The notes beneath the pieces were generated by a model. The model had not been told where the DNA came from. It did no database searches and worked only from the letters and a program-made list of their open reading frames with translations. A stretch of 64,000 bases of DNA from Pseudofulvimonas gallinarii. Its GTDB lineage: Bacteria; Pseudomonadota; Gammaproteobacteria; Xanthomonadales; UBA2363. The translations under genes were made by a program, and so were the position numbers. Position 1 is the stretch's first letter. Every line of letters starts with the position of its first letter. Shown in pieces: positions 1-64,000 of the stretch. Location: the NCBI RefSeq assembly GCF_004343305.1, contig NZ_SMAF01000002.1, positions 1-64,000 of the forward strand, given 5' to 3'.

Positions 1-291
1 AACAACGCGGCCGAGAACGCCATCCGGCCCGTCGCGTTGGGCCGCAAGAACTGGCTGTTCGCCGGCTCAGAGCAAGCCGGCTGCCGGGCCGCAGCGATCA
101 TGAGCCTGCTGGCCACCGCCAAGGCCAACGACATCGACCCGCATGCCTGGCTCACCGACACCCTCACGCGTCTGCCCACCACGCTCGATCGCGACATCGA
201 CCCGCATGCCTGGCTCACCGACACCCTCACGCGTCTGCCCACCACGCTCGATCGCGACATCGACTCGCTGCTCCCGCTGCGACAACACTGA
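1..291 (+). CDS. IS66-type transposase, C-terminal part (cut by window edge)
   Basis: Frame 1 is open from the first base and reads NNAAENAIRPVALGRKNWLFAGSE, the hallmark C-terminal block of IS66 (TnpC) DDE transposases, followed by the small IS66_C helical tail. The family catalyses cut-and-paste transposition of IS66 elements. Only about 96 residues are visible because the gene starts outside the window, so it cannot be said whether the copy is intact. The tail is unusual: residues DIDPHAWLTDTLTRLPTTLDR occur twice in tandem before the ending DIDSLLPLRQH, where relatives have one copy. No accessory tnpA/tnpB genes and no clear inverted repeat were seen before chpC. Confidence 0.85.
   Translation, partial: NNAAENAIRPVALGRKNWLFAGSEQAGCRAAAIMSLLATAKANDIDPHAWLTDTLTRLPTTLDRDIDPHAWLTDTLTRLPTTLDRDIDSLLPLRQH
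130..255 (+). repeat. Perfect 63-bp tandem duplication inside the IS66 transposase gene
   Basis: Bases 130-192 and 193-255 are identical 63-mers, 21 codons each, so the reading frame is kept and the protein gains one extra copy of a 21-residue segment. This looks like replication slippage or unequal crossover and, being perfect, is probably recent. Confidence 0.95.
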
Positions 292-350
292 TCGATTCGC
301 CGCAACAAGGTGTCACCGCCGGACGCTTACGATGCACCGCGGTCGATGGC

Positions 351-815
351 TCAGGACAGCTCCTGGGCGATGCTCGCCTCGATGGCGTCGAGGTCGGGAA
401 TGTGGGCGTCGGATTCGTCGACAGTCATGCGCACGCTCATCGCGATGCCCGGACGCTTTTCGGCGACGGTATCGATCTGCAATGTTTCCGGGCCGATGAC
501 GGTGAGCTTCGGGAAACCCTGCGTCAGCACCGCGACGTACGGAATGCTGGCGTCACCGCTGAGACCCTTGAGGATCGCGATCTTGACGTTGAGCAGGCTT
601 TCGCGCCCGGCGAAGCCAGCATAAGCCGCCATCGATATCAGCGGCAGCTTGTAGTTGCGCCAGTTGACCTTTCCAAGCAGCCAGGTCGCCTTGCTGGCCA
701 CCGGGTCCGGGCTCACGAAGGTGATCACTTCGGCGATCACCGCATTCGGGAGCAGCAGGCGTGTTTCCGTGATCGGAATCAGCACGCCTCGTAGGTCGGA
801 ACGTATCTCATCCAT
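351..815 (-). CDS. chpC: CheW-like protein of the Pil-Chp system (ChpC-like)
   Basis: A 154-residue single-domain CheW-like protein with the pattern GVLIPITETRLLLPNAVIAEVITF near the N-terminus and WLLGKVNWRNYKLPLI in the middle, typical of CheW folds that couple receptors to a CheA kinase. It lies 15 bp downstream of the giant chpA gene and is the last gene of the pil-chp operon, the position of chpC in Pseudomonas aeruginosa. Inferred role: an accessory coupling protein for the PilJ-ChpA complex at the cell pole. Family placement is firm; the ChpC name rests on position and size. Confidence 0.8.
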   Translation of the reverse strand: MDEIRSDLRGVLIPITETRLLLPNAVIAEVITFVSPDPVASKATWLLGKVNWRNYKLPLISMAAYAGFAGRESLLNVKIAILKGLSGDASIPYVAVLTQGFPKLTVIGPETLQIDTVAEKRPGIAMSVRMTVDESDAHIPDLDAIEASIAQELS

Positions 816-830
816 GGTTGGTCCGTCCGG

Positions 831-3800
831 TTAGGCTTGTGCCACGCGCCGTTCTTCGAGGAGTTCCGCCACGGCCTTGAGCATGTCGGCCTCCTGGTAC
901 GGCTTGCCCAGGTAGCGGTTGACGCCGATCTCGAACGCGCGGGCGCGATGCTTCTCGCCCATGCGCGAGGTGATGACGATGATCGGCACGGACTTGAAGC
1001 GGTCGTCCGCGCGCATATAGCCGGCAAACTCGTAACCGTCCATGCGCGGCATCTCGAGGTCGAGCAGGATCACGTCCGGCACGCGCTCGTTGACCTGCTC
1101 CAGCGCGTCCATGCCGTCCTTCGCCGTCGCCACCTCGTAGCCTTCGCGCTCGAGCACGCGGGCGCTGACCTTTCGCATCGTGATCGAGTCGTCGACCACC
1201 ATGACGACCGGACGCTGGCGGACCACCGGCTGCGGCACGATCTGTACCGGCGCATCGCCCTTTTCGCGCAGTGCGGCGGCGCGACGGAGCAGCGCGGCGA
1301 CGTCGAGGATCACGACCACCGCACCGTCGCCGAGGATAGTCGCGCCAAACACGCCCGGAATGCGGGCCAGTTGCGGTCCGACCGGCTTCACGACGATTTC
1401 GCGACCGCCCAGCAGCGCATCGACGCGCAAGGCGACGCGCAGGTCACCGGCGCGGATCATCAACAGCGGGACCTGTGCCGTGTCGTCGGTGGCCCCGGCG
1501 GTCATGTTCAGGACGTTGTCGAGCTCGTAGATCTCGTAGTCCTCGCCCGCGTAATCCACCTTAGGACGGGGATCCTGTACCCGCTCCTTGTAGTTGGCAC
1601 CGGACAGACGGACGATGCCCTGGACGCCGGTCATCGGGATGGCGAAGGTGTGGTCGGTGACCTTCACCAGCACCGCCTGGCTCACCGCCAGCGTGTACGG
1701 CAGGCGGACCCGGAACAGCGCACCCTTGCCGACCGTCGATTCGATCGTCAGGCTGCCGCCGAGCTGCTTGATTTCACTGGCGACCACGTCCATGCCGACG
1801 CCGCGGCCGGCGTACTGGGTCAGCTCGCTGGCCGTGGAGAAACCGGCCTCGAGGATGAAGCCATAGAGGTCGCGATCGCTGAGGTCGGATTCGGCACTGA
1901 GCAGGCCACGCTCCACGGCGGTCTTGCGCACGCGCTGCGGATCGATGCCGCGACCGTCGTCGGAAACCTCGATCAGCACTTCGGTCGCCTCGCGGGCGAC
2001 GCGGATGCGGATCTGGCCTTCCTCGGCCTTGTTGCCGGCGCGACGCTGTTCCGGCGTCTCCAGGCCGTGGACCAGCGCGTTGCGCAGCATGTGCTCGAAC
2101 GGTGCGGCCATGCGCTCCAGCACGCCACGGTCGAGCTCGCCCTGTGCGCCGTCAACCTCCAGGCGCACGCGCTTGCCCAGCGCGTCGGCTTCCTGGCGCA
2201 CCAGGCGGCGCAGGCGCGGCAACAGGCTCTCGAAGGGCACCATTCGCGCCCGCATGAGGCCTTCCTGCAACTCGGCACCGGCGCGCGACTGCTGCAGGAG
2301 CAGCGATTCGGCCAGGCGCGTGTGTTCGTCGAGCAGGCCCTGGATCGACTGCAAGTCAGACATCGACTCGGCGAGGGCGCGTGACAGCTGCTGCAGCTGC
2401 GAGAAGCGGTCCAGCTCCAGCGGGTCGAATCCGCTGCTGCTGCTCTGCTCCTGGACGCGGACTTCACGCGAGAGGATCTGCGTTTCCGCCTCGATCTCCA
2501 GCTTTCGCAGCTGCTCGCGCAGACGCAGGACGGTCTGTTCGAATTCTTCCAGGCTGAAGCGGAAGGCGCCGACCTGCTGCTCGAGGCGGGTGCGGATGAT
2601 GCCTACCTCGCCGGCGAGGTTGACCAGGGAGTCGAGCTGGTCCGCGCGCACGCGCACGAATTCGGTGACCTGGGCTTCCGGGACAGCCGCTTCGGGCTTG
2701 GCTTCGGTATGGATGTTGATCTGCGCCGGCCGATGCCGAGTGATGTGCGGGGACAGGTCCACCACCGGTTCGGCAGGCGCCTTGGCAACGACCGGGGCTT
2801 CCTGCTCCACCTGTGGCGTGTCGATCGGCGCGGCGGCTTCTTCGGCCTGCGCCGGAGCGGCCTCCGCTTCGACTTCCATCGTGAAGCCCAGCATCGAAGG
2901 CTTCTCGACACCGGGGAAGATCAGGTAGTTGAGCTGGTCGAGGCAACGGCCCAGCAGCGCGATGTCGGCGTCGCCAAGCTGGCGCATGTCGTTGTTGGCC
3001 GACTCGAGCAGAGACTCCATCGCGTGGCCGAGTTCCCCGGCATCGGTGAAGCCGGCCATGCGCGCACCGCCCTTCAGCGTGTGCAGTTCGCGCGCCAGTT
3101 CCTGCGACAGGGCGGCGGCACCCATGCGTTCACGACCGGCCAGGTGCTGCTCGCAGCGATCGAGGATTTCGCGTGCTTCCTCGCGGAACAGTTCGGCCAG
3201 GTCCGGATCGACCTCGTTCAAGGCATGGACGTCGGCCATGACGGCCAGCATCGCGCGCAGCGCATTGCGATCGGCGCTGCCCGGCGCGATGTCGTTCTGC
3301 GCCGAATCGTCGGGAATCGCAGCAACGACCGTTGTCGCCGCAGGCGCCGGCGGCTCGACCGTGGCCGGTGCTTCCGGCTCGGCTCGCACCAGCGACGGGA
3401 TTTCCGCCGAATAGCTGCTGGCCGGAACCTCTTCCGGTGTCTCGGACACGACCAGCGGTTCCAGCTCCGGCACGTCTTCCAGGCCGCTGGGAACGCTTTC
3501 CGTTTCCGTTGCGGCGGTGTCGCCGTGGAACCATTCCTCGCCGGGCCGCAGTTCGCGCAGTTCGCCGGTCAGCTGCGCCAGGCGTTCACCCAGTTCACCG
3601 GCGGACGGAATCGCCGTGCCCCGCTCAAGGTGCTGCATGGCCGCGGCCAGCCAGCGGCTGGAGGCGGCAATGGCGTCGTGGCCGTCGGTGATCGGCGCGA
3701 TGCGCAGGCCACGCAGGCGGCTGACATAGCCTTCTAGCACGGAGGTCAGCTCGGTGACCTGCGGCAGGTCGACGGCACCGAAAGCGCCATTGAGGGTGTG

Positions 3801-6785
3801 CACCGCGCGCACGAGATGCTCCGGCACGATGGCCAGTGCACTGTTGCTGCGCGAGTCATGCAGATAGGTTTCAATGACGCCGAGGTGGCCGGCGACTTCA
3901 CTGCGGAGGATGTCGAGCAGCACCGGATCCAGCGGCGGGAACTCGCCGTCGTCCGCGGAACCCGCATCGGTCGCCTCACGCGCCGGCTCGATGGCGGCAT
4001 CGTCAATCGTGCCATCGATTGTTTCGAAAGCGGGCGGGACCGCCGTCGTCCCGTCGTCGTCGGCCGCATCAGCGACCGACCCGGCAAACGCGGGCGCCTG
4101 CGATGTAACGTCGCCGGAGAGGTCACCAGTCGAGTCAAGGGTCCACTCACCGGTTTCGATGGCCGGCAGCTCGTCACCCGCCAGTTCGCCGTCAGCGGCG
4201 GTCGCGAACGACAGCTCTTCGCCGGCTTCCTGCGCAGGGGTCTCGATGACGGTCTCCGGCACCGACCATTCGATGCCATCGGAAGCGGAATCCGCGGCCA
4301 CCGGCCCGCTGGCGGCTTCTTCGACGGCGTCCTGCGCGGGTGCAACGTCGACCGTCTCGGGCACGGCCGCTTCAACCTCGACCGGTGCCGCGACTTCGGG
4401 CGTCTCCACCGGCGCCGCCTCGGTCTCGACCGGCGACGCGACGGGCGTCGTGGCCACCGCTGCGGCGGCCGCCGCGGCGGAAAGCGGCGCGCCGCCGTCG
4501 GCCAGCAGTTCCGCATTGGCCATGATCAGCGCGATATTGCGGCGCGGCGTGATGTCGCCGCACAGCGCGGCGTGGAATTCCGGCAATGCCGCAGTGGCCT
4601 GCTCGACCACCTCGAGGATCGGCAGCGACGCGGGGCGATTGCCGTTGAGCACGCGGTTGAGCAGGTTCTCGATCAGCCAGGCGAACTCGCCAAGCAGGCG
4701 CGCACCGACCATGCGGCCGCTGCCCTTGATCGTGTGGTACGAGCGACGGATGGTGCGAAGCCGCTCGAGGTCTTCGATGTTGGCGCGCCAGAACGGCAGG
4801 TTCTGGTCGAGGCTGGCCATTTCCTCCGTCAGCTCGTCGAGGAAGGTACCGCGGATTTCCTCGTCCATGCCGGAGGCTTCGTCGAACGAGTAGCCGAGCG
4901 TCGCCACCATTTCGCTGAACCGCTGCAGCGTCGGATCGGCCGGTGCCGAACCGCTGTCGGCGGTCGCTGCCGGCGCCGTTGGTTCCTGTGCCGCCACTTC
5001 GGTGGGCTGGCTCGGCGTCTCCGGCCGCGCGGTCGCGACGGCATCGGCGGCCTTGGCCGTGAGGGCACCCTCGCCGTCGTCGTTGAACAGTTCGTGCAGG
5101 CTGATGCGCGACGGCCAATGGCCCAGGCGCGACAGGGCGTCCGTGACCGCCTGCAGGCGATCCTCGCCATGACCCTGGTGGTCGGCGACGAGTTCGAGGT
5201 AGTACTCCAGGCCGCTGAGCGCGTCGGCGAAGGCGTCGACTTCCTCGGCGGCCAGCGTTGCCGGATCCAGCTCGCCGTGCAGGTAACCGGCGATGGCCAG
5301 GATGCGGTCGGCGGCGGACGAGAACTCCAGCAGGCGCAGTGCGCCGGCGACATCGCGCAGCTGCACCACGGCGGCCTGCTTGTGCGTGCTGCCCGGCGGC
5401 GAAGTCAGGTGCGCGAGGAACAGTTCCTTGGACTGCTGCAGGTTGTTGGCGGCTTCACGCAGCACCGCCTGGACCAGCCGGCGACGCTCGCCGTCGCTGC
5501 CGGCAGCGGCGCCACCACCGCCTTGCGCACCCATCTGTTCGCGGTGCATCTGCAGCGAGCTTTCAACCTTGAGCAGGCCGCCAGCGATATCCAGCAGCAC
5601 CTGTTCGCTGGCTTCGCCACCGGCGGCGATCTGCGCCAGTGCGGCGCGTTGTGCCTGCACCTGGCTGCGCTCGATGCCCATGCCGACCATGCCGAGCGTG
5701 TCGGCGACGCGGTCGAGGACTTCCAGCTCCGGCTGCAACGAATCGCCATCGCTTCGGCTGCCACGCAGGTAGAGGTCAAGCGCGTCCTTGACCCGCATCA
5801 GCTCTTCTTCGAGCGCACCGACGACGCTGCCCAGCAGGCTGCTGTTGCGGCCGGACATCGCGCCGCGTGCATCATCGACTTCCTGTTCGCTCGGTACCAG
5901 GTCGGTGAGGCCGAACACTTCCTGCACGCGGCCGATACGGTCGCCGGCGCCGGCCTGGGCGGCGTAATACAGCAGGTTGCGCAGCAGTTCGCTGGGCGGA
6001 TTCTGGCCGTAGAGCACCTCGCCCTGGTCAATCAGGCGCTTGATCTCGCGATCCAGGCGACCGTACAGCAGCTTCGTCGAAATGCTGGCATCGAGCCCGT
6101 GCGCACGCATGGCGTCGCAGATGGCCCCGGCGACCCACCACAACTGGCGCGCCTGGCGCACCGAGATCACCTCGAGCAGGCGGTCGCAGATGCCGGTCAG
6201 CTTGCCCAGCGCGGCGTGGTTGTCCTGGCCGCGGAACCACTGCAGCAGCGCGAACTGCCAGTCACGGCGCAACGCGGTGAGCTGCTTCTCCAGCTCCGAA
6301 CCGGACACGCGCGCTTCCGGCCGCGGCAGGTCGGAAGGCAGCTCCGGATCGGTCGCCGGAATAAGCAGCACGCTCTCGCTGAGGAGCTTCTCGCCGCGGC
6401 AGGAGCGCAGGTCGTTGAGCAGCGGCAGCAGTACGATCGGAATGTCGCGGTAACCGCTCTGCAGGCGATCCAGGTAGTCCGGGAGCTGCAGGATGGCGCG
6501 CAGCAGGCTGGTCAACGCGTCCTCGACGCGCTGCACCTTGCCCTCGGTCAGGTCGGTGACCAGCCGCTCCATCTCCTCGGCGACCAGGGCGGCGCCGTAG
6601 AGCTCCAGCATGCGCAGGCCACCGAGCACTTCGTGCAGGGCCGCCAGCGCGACGCCGGCACCATCGCCGCTGAAGTTCTCCTCGGCATAGCGCTCCAGGG
6701 CCTCACCGGCACGGGTCAGGCTGGCGTCAATTTCCGGCTTGAGCCAAGCCAGGCTGGTCTGGTCGATTCCGCTGTCTGGACGCAT
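831..6785 (-). CDS. chpA: Hybrid chemotaxis histidine kinase ChpA/PilL
   Basis: A 1984-residue CheA-type hybrid kinase controlling type IV pilus twitching. From the N-terminus: a long FimL/Hpt-like region; a clear Hpt domain with HTIKGSGR near residue 685; a second Hpt-like segment, HTLNGAFG, near 996 with an altered motif; a third Hpt, HTLKGGAR, near 1235; then dimerisation, HATPase (N-box LRNALVHGLETPEQR near 1571) and CheW domains; and a C-terminal receiver starting VMVVDDSITMRK near 1860, with phospho-Asp in VILLDLEMPRMDGYE. Long Ala/Pro/Glu-rich linkers separate the Hpt domains. GTG at 6788 is directly followed by ATG at 6785; the ATG is used here. It lies 24 bp after pilJ. Phosphate should pass to PilG and PilH. 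Confidence 0.95.
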   Translation of the reverse strand: MRPDSGIDQTSLAWLKPEIDASLTRAGEALERYAEENFSGDGAGVALAALHEVLGGLRMLELYGAALVAEEMERLVTDLTEGKVQRVEDALTSLLRAILQLPDYLDRLQSGYRDIPIVLLPLLNDLRSCRGEKLLSESVLLIPATDPELPSDLPRPEARVSGSELEKQLTALRRDWQFALLQWFRGQDNHAALGKLTGICDRLLEVISVRQARQLWWVAGAICDAMRAHGLDASISTKLLYGRLDREIKRLIDQGEVLYGQNPPSELLRNLLYYAAQAGAGDRIGRVQEVFGLTDLVPSEQEVDDARGAMSGRNSSLLGSVVGALEEELMRVKDALDLYLRGSRSDGDSLQPELEVLDRVADTLGMVGMGIERSQVQAQRAALAQIAAGGEASEQVLLDIAGGLLKVESSLQMHREQMGAQGGGGAAAGSDGERRRLVQAVLREAANNLQQSKELFLAHLTSPPGSTHKQAAVVQLRDVAGALRLLEFSSAADRILAIAGYLHGELDPATLAAEEVDAFADALSGLEYYLELVADHQGHGEDRLQAVTDALSRLGHWPSRISLHELFNDDGEGALTAKAADAVATARPETPSQPTEVAAQEPTAPAATADSGSAPADPTLQRFSEMVATLGYSFDEASGMDEEIRGTFLDELTEEMASLDQNLPFWRANIEDLERLRTIRRSYHTIKGSGRMVGARLLGEFAWLIENLLNRVLNGNRPASLPILEVVEQATAALPEFHAALCGDITPRRNIALIMANAELLADGGAPLSAAAAAAAVATTPVASPVETEAAPVETPEVAAPVEVEAAVPETVDVAPAQDAVEEAASGPVAADSASDGIEWSVPETVIETPAQEAGEELSFATAADGELAGDELPAIETGEWTLDSTGDLSGDVTSQAPAFAGSVADAADDDGTTAVPPAFETIDGTIDDAAIEPAREATDAGSADDGEFPPLDPVLLDILRSEVAGHLGVIETYLHDSRSNSALAIVPEHLVRAVHTLNGAFGAVDLPQVTELTSVLEGYVSRLRGLRIAPITDGHDAIAASSRWLAAAMQHLERGTAIPSAGELGERLAQLTGELRELRPGEEWFHGDTAATETESVPSGLEDVPELEPLVVSETPEEVPASSYSAEIPSLVRAEPEAPATVEPPAPAATTVVAAIPDDSAQNDIAPGSADRNALRAMLAVMADVHALNEVDPDLAELFREEAREILDRCEQHLAGRERMGAAALSQELARELHTLKGGARMAGFTDAGELGHAMESLLESANNDMRQLGDADIALLGRCLDQLNYLIFPGVEKPSMLGFTMEVEAEAAPAQAEEAAAPIDTPQVEQEAPVVAKAPAEPVVDLSPHITRHRPAQINIHTEAKPEAAVPEAQVTEFVRVRADQLDSLVNLAGEVGIIRTRLEQQVGAFRFSLEEFEQTVLRLREQLRKLEIEAETQILSREVRVQEQSSSSGFDPLELDRFSQLQQLSRALAESMSDLQSIQGLLDEHTRLAESLLLQQSRAGAELQEGLMRARMVPFESLLPRLRRLVRQEADALGKRVRLEVDGAQGELDRGVLERMAAPFEHMLRNALVHGLETPEQRRAGNKAEEGQIRIRVAREATEVLIEVSDDGRGIDPQRVRKTAVERGLLSAESDLSDRDLYGFILEAGFSTASELTQYAGRGVGMDVVASEIKQLGGSLTIESTVGKGALFRVRLPYTLAVSQAVLVKVTDHTFAIPMTGVQGIVRLSGANYKERVQDPRPKVDYAGEDYEIYELDNVLNMTAGATDDTAQVPLLMIRAGDLRVALRVDALLGGREIVVKPVGPQLARIPGVFGATILGDGAVVVILDVAALLRRAAALREKGDAPVQIVPQPVVRQRPVVMVVDDSITMRKVSARVLEREGYEVATAKDGMDALEQVNERVPDVILLDLEMPRMDGYEFAGYMRADDRFKSVPIIVITSRMGEKHRARAFEIGVNRYLGKPYQEADMLKAVAELLEERRVAQA

Positions 6786-6812
6786 CACGCAGTCTCTCTG
6801 GTTCGGCCGACG

Positions 6813-8936
6813 TCAGGCGATGTTGTCGTACTGGTCGTCTGACAGCACGATCCCTTCGACACCCGAGTGTGTTTCGTCGTAGGTATCCGTCACGTTGCTC
6901 GGCAGCTTGAAGTCCGCGACCGAACGGCGCAGTTCGGCGGCCAGCTCGGCGAGCTTGCCGACCGAACGCGCGGTACTGGCGGCACCCGTCGCGGTGTCGC
7001 CGGTGAAGCCGCGGATCGCGTCCATGGTGCCGGCGATTTCGGATGCACCGCGCGACTGCTGCTGCGATGCTTCGGAGATGCCGGCGATGAGTTGCGCCAG
7101 TTCCTGCGACACGCTTTCGATCTGGCTCAGGGCGCGACCCGCGTTCTCCGCGAGTCGGGCGCCGCTCACCACGCCGGCGGTCGTCTGTTCCATCGAGCCG
7201 ACCGCTTCGTTGGTGTCGGACTGAATGGTCTGCACCAGTGTTTCGATTCGACGGGTCGCGTTACCGGCGCGTTCGGCCAGTCGCTGCACTTCGTCGGCAA
7301 CGACCGCGAAACCACGTCCCGCTTCACCGGCGGAGGCCGCCTGGATGGCTGCATTCAAGGCGAGGATGTTCGTCTGCTCGGAGATGTCGTTGATCAGTTC
7401 CACGATCGCGCCGATCTCCTGCGACGATTCGCCCAGTCGCTTGATGCGCTTCGAGGTTTCCTGGATCTGCTCGCGGATTGCGTCCATGCCGGCGATGGTT
7501 TCGCGCACGACCTGGGCACCTTCCGATGCGATCGACACCGAGCGCTGCGCCACGTCCGCGGAACGGGCGGCGTTTTCGGACACGGCGGCGATGGACTGGG
7601 CCATGTCGGTGACCGACTGCGTTGCCGCGCCGACCTCGCGCGCCTGCTGTTCCGCCGACTGTGCCAGGCGCGCGGCGGTTTCCATGGTTTCCTGCGACGA
7701 CTCGGCGACCTGCACCGAGGTGTTGGTCAGCGTACCCACCAGGCTGCGCAGCTGTTCCACGGTATAGTTCATGGAGTCGGCGATGGCGCCGGTGATGTCC
7801 TCGGTCACCGTTGCCTGCACGGTCAGGTCACCGTCTGCCAGCGAGCCCATCTCGTCGAGCAGGCGCAGAATCGATTCCTGGTTACGCTGGTTGGTTTCCG
7901 CCGTCTCGTTGTAGCGGCGACGCTCGTTCGCCCACTGCGCCAGCACCAGGGCCAGCAGCGAGAGGATGGCGAGGAAGCCGGATGCCAGGCCCCACCAGAG
8001 GTTCGGGAAGACGCGGCGGGCGGCGGACTCTTCCCAGACCCGGCCATGCTGGTTGCCGGCGAGCAGCATGCTTTCGCTTTCCAGCCGGGCGCGTTCGGCG
8101 GCGGCGCGCGCGGAAGCGACTTCCGAGGCATTGGTGCGCATGGCCTCGCCTTCGCCGCGCGTGGCCGCGAGTCCCTGGAAGGTCGAATCCAGCTCGTTCC
8201 AGATCAGGGCCACTTCGGTCAGCGCCTGGCGGGCGCTGGCGACATCGACCACGCGGATGCCGAGTTCGGCATTGCCTTCGAGCAGCGCATCCAGCACCTG
8301 TCCGAACAGGCCACCGTCGCGGACGATACCTTCAGCCGCGGCGTCGACGCCGCTGCTGGCGTTCTGGACATCACCGACGCGGCGCAGCATGCGGTCGGCG
8401 AGCAGCAACTGGCGGGAGGCCACGAACACCTGCGAGGCGGAGGCGCCACGCTCGGTCAGCGCGCGGACCACGTCGTCCATCAGCGCCTGGACGCGCGGCA
8501 GGCGTTCCTGCAGCGCCTGCGCGGCCTGGGTGGCGTCAATGACGGGCTGGCGGCGATCCAGCACCTGGCGGGCGGCGTTGTTCAGCGCACCCCAGGCGGC
8601 GGCCAGCGTTTCCTGGCTCTGCAGGACCTGGCCGTCACCCGAGCCCTTCACCGCGTCGAGTTCGCCGAGGATGTTGCCGCCGGTTTCAAGTGCCCTGCTC
8701 AGCTCCTCGAAGGCGACGTCGTTGCCGCGGGCGGCGCGGTCGGCATAGCCCGCGACGCGCAGGGCGGTCACCTGCAGGCGGCTGGCGTTCGCGGTGGCTT
8801 CCGACACCGTCGCCGTCAGCTGCTGGCCGAGGAAGAAGTTGGCAACGAAGATACCCAGAGAGGCGATCAGCAGGATCAACCAGAAGTTGAATCCCCGCGA
8901 ACCAGAACCCGGCGTCCGTGCGGTGGTACTAGCCAT
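6813..8936 (-). CDS. pilJ: Twitching motility methyl-accepting chemoreceptor PilJ
   Basis: A 707-residue chemoreceptor. An N-terminal membrane segment ([19 protein letters not shown]) is followed by a PilJ-type periplasmic helical region, a second membrane segment ([23 protein letters not shown]), a HAMP-like linker and a cytoplasmic signalling coiled coil. The hairpin tip contains [43 protein letters not shown], the conserved MCP core that binds CheW and CheA proteins. It should sense pilus or surface cues and control ChpA. It sits between pilI and chpA in the operon. Slightly longer than the Pseudomonas protein, otherwise ordinary. Confidence 0.95.
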
Positions 8937-8972
8937 TTAGATTGTCCTCCCGAAACTTGTACCGTGCGCGGC

Positions 8973-9527
8973 TTACGCCGCCGCATCCAGAAATGTCTGT
9001 GCCCTGAGCAGAGTCGGCAGCGAAAGCACCGGCCAGAACTGTTCTCCGGCGGCGTCGCTGAAAGCGAACGGCACGTAGGGCAGCATGTCGTTGTCCACCA
9101 CGCCCTCCGCTTCGATGGCGGCGCCTTCCTCGAAGCCGCGCTGGCCGAGCACGGAATCCACCAGCAGGCCGGTCGCCGCCGCGCCGCGCTGGCGGACCAC
9201 CAGCACGCGGTTGCGGTCCTCGCGAACCGTCGGGCGCCCGAACAGGAACTGGCCCAGATCGACCACCGTCAGCAGCGTGCCGCGCAGGTTGGCGATGCCG
9301 AGCAGCCAGGGGCGTGCGCCGGGCACGTAGGTGAGCGCCGGCGGCACGAGGATTTCGGCGATCTCGCCGATCGACGACACCGCCTCGACCCCGGAAACGC
9401 CGTAACACAGGCCGCGCCACATGGCCGGGCCGGTCTGCGCCTCCGGTGCTTCCGCACGGTGTCCTACGGCGCGGCGCTCGAAGTCGAGCAGCAGCGCATA
9501 CGCGGTTGTTGTGACCTCGCCGCTCAT
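8973..9527 (-). CDS. pilI: CheW-type coupling protein PilI
   Basis: A 184-residue CheW-domain protein. The core GIANLRGTLLTVVDLGQFL and the later VDSVLGQRGFEE segment match CheW folds. It should bridge the PilJ receptor and the ChpA kinase. It begins 13 bp after pilH and ends 36 bp before pilJ, so it is read from the same message. The pilG-pilH-pilI-pilJ order equals that of P. aeruginosa and Xanthomonas. Confidence 0.93.
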   Translation of the reverse strand: MSGEVTTTAYALLLDFERRAVGHRAEAPEAQTGPAMWRGLCYGVSGVEAVSSIGEIAEILVPPALTYVPGARPWLLGIANLRGTLLTVVDLGQFLFGRPTVREDRNRVLVVRQRGAAATGLLVDSVLGQRGFEEGAAIEAEGVVDNDMLPYVPFAFSDAAGEQFWPVLSLPTLLRAQTFLDAAA

Positions 9528-9540
9528 GGCGCCTCCAAGG

Positions 9541-9906
9541 TCAGGTGCCGAGCGCCGCGTTGACGCGCTCGATCAGGTCGCTTTCCCGTGCCGGCTTCAC
9601 CAGGTAGTCGCGCGCGCCCTGGCGCAGGCCCCAGATGCGATCGGTCTCCATGCTCTTCGAGCTGAGGATGATGACCGGGATCGTCGAGGTGGCCGGGTCC
9701 TTGCTGAGGCTGCGCGTGGCCTGGAAGCCGTTCATGCCGGGCATGACCACGTCCATGAGGATCAGGTCCGGCTGCTCGCGCTTGGCCGTCGCGATGCCCT
9801 GCTCGGCCACCGATTCCGACGTCACCCGGTGCCCGTGCTTCTCGAGGATGCCGCGGTAGATCTGGGTTTCGGTCGGGGAATCGTCAATGATCAGGATGTG
9901 TGCCAC
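9541..9906 (-). CDS. pilH: Single-domain response regulator PilH
   Basis: A 121-residue stand-alone receiver domain: acidic pocket in ILIIDDSPTE, phospho-acceptor Asp in DLILMDVVMPGMNGFQ, then Ser in VIILSSKS and Lys in YLVKPARE. The start is GTG at 9906, favoured by a strong GGAGGAG Shine-Dalgarno sequence 6 nt upstream. In P. aeruginosa PilH is the second output of ChpA, linked to pilus retraction or acting as a phosphate sink. No output domain is present. Confidence 0.94.
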   Translation of the reverse strand: MAHILIIDDSPTETQIYRGILEKHGHRVTSESVAEQGIATAKREQPDLILMDVVMPGMNGFQATRSLSKDPATSTIPVIILSSKSMETDRIWGLRQGARDYLVKPARESDLIERVNAALGT

Positions 9907-9941
9907 TTAGAGCTCCTCCATGCTCTTGAATAACGAGTCCA

Positions 9942-10361
9942 TCAGCCACGGTCGATGTGGCGACGGATCGCGCTCAACAGTTCGTCACGGGTGAATGGCT
10001 TGGTCAGATACTCGTCGGACCCCACAACCCGACCGCGCGCCTTGTCGAACAGGCCGTCCTTCGACGACAGCATGACCACCGGCGTCGACTTGTACAGCTG
10101 GTTGTTCTTGATCAGCGCGCAGGTCTGGTAGCCGTCCAGACGCGGCATCATGATGTCCACGAAAATGATGTTGGGCTGGTAGTCGGTGATCTTGGCCAGG
10201 GCTTCGAAGCCGTCGTTTGCCGTGATGACCTCACAACCCTCGTTCTTGAGCAGTGTCTCCGCCGACCGCCGGATCGTCCGGGAATCGTCGATGACCATGA
10301 CCTTCAAACCTGAAATGCTGCCGGTATTGTCCATACTTGCTGCTGCCGACCCCTGCTCCAC
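9942..10361 (-). CDS. pilG: Single-domain response regulator PilG
   Basis: A receiver-only protein of 139 residues (130 if the internal ATG at 10334 is used). Phospho-Asp lies in NIIFVDIMMPRLDGYQTCALIKNN, a block nearly invariant in PilG proteins, followed by MLSSKDGLFDKARGR and YLTKPF. GTG at 10361 is chosen because AGGGGG lies 7 nt upstream, while the ATG at 10334 has no comparable site. PilG promotes pilus extension in known systems. It is the first gene of the operon, divergent from gshB, with a TTGACA promoter upstream. Confidence 0.95.
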   Translation of the reverse strand: MEQGSAAASMDNTGSISGLKVMVIDDSRTIRRSAETLLKNEGCEVITANDGFEALAKITDYQPNIIFVDIMMPRLDGYQTCALIKNNQLYKSTPVVMLSSKDGLFDKARGRVVGSDEYLTKPFTRDELLSAIRRHIDRG

Positions 10362-10407
10362 GGTTGAACCCCCTGTCGATCACCGCATTTCCGCGACGAC
10401 ACGGGCT

Positions 10408-10436
10408 GTTTAATGGTCCGCGACACGTGCTGTCAA
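10408..10436 (-). promoter_or_regulatory. Probable sigma70 promoter of the pilGHIJ-chpA-chpC operon
   Basis: On the minus strand a perfect -35 hexamer TTGACA (10436-10431) is followed after 17 bp by TTAAAC (10413-10408), a weak -10. It lies about 47 bp upstream of the pilG start in the divergent pilG/gshB intergenic region. Confidence 0.5.
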
Positions 10437-10507
10437 GCAAACAACCGCAAACTGGGCGGATGGTATCCTCGCCGTCCGCCAGCACTGGCCTGGAAACCGA
10501 ACTGCCC

Positions 10508-11479
10508 ATGAGTCTAGCCGTCGCCGTGCTGATGGATCCCATCGGCGCCATCAAGCCCGCCAAGGACACCACCCTGGCCCTGCTGCTGGAAGCGCAGCGC
10601 CGCCGGCACCGCCTTTTCTATGTCGAGCACTCCGGCCTGGCCGCCGACGGTGCCCGCGCCCGGGCACGCATGGCACCGCTCACCGTCCGCGACGACCCGG
10701 CCGACTGGTTTTCCATCGGCACCCCGGAATGGCGCGACCTGGTGACCATGGACGTCCTGCTGCTGCGCAAGGACCCGCCGTTCGACAATGAATACCTGTA
10801 TGACACCCAGCTGGCCGAACTGGCGCAGCGCGAAGGCGTACTGGTCGTCAACGATCCGAAATCCCTGCGCGATGCCAACGAGAAGCTGTTCGCCCTGCAC
10901 TTCCCGCAGTGCTGCCCGCCGACCCTGGTTGCGCGCGACGCCGCCCTTTTGCGTGGTTTCGTCGAGCGCGAGGGCCGTGCGGTCCTGAAGCCCTTGGACG
11001 GCATGGGCGGCCGTGGCGTGTTCCAGGCCAACGCCGACGACCCCAACCTCAACGTCATCCTGGAAACCCTGACCAATGGCGGACGCACGCTGGCGATGGT
11101 GCAGCGCTACCTGCCCGAGATCGTCGACGGCGACAAGCGCATCCTGATGATCGACGGCGAGCCGGTGCCTTATGCCCTCGCGCGCATTCCGCAGGGCCAC
11201 GACTTCCGCGGCAACCTGGCGCGTGGTGGGCGCGGCGAAGCCCGCCCGCTGAGCGACCGCGACCGCTGGATCGCCTCGCAGGTCGGGCCGGAACTGCGCC
11301 GCCGTGGCCTGCTGTTCGTCGGCCTGGATGTGATCGGCGAGTGGCTGACGGAAGTCAACGTCACCAGTCCGACCGGCGTGCGCGAGCTCGACGCCCAGTG
11401 CGGCCTCAACGTGGCGGGGCTGCTGTGGGACGCGGTCGCCGCCCGGCTCGACGCCGGACGCGGCGCTCGGGCAACATGA
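10508..11479 (+). CDS. gshB: Glutathione synthetase
   Basis: A 323-residue ATP-grasp enzyme joining gamma-glutamylcysteine and glycine to make glutathione in the cytosol. Family blocks seen: VLMDPIGAIKPAKDTTLALLLEAQRRGH-like N-terminus, DVLLLRKDPPFDNEYLY, VLKPLDGMGGRGVF (ATP-grasp loop), RYLPEIVDGDKRILMIDGEP and ITEVNVTSPTG-like C-terminus. The ATG at 10508 starts the conserved N-terminus; the frame stays open upstream but without conservation. The position between pilG and a tonB gene is the arrangement seen in Pseudomonas and Xanthomonas. Confidence 0.96.
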   Translation: MSLAVAVLMDPIGAIKPAKDTTLALLLEAQRRRHRLFYVEHSGLAADGARARARMAPLTVRDDPADWFSIGTPEWRDLVTMDVLLLRKDPPFDNEYLYDTQLAELAQREGVLVVNDPKSLRDANEKLFALHFPQCCPPTLVARDAALLRGFVEREGRAVLKPLDGMGGRGVFQANADDPNLNVILETLTNGGRTLAMVQRYLPEIVDGDKRILMIDGEPVPYALARIPQGHDFRGNLARGGRGEARPLSDRDRWIASQVGPELRRRGLLFVGLDVIGEWLTEVNVTSPTGVRELDAQCGLNVAGLLWDAVAARLDAGRGARAT

Positions 11480-11528
11480 CCGGCTGCCGCAGCCCACACG
11501 TCCGTCTTTTCCCGGGTTCCGTCTTGCC

Positions 11529-12389
11529 ATGAACCGCGCCGATACCGGCAACGAACGCATTGTCCTCACCGTGGTCTTCTCGGCCCTGGTGCATGGTGCC
11601 GCGCTGCTCGGCATCGGCTTCGCGGCACCGACGCCGGTGCCGGCCATGCCCAGCCTCGACGTCATCCTTGTCGCATCGGCGACGCACGAGGCGCCGAAGG
11701 AGGCCCGTTACCTGGCGCAGGCGAACCAGGCCGGTGGCGGTGAGCTCGACCACGCCGAGCGACCGACGGCGCCCGTCAGTTCCGACATCCTGCACCCCGT
11801 TGACGGCAACTCGCCGTCGCCCCGGCCCGTGGGCGCCCCGCGCCAGCGCGAGGAAACCGCGTCGCCGCTGCTGGCCAGCCGCGCCCCCAGCAGGGACCTG
11901 ACCAGCCCGCAGGCGCCCGTCGAACGCGCGCAGCAGTCGTTGCCGGAAGCGGTGGACCTCAACGAGCTGCGCGAGGAGCAGGCGCGCCTGACCGCCGAAC
12001 GCGACATGGCGCACCAGAGCTATGCCGAGCGTCCACGCCGGAAGTTCATTTCCGGCCAGGCGCGCGAGTACGTATACGCGTCCTACATCCACTACCTCGA
12101 TACGCGCCTGCAGCGCATCGGCAACCTGAACTATCCCGAGGAAGCGCGGCGCCGGCAGATCCACGGCGACCTCATCCTGACCATCGGCATCAACCGCGAC
12201 GGCAGCCTGGCCAGCATCGACATCGTGAAATCCAGCGGCCATCGCGTCCTCGACGACGCCGCCGTGCAGATCGCGCGCATGTCGGCGCCCTACAACGCGA
12301 TCCCCAACGATCCGAACGAACGCGTGGACATCCTGCACGTCACGCGCACCTGGCAGTTCCTGCCCGGCAACACCCTGCGCCACCGCTGA
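11529..12389 (+). CDS. TonB-family energy transducer (TonB3-like)
   Basis: 286 residues: one N-terminal membrane anchor (about 11-32, VLTVVFSALVHGAALLGIGF), a long periplasmic Pro/Ala/Arg-rich linker, and a C-terminal TonB domain with YPEEARRRQIHGDLILTIGINRDGSL and the SSGHRVLDDAAVQIAR helix. TonB proteins pass proton-motive energy to the outer membrane. Its place between gshB and algH matches tonB3 of P. aeruginosa, reported to be needed for twitching motility and pilus assembly; a link to the adjacent Pil-Chp operon is an inference from that position. No exbB or exbD lies nearby. Confidence 0.88.
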   Translation: MNRADTGNERIVLTVVFSALVHGAALLGIGFAAPTPVPAMPSLDVILVASATHEAPKEARYLAQANQAGGGELDHAERPTAPVSSDILHPVDGNSPSPRPVGAPRQREETASPLLASRAPSRDLTSPQAPVERAQQSLPEAVDLNELREEQARLTAERDMAHQSYAERPRRKFISGQAREYVYASYIHYLDTRLQRIGNLNYPEEARRRQIHGDLILTIGINRDGSLASIDIVKSSGHRVLDDAAVQIARMSAPYNAIPNDPNERVDILHVTRTWQFLPGNTLRHR

Positions 12390-12440
12390 ATCGCGCTGTC
12401 CGGCTGCGGCGCTTCCGGCGCCGCCTGCCCCCGCATCGCC

Positions 12441-12446
12441 TACAAT
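12441..12446 (+). promoter_or_regulatory. -10 element TACAAT just before algH (possible leaderless start)
   Basis: TACAAT ends 6 bp before the algH ATG, so transcription would start at or next to the start codon. No Shine-Dalgarno sequence is present before this ATG and no good -35 hexamer is visible. Confidence 0.4.
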
Positions 12447-12452
12447 GCCGCC

Positions 12453-13022
12453 ATGTCCGAGGACGGCACCCACCTGACCAACCAGCTGCTGATCGCGATG
12501 CCGGCGCTGGATGATCCGCATTTCGCACGCACCGTGGCCTACGTGTGCCAGCACGATGCCGACGGCGCCATGGCGGTGGTCATCAACCGGACCGCCTCGT
12601 TTTCGCTTGGCGAGATCGTCTCCGAGCTGGAACTGGACACCGCGCCGGGCACGCTCGGCGACAGGCCGGTGCTGCTGGGCGGGCCGGTAAGCGTCGAGCG
12701 TGGTTTCGTCCTGCACAGCGTCGACGGACGCAACTGGGATTCCAGCATCCAGCCGGCCGCGGACCTGATGCTGACGACCTCACGCGACATCCTCGCCGCC
12801 ATTGCGCTGGGCCAGGCGCCTCCGCGCTTCCTGTTCGCCCTGGGCTATGCCGGCTGGGCGGCCGGCCAGCTGGAACAGGAGCTGCGCGAGAACGCCTGGC
12901 TGACCGCGCCGGCCGACCGCGCCCTGCTTTTCGACGTGCCGCCCGAGCAGCGCTGGCACGCGGCGGCGGCGTCGATCGGTGTCGATCCCTCCCGGCTGAC
13001 CAGCTATGGCGGGCGCGCCTGA
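12453..13022 (+). CDS. algH: YqgE/AlgH family protein (DUF179)
   Basis: A 189-residue UPF0301/DUF179 protein: LTNQLLIAMPALDDPHFARTVAYVCQHDADGAMAVVINR at the N-terminus, the LLGGPVSVERGFVLH block, and FALGYAGWAAGQLEQELRENAWL near the end, all diagnostic. Its biochemical role is not settled; it is named AlgH in Pseudomonas from a proposed role in alginate regulation. It lies 3 bp before ruvX, the usual coupling in gammaproteobacteria. Confidence 0.94.
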   Translation: MSEDGTHLTNQLLIAMPALDDPHFARTVAYVCQHDADGAMAVVINRTASFSLGEIVSELELDTAPGTLGDRPVLLGGPVSVERGFVLHSVDGRNWDSSIQPAADLMLTTSRDILAAIALGQAPPRFLFALGYAGWAAGQLEQELRENAWLTAPADRALLFDVPPEQRWHAAAASIGVDPSRLTSYGGRA

Positions 13023-13025
13023 GCG

Positions 13026-13493
13026 ATGAACGAAGGGCCTTTTCCCGTGGCGGAATCGGTGCTGGCCTTCGACGTCGGCAGCCGTCGCATCGGCGTCGCG
13101 GTGGGCCAGCGCCTGACCGGTGACGGCCGCCCGCTGACCGTCGTCAACGCCGATTCGCACGCGCGCGCACTGGCGGCGATTGCGCCGCTCATTGAACAGT
13201 GGCGTCCGCAGGCGTTGCTTGTCGGCCGTCCGCTGACGCTCGACGGCAAAGAACAGCCGGCCAGCGAACGCGCGCGCGGCCTCGCCCGCGCGATGCAGCG
13301 CCATTTCGGCCTGCCGGTGATCGAGGTGGACGAGCGCTCGACCTCGCAGCTGGCGGCACGCCGTTTCGCCGAGGCCCGTCGCGACGGCCGCCGGCGACGC
13401 AGCGATGCCGACCTGCTCGACGCCGATGCCGCCGCCATCCTCATCGACCGCTACTACGACGCCCCCGGGAACCACCTGCCCTGCCCGCCATGA
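13026..13493 (+). CDS. ruvX: Putative pre-16S rRNA nuclease YqgF/RuvX
   Basis: 155 residues of the RNase H-like YqgF family: VLAFDVGSRRIGVAVGQ (first catalytic Asp), LLVGRPLTLDGKEQPAS, VIEVDERSTSQLAARRF (acidic residue) and LDADAAAILIDRYY (final Asp). The family matures the 5' end of 16S rRNA. The stop overlaps the pyrB start as ATGA, so the two are translationally coupled. The usual pyrR gene found next to these genes in Pseudomonas is missing here. Confidence 0.94.
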   Translation: MNEGPFPVAESVLAFDVGSRRIGVAVGQRLTGDGRPLTVVNADSHARALAAIAPLIEQWRPQALLVGRPLTLDGKEQPASERARGLARAMQRHFGLPVIEVDERSTSQLAARRFAEARRDGRRRRSDADLLDADAAAILIDRYYDAPGNHLPCPP

Positions 13494-14416
13494 CCGACCT
13501 GCGGCAACTCACCGATATCGACGTCCTCGACCGCGCCGGCGCGCTGGCGCTGCTCGACCGGGCCGATGCCCTGCACGGGCACGCCACCGCGCGCGCGCCG
13601 GCACTGGACCGCCTTGCCGGCAGAACCGTGGTCAACCTGTTCTTCGAGAACTCGACGCGCACGCGCACTTCGTTCTCGCTGGCGGCGCGGCGGCTGGGCG
13701 CGGAGGTCATCGACTTCAACGCCCACACCTCGTCCACCGCGAAAGGGGAAAGCCTGGTCGACACCTGGCGGACGCTGGATGCCATGGGCTGCCATGCCTA
13801 CGTGATCCGCCATGGCAGCGACGATGCCGTGGCGGAACTGGCGAAGGTCGCCGGTCCCGAAGTCGCGATCGTCAATGCCGGCAGCGGCGCCAGTGCGCAT
13901 CCCACGCAGGCGCTGCTCGACGCCATGACCATCCGCCACCACAAGGGCGACTGGTCCGGGCTGCGCGTGCTGATCGTCGGTGACATCCGGCATTCGCGGG
14001 TGGCGCGGTCCAACATCAAGCTGCTGCGCCTGCTCGGCGTCGGCGAGCTGCGTACCGCGGCACCGCCCTCGCTGCGTGCCGCCGACCTTTCCGATCCGGA
14101 CATTGTCCACTTCGATGCCTTGGGCCCGGCGCTGGAAGGCTGCGACGTCGTGATGACGCTCCGCCTGCAGAAGGAACGCATGCAGGGCGCCAACATTCCC
14201 GATGGCGAACACTATTTCCGCCAATGGGGATTGACGCCGGAGCGGCTCGCGCTGGCGAAACCGGACGCGATCGTCATGCACCCTGGCCCCATGAACCGCG
14301 GCACCGAGATCGACGGGGCGGTCGCCGACGGACCGCAATCGGTGATCCTCGAACAGGTCGGCAATGGCGTCGCCATCCGCATGGCGGTCCTGGAAACCGT
14401 ACTCGGCGCCGCCTGA
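13490..14416 (+). CDS. pyrB: Aspartate carbamoyltransferase catalytic subunit
   Basis: 308 residues; catalyses carbamoyl phosphate plus aspartate to carbamoyl aspartate, the committed step of pyrimidine synthesis. Seen: carbamoyl-phosphate loop FFENSTRTRTSFSLAARRLG (about residues 48-67), SSTAKGESLVDTWRTL, the HPTQALLDAMTI block and HPGPMNRGTEID. The start at 13490 overlaps the ruvX stop (ATGA). No pyrI or dihydroorotase-like pyrC' follows; the next gene is convergent after 3 bp. Confidence 0.96.
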   Translation: MTDLRQLTDIDVLDRAGALALLDRADALHGHATARAPALDRLAGRTVVNLFFENSTRTRTSFSLAARRLGAEVIDFNAHTSSTAKGESLVDTWRTLDAMGCHAYVIRHGSDDAVAELAKVAGPEVAIVNAGSGASAHPTQALLDAMTIRHHKGDWSGLRVLIVGDIRHSRVARSNIKLLRLLGVGELRTAAPPSLRAADLSDPDIVHFDALGPALEGCDVVMTLRLQKERMQGANIPDGEHYFRQWGLTPERLALAKPDAIVMHPGPMNRGTEIDGAVADGPQSVILEQVGNGVAIRMAVLETVLGAA

Positions 14417-14419
14417 GCC

Positions 14420-14893
14420 TTATTCCGGCGGCAGCAGTTCCATCGCCATCACCAAGGCGTCTTCGCGGCCGTCGTGGGTAGGGTAGTAGTTCGGCCGCCG
14501 GGTAATCAGGTGGAACCCGGTGTCGTGATACAGCGCCACCGCTTCGGCATTGCTGGGCCGCACTTCGAGGAACACGCGTTCGGCCGAGGCTTCGCGCGCA
14601 TCCTGCAGCAGGCGCTGCAGCAGCAGCCGCCCAAGTCCGAGGCGCCGCGCCGAAGCGGCGACGCACAGGTTCAGGACGTGCGCCTCGCCGGCACCCATCG
14701 ACAGCAGGCCGTAGCCACACGGCACGCCCTGGCGTTCCGCCACCCAGGCGTTGTAGCCGCAGCGCAGGCAGTCCTCGAAGATCCCGCGTGTCCACGGGAA
14801 GGGATAGGACGCCAGCTCGATCGCCAGCACCGCGTCGAGGTCTTCCGGCCGCATGGGCCGCAGGCTTGGAGCATCGGCGAGCGCGGCGACCAT
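14420..14893 (-). CDS. rimI: Ribosomal protein S18-alanine N-acetyltransferase
   Basis: A 157-residue GNAT enzyme: LRPMRPEDLDAVLAIELASYPFPWTRGIFEDCL at the N-terminus and the acetyl-CoA loop VAASARRLGLGRLLLQRLL, then FLEVRPSNAEAVALYHDTGF. RimI acetylates the N-terminal Ala of S18. The start at 14893 comes one base after the stop of the upstream holD-like gene, reproducing the holD-rimI pairing known from Escherichia coli. Confidence 0.93.
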   Translation of the reverse strand: MVAALADAPSLRPMRPEDLDAVLAIELASYPFPWTRGIFEDCLRCGYNAWVAERQGVPCGYGLLSMGAGEAHVLNLCVAASARRLGLGRLLLQRLLQDAREASAERVFLEVRPSNAEAVALYHDTGFHLITRRPNYYPTHDGREDALVMAMELLPPE

Positions 14894-14894
14894 G

Positions 14895-15299
14895 TCATTG
14901 CATCCGCTTCGATGCGAAGGACTTGAGTGCGGTCCACAATGCGCGCTTGCCGGCCGGCGTCGACCATTCGCTGCTCGGCGGCAAGGACACGACATGGGCG
15001 CCCGGCGCTGCCGCCCACTCGACGTCGTCACCGTCGAGTCGCAGCCACTGCAGCACCTGGCGCCAGATCGTCGCCGCCACCCCATCGCGCGGCAGGGCAA
15101 CGCCGACATCCGGCACGTGGACCGAAAGCGCCCGCTGCACCGGCAAGGGCCCGACGACGCCAGCCTGCTCAACCGCGACGACCGCAGCAGGCGCCGTCGT
15201 GCTGACCGTCACCGTGACCGCTGCCGGCGACGGCACCGCACGCAGGCGATAGCGGACCAGGCCCAGCTCGCCCAGGATCCGGGCGCGACGCGGATTCAT
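14895..15299 (-). CDS. holD: Probable DNA polymerase III psi subunit (HolD-like)
   Basis: A 134-residue small protein, poorly conserved. Three hints identify it as psi of the clamp-loader complex: the N-terminus RILGELGLVRYRLR resembles the LGITQWSLR block of E. coli HolD; the C-terminus TPAGKRALWTALKSF resembles its TARAALWQQI block; and it lies directly before rimI, as in E. coli. The length is close to the 137 residues of E. coli psi. It overlaps the pssA stop (ATGA). HolD links clamp loader and SSB through the chi subunit. Identity is inferred from motif and context, not from strong similarity. Confidence 0.65.
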   Translation of the reverse strand: MNPRRARILGELGLVRYRLRAVPSPAAVTVTVSTTAPAAVVAVEQAGVVGPLPVQRALSVHVPDVGVALPRDGVAATIWRQVLQWLRLDGDDVEWAAAPGAHVVSLPPSSEWSTPAGKRALWTALKSFASKRMQ

Positions 15300-16069
15300 C
15301 CCTCCGGCTCCGTCGGCGCCGGCTGATGGCGCGCCGCTTCACGCAGTTGACGACGGTTGCGCAGTCCCCACAGCGTGTAGATCGGCCCTGAGGCCGTGTA
15401 GACCAGCAGCAGGAGCAACAGGTGGCGTGGCAGGTCGATGGCGAGCAGCACGAACAGGCCGAGCAGCACCAGCGCCCAGAAGAACGGCACGCGGTCGTTC
15501 ACCTTCAGCGTCTTGAAGCTGTAGTAACGGAAATTGCTGACCATCAGCAGGGCCGCGACCGTGGCCACGCCCAGCGACACCCAGGCGACATCGGCGCCGG
15601 CCAGGCCGAACTCGCGGCAGGTCCAGACATAGCTGACCACCAGGCCGGCGGCGGCCGGACTGGCCAGCCCCTGGAAGAAGCGCTTGTCGGCCACGCCGAT
15701 CTGGGTGTTGAAGCGCGCCAGGCGCAGGGCGGCGCAGGCCGCATACAGGAACGCGGCGGCGAACCCGAGCTTGGCGACGATGCCGCCGTAGTCGCGCAGG
15801 GACGACAGCGACCAGGTGTAGATCAGCAGCGCCGGGGCCAGGCCGAAACTGACCAGGTCGGACAGCGAGTCGTACTGGCTGCCGAACTCCGACTGGGTAT
15901 TGGTCAGGCGCGCGATGCGCCCGTCCAGCCCGTCCAGCAGGCCGGCGACCATGATGGCGATCGCGGCGACCACGGGTCGGCCGTGGACGGCGGAAATAAT
16001 GGCGTAGAAGCCCGCGAACAGGCCGCCGGTGGTGAACAGATTGGGGAGGAGATAGACGCCGCGTCGCAT
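15296..16069 (-). CDS. pssA: CDP-diacylglycerol--serine O-phosphatidyltransferase
   Basis: 257 residues, membrane-bound. The CDP-alcohol phosphotransferase signature DGLDGRIARLTNTQSEFGSQYDSLSD (D-G-x2-A-R-x8-G-x3-D-x3-D type) is at about residues 45-70, with some seven hydrophobic segments after it and MRRGVYLLPNLFTTGGLFAGFYAI at the start. It makes phosphatidylserine, precursor of phosphatidylethanolamine, at the inner membrane; this is the integral type II enzyme, unlike the E. coli enzyme. First gene of a three-gene unit with holD and rimI. Confidence 0.94.
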   Translation of the reverse strand: MRRGVYLLPNLFTTGGLFAGFYAIISAVHGRPVVAAIAIMVAGLLDGLDGRIARLTNTQSEFGSQYDSLSDLVSFGLAPALLIYTWSLSSLRDYGGIVAKLGFAAAFLYAACAALRLARFNTQIGVADKRFFQGLASPAAAGLVVSYVWTCREFGLAGADVAWVSLGVATVAALLMVSNFRYYSFKTLKVNDRVPFFWALVLLGLFVLLAIDLPRHLLLLLLVYTASGPIYTLWGLRNRRQLREAARHQPAPTEPEG

Positions 16070-16275
16070 TCAGGCCTGGCCGACAAGGGCCGGTGTGGCG
16101 CGCCGGAAATGGCACGGTGGCAGTGTACCCCGGATACCTGCCGCGGGCAGCGCCGCCACGGCCCGGCAGGGGCGGACGACCCCATCCCGACCGCCGCTGC
16201 CCCGGCCTTCGCGGGAAGTTGGCCTGACACGGCGATTTGCGCCATGCTATGGGCAGAACCAGGGGGAATACCAAC

Positions 16276-16692
16276 ATGCTCTACCGCAGTCTTGCCGTCC
16301 TGATCGCCATCGGCTTGTGTTCGCCCGTCGCCGCCCAGCAGGTCTACAAGTGGGTGGACGAGGACGGCACCGTCCATTTCACCGATTCTCCGCCCGACGA
16401 AAAGGTCAAGGCCGAGCGCGTCGTCCTGCGTGGCAACGTCTCCTCGACGATCACCGAAGTCGAACAGCGCGGCATGAGCCGCGACGAGATCGACCTGCTG
16501 TATACGCCGGAACAGCGCCAGAACGCCTGTGAGCAGGCGCGCGCCAACCGCACCACGCTGCGCAACATGCCGGTGGTGATGAAGGACAAGGACGGCGACG
16601 GCACGCCGGAAGAACTCACCGACGACGAGAAGGCCGCCGAGATCGAGCGCGCCGACGCACAGATCGCCCTGCTCTGCGTCGATCCGGACTGA
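16276..16692 (+). CDS. Secreted DUF4124-domain protein
   Basis: 138 residues. A signal peptide (MLYRSLAVLIAIGLCSPVAAQQ) is followed directly by the DUF4124 motif VYKWVDEDGTVHFTDSPP, a short periplasmic domain of unknown function common in Xanthomonadales and Pseudomonas. The rest is charged. AGGGGGAA lies about 7 nt before the ATG. A strong terminator follows the gene, so it is probably monocistronic. Confidence 0.88.
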   Translation: MLYRSLAVLIAIGLCSPVAAQQVYKWVDEDGTVHFTDSPPDEKVKAERVVLRGNVSSTITEVEQRGMSRDEIDLLYTPEQRQNACEQARANRTTLRNMPVVMKDKDGDGTPEELTDDEKAAEIERADAQIALLCVDPD

Positions 16693-16745
16693 ACCGGCCT
16701 CGGATGGCCGGGATCCTTGACCGGCCTCCTTGACCGGCCACTGCG

Positions 16746-16770
16746 GGCCCGGCTGTCGCCGGGCCTTTTT
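16746..16770 (+). terminator. Rho-independent terminator after the DUF4124 gene
   Basis: An 8-bp GC stem (GGCCCGGC / GCCGGGCC) with loop TGTC is followed directly by TTTTT at 16766-16770. It lies 54 bp past the stop. Confidence 0.9.
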
Positions 16771-16816
16771 GCCGCCCTGACCGCAGCCGCGGTCATCGCG
16801 AACAGGAGCGTCGCCC

Positions 16817-17488
16817 ATGATCACCGTCCATCACCTCAACCATTCGCGTTCGCAGCGGGTGCTGTGGCTGCTGGAGGAGCTGGGCCTGACGTACGAGCTG
16901 GTGCGCTACGAACGCGACCCGAAGACGATGCTGGCGCCGCCCGAGCTTAAGGCCGTGCATCCACTGGGGAAGGCGCCGGTCGTCGTTGATGGCGACGCGG
17001 TCCTCGCCGAGTCCGGCGCGATCATCGAACACCTCGCCGAACGCTACGACCGAGACCACGACCTGTCGGCCCCGGCAGCAGGGCCGCAGCGCGACCGTGA
17101 GCGCTACTGGCTGCATTACGCGGAAGGATCACTGATGCCGCCGCTGCTGCTCAGCCTGGTGGTTTCACGCATCCGCAACGCCAGGGCACCGTTTTTCGTG
17201 CGCCCGATCGCGCGCCGCATCGCCGACAAGGTCGACGCCGGATTCGTGCAACCGCAACTTTCCACGCACCTGGGGTTCCTGGAAGCCGAGCTGGGCCGCG
17301 CGGAATGGTTCGCCGGTGACCGGATGACCATCGCCGACATCCAGATGAGCTTTCCTGTCCAGGCCGCCCGTGCGCGCCTTGGCCTGGAACGATACCCGCG
17401 CCTGCAGGCCTTCCTGCAAAGGATCGAGGCGCGTCCGGCCTACCGGCGTGCGCTGGAGCGCGGCGGTCCCTTCGACCTGCTGAGCTGA
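16817..17488 (+). CDS. Glutathione S-transferase family protein
   Basis: 223 residues. Thioredoxin-like N-terminal domain with VHHLNHSRSQRVLWLLEELGLTYEL, KAVHPLGKAPVVVDGD (cis-Pro) and LAESGAIIEHLAERY, then an all-helical C-terminal domain with WFAGDRMTIADIQMSFPV (the N-capping/DxxA-like motif). Such enzymes conjugate or reduce electrophiles with glutathione in the cytosol; the substrate is unknown. Converges on pgi after 3 bp. Confidence 0.93.
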   Translation: MITVHHLNHSRSQRVLWLLEELGLTYELVRYERDPKTMLAPPELKAVHPLGKAPVVVDGDAVLAESGAIIEHLAERYDRDHDLSAPAAGPQRDRERYWLHYAEGSLMPPLLLSLVVSRIRNARAPFFVRPIARRIADKVDAGFVQPQLSTHLGFLEAELGRAEWFAGDRMTIADIQMSFPVQAARARLGLERYPRLQAFLQRIEARPAYRRALERGGPFDLLS

Positions 17489-17491
17489 GGC

Positions 17492-19132
17492 TCAGGCCTC
17501 CGGCGCCGCCTTGCGCAGCGCCCGTATATGCGCCAGCAATCCGGCGGTCGAGGCATCGGGCACCACGGCGGTTTCACCGCGCAGGCCCGGCTCGATCCGC
17601 GAGGCCAGCGACTTGCCCAGTTCCACGCCCCACTGGTCGAAGGGATTGATGCCGCACAGCGTCGCATGGACGAAGGTCTTGTGCTCGTAGAGCGCCAGCA
17701 ACGCCCCGAGTGATTCCGGATCGAGGCGATCAAGCAGGATGGTCGTCGATGGCCGGTTGCCGGGAAACGCCTTCTGCGCCGCCAGGCTGCGCCGCAGCGC
17801 CGGATCGGCGACTCCGGCCAGCGTGGCCCAGGTCGCCGCCTCGTCGCGCCCACGCATCAGTGCCGCGCTCTGTGCCAGCAGGTTGGCCAGCAGAGCGCGA
17901 TGGTTTTCATCCAGCGCATGGTCCGGTTTCACCACGCCGATGAAATCCACCGGCACCACGTCGGTGCCCTGGTGCAACGCCTGGAAGTACGCGTGCTGCG
18001 CGTTGCTGCCGACACTGCCCCACACCACCGGTACGGTCGGCAGCGCAACCGGTTCGCCATCGCTGCGGACGCGCTTGCCGTTGGATTCCATCTCCAGCTG
18101 CTGCAGATAGCCGGGCAGCCCTTCGAGGCGGTCGTCGTAGGGCACGATGCAGTGGCTGGCGCGGCCCAGCCATGCGCGGTTCCACCACGACACCAACGCC
18201 AGCCACACCGGCAGGTTCTCCTCCAGCGGTGCTTCGCGGAAATGCCTGTCGACCTGGCGCGCACCGGCAAGCAGGCGGCGGAAGCCGTCCATGCCCAGTG
18301 CGAGCGCGACCGGAAAACCGACGGCCGACCACAACGAGTAGCGACCCCCGACGAAATCCCACATCGGCAGGATGCGTGCATCGTCGAGTGCGAAGGCCGC
18401 GCGCGCCGCTTCGGCATTGGCGGTGACGGCAAACAGGCGCCGATGCGCCTGCTCGCTGCCCAGCGCGCGACACAGCCATTCGTAAAGCACGCCGCCGTTG
18501 AGCAGCGTTTCCTGCGTGCCGAAACTCTTCGACACCAGCACCACCAGCGTGTGTTCCGGATCCAGTCGCCTCATCAGCTCGTCGAGGCGGCCGCCATCGA
18601 CGTTGGCGAGGAAATGCACGGCCGGGCCGCTGCCGCCCTGCCCGGCCAGCGCGGCGCAGGCCAGGCGGGGCCCGAAATCGGATCCGCCAATGCCGACGCT
18701 GACCACATCGGTGATCTTCGGCAGGCCGATGACCCCGGGCGCCTTGCGCACCGCATCGACCAGTGCGGCCATGCGCTCCAGGCAGGCCTGCGCCTGGTCG
18801 CGGGCTTCGCACCAGGCCGGCGTGCCCTCGTCATCGCGGGCCGCGCGCAAGGCCATGTGCAGCGCCGGACGCTGCTCCGACGCATTGACCGGCTCGCCGG
18901 CGAACAGGGCATCGCGGCGCAAGGGAACCGCGCAGGAAGCGGCATGCTGCAGCAACGCCTGCCATGCGTCGCCGTCGATGGCCTGCTTGGACACATCGAC
19001 CAGCAGCGGCCCGAGCCGACGGCTGAAGCGCGCGAAACGCGTCGGCTCCTGCTCGAACAGGCCGACCAGTCGCACGCCGGCAAGGCGGGCGGCATGACTG
19101 GCCAGTACGCTGCTGTCGAATTCCGTGCTCAC
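17492..19132 (-). CDS. pgi: Glucose-6-phosphate isomerase
   Basis: 546 residues from GTG at 19132, chosen because AGGGA sits 8 nt upstream and the length then fits the family (E. coli 549); the frame stays open to 19177. It interconverts glucose 6-phosphate and fructose 6-phosphate. Seen: VGIGGSDFGPRLACAAL, LVSKSFGTQETLLNGGVLYEWL (sugar-phosphate loop), SVGSNAQHAYFQALHQGTDVVPVDFIG (catalytic His region) and the C-terminal INPFDQWGVELGKSLA signature with the catalytic Lys. Xanthomonadales lack a standard phosphofructokinase route, so it may serve mainly in gluconeogenesis and sugar nucleotide supply. Confidence 0.96.
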   Translation of the reverse strand: MSTEFDSSVLASHAARLAGVRLVGLFEQEPTRFARFSRRLGPLLVDVSKQAIDGDAWQALLQHAASCAVPLRRDALFAGEPVNASEQRPALHMALRAARDDEGTPAWCEARDQAQACLERMAALVDAVRKAPGVIGLPKITDVVSVGIGGSDFGPRLACAALAGQGGSGPAVHFLANVDGGRLDELMRRLDPEHTLVVLVSKSFGTQETLLNGGVLYEWLCRALGSEQAHRRLFAVTANAEAARAAFALDDARILPMWDFVGGRYSLWSAVGFPVALALGMDGFRRLLAGARQVDRHFREAPLEENLPVWLALVSWWNRAWLGRASHCIVPYDDRLEGLPGYLQQLEMESNGKRVRSDGEPVALPTVPVVWGSVGSNAQHAYFQALHQGTDVVPVDFIGVVKPDHALDENHRALLANLLAQSAALMRGRDEAATWATLAGVADPALRRSLAAQKAFPGNRPSTTILLDRLDPESLGALLALYEHKTFVHATLCGINPFDQWGVELGKSLASRIEPGLRGETAVVPDASTAGLLAHIRALRKAAPEA

Positions 19133-19275
19133 CGCATCATTCCCTGGAGACCCTCTGTTTTCCGCCAACCGGCCCATCGGGCTGCCGGATGTCGCCGGGA
19201 CGATACCGCGCCCTTCAACCGCTCTGCCAGCCAGGCATCCTTCGAGTGAAGAATTTTCCCGCCTGTGCCGGCGCG

Positions 19276-20541
19276 TCAGGGCGACTCCTGCGCTTCAGAT
19301 CCATCCGCAGGCACGCGCAGCGTCGCCACGCGGACCTGGGGTTGCCCGCCGACCGCTTCGGTCCAGGACAGCATTCCGCCCTGTCCTCCCACCGCCATAC
19401 GCGGGAAGCCGGCAAGTTGTGACGCCTTGCGCCGTGCGACATCGCATTGCGACAGGACCTCGCCATGCCGGCCGTGCAGGCTCAGCCTGAGGATCGCGTC
19501 GCCACCGTCGGTGTCGATGCGCGACAGCAGCGCACGACCGTCGTCGAACACGGCCAGGTGCAGGCGGCCCAGCGTGTCGCCAACGACCACATCGACGGCT
19601 TCGGACCAGCTGGCGCCCGCATCGCTGCTTCGACGCAGGCGCACGGCCGGCGTGCCACCCGCCTCGCTGTAGGCGGCCGCCACGGCATGGCGGCCACGCG
19701 CGGCCAACGCAGGGCCGTTCACCGGACAACCGGCGATCCGCCAGCCCTCGGCGAACAGCGGCTGCGCCGGCAACCAGCGGCGACCGTCGTGGCGACGCAG
19801 ATGGATATCGCGGACTTCGTCGTCGCTGCGGTCGCGGTACACCACGAGCGTCGAGGTACCGGCGCGCGCCGCCGCGGTCTGGCAGCAGTCGCAGACGCGG
19901 TCATCGAGCAGTTCGCCGCCGATGACGCCATCGCGTGAAAGGCGAGCCACGCGCAGCGTCATCGCGCCGCCGGCGGCGCCGTGGCCGTGCGCATGTCCGC
20001 CCTCACCGGCCCGGCTTTCCGCCACCACCGTTTCCCGACCATCAAGCCATGTCGCCCAGGCACCATCCTCACCCGCCGGCACCCAGGCCACGAAGCCGTG
20101 CTCCGAAGCCGTGCCATCGTCGTGCAGCGTAACCGGCGCCGACCAGCTTTCGCCCCGGTCCTGCGAACGCGTCGTCCGGATGTCGTAGCTGTATCGCCCC
20201 GCCCCGGTCCGCTCCAGCCAGTGTGCGATCCAGTCGCCATTGTCGAGGACCTGCAGCGACGGGAAGTCGGCCCCGTTGAGGAACCAGCCGCTGCCGCGGG
20301 CGATTTCTCCGGATGCCCGGTTGCGACCTTCCGGCGACAGATGCCGGAAGCGCAATGCGGCCTCGTTGCCACCCAGCCGCGACTGCCAGGTCAACACGAA
20401 GCCGTCATCCATTCGCGCCAGGGAGGATTCAGCGCCCTGCAGGCCCGGATCGGCATCAAGCACGGCGACTTCGACCAGCGGACATGCCGGCAGCGGCGCC
20501 GCAAGGCAGAGCGCCAGCACGGTGTGTAGGATGCGGGACAT
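19276..20541 (-). CDS. Secreted BNR-repeat (sialidase-like) beta-propeller with Cys and His clusters
   Basis: 421 residues. Signal peptide MSRILHTVLALCLAAPLPAC ends in a possible lipobox. At least two Asp-box (BNR) repeats are visible, SQDRGESW and SSDAGASW (S-x-D-x-G-x-x-W), typical of sialidase-like propellers. No full sialidase active site (FRIP motif plus Arg triad) is seen, so enzymatic sialidase activity is doubtful. Two odd insertions: GGHAHGHG near residue 183 and CDCCQT at about 217-222, a combination that suggests metal binding. Divergent from an EF-hand protein gene 88 bp away. The function is unknown. Confidence 0.7.
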   Translation of the reverse strand: MSRILHTVLALCLAAPLPACPLVEVAVLDADPGLQGAESSLARMDDGFVLTWQSRLGGNEAALRFRHLSPEGRNRASGEIARGSGWFLNGADFPSLQVLDNGDWIAHWLERTGAGRYSYDIRTTRSQDRGESWSAPVTLHDDGTASEHGFVAWVPAGEDGAWATWLDGRETVVAESRAGEGGHAHGHGAAGGAMTLRVARLSRDGVIGGELLDDRVCDCCQTAAARAGTSTLVVYRDRSDDEVRDIHLRRHDGRRWLPAQPLFAEGWRIAGCPVNGPALAARGRHAVAAAYSEAGGTPAVRLRRSSDAGASWSEAVDVVVGDTLGRLHLAVFDDGRALLSRIDTDGGDAILRLSLHGRHGEVLSQCDVARRKASQLAGFPRMAVGGQGGMLSWTEAVGGQPQVRVATLRVPADGSEAQESP

Positions 20542-20629
20542 GACAGCGATCATAGACGCGAACCCTGCTGGACACGCCTGCGGGCATCAACCCGTGCATC
20601 CGCCCGCGCACGGCCTGTCGACCGTCGCA

Positions 20630-21013
20630 ATGGATCACCACAATCCCCGGACAGGTTCACCCAGGCCGGCTGCCGCCCCGCTGCTCGCAGCCGTAGCGCT
20701 CCTGGCGGGTTTCGTCGCCGCGACGTCGGCATCCGACCTGCCTGGCACGCCGGACGACTACGTCATGCGAATGGATCTGGATGGTGACAACCGCGTCTCG
20801 CTGGCCGAGTTCCGCGATTACATGAGTCGCGGTTTCCGCAGTCGCGACCTCGATGGCAACGGGATACTGCAGGGCGCAGAACTGCCCGACCCGGGCGCAC
20901 GCCCTCTGCGACTGGCCGATCATCTGGAACGGCTGGCGGAAGCCTTCGCGCGCCAGGACCGCAATGGCGATGGCTGGCTCGATGCCGCCGAACTGGCGGC
21001 ACCGCCGCGCTGA
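20630..21013 (+). CDS. Secreted EF-hand protein
   Basis: 127 residues. An N-terminal hydrophobic signal (APLLAAVALLAGFVAATSAS) precedes three canonical calcium-binding loops: DLDGDNRVSLAE, DLDGNGILQGAE and DRNGDGWLDAAE, each with ligands at positions 1, 3, 5 and 12. It is likely a periplasmic or exported calcium-binding protein. The ATG at 20630 is chosen because it starts the signal peptide; no clear Shine-Dalgarno sequence precedes it. Divergent from the propeller protein; the two may share regulation. Confidence 0.8.
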   Translation: MDHHNPRTGSPRPAAAPLLAAVALLAGFVAATSASDLPGTPDDYVMRMDLDGDNRVSLAEFRDYMSRGFRSRDLDGNGILQGAELPDPGARPLRLADHLERLAEAFARQDRNGDGWLDAAELAAPPR

Positions 21014-21050
21014 CCGGCACCCGCCCGGCCGCAGGCGCAAACAGCGGGTA

Positions 21051-21587
21051 TCAGCGCGCGATCAGGTTGGCGCGATACTGGGCCAGCGCATCCGCACCGC
21101 GCGCGGTGTCCACCACCTGGAAACTGCGCTCCAGGTGCGACAGGAACTCCTGTTCGGTGCGTGCCCGTTCCAGTCGCATCGCCAGCAGGTCGGCGTCCGC
21201 GCCCATCACCTCGCGCAACAGGTCGGTGGCGCGCGACTGGATGCGGCGCCAGTCGCCGACGATGGCGGCCCCGGCGGGCGCAGCGCGATCGGCGGCCGCC
21301 GGTCTGGCCGGGCTGCGCGGCACCGGCGTGGCGACTTCGGCGCCGACCGCAGGCGCGACAGGTTCACCGACGGGTTCGATCAGCCCGGCGTCGAGGAACT
21401 TCTCGATGGCCGCATCCATTTCCTCCGGCGAACCCCCGGCGAAGCGGGCGCGGAGCTGGGCGACATCCAGCTCACCGTTGATGGAAATCAGCAGGGCGCG
21501 TTGCCTGGGCGTCAGTCCATGGCTGCGTTTGGCCAGCGCTTCGCGGCCGACCTCGGTCTTCACCAGAACGGTGGATGTAACGATCAT
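21051..21587 (-). CDS. Conserved hypothetical protein with winged-helix-like N-terminus
   Basis: 178 residues. Start at ATG 21587, with GGGGAGG 7 nt upstream. The N-terminal part (VLVKTEVGREALAKRSHGLTPRQRALLISINGELDVAQLRARF, then EEMDAAIEKFLDAGLIEPV) reads like a small winged-helix or homeodomain-like unit found in proteobacterial proteins of unknown function. A Pro/Ala linker follows, then a helical C-terminal part (about 110-178). No catalytic motif. Not recognised as a named gene. Divergent from the small membrane protein at 21782, with a palindrome between them. Confidence 0.65.
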   Translation of the reverse strand: MIVTSTVLVKTEVGREALAKRSHGLTPRQRALLISINGELDVAQLRARFAGGSPEEMDAAIEKFLDAGLIEPVGEPVAPAVGAEVATPVPRSPARPAAADRAAPAGAAIVGDWRRIQSRATDLLREVMGADADLLAMRLERARTEQEFLSHLERSFQVVDTARGADALAQYRANLIAR

Positions 21588-21685
21588 TGCCAAGCCTCCC
21601 CTCAACCTGAATGATTAACGCAAGGCAGGCGTGGTGACAAGTGCGTTGGCCACCCGGCAAGTGCAGCACGACGATTGTTTGCAAT

Positions 21686-21706
21686 TGTGACGCGATCTGC
21701 ATCACA
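21686..21706. promoter_or_regulatory. 21-bp inverted repeat, possible operator
   Basis: The half-sites TGTGACGC and GCATCACA flank a GATCT centre, giving an imperfect 21-bp palindrome in the divergent region between 21587 and 21782. The outer TGTGA/TCACA boxes resemble CRP/Clp half-sites but are 11 bp apart instead of 6, so a different regulator is more likely. Confidence 0.35.
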
Positions 21707-21781
21707 GCCTCTGCGCGCTCGAGTGCCCGCCGCGCCCGCCTGTGGGAAGATGCCCGCCGCCCCATCAACGAGGATGCCTTC

Positions 21782-21949
21782 ATGCTGACGCCCCCGACCT
21801 GGCCCGCCCTGATCGTCTCGCTGCTGCTCGCGGCGGCGGCCGTGCTGTCCGTCTTCGTGACGATTCCGCTGCTCAGCGTCAACGCCTTCTGGTGCCTGCT
21901 GGCCGCGTTCGGAACCCTGCTGGTCGGCGTGTTCTCGAAAACGCTTTGA
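21782..21949 (+). CDS. Small two-helix membrane protein
   Basis: 55 residues: MLTPPTWPALIVSLLLAAAAVLSVFVTIPLLSVNAFWCLLAAFGTLLVGVFSKTL. Two hydrophobic segments (about 8-30 and 34-52) with a short turn; almost no soluble part. GAGGA lies 8 nt before the ATG. No known family recognised. Coding is supported by the start signal and hydrophobic pattern only. Confidence 0.6.
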   Translation: MLTPPTWPALIVSLLLAAAAVLSVFVTIPLLSVNAFWCLLAAFGTLLVGVFSKTL

Positions 21950-22012
21950 CCTGCGTGGCCGCCCGTCCGGCGCAGAACGCCGACAGGGCATGACCTAAGA
22001 CACTGTCACCAT

Positions 22013-22052
22013 GCCGGCCGCGGCGGGAGCCTTGGCCGGCCTGTCGTTTTTT
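22013..22052 (+). terminator. Terminator-like hairpin upstream of pepO
   Basis: GCCGGCC (22013-22019) pairs with GGCCGGC (22034-22040) across a 14-nt loop, followed 6 nt later by six T (22047-22052). It may end the transcript of the small membrane protein, or attenuate pepO, whose ATG is 24 bp further on. Confidence 0.5.
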
Positions 22053-22075
22053 CTCCCAGATACCGAGGATTTTCC

Positions 22076-24133
22076 ATGCGTCGCTTCCCGCGCCTTCGCC
22101 CGCTGGTGTTCGCCATCGGGCTTGCCGCCTCCACCACTGTGTTCGCCTACAGCAACGAGCGCGGCATCGACCCGCGCAATTTCGACACCAGTGCGGATGC
22201 CTGCCAGGACTTCTACCAGTACGCCAACGGCGGCTGGCTGGCGACCAATCCGGTGCCGGCCGACCGCAGCCTGTGGGGCCTGTTCGACGAGCTGCAGGAA
22301 CGCAGCCGCAACGTGCAGCACGAGATCCTGCAGGAAGCGGCCTCGGCGCGCGCTGCCAAGGGTTCGGTCCGCCAGCAGCTGGGCGACTTCTGGGCCTCCG
22401 GCATGGACGAGCGCGCCATCGAGCGTGCCGGCTTCGAGCCGATCAAGGGCGACCTGGAACGGATCGCCGCCCTGTCTTCCGGCCAGGACGTCGTCGCCTA
22501 CGTGCGCGAAACCGCCGCCACCGGCAGCAGCCACCTGTATGGCGTGGCGGTGCTCGGCGACATGAAGAACTCCGAAATGACCATGGCCTACGTGATGGGC
22601 ACCGGCCTGGGCCTGCCGGACCGCGACTACTACACGCGCACCGACGATGATTCGCGCGCCAAGCAGGACGCCTATCGCGCCCACATCGCGCGCGTGCTGC
22701 AGCTGGTCGGCGTGCCGGAGGACAAGGCCACCGAACAGGCGGGCCAGGTCTATGACATCGAAGACCGCCTCGCCCGCGTGTCGATGACGCGACTGCAGCG
22801 TCGCGATGCCGGCAACTACTACCGCCCGCTCGACATCGACGCGCTGGAATCGCTGTCGCCCAGCCTGGGCTGGCGCGAATACCTCGCGGCGCAGGGCCTC
22901 GACCATGTCGAGAAGGTGTCCTATGCCAGCCCGGGCTACTTCGCCGAGCTGGAGTTCATGCTCAAGGAAGTGCCGGTCGAGCACTGGCGCGCCTACCTGG
23001 CGTTCCATACCGCCGACGACGCTGCGCCGTACCTGGCGAAGGCGTTCGTCGATGCACACTTCGATTTCTACAACCGCACCCTGCGCGGCCAGAACGAACA
23101 GCGTCCGCGCTGGCAGCGCGTGCTGGACACCATTTCCGCATCCATGGGCGAAGCGGTCGGCCAGCTCTACGTCGAGCGCACCTTCCCGCCGGAAGCCAAG
23201 GCCAAGGCGCTGGAGCTGGTGAACAACCTGCAGGCCGCGCTGAAGGTGCGCCTGCAGGAACTGGAATGGATGGGCGAGGAAACCAAGGCGCAGGCGCTGG
23301 AGAAGTTCGCCAGCTTCACGCCGAAGATCGGCTATCCGGACAGCTGGCGCGACTACGCCTCGCTGGAGATCGGTCGCGGCCATTACTACGACAACGTGCG
23401 CGCCGCATCCGCGTTCGAACACCGTCGCCAGATGTCCAAGGCCGGCCAGCCGGTGGACAAGGGCGAATGGGGCATGCCGCCGCAGCAGGTCAATGCCTAC
23501 TACAACCCGCAGCGCAACGAGATCGCCTTCCCGGCCGCCATCCTGCAGCCGCCGTACTTCGATCCCGAGGCCGACAACGCCGTGAACTACGGCGCCATCG
23601 GCGGCGTGATCGGCCACGAGCTGCTGCACGGTTTCGACGACCAAGGCAGCAAGTTCGACGCCAACGGCAACTACCGCATGTGGTGGACCGCCGAAGATCG
23701 CGCGCGTTTCGAGGAACGCACCGGCAGGCTGGTGCAGCAGGCCAGCAACTACGTCGCCCTGCGCAACTTCCAGGACGGCAGCACGGCGAACCTGACCGTC
23801 GATGGTGCATTGACGCTGGGCGAGAACATCGCCGACCTCGGCGGCCTGACCGTCGCCTACGCGGCGATGCAGCGGGCGAACGGCGGCCAGGAACCGGCGC
23901 CGATCGACGGCCTCAGCGCCGACCAGCGCTTCTTCCTGTCGTGGGCGCAGGTGTGGCGCCGCAACTACCGCGAGGAAGAACTGAAGCTGCGCCTCAGCAC
24001 CGACGTGCATGCGCCGGCCAAGTTCCGTGTCAACGGCCCGCTGTCCAACCTTGACGCCTTCCAGGCCGCCTTCAGCTGCAAGGCCGGCGATCCGATGGTC
24101 GCGCCGGCCGAGACCCGCGTGCACATCTGGTAA
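22076..24133 (+). CDS. pepO: M13 family metallopeptidase (PepO/neprilysin-like)
   Basis: 685 residues. A signal peptide (PLVFAIGLAASTTVFA) precedes DACQDFYQYANGGWL, the N-terminal M13 start. The zinc site is GGVIGHELLHGFDDQGSKFDANGN (HELLH near residue 514) and the third ligand is Glu near 583 in ENIADLGGL. The C-terminus ETRVHIW is a normal M13 end. These are periplasmic or secreted endo-oligopeptidases cutting small peptides. Length fits the family. Single gene; converges on the rhomboid gene. Confidence 0.95.
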   Translation: MRRFPRLRPLVFAIGLAASTTVFAYSNERGIDPRNFDTSADACQDFYQYANGGWLATNPVPADRSLWGLFDELQERSRNVQHEILQEAASARAAKGSVRQQLGDFWASGMDERAIERAGFEPIKGDLERIAALSSGQDVVAYVRETAATGSSHLYGVAVLGDMKNSEMTMAYVMGTGLGLPDRDYYTRTDDDSRAKQDAYRAHIARVLQLVGVPEDKATEQAGQVYDIEDRLARVSMTRLQRRDAGNYYRPLDIDALESLSPSLGWREYLAAQGLDHVEKVSYASPGYFAELEFMLKEVPVEHWRAYLAFHTADDAAPYLAKAFVDAHFDFYNRTLRGQNEQRPRWQRVLDTISASMGEAVGQLYVERTFPPEAKAKALELVNNLQAALKVRLQELEWMGEETKAQALEKFASFTPKIGYPDSWRDYASLEIGRGHYYDNVRAASAFEHRRQMSKAGQPVDKGEWGMPPQQVNAYYNPQRNEIAFPAAILQPPYFDPEADNAVNYGAIGGVIGHELLHGFDDQGSKFDANGNYRMWWTAEDRARFEERTGRLVQQASNYVALRNFQDGSTANLTVDGALTLGENIADLGGLTVAYAAMQRANGGQEPAPIDGLSADQRFFLSWAQVWRRNYREEELKLRLSTDVHAPAKFRVNGPLSNLDAFQAAFSCKAGDPMVAPAETRVHIW

Positions 24134-24136
24134 GCC

Positions 24137-24829
24137 TCAGTCCTCCGGCCGCGTCGGCATCCGCCGCGCGGCCGGAACCTGGCCGGGCTGCCACCAGTTC
24201 CGCGCCACCAGCACGTACAACAGCAATCCCGCAAGCAGCCCGCCCAGATGCGCGAAGTGGGCGATGCCGGGCATCAGGCCGGTGATGCCCATCACCGTGC
24301 TTGCCATTGCGAACAGCGTGACCAGCAGCCATGCCGGCATCGGCACGGGCGGAATCAGCAACAGCACCTTGTGGCGTGGAAACAGCAGCGCGAAGGCGGC
24401 GAGGATGCCGAAAGCCCCGCCGGATGCGCCCAGCGTGACGCTCACTTCATTGCCGGTGGGAACACCGATCCACCACGCCTGCATCAGGCCACCGCCGACC
24501 ACGCAGGCCAGGAAGAACACCAGGTAGCGCGTGCCACCCCATGCCAGCTCCAGCAGGCTGCCGAACATGTACAGCGCCAGTCCGTTCATCAGCAGGTGCG
24601 CGGCCCCGCCGTGCAGGAAGCCATGCGTGAGGTACTGCCAGGTCTCGAACTGCGCGAATATCGGCACGCCATCGACGAAGCCGACGCGGATCGGCCCGAC
24701 ATCCGGCCACAGGCCGAACCAGGCCAGCATCTGTTCCGGCCACAGCTGCTGCAGTCCGAAGACGATCGCCATCACGACGAGCAGGGCCTGGGAGACAACG
24801 GGACGCGGTGGGTGCATGTCGGTTTCCAT
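24137..24829 (-). CDS. Rhomboid family intramembrane serine protease
   Basis: 230 residues with six hydrophobic segments. The catalytic Ser lies in GASGGAFG and the catalytic His in FAHLGGLLAG; the oxyanion Asn is in AHLLMNGLALYMFGSLLE. This is the complete rhomboid set, so it should be active in cleaving membrane proteins within the inner membrane. The substrate is unknown. It lies 9 bp downstream of an alkyltransferase-like gene on the same strand. Start could also be ATG 24817. Confidence 0.93.
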   Translation of the reverse strand: METDMHPPRPVVSQALLVVMAIVFGLQQLWPEQMLAWFGLWPDVGPIRVGFVDGVPIFAQFETWQYLTHGFLHGGAAHLLMNGLALYMFGSLLELAWGGTRYLVFFLACVVGGGLMQAWWIGVPTGNEVSVTLGASGGAFGILAAFALLFPRHKVLLLIPPVPMPAWLLVTLFAMASTVMGITGLMPGIAHFAHLGGLLAGLLLYVLVARNWWQPGQVPAARRMPTRPED

Positions 24830-24838
24830 GGAAAGGGA

Positions 24839-25195
24839 TCAGGGTCGCCAGAGCAGCTCGTCCAGCGACATCGCCGCAGCGGCAAGGCGGACGCGGCCGG
24901 TCGCCGAGACTTCGACGCCTTCGCTGCGCAGGCGATTGCACTGCTCGCGGAACCCGAGGCTGTCGGCCGGGAAAGCGATGCGGCCGTCCGAACGCAGCAC
25001 CCGGTGCCAGGGCAACGGCATGGCGTCGGGCACGGCACGCAGCGCCTGTGCGACCAGCCGCGCGCGCCGCGGCAGGCCCGCGCGCCGGGCCACTTCGCCG
25101 TAGCTGAGCACCGTGCCGGCCGGAATCGCCGCGATCACCGCCCAGATACGGGGAAACGTCGCAGGAACGGCAGACCGGGAAGAGTCGTCGCCCAT
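24839..25195 (-). CDS. Alkyltransferase-like protein (ATL, MGMT fold without the cysteine)
   Basis: 118 residues covering the DNA-binding domain of O6-alkylguanine-DNA alkyltransferase: FPRIWAVIAAIPAGTVLSYGEVARRAGLPRRARLVAQALRA, then PLPWHRVLRSDGRIAF. The alkyl-acceptor Cys of the PCHRV motif is replaced by Trp (PWHRV), which defines ATL proteins. They bind O6-alkylguanine without repairing it and flag it for nucleotide excision repair. Probably expressed with the downstream rhomboid gene. Confidence 0.9.
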   Translation of the reverse strand: MGDDSSRSAVPATFPRIWAVIAAIPAGTVLSYGEVARRAGLPRRARLVAQALRAVPDAMPLPWHRVLRSDGRIAFPADSLGFREQCNRLRSEGVEVSATGRVRLAAAAMSLDELLWRP

Positions 25196-25400
25196 GTTTT
25201 CAGCTCGGGAAAGAGGCCGGGTTCATTGACCCGAGTGTAACGGCGCCGCGGAAACGCGGGCCGCGCCACCCTGATACCGGCCCGGCCCCTGCAGGCCGGA
25301 TCCGCGATGCGGCCGAGCGCCGATGGCACAGGGCGCCCTGATCGGGCGTATGGGCCCTTCGGACAATGATGGCTACACTGGCCGCACGAGGAGATCCGCC

Positions 25401-25811
25401 ATGAAGACGTTCGAAGACATCCGCGCTCACTGCCAGAGTCGCTGGTCGCTCAAGGACGATGATCCCTACCTGATCAGTTTCGACCTGCCGGTCGCCGACG
25501 GCGTGCGCAGCCAGAGCCTGTTCCTCTCGGAGCTGGAGATCGAGGACGGCCGCCGCTGCGTGCGCGTGTCCGCGCCGGTCGCACCGCTGGCCGGCGCCGA
25601 TCCGCTGCGCGCCCTGCGGTTCAACTGGGAACAGCGCGTGGGTTACCTGGCTGCCAACGACCTGGATGGCGTCGCCTACCTGCAACTCTGCGAGAACCGT
25701 CCCTACAACGCGCTCGATGCCGGCGAGCTGGACCGTGTGATCACCGAACTGGGCGCACTGGCCGATCGCATCGCGCAGGTCATCGCGGCCCGCCTGGCGG
25801 AAGCGCAATAA
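25401..25811 (+). CDS. Conserved hypothetical protein
   Basis: 136 residues, acidic, no signal or membrane segment: MKTFEDIRAHCQSRWSLKDDDPYLISFDLP..., then a Trp/Leu-rich strand-and-helix pattern (FNWEQRVGYLAANDLDGVAYLQLCENRPYNALDAGELDRVITELGALADRIA). The layout recalls small YbjN or secretion-chaperone-like folds, but no family is claimed. Start at ATG 25401: GAGGAG lies 6 nt upstream, and TACACT at 25373-25378 could be its -10. Confidence 0.7.
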   Translation: MKTFEDIRAHCQSRWSLKDDDPYLISFDLPVADGVRSQSLFLSELEIEDGRRCVRVSAPVAPLAGADPLRALRFNWEQRVGYLAANDLDGVAYLQLCENRPYNALDAGELDRVITELGALADRIAQVIAARLAEAQ

Positions 25812-26227
25812 CAGCGCGACCCGGCGACAGGGGCCGCGGGGTGCCGGGACGAAGCACGCCGCGACGTTGGCGGCGACCCGCCTGGCAGGGAGATCGCCGG
25901 CATTGAGCCCCACCTGACCGGCTGCAGCGCGCCGATCCTGCAGTGCGCTGGCGCGACCCCTCGCGGGTCGCGCAGCTCGCATGATCCGTCGATACCGGAC
26001 ACAGGGGGCGGCTGTCTGCGCCGCGCCGGAGCCGCGTTCCGGCGCCCGGGCCCTTCGATCTGTCCGCGCCCCGCCTGGATTGCGGCCGCCGCCGCGTCCG
26101 CCGCTGAAATCAATCCCTGACGGCGGTCGGTGTCTTTCAGTAACATTGCCCCCCTGTGAAAGACGAAAGGACGCCGGACGCGGTGTCCGTCCACCTTCGA
26201 AACGCCACCCGAACGGTCTTCCTCCCC
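25812..26227. other. 416-bp non-coding region upstream of the phosphate gene pair
   Basis: No convincing gene in either strand. It holds a 9-bp perfect hairpin at 25951-25973 (GCGCGACCC / GGGTCGCGC, loop CTCGC) without a T run, and a CTTTCA...TGAAAG inverted repeat near 26130-26160 close to the DUF47 gene. No Pho box recognised. Confidence 0.5.
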
Positions 26228-26905
26228 ATGGCAACCAGCCTGTTCTCCAGCCTCTTCGGGCGCTCGCCCGTCCAGCCGCTGAAAGCCCATATGGGCACCG
26301 CCGCCCAGGCCGCGCGCGAACTGCTGGGGTTCATCGATGCCGCGCTCGACGCCGACTGGGAACGGGCCGCTGCCGTACGCAAGCGGATCCAGGAGCTGGA
26401 GCACGAGGCCGACAAGCAGAAGGCCGACCTGCGCATCCGCCTGCCGAGCACCCTGCTGATGCCGGTGGACCGCGGCGACGTCCTCGACCTCGTCACCACC
26501 CAGGACAAGATCGCCAACCGCGCCAAGGACATCGCCGGCCTGATGTTCCATCGCAAGCTGCTGCCGCCGGCCGCGCTGGCCGACCAGTACCGCCTGCTGG
26601 CCCGTCGCAGCGTCGATGCCGTCATCCAGGCCGAGAAAAGCGTCGGCGAACTGGAAGACCTGTTCACCGTCGGCTTCCGCGGCAGCGAGGTCACGCTGGT
26701 CGAACGCATGATCACCGAACTGGACGCGATCGAGGACGAGACCGACCAGATCGCCTCCGAGCTGCGCACCGGCGTGTTCGCGATGGAAGAAACCCTTCCG
26801 CCGGTCAGCGTCATCTTCCTTTACAAGGCCATCGAATGGCTGGGCGACCTGGGCGACCAGTCGCATCGCGTCGGCGGCCTGCTGCAGCGCGTGATCGCCC
26901 GCTGA
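26228..26905 (+). CDS. DUF47 (PhoU-like) phosphate transport regulator
   Basis: 225 residues, all helical, with the DUF47/TIGR00153 pattern: FSSLFGRSPVQPLKAHMGTAAQAARELL, IQELEHEADKQKADLRIRLPSTLLMPVDRGDVLDLVTTQDKIANRAKDIAGL and the matching second half VERMITELDAIEDETDQIASELR. The ExxxD acidic helices are the PhoU-type metal sites. The gene lies 43 bp before pitA, the standard pairing, and should modulate Pit phosphate uptake. ATG 26228 chosen for the conserved start. Confidence 0.92.
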   Translation: MATSLFSSLFGRSPVQPLKAHMGTAAQAARELLGFIDAALDADWERAAAVRKRIQELEHEADKQKADLRIRLPSTLLMPVDRGDVLDLVTTQDKIANRAKDIAGLMFHRKLLPPAALADQYRLLARRSVDAVIQAEKSVGELEDLFTVGFRGSEVTLVERMITELDAIEDETDQIASELRTGVFAMEETLPPVSVIFLYKAIEWLGDLGDQSHRVGGLLQRVIAR

Positions 26906-26948
26906 TTCCGCAGCCCCGGTTTCCCTTCCCAACTTTTCCGGATCACAC

Positions 26949-28196
26949 ATGGACAGCATGACGCTGTACATCGCCCTGGCGGGCATCTTCGGCCTTTACA
27001 TGGCCTGGGGCATCGGCGCCAACGACGTCGCCAATGCCATGGCAACCTCCACCGGTGCCAAGGCGATCTCGATGAAGCAGGCCTTCCTGATCGCCGCGAT
27101 CTTCGAGTTCGCCGGCGCCGTGCTGGCCGGTGGCGAAGTCACCGCCACCATCCGCAGCGGCATCGTCGATGCCAGCGTGGTCGCGCATGATCCGCGCCTG
27201 CTCATCTGCGGCATGCTGTCGGCGCTGCTGGCGGGCGCGATCTGGCTGACCGTTGCCTCGCGCAACGGCTGGCCGGTATCCACCACGCATACGCTGGTCG
27301 GCGCCATCGTCGGCTTCTCCGCGGTCGGCCTCGGCCTGGATGCCGTGCACTGGGGCAAGGTCGGCTCGATCGCGATGAGCTGGGTGATATCGCCAATGGT
27401 GGCGGGCGCCCTCGCCTACCTGCTGTTCCGCACCGTGCAGTACCTGATCCTCGACGACGAGAACCCGCTCCGCCAGGCCAAGCGCTGGGTGCCGGTGTAC
27501 ATGTTCTTCGCCGCGTTCAACATCACGCTGATCACGATGCTGAAAGGGCTCAAGCATGTCGGCCTCGACATCAGCCTGCCGCTGACCTATGCCGGCGCCG
27601 TGGTGATCGGTCTGCTGGTGTCGCTCGGCGGCTGGGCGGTCATCCGCCGCATCAAGCCCGACCCCACCGCCGACCGCGCCAGCAACTACGCCACGGTGGA
27701 ACGCGTGTTCGGCATGCTGATGATCGTGACGGCCTGCTCCATGGCCTTCGCACACGGTTCCAACGACGTCTCCAACGCGGTCGGTCCGGTCGCCGCGGTG
27801 ATCTCCGTCGCCTCCACCGGCGAAGTGATGCAGAGCGCCGGCATTCCGCCGTGGGTGCTGCTGCTGGGTGGCGCCGGCATCGTCGTCGGCCTTGCCACCT
27901 ATGGCCGCAAGGTCATGCAGACCGTCGGCGAAGGCATCACCGCGCTGACACCGAGCCGCGGCTTCGCCGCGGAAATGGCCGCCGCGGCAACGACGGTGAT
28001 CGCCTCCGGCACCGGCATGCCGATCTCGACCACGCACACGCTGGTCGGCGCCGTGCTCGGCGTCGGCTTCGCGCGCGGCATCGCCGCCATCAACCTCGGC
28101 GTCGTCCGCAACATCTTCGTGTCCTGGATCATCACGTTGCCGATCGGCGCGACGCTGTCGATCATCATCTTCTTCATCTTCCGCGAAATCCTCTGA
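26949..28196 (+). CDS. pitA: Low-affinity inorganic phosphate transporter Pit
   Basis: 415 residues with about ten hydrophobic segments. Two internal family signatures are seen: GANDVANAMATSTGAKAIS at about residues 24-42 and GSNDVSNAVGPVAAVIS in the second half, plus two STTHTLVGA repeats. Pit carriers move metal phosphate with protons across the inner membrane. Operon with the DUF47 gene. Confidence 0.95.
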   Translation: MDSMTLYIALAGIFGLYMAWGIGANDVANAMATSTGAKAISMKQAFLIAAIFEFAGAVLAGGEVTATIRSGIVDASVVAHDPRLLICGMLSALLAGAIWLTVASRNGWPVSTTHTLVGAIVGFSAVGLGLDAVHWGKVGSIAMSWVISPMVAGALAYLLFRTVQYLILDDENPLRQAKRWVPVYMFFAAFNITLITMLKGLKHVGLDISLPLTYAGAVVIGLLVSLGGWAVIRRIKPDPTADRASNYATVERVFGMLMIVTACSMAFAHGSNDVSNAVGPVAAVISVASTGEVMQSAGIPPWVLLLGGAGIVVGLATYGRKVMQTVGEGITALTPSRGFAAEMAAAATTVIASGTGMPISTTHTLVGAVLGVGFARGIAAINLGVVRNIFVSWIITLPIGATLSIIIFFIFREIL

Positions 28197-28424
28197 CGCG
28201 GCCTGCGGCCGGCGCAGCGCGCATCCCGCCTGCGCCAGGGCCGCAGCCCCCGCTTCGGCCGGACCGGCGCTGGTCAGCCACAACGCGCCGTTCGAACAGG
28301 CGCCCCTTCTTCGCATACACCGCGCGTCTCCAGCCTGACCGCCGCCTGACGCGGCGGCGCGGCGCGCACACCTGCACGCAGCCTTGCGTGACAATGCCGG
28401 AAGACCGACTCCCGGAGCGCCGCC

Positions 28425-29861
28425 ATGCTTGCAGAACGCTATCCGTTCTATCTCGCCAACCGGCCGGAAAAGCCGAACACCGATCTCGAGGTCACCGACA
28501 AGTTCACCGGCGAGGTCGCCACGCGCGTGGCGATGGCGTCGCCGGCGGACATCGACCGCGCCATCGCCGCCGCGGTGGAAGCCGAGCGGCCGATGCGGGA
28601 ACTGCCCGCCTGGCGACGGCAGCAGGTGCTGGAACACTGCGTCACGCGCTTCCGTGAACGCGCCGAAGAACTGGCGCTGGCCTTGTGCATCGAGGCCGGC
28701 AAGCCGATCCGCGACGCCCGCGGCGAAGTCACCCGCCTGATCGAAACCTTCAAGATCGCCGCCGAAGAGGCAACGCGCATCGACGGCGAAGTGCCGACGC
28801 TGGCCATCGGCCAGCGCACGCAGGCCTATCGCGGATTCACGCGCCAGGTGCCGGTTGGCGCCTGCTCGTTCATCTCGCCCTTCAACTTCCCGCTCAACCT
28901 GGCCGCGCACAAGATCGCGCCGGCGATCGCCGCGGGCTGTCCCTTCGTGCTGAAGCCCGCCAGCCGCACGCCGATCGGCGCGCTGGTGATCGCCGAGGTG
29001 CTGGCCGAAACCGACCTGCCGGCCGGCGCCTTCTCGGTGTTGCCCTGCCATCGCGACGGCGCCGACCTGTTCACCACCGACCCGCGCCTCAAGCTGCTGT
29101 CGTTCACCGGCTCGCCGGACGTCGGCTGGGAACTCAAGACGCGCGCGGGCAAGAAGAAGGTCGTGCTCGAACTCGGCGGCAATGCCGCCTGCATCATCGA
29201 CGCCGACCAGCGCGACCGCCTCGACTCCGTCATCGACCGGCTGGTGTTCGGCGCCTACTACCAGTCCGGCCAGAGCTGCATCAGCGTCCAGCGCATCCTC
29301 GCCCACCGCTCGCTGTACGAAGCGCTGCGCGAGCGCCTGGTTGCCGCCGTCGCGGCACTCAAGTCGGGCAATCCTCGCGACGAGGACACCTTCATCGGCC
29401 CGGTGATCGACAGCGGCGAAGCCGAACGCATCGCCGGCTGGATCGAGGAAGCGACCCAGGGTGGCGCGCGCATCCTGACGGGCGGCGAGCGCGACGGTGC
29501 CATGCTGCAGGCGACGCTGCTGGACAACGTGCCACGCGATGCCAGGCTGTATCGCGAGGAAGTGTTCGGCCCGGTCGCGATGATCGAGCCCTTCGACGAC
29601 TTCGATTCAGCGCTGCACGAAGTGAACGACAGCCGCTACGGGCTGCAGGCCGGCGTGTTCACCGATTCCCTCGCGCACGCCATGAAAGCCTGGGACGAGC
29701 TGGATGTCGGCGGCGTCATCGTCGGCGACGTGCCGTCATGGCGCGTCGACAACATGCCCTATGGCGGCGTCAAGGATTCGGGCCTGGGTCGCGAAGGCGT
29801 GCGCTACGCCATCCGCGACATGACCGAAACCCGCCTGCTGGTGGTCCGCGACAAGTCCTGA
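28425..29861 (+). CDS. NAD(P)-dependent aldehyde dehydrogenase family protein
   Basis: 478 residues of the ALDH superfamily: SPFNFPLNLAAHKIAPAIAAGCPFVLKPASRTPIGAL (cofactor site), FTGSPDVGWELKTRAG, catalytic Glu in VLELGGNAACII, catalytic Cys in YYQSGQSCISVQR, and EEVFGPVAMIEPFDDFDSALHEVNDSRYGLQAGVFT. It oxidises an aldehyde to the acid; the substrate cannot be told. The SCISVQR context is like the lactaldehyde/phosphonoacetaldehyde dehydrogenase subgroup. A 228-bp gap separates it from pitA, so it is likely a separate unit. Confidence 0.92.
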   Translation: MLAERYPFYLANRPEKPNTDLEVTDKFTGEVATRVAMASPADIDRAIAAAVEAERPMRELPAWRRQQVLEHCVTRFRERAEELALALCIEAGKPIRDARGEVTRLIETFKIAAEEATRIDGEVPTLAIGQRTQAYRGFTRQVPVGACSFISPFNFPLNLAAHKIAPAIAAGCPFVLKPASRTPIGALVIAEVLAETDLPAGAFSVLPCHRDGADLFTTDPRLKLLSFTGSPDVGWELKTRAGKKKVVLELGGNAACIIDADQRDRLDSVIDRLVFGAYYQSGQSCISVQRILAHRSLYEALRERLVAAVAALKSGNPRDEDTFIGPVIDSGEAERIAGWIEEATQGGARILTGGERDGAMLQATLLDNVPRDARLYREEVFGPVAMIEPFDDFDSALHEVNDSRYGLQAGVFTDSLAHAMKAWDELDVGGVIVGDVPSWRVDNMPYGGVKDSGLGREGVRYAIRDMTETRLLVVRDKS

Positions 29862-29895
29862 AAAAAAATGGCGTGCGCGCGCCAGCCACGCGCAC
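29861..29895 (-). terminator. Rho-independent terminator of the G8-domain gene
   Basis: Read on the minus strand: GTGCGCG (29895-29889) and CGCGCAC (29879-29873) form a 7-bp stem, then GCCA and eight T (29868-29861). It lies 10 bp after the G8 gene stop. Confidence 0.85.
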
Positions 29896-29904
29896 TCCGA
29901 TGGC

Positions 29905-32451
29905 TCACGGCGTTTCGAAACCGTTGCGGAAAATCCACTCACCACCCACACCCACATACACCGTCGCCGGCACGAAGTGTCCCTGCCGGTCGGTGACCCA
30001 GTATCGGATACGGTCTTCGCCGCTGTAATCGGGATCCGGCCGGTAGCCGATGCGGCCGTCTTCCGTGACCCAGGCCAGCCCATACAGCGGCGGCACGAAT
30101 CCGTCGATCTCCAGCGCGTCTCCATCCGGATCGCTGTCATTGGCGAGCACGTCGACGAGGGTCGTGCCGTTCACCGCCACCGACGCGACGTCGTCCGCCG
30201 CCGATGGCCGCTGGCTTGAAAGATCGAGGACGCCGCGCTGGAAGGCGTCGCGCCATGCGTGCCACGGATTGCCCAGCAGTGCCTCGACAGCCGGACCCAG
30301 GCGGACGATCAACCCGTACTTGCTGATGACACCGTCGGCGCGGCTGGTGAAGTACTGCGGCACGATCGCGTAGGGCACGCCGTCGGCGGTGCGGTAATAG
30401 CCATCGTTGGAGACGATGTGGATCATCACCGGCGGCGTGACGCCGGTCCATTCGGTGCCGGCCGGAATCGGCTGCTCACCGATGGCGTCCGTCTTGGTAC
30501 CGGAAAACGGCATCGAAACACCCGCGGCGGTGCCCGAGTCGGTGTACTCCAGCATCTGGCCGTTGTTGATGTCGATGTCGAAGCGTCCCGGCACCAGGTC
30601 GGCTCCGGTCAGGATCCGGTCGAATTCCGGGTCCAGGTGTTCGTAATGCTGGGGTACGTTGTCGAAGGTCACGTCGATGGTGACGTACTGCTTCTTCGAC
30701 ACCGGATCGTTGGTCGTGAACTCCTTGCTGAGGATCACGCCGACAGGCACGTTGGCGATGTGGGCGCCATTCACCACCATGTCGGTGGCGTTGGTGCCGA
30801 ACTCGATGCCGAAGGCGGGGGAGCGGAACGGTTCCGGGGTATTGCCAATGATGTCCACGCCCTGCAGCAGGTAATGCGAGGTGTACTCCATCGCCGCGCC
30901 GGCACGCACTTCCCAGGCCCGGAAGTCGGTGATGTGCGTGTGGATGTCATGGCCCTGGTTGGGGTTCGCCTTCACGACATACAGGCCGACCGTGCTGGCG
31001 AAAGCCTCGTTGTCGTGGAAATTGAGGATGGGCGGATGGTCCGGCGAGTTCTGCCGGTCACGGCGCAGCGCATCGCCCATCGGGAACAGCCGATACGGGA
31101 AGTGACGCACGCGCGTGCCGCGGTGCAGGTACACGTAACCCTGGTTGACGCTGGCCGCGACGTTGCCGACGTTGCGGACCATGCGACCCTGGAACCAGAA
31201 GCCGGCGCCGGTCCGGCCGATGTCGTAGGACTCGACATCGACGCCGTTCTTCGGATTGAAGGACGAGTTGCCCTTGGCCTTGATGGCGATGTTCCGCGTC
31301 CACGAGCCGATCTCGTCACCGGTCTCGGCGACGAAACCGGCACCGTGCGTGTCGTAGCTGGCGTTGTCGTGGAAGATCGCGTTGCTGGCGTGGTGCACGT
31401 ATCCCCAGCCCGGGCTGTGGAACACCGAATTGCCGATCACGATGGCCGGCGGCTCGGCCGGATCCAGGCCGGTGAAGTGCAGGTGCATCGGATAACGCGT
31501 GCGGATGTTGCTGGTTGGCGTCAAGCCGGGCAGCTGGTCCGGATCGAAGCTCGGCACCGACTTGTCCGTCCGCCCCAGGTAGTGGAACTGCGCGTAGCGT
31601 ACGTCGTAATCGGTGTGGTGCATCAGCATCACATGGCCACGGCGATGCACGGGCGCGGTTTCGCCGTTCTCGGTCTCGAAACGCACGTTGCGGCTGAAGT
31701 TCGCCACCGAGGCCTTGAGGTCCGGCCGCGGCGAACGGTGGTCGTGCTGCAGCGCCGGCGTGAAACCGACGGTCGCGCCATTGATCGAGGTGATGGTCAG
31801 CACCTCGTCCTGGGTGCCGAAATAGCGCACTGCGGAGATCGAGTTGTCCCACTTCCAGCCCGAGTAGCGCGTGCCGGCCAGCACCAGCGTGTCGCCCACC
31901 CGCCAGCCCTGCGGCGGTTCCGCCATCACCAGGCTGGTCTGGCCGGCCAGCGGATCGCTGGCGACCTTGCCGTGCACCGTCTTGCGCGCACCATGGATGT
32001 GCACGCGGCCGTGCGCCACCAGGCCGCGGCCGAGCAGGTCGGGATCCCAGCCGATGTCGATGTCGCTGCCGGACGTGAAGACGATGCGCACCTGCGCATC
32101 AGGGTCCACCGGCGTGGCGACGGTGCCGACCACCAGCTCGCCGGCCATGCCGACCTCGAAGGTGTCCACCTTCAGCGTGCTGGACTGCTGCGGACTGAAG
32201 GCCAGGCGACCATCGACCAGCAGGCCACGCAGGCGGGCGTCACCATGGCCCGCATAGGTCACGCTGCGGCCGGCGGGCACCAGCGCCACGGCGCCGTCTC
32301 CGGGAACCCCCGGCTGCCAGGTCGCCGGGTCGAACCAGTTGCCATCCGCCACCGCCGTATGGGTGACGTCACCCTGCCCGATGATGTGCATGCCCGCCAG
32401 AAGAGGCGCGGCAAACAGGAACAGACAGGCAAGAACCGTCAATCGCTTCAT
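29905..32451 (-). CDS. Secreted G8-domain/beta-helix protein with Ig-like domain and GFE tail
   Basis: 848 residues. Signal peptide MKRLTVLACLFLFAAPLLAG. A G8 domain follows (about 30-140: WFDPATWQPGVPGDGAVALVPAGRSVTYAG ... LLVDGRLAF). The middle is a right-handed beta-helix with many short Asn/His-rich turns (MHLHFTGL, NSVFHSPGWGYVHHASNAIFHDN), as in CEMIP-like and PA14/G8 carbohydrate-active proteins. Near residue 760 an Ig/cadherin-like module begins (VNGTTLVDVLANDSDPDGDALEIDG). The protein ends GGEWIFRNGFETP, a tail shared with the unlinked protein at 55340. Likely a cell-surface or secreted glycan-binding or glycan-degrading protein; the activity is unproven. Confidence 0.82.
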   Translation of the reverse strand: MKRLTVLACLFLFAAPLLAGMHIIGQGDVTHTAVADGNWFDPATWQPGVPGDGAVALVPAGRSVTYAGHGDARLRGLLVDGRLAFSPQQSSTLKVDTFEVGMAGELVVGTVATPVDPDAQVRIVFTSGSDIDIGWDPDLLGRGLVAHGRVHIHGARKTVHGKVASDPLAGQTSLVMAEPPQGWRVGDTLVLAGTRYSGWKWDNSISAVRYFGTQDEVLTITSINGATVGFTPALQHDHRSPRPDLKASVANFSRNVRFETENGETAPVHRRGHVMLMHHTDYDVRYAQFHYLGRTDKSVPSFDPDQLPGLTPTSNIRTRYPMHLHFTGLDPAEPPAIVIGNSVFHSPGWGYVHHASNAIFHDNASYDTHGAGFVAETGDEIGSWTRNIAIKAKGNSSFNPKNGVDVESYDIGRTGAGFWFQGRMVRNVGNVAASVNQGYVYLHRGTRVRHFPYRLFPMGDALRRDRQNSPDHPPILNFHDNEAFASTVGLYVVKANPNQGHDIHTHITDFRAWEVRAGAAMEYTSHYLLQGVDIIGNTPEPFRSPAFGIEFGTNATDMVVNGAHIANVPVGVILSKEFTTNDPVSKKQYVTIDVTFDNVPQHYEHLDPEFDRILTGADLVPGRFDIDINNGQMLEYTDSGTAAGVSMPFSGTKTDAIGEQPIPAGTEWTGVTPPVMIHIVSNDGYYRTADGVPYAIVPQYFTSRADGVISKYGLIVRLGPAVEALLGNPWHAWRDAFQRGVLDLSSQRPSAADDVASVAVNGTTLVDVLANDSDPDGDALEIDGFVPPLYGLAWVTEDGRIGYRPDPDYSGEDRIRYWVTDRQGHFVPATVYVGVGGEWIFRNGFETP

Positions 32452-32582
32452 TCCGCACCCCCTGTGCGAAAGCGGAAACCGGCCCCGAGCATAGCGTCGG
32501 CCCGGCCTGTACCGGTACCTGCGGTGGCGAATCGAATCTCAGCAGAGGATCAGGATTCGATCAGCAGTGGCTCAATCACGTC

Positions 32583-34349
32583 TCAGAACGGCCAGAAGCG
32601 CGGGATCAGCAGGACGCCAAGGACCCAGAAGATCAGGTTCAGCGGCAGGCCGACCTTCACGAAATCCATGAAGCGGTATCCGCCGGCACTGTAGACCATG
32701 GTGTTGGTCTGGTAGCCCACGGGCGTGGTGAAGCTGGTCGATGCCGCGAAAGTGACGGCGATCAGGAACGGCGTCGCATCGACGCCCAGCATGGTCGCCG
32801 TGGACATACCCAGCGGCGTCAGCAGCACGGCGGCCGCCGCGTTGCTCATGAACTCGGTGAGCAGCAGGGCCAGCAGATAGAGGACCGCCAGGACCACCCA
32901 CGGCCCGAACCCGGCCACCAGACCGAGCGTATTGTCCACCAGGAACGCGGCTGCACCCGTACCGGTCATGGCGATGCCCAAGGGCATCAGCGCCGCGAGC
33001 AGGATGATGATGCGCCAGTCCACGGATTCGTAGGCCTCGTCGGCATCGAGGCAGCCCGCCAGCACCATCGCCAGTGCGCCCATCAGCGAGGTGATGACGA
33101 TCGGTGCCCAGCCCAGCGCCGCCACCGTGATCACCACCACCATGGTCGCCAGCGCAAACGGCGCGCGCCAGCCACGCGGTCGTTCCGCTTCGCGTTCGGT
33201 CAGCACGATCAGGTTGGGGTCCGCGCGCAGCGCCGGCATTTCACGCTCGGGCGTCAGCATCAGCAGGATGTCGCCGACGTCCAGGCTGACATCCTTGATC
33301 TTCTCGCGCAGGATCTGGCCGCGCCGGTGGATGGCCAGCACCGTGGCGTCGTGGTGCCAGCGCCGGTCCAGGGTCGCCAGGGTGCTGCCGACGACGCGTG
33401 AGGCCGGCGCCACCATCACTTCGGTGAGGACCTGGTCGACCTCGCGGAACTGCCTTGCCTTCAGCTTGAACTCCGGGTCGATCTCCAGGCCCGCCTTTTT
33501 CCTCAGCTCGTCCAGGCGGCTCCAGTCGCCGCGTGCCAGCAGGACGTCACCTTCCTGCAACACCTGGGCCCGGGGCGACCACACCTTCTGCTCGCCACGC
33601 AGCAGCTCGAGGACGAAGACGCCGAACTTCTCGCCCAGTTTCGATTCACCCACGCTGGTGCCGATCAGAGACGACTCCGACATGACCCGCAGCTCGGTGA
33701 TGTACTTGCCCAGCTGGTAGTCCTCGACGAGGCCTTCGGAGCGGATCTCCGGCAGCAGCCAGCGGCCGACCGTCAGCAGGTAGAGACTGCCCGCCGCGAA
33801 ACAGATCACCCCGAGCGAAGTGAACTCGAACAGGCCGAAGCCGGGATGCCCCAGATCCCGGGCGATCGAGTTCACGAGCAGATTGGTCGAGGTGCCGACC
33901 AGCGTGCAGACACCGGCCATCTGCGAGACGTAGGACAGCGGAATCAGCGCCTTCGACGGCGCCATGCCATTGGCTGCCGTTGCCGTCATGACGATGGGCA
34001 GGAACACGGCGACCACGGCGGTGTTGTTGACGAAGGGCGCCACCACGGCCAGGACGCCGAACAGGGTCAACAGGAACAGCGTCGGCGACTTCACGCGACT
34101 GAACAGCCAGCCGATGCCGGCCAGTGCGCCGCTGTTCTGCAGGCCCGCGGCGAGCACGAACATGGCTGCGACGGTGATGGTGGCATGGCTGCTGAAGCCG
34201 CTGACCGCCTCGTTGGTGCTGACCAGGCCCAGCAGCGCGAGGCTGCCCAGCACCAGCAGGGCCACCGCGTCCATGCGCAGCTTCTCGGTGGCGAACAGCA
34301 CCACCGCGCCCAGGGCGATGGCCAGTACCAGGGCGATATCCAGGGTCAT
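32583..34349 (-). CDS. SLC13-type permease with two TrkA-C domains
   Basis: 588 residues. Hydrophobic half (about 1-190), then a soluble insert with two RCK_C/TrkA-C modules (EGDVLLARGDWSRLDEL and VGDILLMLTPEREMPAL), then a second hydrophobic half. Motif VNNTAVVAVFLPIVM and the mirror EFMSNAAAAVLLTPLGMS are the DASS (SLC13) sodium/dicarboxylate or sulfate signatures. The substrate is open: sulfate, C4-dicarboxylates or 2-oxoacids are all possible. It starts 21 bp after the flavoprotein gene on the same strand and is probably co-transcribed. Confidence 0.88.
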   Translation of the reverse strand: MTLDIALVLAIALGAVVLFATEKLRMDAVALLVLGSLALLGLVSTNEAVSGFSSHATITVAAMFVLAAGLQNSGALAGIGWLFSRVKSPTLFLLTLFGVLAVVAPFVNNTAVVAVFLPIVMTATAANGMAPSKALIPLSYVSQMAGVCTLVGTSTNLLVNSIARDLGHPGFGLFEFTSLGVICFAAGSLYLLTVGRWLLPEIRSEGLVEDYQLGKYITELRVMSESSLIGTSVGESKLGEKFGVFVLELLRGEQKVWSPRAQVLQEGDVLLARGDWSRLDELRKKAGLEIDPEFKLKARQFREVDQVLTEVMVAPASRVVGSTLATLDRRWHHDATVLAIHRRGQILREKIKDVSLDVGDILLMLTPEREMPALRADPNLIVLTEREAERPRGWRAPFALATMVVVITVAALGWAPIVITSLMGALAMVLAGCLDADEAYESVDWRIIILLAALMPLGIAMTGTGAAAFLVDNTLGLVAGFGPWVVLAVLYLLALLLTEFMSNAAAAVLLTPLGMSTATMLGVDATPFLIAVTFAASTSFTTPVGYQTNTMVYSAGGYRFMDFVKVGLPLNLIFWVLGVLLIPRFWPF

Positions 34350-34370
34350 GCCTCGCCCTCCGGTCCGTTA

Positions 34371-35765
34371 TCAGTCGAACAGCTTGCCGGGATTGAGGAT
34401 ACCCGCAGGATCGAGCGCGGCGCGTACCGCCCGCATCAGCGCGATCTCGGCGTCGCTGCGCGTGCCGGACAGATACGGCTTCTTGACCAGCCCGATGCCG
34501 TGCTCTGCGGAGATGCTGCCGCCGACGCGCACCAGCGCCTCCGACAGCGCCTTCGTCACCTGCTCGCAGCGGGCGATGAACGCGTCCTGCGCCATGCCGT
34601 CCGGCGCCAGCACGTTGATGTGCAGGTTGCCGTCGCCGATGTGGCCGAACCAGACCACGTCGAAACCTGGGTAGTCGCGCTCGAACAGGTCCTGCATCGC
34701 GTGCATGAAGGCCGGAATGGCACTGATGCGCACGGAAATGTCGTTCTTGTACGGCTTGCGCGGCGCCAGCGCTTCGGTGATGCCCTCGCGCAACCGCCAC
34801 AGCGCAGCGGCCTGCGCCTGGCTCTGGGCGATCACGCCGTCGCTGACCCAGCCCTGCTCCAGGCACTGTTCGAACACCGCCAGCGCGGCGTTCTGGTCGT
34901 CGTCACTGGCGGCATCGAACTCGGTGACCACGTAGTACGGCGAGACTTCGGCAAATGGCGGCTGCGCTCCGTGGGCGACCACATGCGTGGCGCCGCGATC
35001 GTTGAGGAATTCGAAGGCCTGCAGGCGCAGATGGCTGCGGAAGGCACCGAACACGCGCATCAGCGCATCCAGTTCCGGCACCGCCAGCAGCATGACCTGC
35101 GACGGTGGCGGCGGATCGGTCAGGCGCAGCGTCGCCTCGACGATCACGCCCAGCGTGCCTTCCGAGCCGATGAACAGGTGGCGCAGGTCGTAGCCGCTGG
35201 CGTTCTTGACCAGTCCGCGGTTGAGTTCCAGCACCTCGCCTTGCGCCGTCACGACCTTCAGCCCGGCGACCCATTCGCGGGTATTGCCGTAACGGATCAC
35301 CCGGATGCCGCCGGCATTGGTGGCGATGTTGCCGCCGATCGCACAGGAGCCGCGGGCGGCGAAATCCACCGGATACAGCAGGCCGTGGTCGGCAGCGGTG
35401 CGCTGCACGGCTTCCAGCGGCATGCCGGCCTGCACCGTCAGCAGTCGGTCCACCGGGTCGAAGTCCAGCGCCCTGTTCATGCGCTCCAGGCTCAGCACCA
35501 GCTCGCCTTTCGCGGCCACGGCGCCACCGGACAGGCCGGTTCGGCCACCCGAGGGCACCACGGCCACGCCATCGGCACAGGCCCAACGCAGCACCGCCTG
35601 GACGTCCTCGACCGAGGCCGGCAAGGCGACGGCCAGCGGTGCCGGCGTCCAGCGCCGCGTCCAGTCCCGTCCGTAATGTTCCAGGTCGGCGGGATCGGTC
35701 TTCAGCACCAGACCGGGCGCCAGCCGCGCCAGCCGCGCCAGCGCCTGCAAACGGTAATCGCTCAT
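34371..35765 (-). CDS. FAD-binding oxidoreductase, probable D-2-hydroxyglutarate dehydrogenase
   Basis: 464 residues from ATG 35765. FAD_binding_4 domain with VVPSGGRTGLSGGAVA and ARGSCAIGGNIATNAGGIRVIRYGNTREWVAGL; C-terminal FAD-oxidase domain with WFGHIGDGNLHINVLAPDG and SISAEHGIGLVKKPYL. The family oxidises D-2-hydroxyacids (D-lactate, glycolate, D-2-hydroxyglutarate). It is divergent from serA; in Pseudomonas stutzeri a D-2-hydroxyglutarate dehydrogenase pulls the unfavourable SerA reaction by re-oxidising 2-hydroxyglutarate. That pairing makes D-2-HGDH the preferred call; D-lactate dehydrogenase is the alternative. Confidence 0.8.
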   Translation of the reverse strand: MSDYRLQALARLARLAPGLVLKTDPADLEHYGRDWTRRWTPAPLAVALPASVEDVQAVLRWACADGVAVVPSGGRTGLSGGAVAAKGELVLSLERMNRALDFDPVDRLLTVQAGMPLEAVQRTAADHGLLYPVDFAARGSCAIGGNIATNAGGIRVIRYGNTREWVAGLKVVTAQGEVLELNRGLVKNASGYDLRHLFIGSEGTLGVIVEATLRLTDPPPPSQVMLLAVPELDALMRVFGAFRSHLRLQAFEFLNDRGATHVVAHGAQPPFAEVSPYYVVTEFDAASDDDQNAALAVFEQCLEQGWVSDGVIAQSQAQAAALWRLREGITEALAPRKPYKNDISVRISAIPAFMHAMQDLFERDYPGFDVVWFGHIGDGNLHINVLAPDGMAQDAFIARCEQVTKALSEALVRVGGSISAEHGIGLVKKPYLSGTRSDAEIALMRAVRAALDPAGILNPGKLFD

Positions 35766-35874
35766 GTCGTGAGAACCGGCTGAAAACACGCAGCCTGCCA
35801 GTGCTGCGGTGCGGCATCAAGTACGCGCTTCTGGCATAGTGTCCGCCCCCGCTCCACTGCCGCCTGCACCCGTC

Positions 35875-37110
35875 ATGGCAACGACCTCGTTTCCCAAGTC
35901 CGATATCCGCGTCCTGCTGCTGGAAGGCGTCAGCGCCAATGCGGTCGAGACCTTCCGGGCCGCCGGCTACGAATCGATCGACTACCACACCAAGTCACTG
36001 CCCGACGACGAGCTCAAGCAGCGCATCGCCGAGGCGCACATCATCGGCATCCGCTCGCGCACCCAGCTCAGCGCCGACGTGCTCGCGCATGCACGCCGCC
36101 TGATCGCGATCGGCTGCTTCTGCATCGGCACCAACCAGGTGGACCTGGCCGCCGCGCAGGCGGCCGGCATCCCGGTGTTCAACGCGCCCTACTCCAACAC
36201 GCGCAGCGTCGCCGAGCTGGTGCTGGCCGAAGCCATCATGCTGATGCGCCGCATCCCGGAGAAGAACGCGCAATGCCACCGCGGCGGCTGGTCGAAGTCG
36301 GCCGCCGGCAGTTTCGAAGTGCGCGACAAGGTGCTCGGCGTGGTCGGTTACGGCCACATCGGCACACAGATCGGCCTGCTTGCCGAAGCGGTTGGCATGC
36401 GCGTGATCTTCCATGACGTGATCACCAAGCTGGCGCTCGGCAACGCGCGTCCCAGCGACGGCCTGGACGACCTGCTGGAGCGTGCTGACATCGTCACGCT
36501 GCACGTCCCGGAAACGCCGCAGACGCGCGACCTGATCGGCGCCGAACAACTCGCGCGCATGCGCAAGGGCTCAGTCCTGATCAATGCCTCGCGCGGCACG
36601 GTGGTGGATATCGACGCGCTCGCCGAGGCACTGCGCAGCGGCCACCTCGCCGGCGCCGCCATCGATGTGTTCCCGGTCGAACCGCAGGGCAACGACGATC
36701 CCTTCGTCTCGCCGCTGGCCGGCATGGACAACGTCATCCTGACACCGCATGTCGGTGGCAGCACCCTGGAAGCCCAGGACAACATCGGCCGCGAAGTCGC
36801 CGCCAAGCTGGTGCGCTACAGCGACAACGGCTCGACGCTGTCGGCGGTCAACTTCCCCGAGGTCAACCTGCCGGAACATCCGTCCAGCCGCCGCCTGCTG
36901 CACATCCACCGCAACCAGCCGGGCATCCTCTCGCAGATCAACGACGTGTTCTCAAAGGCCGGCGTCAACATCGACGGCCAGTACCTGCAGACCAATCCGA
37001 CCATCGGCTACGTCGTGGTCGATGTCTCGGCCACCCGCGAGCAGGCGGACCAGCTCAAGGTCGCGCTGGCGGCGATCCCCGGCACCCTGCGCTGTCGCGC
37101 GTTGTACTGA
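35875..37110 (+). CDS. serA: D-3-phosphoglycerate dehydrogenase
   Basis: 411 residues, the E. coli-type enzyme: LLEGVSANAVETFRAAGYESIDYHTKSL, IGIRSRTQL, NAPYSNTRSVAELVLAEAIMLMRRIPEKN, Rossmann fold VLGVVGYGHIGTQIGLLAE, VLINASRGTVVDIDALAEAL, catalytic His in TPHVGGSTLEAQDNIG, and a C-terminal ACT domain (about 338-411, LLHIHRNQPGILSQINDVFSKAGVNI) for serine feedback. It starts serine synthesis; this type can also reduce 2-oxoglutarate. ATG 35875 gives the usual length. Divergent from the flavoprotein gene. Confidence 0.96.
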   Translation: MATTSFPKSDIRVLLLEGVSANAVETFRAAGYESIDYHTKSLPDDELKQRIAEAHIIGIRSRTQLSADVLAHARRLIAIGCFCIGTNQVDLAAAQAAGIPVFNAPYSNTRSVAELVLAEAIMLMRRIPEKNAQCHRGGWSKSAAGSFEVRDKVLGVVGYGHIGTQIGLLAEAVGMRVIFHDVITKLALGNARPSDGLDDLLERADIVTLHVPETPQTRDLIGAEQLARMRKGSVLINASRGTVVDIDALAEALRSGHLAGAAIDVFPVEPQGNDDPFVSPLAGMDNVILTPHVGGSTLEAQDNIGREVAAKLVRYSDNGSTLSAVNFPEVNLPEHPSSRRLLHIHRNQPGILSQINDVFSKAGVNIDGQYLQTNPTIGYVVVDVSATREQADQLKVALAAIPGTLRCRALY

Positions 37111-37492
37111 GCTAACCGCCCATCGCATGCACACCGCGCCATCCAGGCGCGGCGCGGCACCTTCTCCGGAGCTCGGGCATCCGGACCTTGAAATGGAAAT
37201 CCGGGCTGGTCGCTGATCATAACGATGACCACCAGTGGTCCGGCCCGCGAGCCGGACGGCGCAGCCCTTTGCCGCCAATCCTGCGGATCAGGATGCGGTG
37301 CAAAGTCAACCAACCCAATGATTCCTTTCACATTCGCCAGCCACCGGCGTGAAGGGGCTGAGTCTGTCATGCCCGCGCCGTCGCCGTGATAACGCATAAC
37401 ACTGCACGCTTGCCGGATAATCCAGGCGGCGTGCGGCAAGGCCGCGCGGCCAGCATCGTCGACGGGTATTGATTCCCTTGGGGATTTTGCGA
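37111..37492. other. Non-coding region between serA and the cassette cluster
   Basis: No gene recognised; no integrase reading frame or remnant on either strand. A 7-bp hairpin at 37238-37257 (GTCCGGC / GCCGGAC, loop CCGCGA) may be a weak serA terminator. GTCATGCCCGCG at 37366-37377 equals the first 12 bases of the REP at 38771 but the rest of the REP is missing. Base composition falls towards AT near 37470-37500. Confidence 0.5.
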
Positions 37493-37521
37493 TTGACGCC
37501 TCCTGCCGAAGCCACTACAAC
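37493..37521 (+). promoter_or_regulatory. Pc-like promoter driving the cassette cluster
   Basis: TTGACG (37493-37498), 17 bp, TACAAC (37516-37521): four or five matches in each hexamer and the ideal spacing. It points into the first cassette gene and ends 33 bp before the GTTAGGC core site, the geometry of an integron cassette promoter. Confidence 0.6.
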
Positions 37522-37561
37522 AGGCGCTACACCCCGTTTCGGGGTCGAACATTAGTTAGGC
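37522..37561 (+). other. attI-like insertion site with core GTTAGGC
   Basis: GTTAGGC at 37555-37561 fits the integron core consensus GTTRRRY and marks the left border of cassette 1 (cut between G and TT). Unlike the two sites downstream, there is no matching RYYYAAC arm upstream, so it looks like an attI site or a degraded attC. A small perfect hairpin ACCCCG-TTT-CGGGGT lies at 37531-37545. Confidence 0.45.
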
Positions 37562-37569
37562 GGCAGACC

Positions 37570-37836
37570 GTGTCTGAGACGTCGTGCCCAGTATGTGAGT
37601 CCGCCCTCGGTTTTGAGCCTTGGCCAGACGGCATCTCTTCGCACGAGATCTGTCCTTCCTGTGGAATTCACTTTGGGTACAACGACGCAAGGCCGGATCT
37701 GCGCCAGGCGGTCTATGCTGAGTGGCGGAATCAGTGGCATGCCTCTGGGCGTCGTCCGATCACGGGCGCTGAATGGCAACGCATCGCTACGCTGGTGATG
37801 CAGCGCGTCTTGGCAAAGGCCGAGGCAAATTCATGA
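37570..37836 (+). CDS. Cassette gene: small zinc-ribbon protein
   Basis: 88 residues from a GTG 9 bp inside the cassette border. CPVC (residues 6-9) and CPSC (about 28-31) form a CxxC...CxxC zinc ribbon; then HFGYNDARPDLRQAVYAEWRNQWHASGRRP. The layout F-x-P-W-x-DG...E-ICPSCG-x-x-FGY recalls the small Cys-rich CPCC-type proteins often seen as lone hypothetical genes in mobile DNA. No Shine-Dalgarno sequence is obvious, as for many cassette genes. It is less GC-rich than the flanking housekeeping genes, which supports foreign origin. The function is unknown. Confidence 0.75.
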   Translation: MSETSCPVCESALGFEPWPDGISSHEICPSCGIHFGYNDARPDLRQAVYAEWRNQWHASGRRPITGAEWQRIATLVMQRVLAKAEANS

Positions 37837-37857
37837 CGCACGATCTAGGGCATTGCC

Positions 37858-37945
37858 GCCTAACACCTCGTTCGAGCGGACGCGGGGACGATAAAGTGCC
37901 AAGCCCATACACCGGCGTGCGCGCCGCTCAACTCAACCGTTGGGC
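37858..37945 (+). other. attC recombination site 1 (88 bp)
   Basis: Outer arms GCCTAAC (37858-37864) and GTTGGGC (37939-37945) pair with one mismatch. Inner arms are TCGTTCGAGCGGACGC after the first core and GCGCGCCGCTCAACTC before the second, which pair except for one extra C in the left arm, the expected extrahelical base. Length and plan match integron attC sites, notably the TTCGAGCGGACG style of chromosomal arrays. Confidence 0.85.
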
Positions 37946-38059
37946 TTCTCTATCAACTGGTCGCAAATTGGGGCTCGGTCGCCGATTGGGTATCTGGCAT
38001 CGGCTCACTATCGGCGGCGTCGATAGCCGGAGCTGTCTCCCAGCAAGTAGCGCGGCATG
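37946..38059 (+). other. Geneless cassette interior between attC 1 and attC 2
   Basis: About 114 bp with no start signal or credible reading frame. As a cassette unit (37940-38155, 216 bp) it carries attC 2 as its recombination site. It may be a decayed cassette, a spacer, a promoter cassette or an RNA cassette; nothing specific was recognised. Confidence 0.5.
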
Positions 38060-38161
38060 CGCTAACCAATCAGTCAAGCGGTTTGGGGCCGCACCCTGCA
38101 TGTTCCCGATCTTGTAACATACCGGGCGCGGCCCGAATGCCGCTTGACTGCGGCGTTAGGT
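38060..38161 (+). other. attC recombination site 2 (102 bp)
   Basis: Arms CGCTAAC (38060-38066) and GTTAGGT (38155-38161). The inner arms AGTCAAGCGG and CCGCTTGACT are perfect reverse complements. The plan is the same as attC 1, with a longer loop containing GC-rich pairing segments. Confidence 0.85.
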
Positions 38162-38179
38162 GCCAGGAGGCACCGCCCC

Positions 38180-38695
38180 ATGATCGTGGAGAAAAGCAAG
38201 ATCGTGCTCAAGGCCCACTGGTTTCTTCCGGTCGCCATGCTGGTGGTCGGAGGTGATCTCGTCCTGGCGCTGGCCGACTCGTGGTCGGATCCGGCGCTGC
38301 TTGAGGCCGGCCTGCTCTTTGATCTGGCAATCGTGCTGCCCGCACTCTACTGGTGGTGCTACAGGAAACGTGGCCGCGCTGCGCTTCTCAAGGCGGCTGC
38401 CCTGAGCTGCCTCGGCATCTGGGTCGCCGGTCATATCGTCCCGGACCAGCACCACGAGCTCATCAGCACGGTTGGCTTCGCTCGGTACGTCGGACTCGCC
38501 GTCCTGCTGGTCATCGAGCTCAAACTGGTCGTGGCCATTTATCGGGCAGCATTCTCAAGCAGCGGCGCCAACCCTCCCCTTTCGGCAGCCCAGGACGCCG
38601 GCATGCCTGAGTGGGCTGCTCGACTAATGGCTTGGGAGGCATCGCTGTTGCGTCGCGGCTGGGAGTTGGTGCGTCGGCTGGTAAGGCTTCGCTAG
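38180..38695 (+). CDS. Cassette-associated integral membrane protein
   Basis: 171 residues from ATG 38180, with CAGGAGG 9 nt upstream and the attC 2 border only 18 bp away, so it reads as the gene of a third cassette. Four hydrophobic segments are seen (WFLPVAMLVVGGDLVLAL, LFDLAIVLPALYWWCY, AAALSCLGIWVAGHIV, YVGLAVLLVIELKLVVAIY) and a basic C-terminal tail rich in Arg and Trp. No family recognised. No attC follows the stop, so the right end of this cassette is either lost or was replaced by the repeat region. Confidence 0.7.
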   Translation: MIVEKSKIVLKAHWFLPVAMLVVGGDLVLALADSWSDPALLEAGLLFDLAIVLPALYWWCYRKRGRAALLKAAALSCLGIWVAGHIVPDQHHELISTVGFARYVGLAVLLVIELKLVVAIYRAAFSSSGANPPLSAAQDAGMPEWAARLMAWEASLLRRGWELVRRLVRLR

Positions 38696-38718
38696 CACCT
38701 GACCGCGTGTAACAGTGC

Positions 38719-38748
38719 CGCGTGAATCGGTGGCAGGGACATTTCGCG
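38719..38748 (+). repeat. Direct repeat, copy 1
   Basis: Starts CGCGTGAA and ends in the 19-mer GTGGCAGGGACATTTCGCG, which recurs exactly in copy 2 at 38941-38969. The two copies differ only in a 2-3 base spacer. Confidence 0.9.
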
Positions 38749-38770
38749 CATTCCTCACAGCCCCGACTCC

Positions 38771-38896
38771 GTCATGCCCGCGAAGGCGGGCATCCAGTGA
38801 ATGGTCGTGATGAGTCCGCACTCGATGCGCACCGGCCAATCCGGAAATGGCGACGTTCCCGCCACGCCACTGGACACCCGCCTGCGCGGGTGTGAC
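38771..38896 (-). repeat. REPIN-like element A (two inverted 29-bp REPs, 68-bp interior)
   Basis: REP 1 (38771-38799) runs GTCATGCCCGCG-A-AGGCGGGCATCCAGTG; REP 2 (38868-38896), read on the minus strand, runs GTCACACCCGCG-C-AGGCGGGTGTCCAGTG. The stem pair TG..CA in one is CA..TG in the other, a compensatory change that keeps the hairpin. The 68-bp interior matches that of element B (55055-55180) at about 45 of 68 positions when reversed. Confidence 0.88.
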
Positions 38897-38940
38897 GAGC
38901 GAGCACGGCGCGGTGAGCGCACGCGAGCCCGCTACCAGGG

Positions 38941-38969
38941 CGCGTGAAACGTGGCAGGGACATTTCGCG
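38941..38969 (+). repeat. Direct repeat, copy 2
   Basis: Second copy of the CGCGTGAA...GTGGCAGGGACATTTCGCG repeat; with copy 1 it brackets REPIN-like element A. Confidence 0.9.
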
Positions 38970-39020
38970 AGCCTGCCAATTGGGCTCGCTTTGTAGTGGC
39001 TGTCAGCGATGCTCGCGAGG

Positions 39021-39923
39021 TCAGCGGCGCCAGAAGCGCCAGCGGTGCCAGCGTTTGCGCAGCCAGCGGCCGGCGGGCGAACGCCATTCCAGTTCGGTAA
39101 CGCGACCGCTGTCCCAGGCGTCGAGCAGCGACGGCAGTGGCGTCGCGTCGTTGCGCAGGTCGAACAGGAGGTGCCCATTGCGGTCCGCCGCCCCGGCGGC
39201 GTCGATAAGCGCGATGCCGGCCTGCTGGGCGAGTGCGCGCAGCAGCGGATCGGGCGTCGACACGGCTGACAGCGGGCTGTCGACCCGCCGTGGAAGGCGG
39301 CCGGCGCCGTGGAACCACAGGCCGTTGATCGCCGGCAGCTTCGCCTGTTCCCGGCGGCGATTGAGCGGATGCTGCGCCAGCACGATCTGTGCTTCCGAGA
39401 ACAGCCGCCGCCAGCGCCGGCCGATGGGATCTTCCGGCCACAGCTCGAAGATGTCGCGACCGATGGCGTCGTCGGGCGGGGCCATCACCGGAAAATCCGG
39501 CACCGCGTTGCTGGCGAAGGCGCGCAGGTACCAACGTCCGGGCACGGGCGCACTCAGCTCGAAGCCCTCGTCGCCGAAGACGGGTGCCAGCGCCGCGACC
39601 AGCGCCTGCGCCTCATCGAGGTCCAGGCGCAGGGTCTGCGCGCCACAGCCCATCAGGCGCACGTTCGCCATCTCCGCGCGGAAATGCGCGGGATCGGCGC
39701 GCAGCCAGTGACGGTCCTCGGCATCGCCGGCGTCGATCTGTCGTGTCAGCGCTGCTTCCGGCCAGCCGGTAGGCGTGATCGCAAACAGGTCGTCGTACAC
39801 CCGCGCGCCGCCGTCGGCCGCCGCCGGCCAGTGGTCGGCACGCGCCAGCACGGCGGCAATGCGCTGCGCCAATGCCGCATCGGGTTTCGACGGCGCCAGC
39901 ACGATCAGTCGCGATCCGCTCAT
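39021..39923 (-). CDS. RpfE-type conserved protein (COG4255-like)
   Basis: 300 residues from ATG 39923, chosen because AAGGAG lies 9 nt upstream. It carries the family blocks WLRADPAHFRAEMANVRLMG, LDLDEAQALVAALAPVF, GRWYLRAF, IFELWPEDPIGRRWRRLFSEAQIVLAQHPLNRRREQAKLPAINGLWFHGAGRLP. The family is annotated RpfE regulatory protein in Xanthomonas or as a phosphoglycerate-mutase-like protein in betaproteobacteria; no biochemical role is established. It ends in an Arg/Trp-rich tail. It stands alone here, without the rpf quorum-sensing genes. Confidence 0.78.
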   Translation of the reverse strand: MSGSRLIVLAPSKPDAALAQRIAAVLARADHWPAAADGGARVYDDLFAITPTGWPEAALTRQIDAGDAEDRHWLRADPAHFRAEMANVRLMGCGAQTLRLDLDEAQALVAALAPVFGDEGFELSAPVPGRWYLRAFASNAVPDFPVMAPPDDAIGRDIFELWPEDPIGRRWRRLFSEAQIVLAQHPLNRRREQAKLPAINGLWFHGAGRLPRRVDSPLSAVSTPDPLLRALAQQAGIALIDAAGAADRNGHLLFDLRNDATPLPSLLDAWDSGRVTELEWRSPAGRWLRKRWHRWRFWRR

Positions 39924-40071
39924 CGGATCCATCTCCTTGGGACAGCCTGGGCGAATGGTGGTCGGCGCGGGATTCGCCGGTCAACCACGGCGGGGGTGGC
40001 GGCGCGTCCTGCGGTGCTGAAGCCAGCCCTTCAGGCGCGCGAGCCGGTCACGGAGATGCGCACGGCAATGC

Positions 40072-40674
40072 CTACAGCCAGCCCTTCTGGTGCGCCAGCC
40101 GGTAGGCCTCGATGCGATTGCCGACGCCGAGCTTGCCGATCGCCTCGCTGAGGTAATTGCGCACGGTGCCGTGCGACAGGTTCAGCTGCTCGGCGATTTC
40201 CTGGGCGCCGAGTCCTTCGCCGGCCAGGCGCAACACCTGGCGCTCGCGATCGGTGAGCGGATCGGATTCACCCCACGCTTCGACTGCCAGCTCCGGATCG
40301 ATGGCGCGGCCGCCGCGATGCACGGTGCGCAGCGCATCGGCCAGCCGTTCGGCGGGGGCATCCTTCAGCAGGTAGCCGCTGACACCGGCATCGAGCGCAC
40401 GACGCAGGTAACCGGCGCGTCCGAAGGTGGTGACGATGACGACGCGTGTGGCAAGGCCGTGCCGCTGAACGCGTTGCGCCAGTTCCAGCCCGGTCAGGCC
40501 GGGCATTTCGATATCGGTGACCAGCAGGTCGGGTTTGAGGTCGCGCAGCAGCCGCCAGGCCTGTTCGCCATCGCTGGCTTCGCCGACCAGCTGCAGGTCG
40601 GTCTCCAGCCGCAGCAGCGCGGCCAGCGCGCCGCGCACCAGGCCCTGGTCTTCGGCAAGCACGAAACGGATCAT
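40072..40674 (-). CDS. NarL/DesR-type response regulator
   Basis: 200 residues: receiver domain with phospho-Asp in DLLVTDIEMPGLTGLELAQ (near residue 54) and YLLKDAPAERLADAL, then a LuxR-type helix-turn-helix LTDRERQVLRLAGEGLGAQEIAEQLNLSHGTVRNYLSEAIGKLG. Its start overlaps the sensor kinase stop (ATGA). With the kinase and the ABC genes upstream it forms a four-gene unit; it probably controls that exporter or membrane-lipid genes, as DesR and related regulators do. Confidence 0.92.
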   Translation of the reverse strand: MIRFVLAEDQGLVRGALAALLRLETDLQLVGEASDGEQAWRLLRDLKPDLLVTDIEMPGLTGLELAQRVQRHGLATRVVIVTTFGRAGYLRRALDAGVSGYLLKDAPAERLADALRTVHRGGRAIDPELAVEAWGESDPLTDRERQVLRLAGEGLGAQEIAEQLNLSHGTVRNYLSEAIGKLGVGNRIEAYRLAHQKGWL

Positions 40675-41846
40675 GCCGCGCTCCGCCGCAGCGGCGTGAC
40701 GTTGCCGCCGACCTCCTCGTCAGACGGCGGCAGCGGCAGGCGCACGACGATGCGCGTGCCCTCGCCTCGCGGAGAATGGACGGCCAGCGAGCCGCCCAGC
40801 GCCTCGATGCGTTCGGCCATGCCACGCAGCCCGTTGCCGGGTTCGCCGGCACCACCGCAACCGTCATCGACGACCGTCAGCAGGGCGACACCGTCTTCAC
40901 AGCGCAGGCTGATCTCGACGGCGCGTGCACGCGCGTGGCGATGGATGTTGGTGACCGCCTCGCGCACGGCCAGTGCCAGCGCGGTTTCCTGCGCCGGCAT
41001 GAGTTCCAGCCCGGTGAGACTGTAAGTCAGTCCGACGCCGGCACCGTCGAGCAGCAGCCGCGCGGACGCCAGTTCGGGCTTCAGTGCCGCGGCGCGGATG
41101 CCGGTGACGGCGCGGCGCACCTGCGCCAGCGCTTCGCGCGCGACGCGCTCGACCTCGCCGATTTCCACCTGCGCGGCCAGCGGATCGCGCTCCACCAGCC
41201 GGCGCGCCAGTTCCGACTTCAGCGCGACCAGCGACAGCGTATGGCCGAGCAGGTCATGCAGGTCGCGACCGATGCGTTCGCGCTCGGCGACCTGCGCCAG
41301 TCGCCGCACCTCGTCGACGGACAGGCGCAGCTCGGCGTCCTTGCGCATCTTCTGCATCATGTAGTAGTTGCCGACGCAGCTGGACGTGCCGACCAGCAGG
41401 GCGATGGCTGGCGACAGCCAGTGTCCGCCAAGCCACCAGGTCTGCAGCGCATACAGGCCGACCAGCAGCAGCAGCATGGCGATGGCGCGCGGCAGCGTGC
41501 GCGTCAGTCCGGGCAGGAAGCCGGCCGCATAGATGAGGTAGGCATTGCCGAACGGATTGAACGGCGTCAGCGCGAAGCCGATCCCGGCGATGGCCAGCAC
41601 CGCCAGCAGCAACCGCAGGCCGGACTGCCGGAACGCGAGGAAATACACGACCAGGAACGGCGCCATCGACAGCCACGTGGCGGCGACGCCGGCCGGACCC
41701 AGCCAGCCCGCGAACATCGGCAGCAGCGTGAAGCTGAGGTAGCCCAGCCACAGGATCGGCGCCCAGCCCAGCCCGCTCGACGGCGGCACGAGCCGGTCCC
41801 GCCAGCGCAGCGCCAGCGTTTTCAGGGTGCGCAGGTTCAACGCCAT
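40671..41846 (-). CDS. DesK-like sensor histidine kinase
   Basis: 391 residues. Five or six hydrophobic segments in the first 160 residues, then a HisKA_3 phospho-acceptor ERERIGRDLHDLLGHTLSLVALKSELARRL, and an HATPase core (ALAVREAVTNIHRHARARAVEI, VVDDGCGGAGEPGNGLRGMAERIEALGG). There is no periplasmic sensing domain, so it should sense the membrane, as DesK does. Its stop overlaps the start of the response-regulator gene; 19 bp separate it from the ABC permease gene. Confidence 0.92.
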   Translation of the reverse strand: MALNLRTLKTLALRWRDRLVPPSSGLGWAPILWLGYLSFTLLPMFAGWLGPAGVAATWLSMAPFLVVYFLAFRQSGLRLLLAVLAIAGIGFALTPFNPFGNAYLIYAAGFLPGLTRTLPRAIAMLLLLVGLYALQTWWLGGHWLSPAIALLVGTSSCVGNYYMMQKMRKDAELRLSVDEVRRLAQVAERERIGRDLHDLLGHTLSLVALKSELARRLVERDPLAAQVEIGEVERVAREALAQVRRAVTGIRAAALKPELASARLLLDGAGVGLTYSLTGLELMPAQETALALAVREAVTNIHRHARARAVEISLRCEDGVALLTVVDDGCGGAGEPGNGLRGMAERIEALGGSLAVHSPRGEGTRIVVRLPLPPSDEEVGGNVTPLRRSAA

Positions 41847-41865
41847 CTGCTTCCGTTCCTGTTCC

Positions 41866-42663
41866 TTACAGCGGCCGGTTCAGCCGGCGAACCGCCAGCA
41901 CGAAGAACACCGCGGTGACGGCCGCCAGCACGGCGACATGCCCGAGCAGTCCATCAGCCGGCGCCTGGCCGATCGCCATCAGTCCGATTCGGCCCAGATG
42001 ATACGCCGGCCACAGCGGCGCGATGCCCTGCACGAAGGCCGGCAGCATCGCCAGCGGGAACCACAGTCCGGCCAGGAAACCCATCGGCAGGTAGATGACA
42101 TTGACGATGGCCGGCGCCGAACGGCCGCTCGCCAGCGTGCCGATCCACAGGCCCAGCGCGCAGAACGGCAGCACGCCGAAGATGGCGACCACAGCCAGTC
42201 CGAGCCAGCCGGCGGCCGGCATGCGAACGCCGGCGGCGGTCACCGCGATCAGGCACATGACGACGTAGATCAGCGTCGCGAACAGCATCGCCATCGCCAG
42301 CTTGGACAGCAGGTAGATCACCGCCGGTGCCGGCACCACCCGCTTGATGCGCAGCCAGCCGGTCTCGCGATCCATCGCAACATTGACGCCGAAGCCGAAC
42401 AGCGCCGGCCCCATGATGCCGAACACCGTATAGCTGGACAGCAGGTACGCGCCGGCCTGCCAGCTGCCGGAACGACCCATCGGCATCAGCACGGCGAACA
42501 GCACGTAGAACATCGGCGGGAACAGCAGCGTCGGCAGCGAGAACGACAAGGTGCGCAGCAGCGACAGGAATTCGTAGCGCACTTCCAGGCCAAGGCTGCG
42601 CCAGAACACGCCCGGCTGCCTTGCCCTGCCCTGTTCCATCGCGGTGAGTGTCGTCGTGTTCAT
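41866..42663 (-). CDS. ABC-2 type transporter permease
   Basis: 265 residues with six hydrophobic segments: LSFSLPTLLFPPMFYVLFAVLMP, YLLSSYTVFGIMGPALFGFGV, YLLSKLAMAMLFATLIYVVMCLIAV, WLGLAVVAIFGVLPFCALGLWIG, then a NVIYLPMGFLAGLWFPLAMLP block and the last helix. This is the DrrB/NodJ-like ABC-2 exporter permease. The start overlaps the ATPase stop (ATGA). The substrate is unknown: drug, lipid or peptide. Confidence 0.92.
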   Translation of the reverse strand: MNTTTLTAMEQGRARQPGVFWRSLGLEVRYEFLSLLRTLSFSLPTLLFPPMFYVLFAVLMPMGRSGSWQAGAYLLSSYTVFGIMGPALFGFGVNVAMDRETGWLRIKRVVPAPAVIYLLSKLAMAMLFATLIYVVMCLIAVTAAGVRMPAAGWLGLAVVAIFGVLPFCALGLWIGTLASGRSAPAIVNVIYLPMGFLAGLWFPLAMLPAFVQGIAPLWPAYHLGRIGLMAIGQAPADGLLGHVAVLAAVTAVFFVLAVRRLNRPL

Positions 42664-43550
42664 GCCATCGTCTCCGTCAGTTCGATGAAACGTTCGGCCA
42701 GGCCGCCGCGGATGACTTCCAGATCGCTGACCGCCGGATCCTGTGCGAGCAGGCGGCGCAGGACGTCTTCGGCGTGGTCGCATTCCAGATCGACCAGACC
42801 GGACTGTTCGCGCACCTGCAGCACGCCCGGCCAGCTCGCCAGCAGGTCAGGCGCGAATGTCGTGCGGCAGCGGATGCGGCGCTGGCCGCTGCGCGCACGC
42901 AGCGCTTCGACGGCGCCTTCCTCGATCACGCGACCGCGGCCGATCACCGCAACGCGGTCGGCCAGCGCCTCGGCTTCCTCCAGGTAATGCGTGGTCAGCA
43001 GCACCGCGCAACCGGATGCCACCTGCGCGCGGATCACCTGCCAGAACGCCTGCCGCGACTGCACGTCCAGGCCGACCGTGGGTTCATCCAGGAACAGTAC
43101 GGAGGGACGACCGACCAGCGCCAGCGCGAACTGCACGCGCCGCTGCTGGCCGCCGGACAGCTTGCCGTAGGCCCGCTGCAGCAGCCCGGTGATGCCGGCC
43201 AGCTCCGCGGCTTCGGCCACCGGCATCGCATCCGGGTAATAGCTGGCGAACAGGCGCAGCACCTCGTGCACGCGAAGCGCCTCGGGCACGCCGGCGCTCT
43301 GCAGCATGGCGCCGATATGCTGACGCGCGCCGAGGTCGCCGGGCGGGCGACCGAACACGCTGGCCTCGCCGGCATCGGGCTGGACCAGACCGAGCATGAT
43401 CGACACCGCCGTCGTCTTGCCGGCGCCATTGCTTCCGAGCAGTGCCAGCACTTCACCGCGGCGCAGGCTCAGGTCCAGGGCGGCCAGCGCTTCGACCTCG
43501 CCGTAACGCTTGCGGATGCCCGCCAGGCTGACGATCACGTTTTCATCCAT
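42660..43550 (-). CDS. ABC transporter ATP-binding protein
   Basis: 296 residues from ATG 43550, with GAGGTGG about 5 nt upstream. Walker A LLGSNGAGKTTAVSIML, signature LSGGQQRRVQFALALVGRPSVLFLDEPTVGLD (C-loop and Walker B), switch His in LLTTHYLEEAEALADR. A C-terminal extension after residue 215 is typical of DrrA-type exporters. First gene of the ABC-permease-kinase-regulator unit. Confidence 0.94.
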   Translation of the reverse strand: MDENVIVSLAGIRKRYGEVEALAALDLSLRRGEVLALLGSNGAGKTTAVSIMLGLVQPDAGEASVFGRPPGDLGARQHIGAMLQSAGVPEALRVHEVLRLFASYYPDAMPVAEAAELAGITGLLQRAYGKLSGGQQRRVQFALALVGRPSVLFLDEPTVGLDVQSRQAFWQVIRAQVASGCAVLLTTHYLEEAEALADRVAVIGRGRVIEEGAVEALRARSGQRRIRCRTTFAPDLLASWPGVLQVREQSGLVDLECDHAEDVLRRLLAQDPAVSDLEVIRGGLAERFIELTETMA

Positions 43551-44123
43551 TGCATCCACCTCGCCGATAACAGGACGCAGTGTCCGGATCCGCGGGCGGG
43601 CGCGGCAGCGGCAAGGATCAGGCGGCGGTGGTGACAGCTGTCAGCCGCGCAGCCGGGCGCCTGTGCGGATCGGGCGTGCTGGCCTTGGCGGCCCGTGACC
43701 CTTGGTGGCGACCGCGGCCTGTGCGCCGTCTGGTCGATCGTCGAGTTGATAGATCGTTCGGCCCTTCGGCATTGCTCCGGACACCGAAATGTACCGACGC
43801 AGCCACGGCGCGAACCCGATACCCGGCCATTCGACATCCTCGCGCGATCTCCCGTACAGGCCGGCAAACCGCTGATCCGGCGAGCATTTGGACGCTGCGT
43901 TGACACGCGGCCACGTCGGAACCCGCCGATCCACCCGCCGCGGAGGTCGACAACGCGAGAGGGCCAACAGATCGCCGTGCCCCCGTTCCGGCCGCTGACA
44001 CGGCGTCGCCCGACCTGAAGCCGCGCCCCCGCCGTCGCCCGCGCCTCTCCGGGAGGTCTGCTCCGGAGCCTGGCCACGAACCCGGCCACGGCCCGACCCG
44101 ACCGGCCCTGCGGCCGCCCGTGC

Positions 44124-44129
44124 TATACT
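44124..44129 (+). promoter_or_regulatory. -10 element TATACT of the aminotransferase gene
   Basis: TATACT, 126 bp before the ATG at 44256. No good -35 is visible at the right spacing, so an activator or an extended -10 (TGC precedes it) may be used. Confidence 0.45.
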
Positions 44130-44209
44130 CCCAGCCCTTAAATCAATGCCTTGGCGCCGGATTGGCCCCGCCGGTCGCGTCACCAGCGGCAGCCCGTCCC
44201 GCGTTCCAC

Positions 44210-44242
44210 CGCCGATCCCGCGTGATCGGCGCGTTTCGTTTT
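44210..44242 (+). terminator. Terminator/attenuator-like hairpin in the aminotransferase leader
   Basis: CGCCGATC (44210-44217) pairs with GATCGGCG (44224-44231) across loop CCGCGT, followed by CGTTTCGTTTT. It sits between the -10 and the GGAGG ribosome-binding site at 44244, so premature termination could control the gene. Confidence 0.5.
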
Positions 44243-44255
44243 ACGGAGGTCGATC

Positions 44256-45767
44256 ATGCACATCCTCAACCAGCTCCAGCCCCTGCGTTCCGCCGGCGGC
44301 AGCATCCGCACGCCGGGCCTGTCCGATGAGGCGCTGCGCGCGTTCCAGGACGATGCGGACCTCAACGCCGCCGTCGCCGACGCCGTCGAAGCATTCACAC
44401 GCCTGTGTAACGAATATCCCGACCTGGTCGCCATGGACGAGGAAGCGCAGCTGCGCCACCTGCAGGCCGGCTTCGTCAATTTCTATCCGGATGACGCCGT
44501 CAATCCGTACGTCGCGCTGACCGCGCGCGGTCCGTGGATCGTCACGCTCAAGGGTGCGGTGATCTATGACGCCGGCGGCTACGGCATGCTCGGCATGGGC
44601 CACGCGCCTGCGCCGGTGATCGACGCGATGGCGAAGCCGCAGGCGATGGCCAACATCATGACGCCGTCTGTGTCGCAGCTGCGCTTCACGCAGGCGCTAC
44701 GCGCCGAGATCGGCCACCGCGGCAACGGCTGCCCGTACAGCCACTTCATGTGCCTGAACTCCGGTTCGGAGTCGGTCTCGCTGGCCGGCCGCATCGCCGA
44801 CGTCAATGCCCGCGAGCAGACCCGTCCCGGCGGCCGCCACGCCGGCAAGACCATCAAGCGCCTGGCGGTCAAGGGTGGCTTCCACGGTCGCACCGAACTG
44901 CCCTCGCGTTACTCGGATTCCACGCGCAAGGCGTATCGCGACAACCTCGCCAGCTGGAACGACGGTTCCGACAACCTGGTCGTCATCCCGCCCTACGACG
45001 TCGAGGCCCTGCGCCAGGCGTTCGCCGAGGCCGAGCGCGAAGGCTGGTTCTTCGAAGCCATGTTCATCGAGCCGGTCATGGGCGAAGGCGATCCGGGCAT
45101 GGCGCTGACGCCGGAGTTCTATTCCGTCGCCCGCGAACTGACGCTGGAACACGGCACGCTGCTGCTGATCGACTCCATCCAGGCCGGCCTGCGAGCGCAT
45201 GGCGTGCTGTCGGTCGTCGACTATCCCGGCTTCGAAACGCTGCAGGCACCGGACCTGGAGACCTACTCCAAGGCCCTCAACGCCGGCCAGTACCCGATGT
45301 CGGTCGTCGCCGCGACCGAACGTGCCGCCGCGCTGTACCGCAAGGGCACCTATGGCAACACCATGACCGCCAACCCGCGCGCACTGGATGTCGCCAGCAC
45401 CGTGCTCGGCCAGCTCAAGCCGGAACTGCGCGCGAACATTTCCGAGCGCGGTCGGTCCGCCGTCGCCAAGCTCAAGGCGCTGGCCGACGAGCTGGGCGGA
45501 CTGATCACCAAGGTCCAGGGCACCGGCCTGCTCTTCTCCTGCGAACTGTCGCCGGTATTCAAGTGCTACGGCGCCAACAGCACCGAGGAGTTCATGCGCG
45601 AACACGGCTTCGGCGTCATCCACGGCGGCGCCAACTCGCTGCGCTTCACGCCGCACTTCGCCGTCACCGATGCCGAGCTGGACCTGCTGGTCTCCGGCGT
45701 GCGCCACGCCCTGCTCGAAGGCCCGCGCAAGCAGGACGACGGCAACAGCCAGCAGCAGGCCGCCTGA
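44256..45767 (+). CDS. Class III PLP aminotransferase
   Basis: 503 residues. Fold-type I features: LNSGSESVSLAGRIADVNAR (phosphate site), KGGFHGRTELPSRYSD, FIEPVMGEGDPGMALTPEFYSVARELTLEHGTLLLIDSIQAGLRAHGV (PLP Asp), PLP Lys near residue 339 in TYSKALNAGQYPMSVV, and TYGNTMTANPRAL. The Asp-loop reads LIDSIQAG rather than the common LIDEVQTG. Substrate unresolved: relatives are called lysine 6- or ornithine aminotransferases. The N-terminal 60 residues are extra compared with the basic fold. Controlled from a 126-nt leader; strong hairpin after the stop. Confidence 0.85.
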   Translation: MHILNQLQPLRSAGGSIRTPGLSDEALRAFQDDADLNAAVADAVEAFTRLCNEYPDLVAMDEEAQLRHLQAGFVNFYPDDAVNPYVALTARGPWIVTLKGAVIYDAGGYGMLGMGHAPAPVIDAMAKPQAMANIMTPSVSQLRFTQALRAEIGHRGNGCPYSHFMCLNSGSESVSLAGRIADVNAREQTRPGGRHAGKTIKRLAVKGGFHGRTELPSRYSDSTRKAYRDNLASWNDGSDNLVVIPPYDVEALRQAFAEAEREGWFFEAMFIEPVMGEGDPGMALTPEFYSVARELTLEHGTLLLIDSIQAGLRAHGVLSVVDYPGFETLQAPDLETYSKALNAGQYPMSVVAATERAAALYRKGTYGNTMTANPRALDVASTVLGQLKPELRANISERGRSAVAKLKALADELGGLITKVQGTGLLFSCELSPVFKCYGANSTEEFMREHGFGVIHGGANSLRFTPHFAVTDAELDLLVSGVRHALLEGPRKQDDGNSQQQAA

Positions 45768-45783
45768 GCCTTCCCGCATCGAC

Positions 45784-45812
45784 GGTGCCGGCCGCAATGG
45801 CCGGCACCTGTT
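45784..45812 (+). terminator. Terminator hairpin after the aminotransferase gene
   Basis: A perfect 10-bp stem GGTGCCGGCC / GGCCGGCACC with loop GCAAT, followed by TGTT. It lies 17 bp after the stop; the T tract is poor but the stem is very stable. Confidence 0.65.
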
Positions 45813-45957
45813 CCAGAAGAAGACATCCTCGCCGCCACATAGGCGAGGCGCGCACGTCGATCGCACCGGACCAACGAAGCCCGCGCCGCGGCGGCTTCGT
45901 CAGACGCCACCTTTCCGCAAGCACTGGCCGTACCCCCTATTCGTGCAGCACACCATT

Positions 45958-47838
45958 TCAGGCTCGGTCGCCGCGCAGGGCGCGCACCGCGGCTTCAAGC
46001 GAGGCGGCGCTGGCCTGTTCGGGCGCGATCGGCGGGCCGGCGATGATGCCGATGCGGGCGCGGAAGCGGCGCGGCAGCCGGGCGCGGTGCAGGCGTGAAT
46101 CGCGGCGGCTCCACATGCTGGCCCACATGCCGCGCAGGGCCATGGGCACGACGGGAACGGGACGCGTGGCCAGGATGCGCTCGACGCCGCGCTTGAACGG
46201 GGCGATTTCGCCGTCCGTCGTGAGCCCGCCTTCGGGGAAGATGCCGACCAGTTCGCCGGCCGCCAGGGCGGCGTCGATCTGCGCGAAGGCGCGTTCCATC
46301 ACGTCCGGATCTTCCTTGCTGCCGGCGATGGGAATGGCACGCGCGGCCTTGAACAACTGCTTCATGCCGGGGATGTTGAAGATCCTGTAGTACATGACGA
46401 AGCGGATCGGCCGCGGCACCGCGCCCATGAGCAGCAACGCATCCATGTAGCTGACATGGTTGCAGACGACCAGCGCCGGCCCTTCGTCGGGAATGTGTTC
46501 CAGCCCCTGGATGTCGATGCGGTACAGCGCCTTGATCGCCAGCCAGCTGACGAAGCGGGCGACGAATTCCGGCACCAGCGTGAAAATGTAGATCGCCACC
46601 AGGGCATTGAGGACGGCGGTGACCAGCAGCAGTTCGGGAATGTTGAGTCCGGCCTGCAGCAGCACGATGGCAAGGACGGCGGCTGCGACCATGAACAGCG
46701 CGTTGAGGATGTTGTTGGCGGCGATGACCTGCGACAGCCGTTCGCGCGGTGCGCGCTGCTGCACCAGCGCGAACAGCGGCACGATGAAGAAGCCGCCGGA
46801 CAGGCCGATCAGCAGCAGGTCGATGCACAGCCGGATGTTGCCGTCGACGGCGAGGAAGGCGCGCCAGTCCAGGCCGGCGACCAGCGCCGCTTCCGGCCGC
46901 GCCAGGTAGAGGTCGACGCCGAACACGGTGAGGCCCAGCGCGCCAAGCGGCACCAGTCCGATCTCCACCGTGCGCCGCGACAGCATTTCGCACATCAGCG
47001 AACCGAGGCCGATGCCGAAGGCGAACAGCGTCAGCACCAGCGGCGCGACGCTGGCGTCACCCCCCAGATAGACCTTGGTGTAGTTCGGCAGCTGCGCCAG
47101 CACCACCGAACCGAAGAACCAGAACCAGCTGATGCCGAGCACGGCGTTGAGCACGGCGCGATGGCCGCGCAATCCCATCACCACGCGCCAGGTCTGGCGT
47201 ACCGGGTTCCAGTCCATGCGCAGCGACGGATCGGTGGCCGCCGCGACCGGAATCGCCCGCGCGCTCAGCCAGCCGGCGATGGCGAGGACCAACACGGCGA
47301 CGGCGACATAGCACTCACCGTTGTCGAAGGCATTCATCAGCCAGCCGCCGAACAGCGAGCCGATCAGAATGGCGAGGAAGGTACTGGCCTCGATCAGGCC
47401 GTTGCCGCCGACCAGTTCTTCCGGCCTCAGTGCCTGCGGCAGGATGGAATACTTCACCGGCCCGAACAGCGCGCTCTGCGCGCCGCTGAGGCACAGCACG
47501 GCCATCAGGAACGGCAGCGAGCCGGTCCACAGTGCGAAGGCGGCGAGCACCATGATGCCGATCTCCAGCAGCTTGATCTGCCGGATGGCCCGCGACTTCT
47601 CGCTGCGTTCCGCCCACTGCCCCGCTGTCGCCGACAGCAGGAAGAACGGCAGGATGAACAGGCCGGCCGCGAGGTTGGAATAGAAATCAACGTCGGCGGC
47701 GTCCAGGCCGGTCACCCGGAAGGCGATCAGGATGACCAGCGCGTTGCGGAAGACGTTGTCGTTGAAGGCGCCCAGCGCCTGCGTCAGGAAGAACGGCAGG
47801 AAGCGGCGGCTGCGCAGCAGGCTGAACTGGTTGGACAC
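45958..47838 (-). CDS. LplT-like MFS transporter fused to a PlsC-type acyltransferase
   Basis: 626 residues from GTG 47838. Residues 1-425 are a 12-helix MFS carrier of the lysophospholipid transporter type (RRFLPFFLTQALGAFNDNVFRNALVILIAF, SGAQSALFGPVKYSILPQAL). Residues 430-626 are a glycerolipid acyltransferase: H-x4-D motif CNHVSYMDALL near 456 and FPEGGLTTDGEIAPFKRGVE. Such fusions flip lysophospholipids inward and re-acylate them. The acyl-ACP synthetase domain found in E. coli Aas and in longer three-part relatives is absent here. Confidence 0.9.
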   Translation of the reverse strand: MSNQFSLLRSRRFLPFFLTQALGAFNDNVFRNALVILIAFRVTGLDAADVDFYSNLAAGLFILPFFLLSATAGQWAERSEKSRAIRQIKLLEIGIMVLAAFALWTGSLPFLMAVLCLSGAQSALFGPVKYSILPQALRPEELVGGNGLIEASTFLAILIGSLFGGWLMNAFDNGECYVAVAVLVLAIAGWLSARAIPVAAATDPSLRMDWNPVRQTWRVVMGLRGHRAVLNAVLGISWFWFFGSVVLAQLPNYTKVYLGGDASVAPLVLTLFAFGIGLGSLMCEMLSRRTVEIGLVPLGALGLTVFGVDLYLARPEAALVAGLDWRAFLAVDGNIRLCIDLLLIGLSGGFFIVPLFALVQQRAPRERLSQVIAANNILNALFMVAAAVLAIVLLQAGLNIPELLLVTAVLNALVAIYIFTLVPEFVARFVSWLAIKALYRIDIQGLEHIPDEGPALVVCNHVSYMDALLLMGAVPRPIRFVMYYRIFNIPGMKQLFKAARAIPIAGSKEDPDVMERAFAQIDAALAAGELVGIFPEGGLTTDGEIAPFKRGVERILATRPVPVVPMALRGMWASMWSRRDSRLHRARLPRRFRARIGIIAGPPIAPEQASAASLEAAVRALRGDRA

Positions 47839-48162
47839 GTCGCGTCGCGCTCCTGTTCGCTATCCAGCGGATCGTCCAGCGGCGGAGTTTGGCAGAGGCC
47901 GTGACCACTGTCGCGGGACCGGCAGGCCGTACGCGCCATTCCCGGACCGCCGCGATCCTGTCGGCCTGCAATCGGAACGGCGACGCCACAGCCCGCTTCG
48001 TTCGCGGCAGGCGCCGATGCGGAACACGGCCATCACCAGGCGCCCTGAGGAGACCGCACCGCTTCCGACGCCGTACGACAGGCGCGTTGCCGGCCGTCAC
48101 CGACCAGTACGCATGACAGGAACATCCGGGCGCGCTGTCCGCCGCGGCCGGACTTTCGCCAG
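47839..48162. other. 324-bp intergenic region, nothing recognised
   Basis: No gene, repeat or convincing terminator seen between the transporter-acyltransferase gene and the metalloprotease gene. Confidence 0.4.
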
Positions 48163-49377
48163 TCAGTCGAAGCCGTGCCGCATGATGGTCTTGATGCGGA
48201 AATTGGCGATCAGCTGCGAGGTGTAGTTGCCGACGCGGGCATTGTTGCGCTCGTCCGGGATGCCGGTCGGGCGTCCCATGTAGCTGACGTCGGGATTGGA
48301 GAAATACATGCGACGCGAGCAGCTGGGACCGGACGGGCAGGCGTAGGAGAGTACCGTCCGGAAGCGCTCCGTCGTGGTTGGACCGCTGTTGTCCCAATGG
48401 CCATAGGCATCCGGTGCCAGGTTGCTGCTGCCTGCCGATTCCGGATTGTGCAGCATGCCCATGTTGTGGCCGTGCTCGTGCGCGTAGGTCAGGTTGCCGA
48501 CGGCACAGCTGCGGACGGTGACCTGGACGGCACTGCGTTCAAACGCCGGATTCAGGCTGTTCAGGACATAGCCGACGCCGCAACCGTTCGGATCGGTCTC
48601 GATGAACAGCGAAACCATGTCGGCATACACCTTGTCGCGCAAGGCGGTGATGGCCTTGCTGTCGCGCAGCCAGCCCAGCGCCGGGCTGCCGGAACCGGTT
48701 TCCTCGTACTCGACTTCGTACGCACCCACCAGATTGAATCGGGGCAGCATCAGGCTGTTGGTGAACGAAGCATTGGCGTTGTCCACCGCTGCCTGAGCGG
48801 TCGCCTCGATCTGCGCGGTGCCACCGGCACCCTCACGCGCCGCTGCCGTGTAGACGATCAGTACGTCGATGTCATCCTGGCGATCACGGAACGCCGCATC
48901 GCTGCCGGTGACCGCCTGTGCCGGCGACGCCTCCAGATCTTCGCCGGCATGCAGGCCACCGCTGCAGGGCGGGTACATCGCATGATCGACCCGCTGGAGC
49001 CTCGAGTGGCCGACGTCGACGGGCACCACTTCGTAAGTCGCTTCCTGCAGCGAGACCAGGCCGGCAAGCATGCCCTTGTGCAAGGTCAGGTGGACCTGGC
49101 CTTCCGGTTGTCCGCCGGCATGGCCGTGCCAGCTTGCACCGTCGACGCGCCGACGGGCATGCGCCTGGACAAACTGCACGACCCCGTCCGGCAACGCCAG
49201 TTCCATTGTCGCCATTTCGACGAACCCGGGGTCGCCAGGAAATATCAGCGCATGCGGAACCGCCGCAGGTGCAGGCAGCCGCGCGACGCCGTCCGTGCTG
49301 TCCTGCAGGATCCAGAACGCCTGCGCCGGTACCGGCAGGGAAACGGCGGCAACGAAGGCGGCGCGCAGCAACTTCAT
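48163..49377 (-). CDS. Secreted zinc metalloprotease (peptidyl-Asp/reprolysin-like)
   Basis: 404 residues. Signal peptide MKLLRAAFVAAVSLPVPAQA, a propeptide-like part (about 20-165) containing VHLTLHKGMLAGLVSLQEATYEV, then a catalytic domain opening DVLIVYTAAAREGAGG. The zinc site is HEHGHNMGMLHNPESAG near residue 300 (HExxHxxGxxH, metzincin). It resembles the M72 peptidyl-Asp endoproteases of Lysobacter and Pseudomonas. The C-terminus FRIKTIMRHGFD looks like a diverged version of the IFxNGFE tail of two other secreted proteins in the window. Confidence 0.87.
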   Translation of the reverse strand: MKLLRAAFVAAVSLPVPAQAFWILQDSTDGVARLPAPAAVPHALIFPGDPGFVEMATMELALPDGVVQFVQAHARRRVDGASWHGHAGGQPEGQVHLTLHKGMLAGLVSLQEATYEVVPVDVGHSRLQRVDHAMYPPCSGGLHAGEDLEASPAQAVTGSDAAFRDRQDDIDVLIVYTAAAREGAGGTAQIEATAQAAVDNANASFTNSLMLPRFNLVGAYEVEYEETGSGSPALGWLRDSKAITALRDKVYADMVSLFIETDPNGCGVGYVLNSLNPAFERSAVQVTVRSCAVGNLTYAHEHGHNMGMLHNPESAGSSNLAPDAYGHWDNSGPTTTERFRTVLSYACPSGPSCSRRMYFSNPDVSYMGRPTGIPDERNNARVGNYTSQLIANFRIKTIMRHGFD

Positions 49378-49461
49378 GTTCACCCCTGTTTGCACCTGGG
49401 CCGGATGGCTCCGCCGGAAGCCTAGCAAACAATGCGCGCTACCGCACATTCTCGCCTTGTC

Positions 49462-49869
49462 TCACGCCGGCAGGCAGCCGCGCGTGGGGATCGGTGGCAG
49501 CACCATGCGTTGCAGCAGGTGCTCCAGCGCGAGCCGTGGCTCGTTGCAGCGTCCGCCGTGCACGGGTGACGTCTGGATCAGCGCGCTGCGTTGCGCGGTC
49601 AACCAGTGGAAACGGGCACGCAGCGGCAAACGGGCGATCTCGCCGGCATTCGCCTCGCCGGCGACGATGCGTTCGACGGCCCCGAGCTGGCGCTGTACCA
49701 GTTCGATGTCGACCTGCGGATCCAGGGCGCGCAACCGCGCTTCGTCAAGTGCGAACAGGGCACCGAGGTAAACCCCGTCGCGCGTGGACAACAGCACGCC
49801 GGCGTTGACGAACTCGCCGCGTTCGACACGCGGCACGACGCGCACGATGGCGTAGTCATAGCAGAGCAT
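49462..49869 (-). CDS. DUF3037 protein
   Basis: 135 residues: MLCYDYAIVRVVPRVERGEFVNAGVLLSTRDGVYLGALFALDEARLRAL at the N-terminus and LTAQRSALIQTSPVHGGRC near the end, which define DUF3037. The function is unknown. The start overlaps the stop of the HipA_2 gene by 14 bp, so both are translated together. The pair recurs in other bacteria according to general knowledge of these families. Confidence 0.82.
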   Translation of the reverse strand: MLCYDYAIVRVVPRVERGEFVNAGVLLSTRDGVYLGALFALDEARLRALDPQVDIELVQRQLGAVERIVAGEANAGEIARLPLRARFHWLTAQRSALIQTSPVHGGRCNEPRLALEHLLQRMVLPPIPTRGCLPA

Positions 49870-50638
49870 GGGCGCGCTCCGCTTCGGCGACGAATGCCGC
49901 GCGCAGGCGCAGCCGTTCGCACAGGTACCGGGTATAGGCGGCCCGCCATCCGGCGGCACCGGGCAGCGTCGTATCCGCCTCCAGCCAGGCATCGGGCACC
50001 AGGGCGAGGACGCCTTCGATGACGGCCGGGGTCAGGCGCGCGGCCATGTCGGCATCGACCTCGCCAACGGCATCGGCCCAACGCAGCAGGACATGGTCGG
50101 CGATGCGCTTGAACGGCTGGCCGGCGTTGTCGGCGGAGCCGTCCCAGCCGTGGTGGATGTACAGCGCGGCACCGTGGTCGATCAGCCACAGGCGCCGGTG
50201 CCACAGCATCAGGTTGGGATTGCGCGTGCTACGATCGACGTTGCTGACGAAGGCGTCGAACCAGACGATGCGCGAAGCCAGCTCTGGCGGCACCTCGATG
50301 GTGCTGGCGGCGTCGAAGTTCGCGGCGCCGGGCAAGTAGTCGAGCGCCAGGTTCAGGCCGCCACTGGCGCGCACCAGTTCCTGGATTTCCGGATCGGCTT
50401 CGGTCCGCGCCAGTTCGGGGTCGAGGTCGGCGAGCACGATCTCGGGCACCGGCAGCTCCAGCGCGCGCGCCAGCTCACCGGCCACCAGTTCGGCGATCAG
50501 CGCCTTCACGCCCTGCCCCGCGCCGCGGAACTTGAGCACGTACAGCCCGAGGTCGTCGGCTTCGACCACGGCCGGCATCGAACCGCCCTCGCGCAGCGGC
50601 GTGACATAGCGTTCGACGGTGATGCGGCGCAGGCTCAT
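49856..50638 (-). CDS. HipA_2-like kinase-fold protein
   Basis: 260 residues. YVLKFRGAGQGVKALIAELVAGELARALELPVPEIVLADLD resembles the N-lobe of HipA-like kinases; RIVWFDAFVSNVDRSTRNPNLMLWHRRLWLIDHGAALYIHHGW carries a D-x5-N catalytic loop and an IDHG metal-binding motif like the DFG of protein and lipid kinases. It should bind ATP and phosphorylate an unknown target. There is no HipB antitoxin; its partner is the overlapping DUF3037 gene. It follows alr by 19 bp and may be read from the dnaB-alr transcript. Confidence 0.8.
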   Translation of the reverse strand: MSLRRITVERYVTPLREGGSMPAVVEADDLGLYVLKFRGAGQGVKALIAELVAGELARALELPVPEIVLADLDPELARTEADPEIQELVRASGGLNLALDYLPGAANFDAASTIEVPPELASRIVWFDAFVSNVDRSTRNPNLMLWHRRLWLIDHGAALYIHHGWDGSADNAGQPFKRIADHVLLRWADAVGEVDADMAARLTPAVIEGVLALVPDAWLEADTTLPGAAGWRAAYTRYLCERLRLRAAFVAEAERAHALL

Positions 50639-50657
50639 GGCGCGAGCATACCGGCGC

Positions 50658-51737
50658 TCAGCCGCGTTCGACGAAATCGACGCGGCGGGTCATGCCGCAG
50701 ATCAGCTCGTAGCCGATGGTGCCGGCGCGCGCGCCGATTTCCTCGACCGGCAACTCCGGTCCCCAGAGCGTCACTTCGTCGCCGATCCGGGCATCGGGAT
50801 GGGCACGCAGGTCGATGCTCATCAGGTCCATCGACACCCGGCCCACGGTGCCGGCACGACGACCGCGCAGCAGCACCGGCGTGCCGGCTTCTGCGACCCT
50901 CGGGTAGCCGTCGCCGTAACCGATGGCGACGATGCCGATCGGCATGTCTTCCGGGCAGATCCAGCTGCCGCCATAGCCGATTGCTTCGCCTCGGGCGACG
51001 GTCTTGATCGAGATCAGCCGCGCCGTCAGCGTCATCGCCGGACGAAAGCCGAACTCGCTGCCGCTGCGGCCGGCGACCGCGGACACGCCATAGAGCACGC
51101 CGCCGGCGCGCACCCAGTCGGCATGCGCCGCCGGCCAGCCGAGGATCGCCGCCGAGTTCGCCAGCGAGCGCTCGCCGTCGAACGGCCGCGTCGCGTTGCT
51201 GAAGGTCTCGATCTGCTTCGCCGTGGCGTCGATCCCGAACTCGTCGGAACGCGCGAAGTGGCTGAGCAGCTGGATGCGGCCGGCGATATGCGGCAGTGCC
51301 GACAGCCGCGCATGCACGGCGGCGGCGTCCGAGGGTTCGAAGCCGAGGCGGTGCATGCCGCTGTCGACCTTCAGCCATACCGGCATCGGCCGCGGATCGG
51401 TGTCGGCTTCCAGCCACGGCAACTGGCTTTCGTGATGGATCACCGGCTCCAGCGCCAGCGCGTGCATGGTCGCGACGTCGCCGGGTTCATCGATGCCGGA
51501 CAGCACGACGACGCGATGCGGCAGGCCAATGGCGCGGATGCGTTCACCGTCGGCGATCGAGGCCACGCCAAAGGCATCGGCGTCGGACAGCGCGCGCGCG
51601 ACGCGTTCCAGTCCATGCCCGTAGCCGTCGGCCTTGACCACGGCCATGACCTTCGAATGCGGCACCCGCGCACGCACCTGCGCCAGGTTGTGGCGCAGGG
51701 CATCAAGGTGGATGGTGGCGGTGACGCGACGGCTCAT
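50658..51737 (-). CDS. alr: Alanine racemase
   Basis: 359 residues, fold-type III PLP enzyme: PLP Lys in MAVVKADGYGHGLERVARAL (near residue 34), LKVDSGMHRLGFEPSDA, GGVLYGVSAV and the C-terminal GRVSMDLMSIDL and TLWGPELPVEEIG blocks with the catalytic Tyr later in GTIGYELICGMTRRV. It makes D-alanine for peptidoglycan. The position after dnaB is the classical dnaB-alr arrangement. Confidence 0.95.
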   Translation of the reverse strand: MSRRVTATIHLDALRHNLAQVRARVPHSKVMAVVKADGYGHGLERVARALSDADAFGVASIADGERIRAIGLPHRVVVLSGIDEPGDVATMHALALEPVIHHESQLPWLEADTDPRPMPVWLKVDSGMHRLGFEPSDAAAVHARLSALPHIAGRIQLLSHFARSDEFGIDATAKQIETFSNATRPFDGERSLANSAAILGWPAAHADWVRAGGVLYGVSAVAGRSGSEFGFRPAMTLTARLISIKTVARGEAIGYGGSWICPEDMPIGIVAIGYGDGYPRVAEAGTPVLLRGRRAGTVGRVSMDLMSIDLRAHPDARIGDEVTLWGPELPVEEIGARAGTIGYELICGMTRRVDFVERG

Positions 51738-51874
51738 CGGCGAGCAGGCCCCGGTTGCGGTGCGTCATTGTCGGGCATGACGGCGGCGCGTGTCAGGCCC
51801 GCCCGTCGGTCCCGCGTCCACCGGTCGGGCGCGCATGGGCAATTTTCCAGGGAGCACGGCGCTACCGGCGGCGG

Positions 51875-53269
51875 TCAGTAGTAGCCACCATCCTCGCCGA
51901 CGTGGCTCTCGAACTTGGTGTACTGGCCGCGGAAGGTCAGTTTCACTGTGCCGGTCGGACCGTTACGCTGCTTGCCGATGATGACTTCGGCCACGCCCTT
52001 GTCCGGCGATTCCTTGTTGTAGTACTCGTCGCGGTAGATGAAGACGATCAGGTCGGCGTCCTGCTCGATTGCGCCGGATTCGCGCAGGTCGGACATCTGC
52101 GGACGCTTGTCCTGGCGCTGCTCCAGCGAACGGTTGAGCTGCGACAGCGCGATCACCGGCACCGACAGTTCCTTCGCCAGCGCCTTCAGCGAACGGCTGA
52201 TCTCAGAGATCTCGGTGGCGCGGTTCTCCTTGTTGCCCGGTACCGTCATCAGCTGCAGGTAGTCGATGACGATCAGGCCCAGGTCGTTGCTGCGCTTCAG
52301 GCGACGCGCGCGCGCGCGCAGCTCCGTCGGCGACAGGCCGGGCGTGTCGTCGATGAAGATCCTGGCGTCGGCCAGCAGCGAGATCGCCGAGGTGACGCGC
52401 GGCCATTCCTCTTCCTCCAGCTTGCCCGAACGCAGGTTCTGCTGGTTGATGCGGCCCAGCGAGGACAGCAGGCGGAAAGTCAGCTGCACCGCCGACATTT
52501 CCATCGAGAAGATCGCCACCGCCTTCTTCTCGCGGATGGCTGCGTACTCGGCCATGTTCACCGAGAGCGCGGTCTTGCCCATCGACGGGCGCGCGGCAAG
52601 GATCACCAGGTCGCCCGGCTGCAGGCCGGAGGTCATGTGGTCGAAATCGGTGAAACCGGTGGCCAGGCCGGTGATCGGGCTGTCGCTGCCGGCGCGGTCG
52701 TGCAGCAGCTGCACCGCCTCGCGGGCCGCATCCTTGACGCGCACGAACTGGCGGCTGCCGCGGCTGCCGGATTCGGCGATGCGGAAGACCTTCTGTTCGG
52801 CCGACTCGATCAGTTCCGGCGTGGTCCGGCCCTTGGGATTGAAGCCGTCGCCGGCGATCTCGGTGCCGGCGTCGATGAGCTGGCGCAGCACCGACTTCTC
52901 GCGGACGATCTGCGCGTAGGCCTCGATGTTGGCGGCCGAGGGCGTCGAATTGGCCAGCTCGACCACATAGGCGACGCCGCCGACCAGGTCGGAGGTGCCG
53001 TTGTGCTCGAACCACTCGCCCAGCGTCACGGCATCGCAGGGCATGTTCTTGCCCGACAGCTCGCCGATGGCACGGAAGATGAGCTTGTGCTCGTGCCGGT
53101 AGAAGTCCTCCTCGCTCAGCTTGTCGGCGACGCGGTCCCAGGCCTGGCCGGACAGCATCAGGCCGCCGAGCACGGCCTGCTCGGCTTCGATGGAATGGGG
53201 CGGGACGCGCAGCGATTCGACGTTGTCGGGCGCGGGACGGTCGGCGTGGTAGGACAGCGAGCTTGGCAT
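51875..53269 (-). CDS. dnaB: Replicative DNA helicase
   Basis: 464 residues. N-terminal domain VPPHSIEAEQAVLGGLMLSGQAWDRVADKLSEEDFYRHEHKLIF; C-terminal RecA-like ATPase with Walker A LAARPSMGKTALSVNMAEYAAI, LIVIDYLQLM (Walker B, H3) and SQLNRSLEQRQDKRPQMSDLRESGAIEQDADLIVFIYRDEYY. A hexameric 5'-3' helicase at the fork. No intein or insertion. Divergent from mlaD; a TATATC -10-like box is seen at 53302-53297. Confidence 0.97.
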   Translation of the reverse strand: MPSSLSYHADRPAPDNVESLRVPPHSIEAEQAVLGGLMLSGQAWDRVADKLSEEDFYRHEHKLIFRAIGELSGKNMPCDAVTLGEWFEHNGTSDLVGGVAYVVELANSTPSAANIEAYAQIVREKSVLRQLIDAGTEIAGDGFNPKGRTTPELIESAEQKVFRIAESGSRGSRQFVRVKDAAREAVQLLHDRAGSDSPITGLATGFTDFDHMTSGLQPGDLVILAARPSMGKTALSVNMAEYAAIREKKAVAIFSMEMSAVQLTFRLLSSLGRINQQNLRSGKLEEEEWPRVTSAISLLADARIFIDDTPGLSPTELRARARRLKRSNDLGLIVIDYLQLMTVPGNKENRATEISEISRSLKALAKELSVPVIALSQLNRSLEQRQDKRPQMSDLRESGAIEQDADLIVFIYRDEYYNKESPDKGVAEVIIGKQRNGPTGTVKLTFRGQYTKFESHVGEDGGYY

Positions 53270-53402
53270 GGTCGGGAGCGGCGGATCAGGTCGTCCACGA
53301 TATACGCCCGGGCCGTCTCAAGCCATTCAACAAACCTGTGCCCAGCCTGTGGACAACTTGTGTGGAAGGCCCGCCCGCTGCCGTCGCCAGCCGGTGCCCT
53401 GC

Positions 53403-53408
53403 TAGAGT
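53403..53408 (+). promoter_or_regulatory. -10 element TAGAGT just before mlaD (possible leaderless start)
   Basis: TAGAGT ends 9 bp before the ATG at 53418 and no Shine-Dalgarno sequence lies between, so the message may begin at or next to the start codon. Confidence 0.35.
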
Positions 53409-53417
53409 GTCCATCCT

Positions 53418-54365
53418 ATGGAAACCCGCGGCCACTACGTCCTGATCGGCGCCTTCGTGCTGGGCATCGCCTCGCTCGCCCTGCTCGCCGTGCTCTGGCT
53501 CGGCAAGCACAGCCTGGACCGCGAGTTCGACCTCTACGAGGTGTATTTCCAGGAAGCCGTCACCGGACTGGCCAAGGGCAGCCCGGTGCAATACAACGGC
53601 ATCCAGATCGGTGAAGTGCAGAGCCTGCGCCTCAGCCGCGTCAATCCCGGCCGCGTCATCGCCCGCATACGCGTCCGCGGTGGCAGCCCGATCAAGACCG
53701 ACACCGAGGCCAAGCTGGGCTATCTTGGCGTGACCGGCGTGGCCTTCATCCAGCTCAGCGGCGGCACCGTCGAGGCGTCACGCCTGCAGCCGCGACCGGG
53801 CCGGCAGTTCGCGGTCATCCGCGCGCAGCCGTCGGACCTGGCCAAACTGTTCGAATCCGGCGCCGACATCGTGGTGACGGTCAACGAGGTGCTGCAGCGG
53901 GTGTCGTCCATCCTCAGCGACGAAAACGCCGAGCGCATCGCCGGCGCCATCGAAGGGCTGAACCAGTTCACCAGCGCCGTCGCCGCCGAAGGTGACGCCA
54001 TCGGTGTGTTGCTTCGCGACGGCGCACGCTCGGCCACCGAGCTGGCACAGACGCTGGCCGAAGTGCGCTCGACCGTGCAGACCCTGGAGCGCACGATTGC
54101 CGATACCCGCGGCCTGATCGACGGCGAGGCGCGTGAGGCACTGGCCTCGCTCGGCAGCGCCGCCAGTGAACTCGAAGCCCTGTTGACCGGCAACCGCGGC
54201 GCCATCGACAACTTTGCGCAGAACGGACTGGGCGAGCTGACGCAGGTGATGGCGGAGCTGCGCGCGGTGCTGGTCACCTTGCAGGCGATCACCCGCGAAC
54301 TGCGCGACAACCCCTCCGGTTACCTGCTCGGCCGCGAACGGCCCCGGGAGTACACGCCGAAATGA
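53418..54365 (+). CDS. MlaD/MCE-domain lipid transport protein
   Basis: 315 residues: one N-terminal membrane helix (GHYVLIGAFVLGIASLALLAVLWLG), an MCE domain (about 38-116, LYEVYFQEAVTGLAKGSPVQYNGIQIGEVQSLRL ... LGYLGVTGVAFIQLSGG), and a long helical C-terminal region (about 130-300) rich in Ala/Leu heptads. MCE proteins form periplasmic hexamers that carry lipids between the membranes. The partner ABC ATPase and permease, usually upstream in the operon, are absent here; only the lipoprotein follows (ATGA overlap). Confidence 0.9.
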   Translation: METRGHYVLIGAFVLGIASLALLAVLWLGKHSLDREFDLYEVYFQEAVTGLAKGSPVQYNGIQIGEVQSLRLSRVNPGRVIARIRVRGGSPIKTDTEAKLGYLGVTGVAFIQLSGGTVEASRLQPRPGRQFAVIRAQPSDLAKLFESGADIVVTVNEVLQRVSSILSDENAERIAGAIEGLNQFTSAVAAEGDAIGVLLRDGARSATELAQTLAEVRSTVQTLERTIADTRGLIDGEAREALASLGSAASELEALLTGNRGAIDNFAQNGLGELTQVMAELRAVLVTLQAITRELRDNPSGYLLGRERPREYTPK

Positions 54366-54976
54366 TCCGCCCTGCCCTCGTCGCGACGCTGTGCACCTTG
54401 CTGGGCGCCTGCTCGGCGATCACCGGCCCGCGCAGCCAGTTCACCGTATTCACCCTCAATCCGCCGCCTGCACAAACGGCAGCGGCGGCGGCACCTGTCG
54501 ACTGGCAGCTGGCGATCGACGAGCCGCATGCGTTGGGCCTGCTCGCCAGTGACCGCCTGGTGGTGGCCCCCGATGCCAACGAACGCCTGGCCTTTGCCGG
54601 CGCGCGCTGGAATGAAAGCGCGCCGGCGCTGCTGCAGGACCTGTGGTTGCGCACCTTTGAAGCCGACGGTCGCATCGGTGTCGTGGTGCGCCATCCCAGC
54701 GGCACGCTGGCGCAACGTGTGCTGGCGACCGACCTGGTGGCCTTCCAGATCGAACACCACGGCAGCCAGAGCGAAGCGGTGATCGCCGTGCAGGCACGAC
54801 TCGTCGACGCCGGCAGCCGGCGCAACCTCGCCCAGGCACCGTTCCGGTCGCGGGTGGCGGTGCGCGACGACTCGGCGCAGGCCGCGGTGCAGGCGCTGGA
54901 AGCGGCCACCGCCGAGCTCAGCACGCAGTTGCTGGCATGGACAATCCGCGAAGGCGAACGCACGGCGACCCCGTAG
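54362..54976 (+). CDS. ABC-type transport auxiliary lipoprotein (PqiC/DUF330-like)
   Basis: 204 residues. Lipobox LLGAC at about residues 13-17 after a short signal; then FTVFTLNPPPAQ, LAIDEPHALGLLASDRLVVAPDANERLAFAGARWNESAPALLQDLWLRTFE, the DUF330/ABC_trans_aux pattern. It is an outer-membrane lipoprotein partner of MCE systems. Its ATG overlaps the mlaD-like stop. Confidence 0.87.
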   Translation: MIRPALVATLCTLLGACSAITGPRSQFTVFTLNPPPAQTAAAAAPVDWQLAIDEPHALGLLASDRLVVAPDANERLAFAGARWNESAPALLQDLWLRTFEADGRIGVVVRHPSGTLAQRVLATDLVAFQIEHHGSQSEAVIAVQARLVDAGSRRNLAQAPFRSRVAVRDDSAQAAVQALEAATAELSTQLLAWTIREGERTATP

Positions 54977-55297
54977 CGTGGATAGTTCGTATGTGCGGCT
55001 TGCTGCACACGCTCTTTGTCGGGGTTGCATGTGGTGACGGCGCCATCATCACTCGTCACACCCGCGCAGGCGGGTATCCAGTGGCGTTGCGGGATCGGCG
55101 CGGTTCGCGGCATGGCCGGCGCGCATCTGCTGCGGAAAGGTTTCGGCGGGTCGCTGGATGCCCGCCTGCGCGAGCAAGACGGGGTTGCAGTGTGCAGGGG
55201 GTTCGACAGCGGCCTGGCGGCCGCAGCGGGCAGCAAGCTACCCGCCTGCAAGAGCACGGGGCGGTGACTGTGCGGTGACCGCTCTTTGCGTTGCAGG
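54977..55297. other. Non-coding region carrying REPIN-like element B
   Basis: No gene; it holds the 126-bp element at 55055-55180. The terminator of the beta-helix gene begins just past its right end. Confidence 0.75.
55055..55180 (+). repeat. REPIN-like element B (two inverted 29-bp REPs, 68-bp interior)
   Basis: Left REP 55055-55083 begins GTCACACCCGCGCAGGCGGG; right REP 55152-55180 is inverted and diverged at its outer end. REP length (29), interior (68) and total (126) equal those of element A at 38771-38896; orientation is opposite. Confidence 0.88.
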
Positions 55298-55328
55298 GGC
55301 GTGGCAGCCCTTTGTGGGCTGCCACGCC
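55298..55328 (-). terminator. Strong hairpin ending the beta-helix gene
   Basis: A perfect 13-bp stem (GGCGTGGCAGCCC / GGGCTGCCACGCC, loop TTTGT) 11 bp past the stop of the minus-strand gene. No long T tract follows. Confidence 0.65.
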
Positions 55329-55339
55329 TGTGCCGCGGC

Positions 55340-57295
55340 TTACTCGAAGCCGTTGGCGAAGATCACGTCGCTGTACTTCGCTTCCCAGGCGCCCAGGTCG
55401 AAGGGCCCCAGGTCGGGATTGGCGCCCGGAGGCGGACCGGTCCAGGTCTCACCGCGCTCGTTGCCGTCCAGGTCGGTGGTGGTCGGCCCGTACACATCGT
55501 CACAGAAGTCGATGCCCGGGGATCCCGCTGCCAGCCGGTAGTCGCCATCGGCGGCGTTGACAAACAGTGGATCGATGAAACGGTAGTAACTGTTGCTGGT
55601 CAATCCGGTTTCGGCGACGGGTTGCGGCCCGATGACACAGTCGGCGTAGGCGATCGAACCATCGCCGTCGGTGGCGATCAGTTCGGCGCCGCCGTTGTCG
55701 TAGACGATGCTGCCCAGGAAATCGAACCGCCCGGTAACACCGGACGGCGACCACATCCGGCCGATCACATCGGCGGTATTGCCGGCGATGGTGCTCCAGC
55801 GCAGCTGCACCCGTGCCCGGTTGCCGGCATAGACGATGGCAGTACTGGCATTGCCGGTGATGAGCGCACCTTCGATACTCAAAGTCGACGCCTCCTGCAC
55901 GACGGTGTTGTTGGTGTTGACCGCGACCGCGGCGCCGCCCCACGAGCTGTTGCCCGCGTTGTCATGGAACGCGGTTCGGACCACGTTGGCGGTGGCACCA
56001 TTGAGCAGGCGCAGCGCGCCACCGAAGCCGCCGGCCTCGTTGTCGCGGAAGACGCTGCAGCGTGGCTGCGCGGAGACGCCGCCACCGACCTGTGCCGGCA
56101 GGCAGGCCGGCTCATCATCGTACAACGGGCGCATCACCAGCTCGGCACCGTCGAGCAGCAACACGCCACCACCATCGTTGTCGGCGCTGTTGCCGACGAC
56201 CACGGTGCTGATCAGTTCGACCTGTGTCGATGCGCCAGTGGCATAGACGGCACCGCCGTTGCCGGCAGTGTTGCCGCTGAGGATGGCGGCGTGATTGACC
56301 TCACCCATGCCCAAGAAACTGGCGCCGCGAACGCGGGTGGAGCCGCCGGCTGCATAGATGGCGCCGCCGTTCCCGCTGGCGGTGTTGAGATAGAAGCCGC
56401 CCGAAGGAAGGATCAGGACAATGGGCGAGCCGGTGTATAGAAACATGTTGTGGCATCCAAGATTGGCCAGGCCGCCACCGTCCTGTGCCGAGTTGCGGAA
56501 GATCAACGCCGAGCCGACCCGCACCATGGTCCGCGAGGTGGGGTCCAGCGTCGATTCGCAGGCGATGCCACCGCCGAACGAACTGCTGCTGTTGTCGATC
56601 AGGATACTGGTGTTGTCCACCGTCAACAGCGGCGCGGTGGTGGCGTTGCTGATGGTCGCGCCAACGGCGCGGACATAGATGCCGCCACCACGGGTGGCGG
56701 AATTGTTGAGCTGGAGTGTCACATTCTCCAACGATACGGCCAGTCGACCGAGTTGGCCTTCTACCGTGATGCCGCCAGCACCGCCGCGACGGATACGCAG
56801 GTTTTTCAGCGTCACCTGCATCAGCGCCGGTGGGTTTAAGGACTCCCAGATGTCGATCAGGCGACCGGATGTGGCCACGCCATTGGCATCCAGGTCGGTA
56901 TGGCCATTGGGTGTTTCCGACAGATCGCAGGTATCGACACCGCCCTCGATGGTCAGGCTCTTGCCCCAGATGTCGTAGGTACTGCCCAGGTAGGCGCTGC
57001 TGCGGGCGACGCGGATGGTGTCACCGCTGGCGGCGGCATCGATCGCCGGCTGCAGCTGGCTGAAATCGCAGTTGGCATGCGGGCCGACGGTATACAGCGC
57101 CATCGGCGCCCGGTTTGTCGGCGGGGTGGCCTCGCCGTAGTCCACCGCGAGGGGCGCGGTCGCCGGTGTCGGCAGGGCCGGCACCTGGCTGCGCGCCTGT
57201 GCCAGTGCCGGCAGCAGACCCAGCAACAGGCAGGCGGCGCCGAACAACGGCCGTGCACCGGCCGGAACGGAAGGGTTCAACATCATGGGTTTCAT
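55340..57295 (-). CDS. Secreted right-handed beta-helix protein with GFE tail
   Basis: 651 residues from ATG 57295. Signal peptide LFGAACLLLGLLPALAQA. It opens with GPHANCDFSQLQPAIDAAASGDTIRVA, the usual start of polymorphic-outer-membrane-protein-like beta-helices, then many Asn/Gly repeats (SVLENVTLQLNNSATRGGGIYVRAVGATISN, NTAGNGGAVYATGASTQV, DNEAGGFGGALRLLNGATANVVRTAFHDNAG). The C-terminus is SDVIFANGFE, matching the G8 protein tail. Likely an adhesin or surface carbohydrate-interacting protein; no active site was recognised. Confidence 0.82.
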   Translation of the reverse strand: MKPMMLNPSVPAGARPLFGAACLLLGLLPALAQARSQVPALPTPATAPLAVDYGEATPPTNRAPMALYTVGPHANCDFSQLQPAIDAAASGDTIRVARSSAYLGSTYDIWGKSLTIEGGVDTCDLSETPNGHTDLDANGVATSGRLIDIWESLNPPALMQVTLKNLRIRRGGAGGITVEGQLGRLAVSLENVTLQLNNSATRGGGIYVRAVGATISNATTAPLLTVDNTSILIDNSSSSFGGGIACESTLDPTSRTMVRVGSALIFRNSAQDGGGLANLGCHNMFLYTGSPIVLILPSGGFYLNTASGNGGAIYAAGGSTRVRGASFLGMGEVNHAAILSGNTAGNGGAVYATGASTQVELISTVVVGNSADNDGGGVLLLDGAELVMRPLYDDEPACLPAQVGGGVSAQPRCSVFRDNEAGGFGGALRLLNGATANVVRTAFHDNAGNSSWGGAAVAVNTNNTVVQEASTLSIEGALITGNASTAIVYAGNRARVQLRWSTIAGNTADVIGRMWSPSGVTGRFDFLGSIVYDNGGAELIATDGDGSIAYADCVIGPQPVAETGLTSNSYYRFIDPLFVNAADGDYRLAAGSPGIDFCDDVYGPTTTDLDGNERGETWTGPPPGANPDLGPFDLGAWEAKYSDVIFANGFE

Positions 57296-57360
57296 GCGTG
57301 TCTCGCTTTCGTGGGCGGCTGTCCGGCAGCCAGTCCCCTCATGAAACGCAAGACAAGGAT

Positions 57361-57391
57361 CAAATCCGGCCATCCACCACATCAGGCCGGA
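57361..57391 (-). terminator. Possible terminator after queF
   Basis: On the minus strand TCCGGCC (57391-57385) pairs with GGCCGGA (57371-57365) across a 13-nt loop, followed by TTTG. Weak. Confidence 0.35.
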
Positions 57392-57412
57392 CGGAAAGCA
57401 ACGCTGCCGGCG

Positions 57413-58249
57413 TTATTGCCGCGGCGTGCGGATGTTCGCCGGCGCGGGAAAATGCGCGTCGTTGCTGCGCCAGGGATTGATGTCCAGGCCGCCGCGGCGG
57501 GTGAAGCGGGCATAGACAGTCAGTGCCGCCGGCGCGCAGTACCGGAGCACGTCGCTGAAGATGCGTTCCACGCAATGCTCGTGGAAGCCCTGGTGCTGCC
57601 GGAACGAAACCAGATAGCGCAGCAGGCCGGCCCGGTCGATGGCGACACCACGAGCGCGCACCTGCACGTCGGCCCAGTCCGGCTGTCCTGTCACCGGGCA
57701 GTTGGAACGGAACAGGCGGCTGACCAGGAGCTCTTCGTGCGCGGCTTCCGTCGTCGCCGCGGCCAGGCTCGACGGGTCGATATCCGCAACGGGCGCCAGG
57801 CTGACTTCAAGCCCGTCGATGCACTCGCCTTCCAGTTCCGCGAAGGCCGTCATCCGCGACATCGCCGCAGCGGCGTCGATCACCACCTCGACCGTCGCGC
57901 CGCTGGCATGGGACAGATCGCGCGCAATGATGGCGCGCAGGTCATCCACCGTCGGGAACTTTTCAAAGGCGAATCCGTTGAGGTACAGCTTCAGCGACTT
58001 CGATTCGATGATGCATGGCGAATCGGCCGGCAGGCGGAACGTCGCGATGGCGACCTGCGGGCGCCCACGGGCATCGAGCCAGGACAGCTCGTAGGCGGTC
58101 CAGATGTCTTCGCCATGGAATGGCAGGCCGTCGCTGAAACCCAGTATCTCGCGCTGCGCCGAACGCGGGATCGGGAACAGCAGGCGGGCGTCGTACTGGC
58201 GCGGATAGGTGGTCTCGCGGCCGAGCGGCGAATGGTCCGGCGTGGTCAT
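57413..58249 (-). CDS. queF: NADPH-dependent 7-cyano-7-deazaguanine reductase (long QueF)
   Basis: 278 residues, the long E. coli-type enzyme. Substrate motif ESKSLKLYLNGF near residue 78, active-site Cys in RSNCPVTGQPDWADVQV near 190, then HEHCVERIFSDVL. It reduces preQ0 to preQ1 in queuosine synthesis for tRNA. Its ATG overlaps the stop of the AlkB-like gene (ATGA). No other queuosine genes lie nearby. Confidence 0.95.
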   Translation of the reverse strand: MTTPDHSPLGRETTYPRQYDARLLFPIPRSAQREILGFSDGLPFHGEDIWTAYELSWLDARGRPQVAIATFRLPADSPCIIESKSLKLYLNGFAFEKFPTVDDLRAIIARDLSHASGATVEVVIDAAAAMSRMTAFAELEGECIDGLEVSLAPVADIDPSSLAAATTEAAHEELLVSRLFRSNCPVTGQPDWADVQVRARGVAIDRAGLLRYLVSFRQHQGFHEHCVERIFSDVLRYCAPAALTVYARFTRRGGLDINPWRSNDAHFPAPANIRTPRQ

Positions 58250-58839
58250 GGCGGTTGGATCAGTCGGAAAGTGAGATTGATGCGCAGCCCGATGGCGCGC
58301 CGCGTTCGCGGCACGGCGTGCTGCCAGCAGCGCTGGCTGTCCCCGGCCATCAGCAACAGCGAGCCGTGGCCGAGGTCGAGCGCTTCGCGCCGGCCACTGT
58401 CGCGATGGCGCAGCAGGAAACGCCGCACGCCGCCGAAACTCGCCGACGCGATCACCGGCCGCGCCCCGAGTTCGGGTTCGTTGTCGCTGTGCCAGCCCAT
58501 CGCATCACCGCCGTCACGATAGCGGTTGGCGAGGACGGCATTGAAGCGATGGCCGGTCGTCGCGGCGATCCGTTCGCGCAGGCGCTGCAGCAGCGGCGGC
58601 CAGGGCAGCGGTTCGTGGTAGTGCCCGGAATAGCGGTATCCGGTGCCGGCATCGCCATACCAGGCGGAAAGGCGCGGCGACGGCACGTCGCGACCGAACA
58701 GGCGGACGCGATGCTGCCGCCAGTCCGGCAGGGCATCGAGTGCCGCGAGCAGATCGTCGGATTCGGCTGTCGACCAGAAGGACGGTGCGAGACGGAAATC
58801 GCCGTCCGGCCAGTCCAGCCGTGTCCAGGCCGCCGTCAC
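58246..58839 (-). CDS. AlkB-like 2-oxoglutarate/Fe(II) dioxygenase
   Basis: 197 residues from GTG 58839, one base after the nlpD stop (the frame stays open to 58887). Core: PSPRLSAWYGDAGTGYRYSGHYHEPLPWPPLLQRLRERI, FNAVLANRYRDGGDAMGWHSDNEPELGARPVIASASFGGVRRFLLRHR (H-x-D iron ligands), HGSLLLMAGDSQRCWQHAVPRT (third His) and GLRINLTFRLI (2-oxoglutarate Arg). It is expected to demethylate alkylated DNA or RNA bases. Confidence 0.92.
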   Translation of the reverse strand: MTAAWTRLDWPDGDFRLAPSFWSTAESDDLLAALDALPDWRQHRVRLFGRDVPSPRLSAWYGDAGTGYRYSGHYHEPLPWPPLLQRLRERIAATTGHRFNAVLANRYRDGGDAMGWHSDNEPELGARPVIASASFGGVRRFLLRHRDSGRREALDLGHGSLLLMAGDSQRCWQHAVPRTRRAIGLRINLTFRLIQPP

Positions 58840-58840
58840 A

Positions 58841-59860
58841 TCACTGGCGCGGCAGGAACTGCAGCGGATCGACGGGGCGGCCGCCACGACGGATCTCGAA
58901 ATGCAGCTTGTCGCGATCGGTCCCGGTGCGTCCGAGCTCGGCGATCGGCTGGCCGGCGCGCACCTGCTGTCCTTCGTTCACCAGGCGCTTGCGGTTGTGG
59001 CCGTAGGCGCTGAGGAACTCGGGCGAATGCTTGATGATGATCAGCTCGCCATAACCGCGCAGGCCGGAACCGGAATACACCACCTCGCCGTCGGCAGCGG
59101 CGACCACGGCCTGGCCGCTCTGGCCGGCGATGGCGATGCCCGGCCGCGTCAGGTCGTTGCCAGTGAAACGCTGGATCAGTTCGCCCTGCGTCGGCCAGCG
59201 CCAGCGCACGCCGCCGGCATTGTTGGTGGCGGCATTGCCTGCCGGCGCCGGCGCTGGCGTCGATGCGGGCGCGGGCGTCGCGGGCGGCGCAGTGACCGGT
59301 GCAGACGGCGCGGTGGCCGGCGGCGGATTCGAGGCGGGCGGCGTCGCGGCGACCGGTGCCGTCGTGACCGGCGCGGTCGTCGCTGGCGCCGGCGGCGGTG
59401 CGCTCGCGGGTGCATTGACGGGGGCGGACGCCGCAGGCGGTGCCGGCTGGATGCCGGCCGTCGAGGCCGGCGGACGTGCCGAGGCCGGCGCTGCCGATTC
59501 ACCCAGCGGCCGCGTTTCCACCGCGCCCGGCTGCAGCGGTTCGGCATGGGCGACCTGCGCGGTTTCACCGCCGCGCGACAGCCGCAGTCGCTGGCCCGGG
59601 TAGATCGTGTACGGCGGTGCCAGGCCGTTGATGGCGGCGACATCGCGCCAGTCCACGCCGGCACGGAAGGCGATGCTGTACAGGGTGTCGCCGCGGCTGA
59701 CGACATGCGTCCCCGCTGCCGACGCGGTGGATGTGCCCTGGCCACCCGCCGGTGACGCGGAGTCTCCGGCATGGCGCACGCGGACCACTTCGGTCCGGGT
59801 GACGATGCAGCCGGACAGCAACAGCGTGACGGCGATCATTCCTGCAAGGCGACGCGCCAT
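58841..59860 (-). CDS. nlpD: LysM/M23 lipoprotein NlpD (amidase activator)
   Basis: 339 residues. Lipobox LSGC at 15-18; LysM domain THVVSRGDTLYSIAFRAGVDWRDVAAINGLAPPYTIYPGQRLRL (about 55-98); a long Ala/Pro linker; and a C-terminal LytM domain (about 225-335: GQAVVAAADGEVVYSGSGLRGYGELIIIKH, YGHNRKRLVNEGQQVRAG, DKLHFEIRRGGRPVDPLQFLP). Zinc ligands are lost (RPGIAI and KLHFEIR), as in E. coli NlpD, so it should activate a cell-wall amidase rather than cut peptidoglycan. It overlaps pcm (ATGA). The rpoS gene usually next to it is absent. Confidence 0.94.
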   Translation of the reverse strand: MARRLAGMIAVTLLLSGCIVTRTEVVRVRHAGDSASPAGGQGTSTASAAGTHVVSRGDTLYSIAFRAGVDWRDVAAINGLAPPYTIYPGQRLRLSRGGETAQVAHAEPLQPGAVETRPLGESAAPASARPPASTAGIQPAPPAASAPVNAPASAPPPAPATTAPVTTAPVAATPPASNPPPATAPSAPVTAPPATPAPASTPAPAPAGNAATNNAGGVRWRWPTQGELIQRFTGNDLTRPGIAIAGQSGQAVVAAADGEVVYSGSGLRGYGELIIIKHSPEFLSAYGHNRKRLVNEGQQVRAGQPIAELGRTGTDRDKLHFEIRRGGRPVDPLQFLPRQ

Positions 59861-60540
59861 CACACGATTCCCGGCAACACGGGCACGAAACTCACCGCAC
59901 CCAGGTCGGTGTCGACGAATTCGCCCTGCACGCGCTGGATGCGACGCAGGCGCTGCACGCCGCCGGCCTCGCCGACCGGCGCCAGCATGAGCCCGCCTTC
60001 GGCCAGCTGCTCCAGCCATGCCGGTTCCACGCGCGATGCGGCGGCGGTGACCATGATCGCCGGGAATGGCGACGCATCGGGCCAGCCGAGGCGGCCATCG
60101 TCATGGCGGCTGCGCACGCCTTCCAGGCCGAGCTGGCGGAATCGGCGGCGCGCCTGCCGCAGCAGCGGCTCCATGCGTTCGATGGTGAACACCTCGATGC
60201 CCAGCGCCGCCAGCACGGCGGCCTGGTAGCCCGAGCCGGTGCCGATCTCCAGCGCGCGCGCGGGAATGCCCGGCTCGATCAGCGATTCGGTCATCTTCGC
60301 GACGATGTAAGGCTGCGAGATGGTCTGGCCGCTGCCGATCGGCAGTGCGTTGTCCTCGTAGGCGCGACCGGCAATGGCCTCGTCCACGAACAGGTGCCGT
60401 GGCACCATGCGCATCACCTCGAGCACGCGCGGATCGCGGATGCCTTCGGCCTGCAGGCGCTGGATCAGGCGGTCGCGCGCGCGCTGGCCGGTCAGGCCCA
60501 GCCCGTGGTCGTCGAGGCGCGGCCGCAGGGTCAGGCTCAT
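59860..60540 (-). CDS. pcm: Protein-L-isoaspartate O-methyltransferase
   Basis: 226 residues, repair of isoaspartyl damage in proteins using SAM. Motifs: [44 protein letters not shown] loop [28 protein letters not shown]. It sits between surE and nlpD with ATGA overlaps at both ends. Confidence 0.96.
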
Positions 60541-61316
60541 GCCCCGGCCTTTCCGGCGTTGTCGCCCAGGCGGCCGATCCAGCTGGCGACCTTTTCCATC
60601 GCCTGGTAGCGCGTGAGGTCGACGTGGATCGGCGTCACCGACACGAAGCCACGGCGCACGGCATCGAAGTCGGTACCCGGGCCGGCATCCTGTTCCGGGC
60701 CAGCCGGACCGATCCAGTACACGCGACGGCCGCGCGGGTCGAACTGCTCGACGCTGGGTTCGGCACGATGGCGATGCCCAAGGCGCGTGACCTCGAAGCC
60801 GCGGATCTCTTCCCACGGCAGGTCGGGCACGTTGACGTTGAGGATGGTGTCGGCCGGCAGCGGATCGACGAGCAGCCGTTCCATCAGCTGCATCACCGCG
60901 CGCGCCGCGCTCGGGAAATTCTCGGGCTGGTGGTCGCGGCTGCACAGTGAGACGGCAATGGCCGGCAGGCCGAGGTAGCGCCCTTCCATCGCCGCGGCGA
61001 CGGTACCGGAATAGATCACGTCGTCGCCGAGATTGGCGGCGTTGTTGATGCCCGAGACGACGAGGTCCGGGTCATCGTCGAGCAGGCCGCAGAGCGCCAG
61101 GTGCACGCAGTCCGTCGGCGTGCCGGCAACGCGATGGATGCCCGGCTCGATCTCGGTGACGCGGATGGGCTGGTCCAGCGTCAGCGAGTTGCTCGCGCCG
61201 GAGCGGTCGCGGTCGGGGGCGAAGATCGTCACCCGGCCGAGGCGGCCGAGCGTTTCAGCCAGGACGCGGATGCCGGGCGCATCGACGCCATCGTCGTTGC
61301 TGATCAATACGTGCAT
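60537..61316 (-). CDS. surE: 5'/3'-nucleotidase SurE
   Basis: 259 residues: [51 protein letters not shown] (metal site DD, Ser), [40 protein letters not shown] metal-dependent nucleoside-monophosphate phosphatase. First gene of the surE-pcm-nlpD-alkB-queF run, in which each junction overlaps or nearly so. Confidence 0.96.
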
Positions 61317-61346
61317 GGGCTTGCGCAAACACAACAGGAGCACAAC

Positions 61347-61352
61347 TATAGC
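61347..61352 (+). promoter_or_regulatory. -10-like TATAGC just before the Smr gene
   Basis: TATAGC lies 7 bp before the ATG at 61360; CAGGAG at 61335 is too far upstream to serve as ribosome-binding site. A leaderless transcript is possible. Confidence 0.3.
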
Positions 61353-61359
61353 AAGCACC

Positions 61360-63824
<2,465 letters not shown>

Positions 63825-63831
63825 GCGCAGC

Positions 63832-63899
63832 GGCGGCGCACCTTGCGCCGCCCCGCACCATCGAACGGCGCGCGGCGAAAGCCCGCGCCGTTTGCGTTT
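63832..63899 (+). terminator. Tandem hairpins ending lpdA
   Basis: The first hairpin, 63832-63852, is a perfect 9-bp stem GGCGGCGCA / TGCGCCGCC with no T run. The second, 63865-63891, is an ACGGCGCG / CGCGCCGT stem capped by GGC-GAAA-GCC (GNRA loop), followed by TTTGCGTTT. The second is the likely rho-independent terminator. Confidence 0.7.
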
Positions 63900-64000
63900 C
63901 CGATGGCAGGTCAGGGAACGGGTTGTTGCAGACGCACACACCTTGTGCCCAAACGTACAAGGGTCAGCCGGCAAAACCGCCGCTAGGGTGACCGCGGATC

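Follow-up and report, generated by a model that had tools for sequence, protein, structure and literature searches.

The window analysed here is a stretch of 64,000 nucleotides from Pseudofulvimonas gallinarii (contig NZ_SMAF01000002.1, positions 1 to 64,000). On its forward strand, an array of gene cassettes lies beside the chromosomal gene serA (phosphoglycerate dehydrogenase; 35809-37110, +), which was identified with 659 bits, over the cut-off, by the NF008759 equivalog model; a search of two congeners gave no close serA match. The first cassette (37556-37939, +) runs from crossover to crossover, from the box of an attI to that of attC1 (37858-37945, +), and contains an ORF (37570-37836, +) for a protein of 88 aa whose N terminus is zinc-ribbon-like and whose Pfam matches were all below cut-off. 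The second cassette (37940-38155, +; 216 bp) extends from the attC1 box to the box of attC2 (38060-38161, +) and is without a convincing gene. It is followed by an ORF for a 171-aa membrane-like protein (38180-38695, +), for which there was no match in Pfam or NCBIfam. A first-pass annotation of this DNA had described these three units as a cassette cluster; all three are present, but no attC was found 3' of the last gene, nor within the flanking sequence examined of four of its homologues, and it may be either a last cassette without attC or a chromosomal gene. Further 3' of the array, between 38722 and 38969, the motif GTGGCAGGGACATTTCGCG is repeated with 93% identity over 29 bp.

The attC sites were searched for over 154 kb with R2, a covariance model based on 38 attC from other genomes and none from that of the window. 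As the first-pass annotation had proposed from its own reading, both sites scored as attC, at the positions and in the shared direction that it had given (attC1, 52.1 bits, E 4.5e-10; attC2, 23.9 bits, E 0.0034), and the array thus classes as an integron cassette array, a type defined by attC whose R and L arms are paired and which have extrahelical bases. R2 gave no further attC on the window's forward strand. The outer arm of attC2 pairs weakly, but its bottom-strand fold is far better than that of shuffles (z -6.8). For attC1 the fold energy was no better than that of shuffles (z 0.3), and the call leans on the arms and the extrahelical base, not on fold energy. A search of Rfam gave no match to an attC family; RF03014 was discarded as an attC model, as it is a model of Transposase-1.

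In other Xanthomonadales, a common module of about 95 bp is found 5' of integrase genes, composed, in this order, of a TAGGA-like upstream block, TTGAC, a -10 element, a CCCC-loop-GGGG hairpin and GTTAGGC. The same module (upstream block, Pc-like promoter, hairpin and crossover box) heads the array in the window at 37470-37561 (+), where it scored 57.2 bits with R1, a model based on sequence only, five of whose 30 member sequences come from the window's genome. A leave-out HMM, a 95-bp profile of attI from 28 other genomes without that of the window, gave a single match in the window (37479-37561, E 2.8e-10). The segment therefore matches intI-linked attI from elsewhere in the order and, like these, ends in G^TTRRRY; its G^TTAGGC (37555-37561, +) occupies the final conserved positions of the family. 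This motif had earlier been taken for a third attC core, and it is indeed present, 296 bp before attC1, and conserved, but as the attI crossover. The promoter proposed in the first-pass annotation (TTGACG-17-TACAAC; 37493-37521, +) is real, corresponds to the Pc-like promoter of the module and is conserved in other copies of it. The locus is thus a secondary integron platform, in which two cassettes are preceded by a promoter and an attI but no intI.

The genome to which the window belongs (3.45 Mb, 57 contigs) has a single integron integrase, which a genome-wide search placed on contig C7; it is full-length and free of stops (TIGR02249, 468 bits against a curated cut-off of 265) and has its own adjoining attI. 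In the window no intI match was found, either between 36000 and 39700 or in the whole-genome search, and intI adjoining attI, as in a complete integron, occurs on C7 instead. The absence of an integrase, stated in the first-pass annotation, is correct only locally, given this C7 integrase with its attI and three further copies of the attI module, which altogether occurs at five loci (C2, the window; C6; C7; C19; C31). Of the four remote copies, three stand at the head of cassettes, those on C6 and C19 with attC behind the attI. The copy on C31 looks dead: its core is mutated to GTAAGC, and an ORF that reads as transposase- or insertion-sequence-like follows directly. Remnants of intI are present on C6 (up to 27 residues) and C31 (up to 40); the window and C19 copies gave no significant intI match. 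At the contig ends of C6, C7 and C19 there is also a repeat of about 105 bp, following attC-like starts (CTAACAAT..; L030 11394-11501, L006 1-105, L032 11615-11721), which possibly is an insertion sequence that targets attC; no matching plasmid record was found for it.

On comparing the five copies, it was found that blocks of high identity alternate with diverged stretches. Block A (37386-37422, +), which in the C7 copy overlaps the intI start region, has a mean identity of 91.6% and is kept in the window despite the absence of intI there; similar sequence is also kept at remote platforms of genome G387 and its relatives. The upstream attI block is 85.7% identical and the block of -10, hairpin and core 88.2%, whereas the stretches in between reach 52.7% (the 44 bp after block A) and 62.8% (the promoter spacer, behind an invariant -35). 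Such a pattern suggests that attI and promoter are under constraint in most of the copies.

The distribution of the module was studied by running R1 (E <= 0.001) and TIGR02249 over the same 398 genomes of the order. An attI match was found in 142 of these, with up to seven per genome; such counts are rough, as R1 misses divergent attI (G001, listed with one, has two more) and split assemblies may lead to double counting (two contigs of G258 end in similar attI). Both attI and intI were present in 117 genomes, 80 of which had more attI than intI, and 70 genomes combined at least two attI with exactly one intI. The remaining 25 had attI and no intI at E <= 1e-50, and hence some platforms are probably orphaned. 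Where enough downstream sequence was available, by our own count about 35 of about 40 remote attI had attC of the same orientation behind them, at most about 1.2 kb away. The arrangement is also seen in long contigs: in genome G213, one contig of 2.5 Mb carries a single intI together with five attI, and behind each of these attI lie at least six attC; G387 (a single contig of 4.2 Mb) has three attI and one intI. Six attI each were found in Pseudoxanthomonas sacheonensis and Rhodanobacter sp. C05, and the complete chromosome of Arenimonas daejeonensis has two, about 1.08 Mb apart, the second with eight attC behind it. The chromosomal neighbours vary from platform to platform, serA being found in the window and secD-secF in X. 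codiaei, where an attI (39 bits) lies about 520 bp 3' of secF and is followed by three attC, and where the intI-linked attI lies behind ilvD (the genes are those which, from their sequences, we take to be secD, secF and ilvD). Genome G066 has seven attI matches (L171, L172) and no integrase at E <= 1e-50, and apparently carries platforms without an integrase of its own. In P. sacheonensis C8 (L183), two attI stand in tandem about 0.9 kb apart (near 4006-4076 and at 3073-3147, both minus) with one attC between them (3539-3598, minus).

The reading that we prefer, with a probability of roughly 0.8, is that of a distributed integron, in which the platform in the window is served in trans by the single IntI of the genome, as are the other chromosomal attI. 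Since five attI accompany one integrase here and the same arrangement is common in relatives, one integrase probably feeds several arrays. IntI encoded on C7 would bind the window attI in trans and would insert circular cassettes at its G^TTAGGC, as at its own attI, and the first cassette at each platform would be transcribed from the local promoter. That IntI itself acts on the window copy, and that the promoter there is active, we infer from sequence; it is the comparison between genomes that points to functional recombination in trans at the window attI. A point against this reading is that the C6, C7, C19 and C31 copies all lie near contig ends.

The alternative that survives best, though we consider it unlikely, is that remote attI are decaying leftovers of duplications of the whole integron, or of one integron that moved, with intI deleted and the cassettes frozen. 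In keeping with this, several copies retain only the attI-proximal end of intI, in varied lengths (up to about 40 aa in the window's genome, about 60-137 aa in G213 and G267), and one copy, that on C31, looks dead. Frozen cassettes are difficult to reconcile with what is found at orthologous remote attI of different species, which were identified in three sets (G384/G372/G301/G394, G387/G114/G375 and G387/G201). Here the flanks are 83-94% and the attI end 82-96% identical, and past the crossover, where comparable sequence suffices, identity falls to the level of unrelated DNA, so that related species bear wholly different cassettes at the same platform. Between G387 and G114, a right-hand stretch of 640 bp is again similar (92%), after 4.2 and 2.4 kb, respectively. 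In the G384/G372/G301/G394 set the attI stands out, because the intergenic DNA before it is down to 60-75%. The conserved blocks amid a diverged background in the window's genome and the presence of whole cassettes common to separate arrays also argue against mere leftovers. At the level of sequence, these comparisons show that in relatives cassettes turn over at attI without intI in cis. As G387 and G213 each have a single integron integrase, IntI is the natural candidate for the agent of this turnover.

The leftover explanation may nevertheless be correct on how the copies arose. In G213, the four extra copies match the canonical copy at 97-98% identity across attI together with about 292-472 bp of the sequence upstream, and each retains a different length of the intI start; they were either truncated from birth or homogenised afterwards. 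Excision of an intI-attI piece by IntI finds no support as the source of these copies, as their four left boundaries are not at GTT.

Slightly less probable still is the view that homologous recombination or gene conversion among repeats, rather than IntI in trans, underlies both the sharing of cassettes and the similarity of the attI. The near identity of the G213 copies close to attI is as expected from homogenisation, and the arrays also hold transposase-bearing repeats; repeats of 1.3 and 1.8 kb between G213 arrays, with ORFs that read as transposase-like, were left out of the cassette count. The intI-linked array of G213 has one whole cassette in common with each of three remote arrays (98.4, 99.3 and 100% identity), and two remote arrays have another in common (100%). 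Both ends of these shared cassettes lie exactly at attC crossovers, and between species the replacement of cassettes begins at the attI crossover, neither of which favours recombination among repeats as the general cause, even if some of the shared cassettes could partly derive from it. That the window holds a plain CALIN, formed by insertion at a chance attG-like site (a process known from work cited in PMC12444791) or left by rearrangement, with GTTAGGC as part of another attC, is very improbable despite the lack of a local intI, since the attI profile matches out of sample, no attC fits at the position of GTTAGGC and the identical type of module occurs at five loci.

A CALIN is defined as a cluster of attC without a neighbouring integrase (IntegronFinder, PMC9024848). 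With two attC and no intI nearby, the cluster in the window qualifies, and the first-pass annotation was right to apply the label in its strict sense; its alternative, the remains of a chromosomal integron, fits poorly, because in related species the cassettes at comparable secondary platforms continue to change. The label hides the attI, since the definition is silent on attI whereas this cluster is headed by one that bears a promoter, and according to IntegronFinder 2.0 (PMC9024848) attI other than those of class 1 have been poorly described and are not detected by the program. A survey of Xanthomonas in 2025 reported CALINs in about half of the genomes, at loci that are conserved (among them lamG/secF and recD), with intI at ilvD (PMC12444791). 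These are likewise remote clusters at fixed chromosomal places; the passages of the survey consulted here name no attI there, whereas one was found here in X. codiaei. In mobile integrons, cassettes of the delta-attI type also have attI away from intI, as a partial attI fused into excisable cassettes (PMC12901181), but these lie in one array and the platforms described here at separate loci. Compared with the sedentary chromosomal integron of the Xanthomonadales (e.g. that 3' of ilvD in Xanthomonas), the attI and attC families are the same, and the TIGR02249 family of the integrase and the direction of the array are also alike; the difference is that intI is not in cis to the window array and that one intI would serve several attI. 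In the open-licence literature no published description was found of multiple attI per genome or of such a distributed integron; CALINs at conserved loci are already on record, as in the passages cited (PMC12444791).

It seems somewhat more plausible than the contrary, and is held with clearly less confidence than the reading of the window itself, that the Xanthomonadales integron is commonly distributed by selection, with several loci of promoter and attI all stocked by one trans-acting integrase. Several cassettes would then be in the expressed first position at once, and many CALINs of the Xanthomonadales would be working platforms. In the usual picture, a single attI adjoins a single integrase. 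Were one enzyme to stock several attI that each bear a promoter, the position, expression and exchange of cassettes would follow other rules, and clusters now classed as CALIN might be live; distributed platforms also offer an explanation for CALINs at conserved loci. An attI profile is now available for a large bacterial order, in which current software seeks none. Finally, the remote attI of G001 (L127, L209, L208) were found to be 83-87% identical to the intI-linked attI of G002 (L213), above their identity to that of G001 itself, which suggests that the intI-attI of G001 was replaced.
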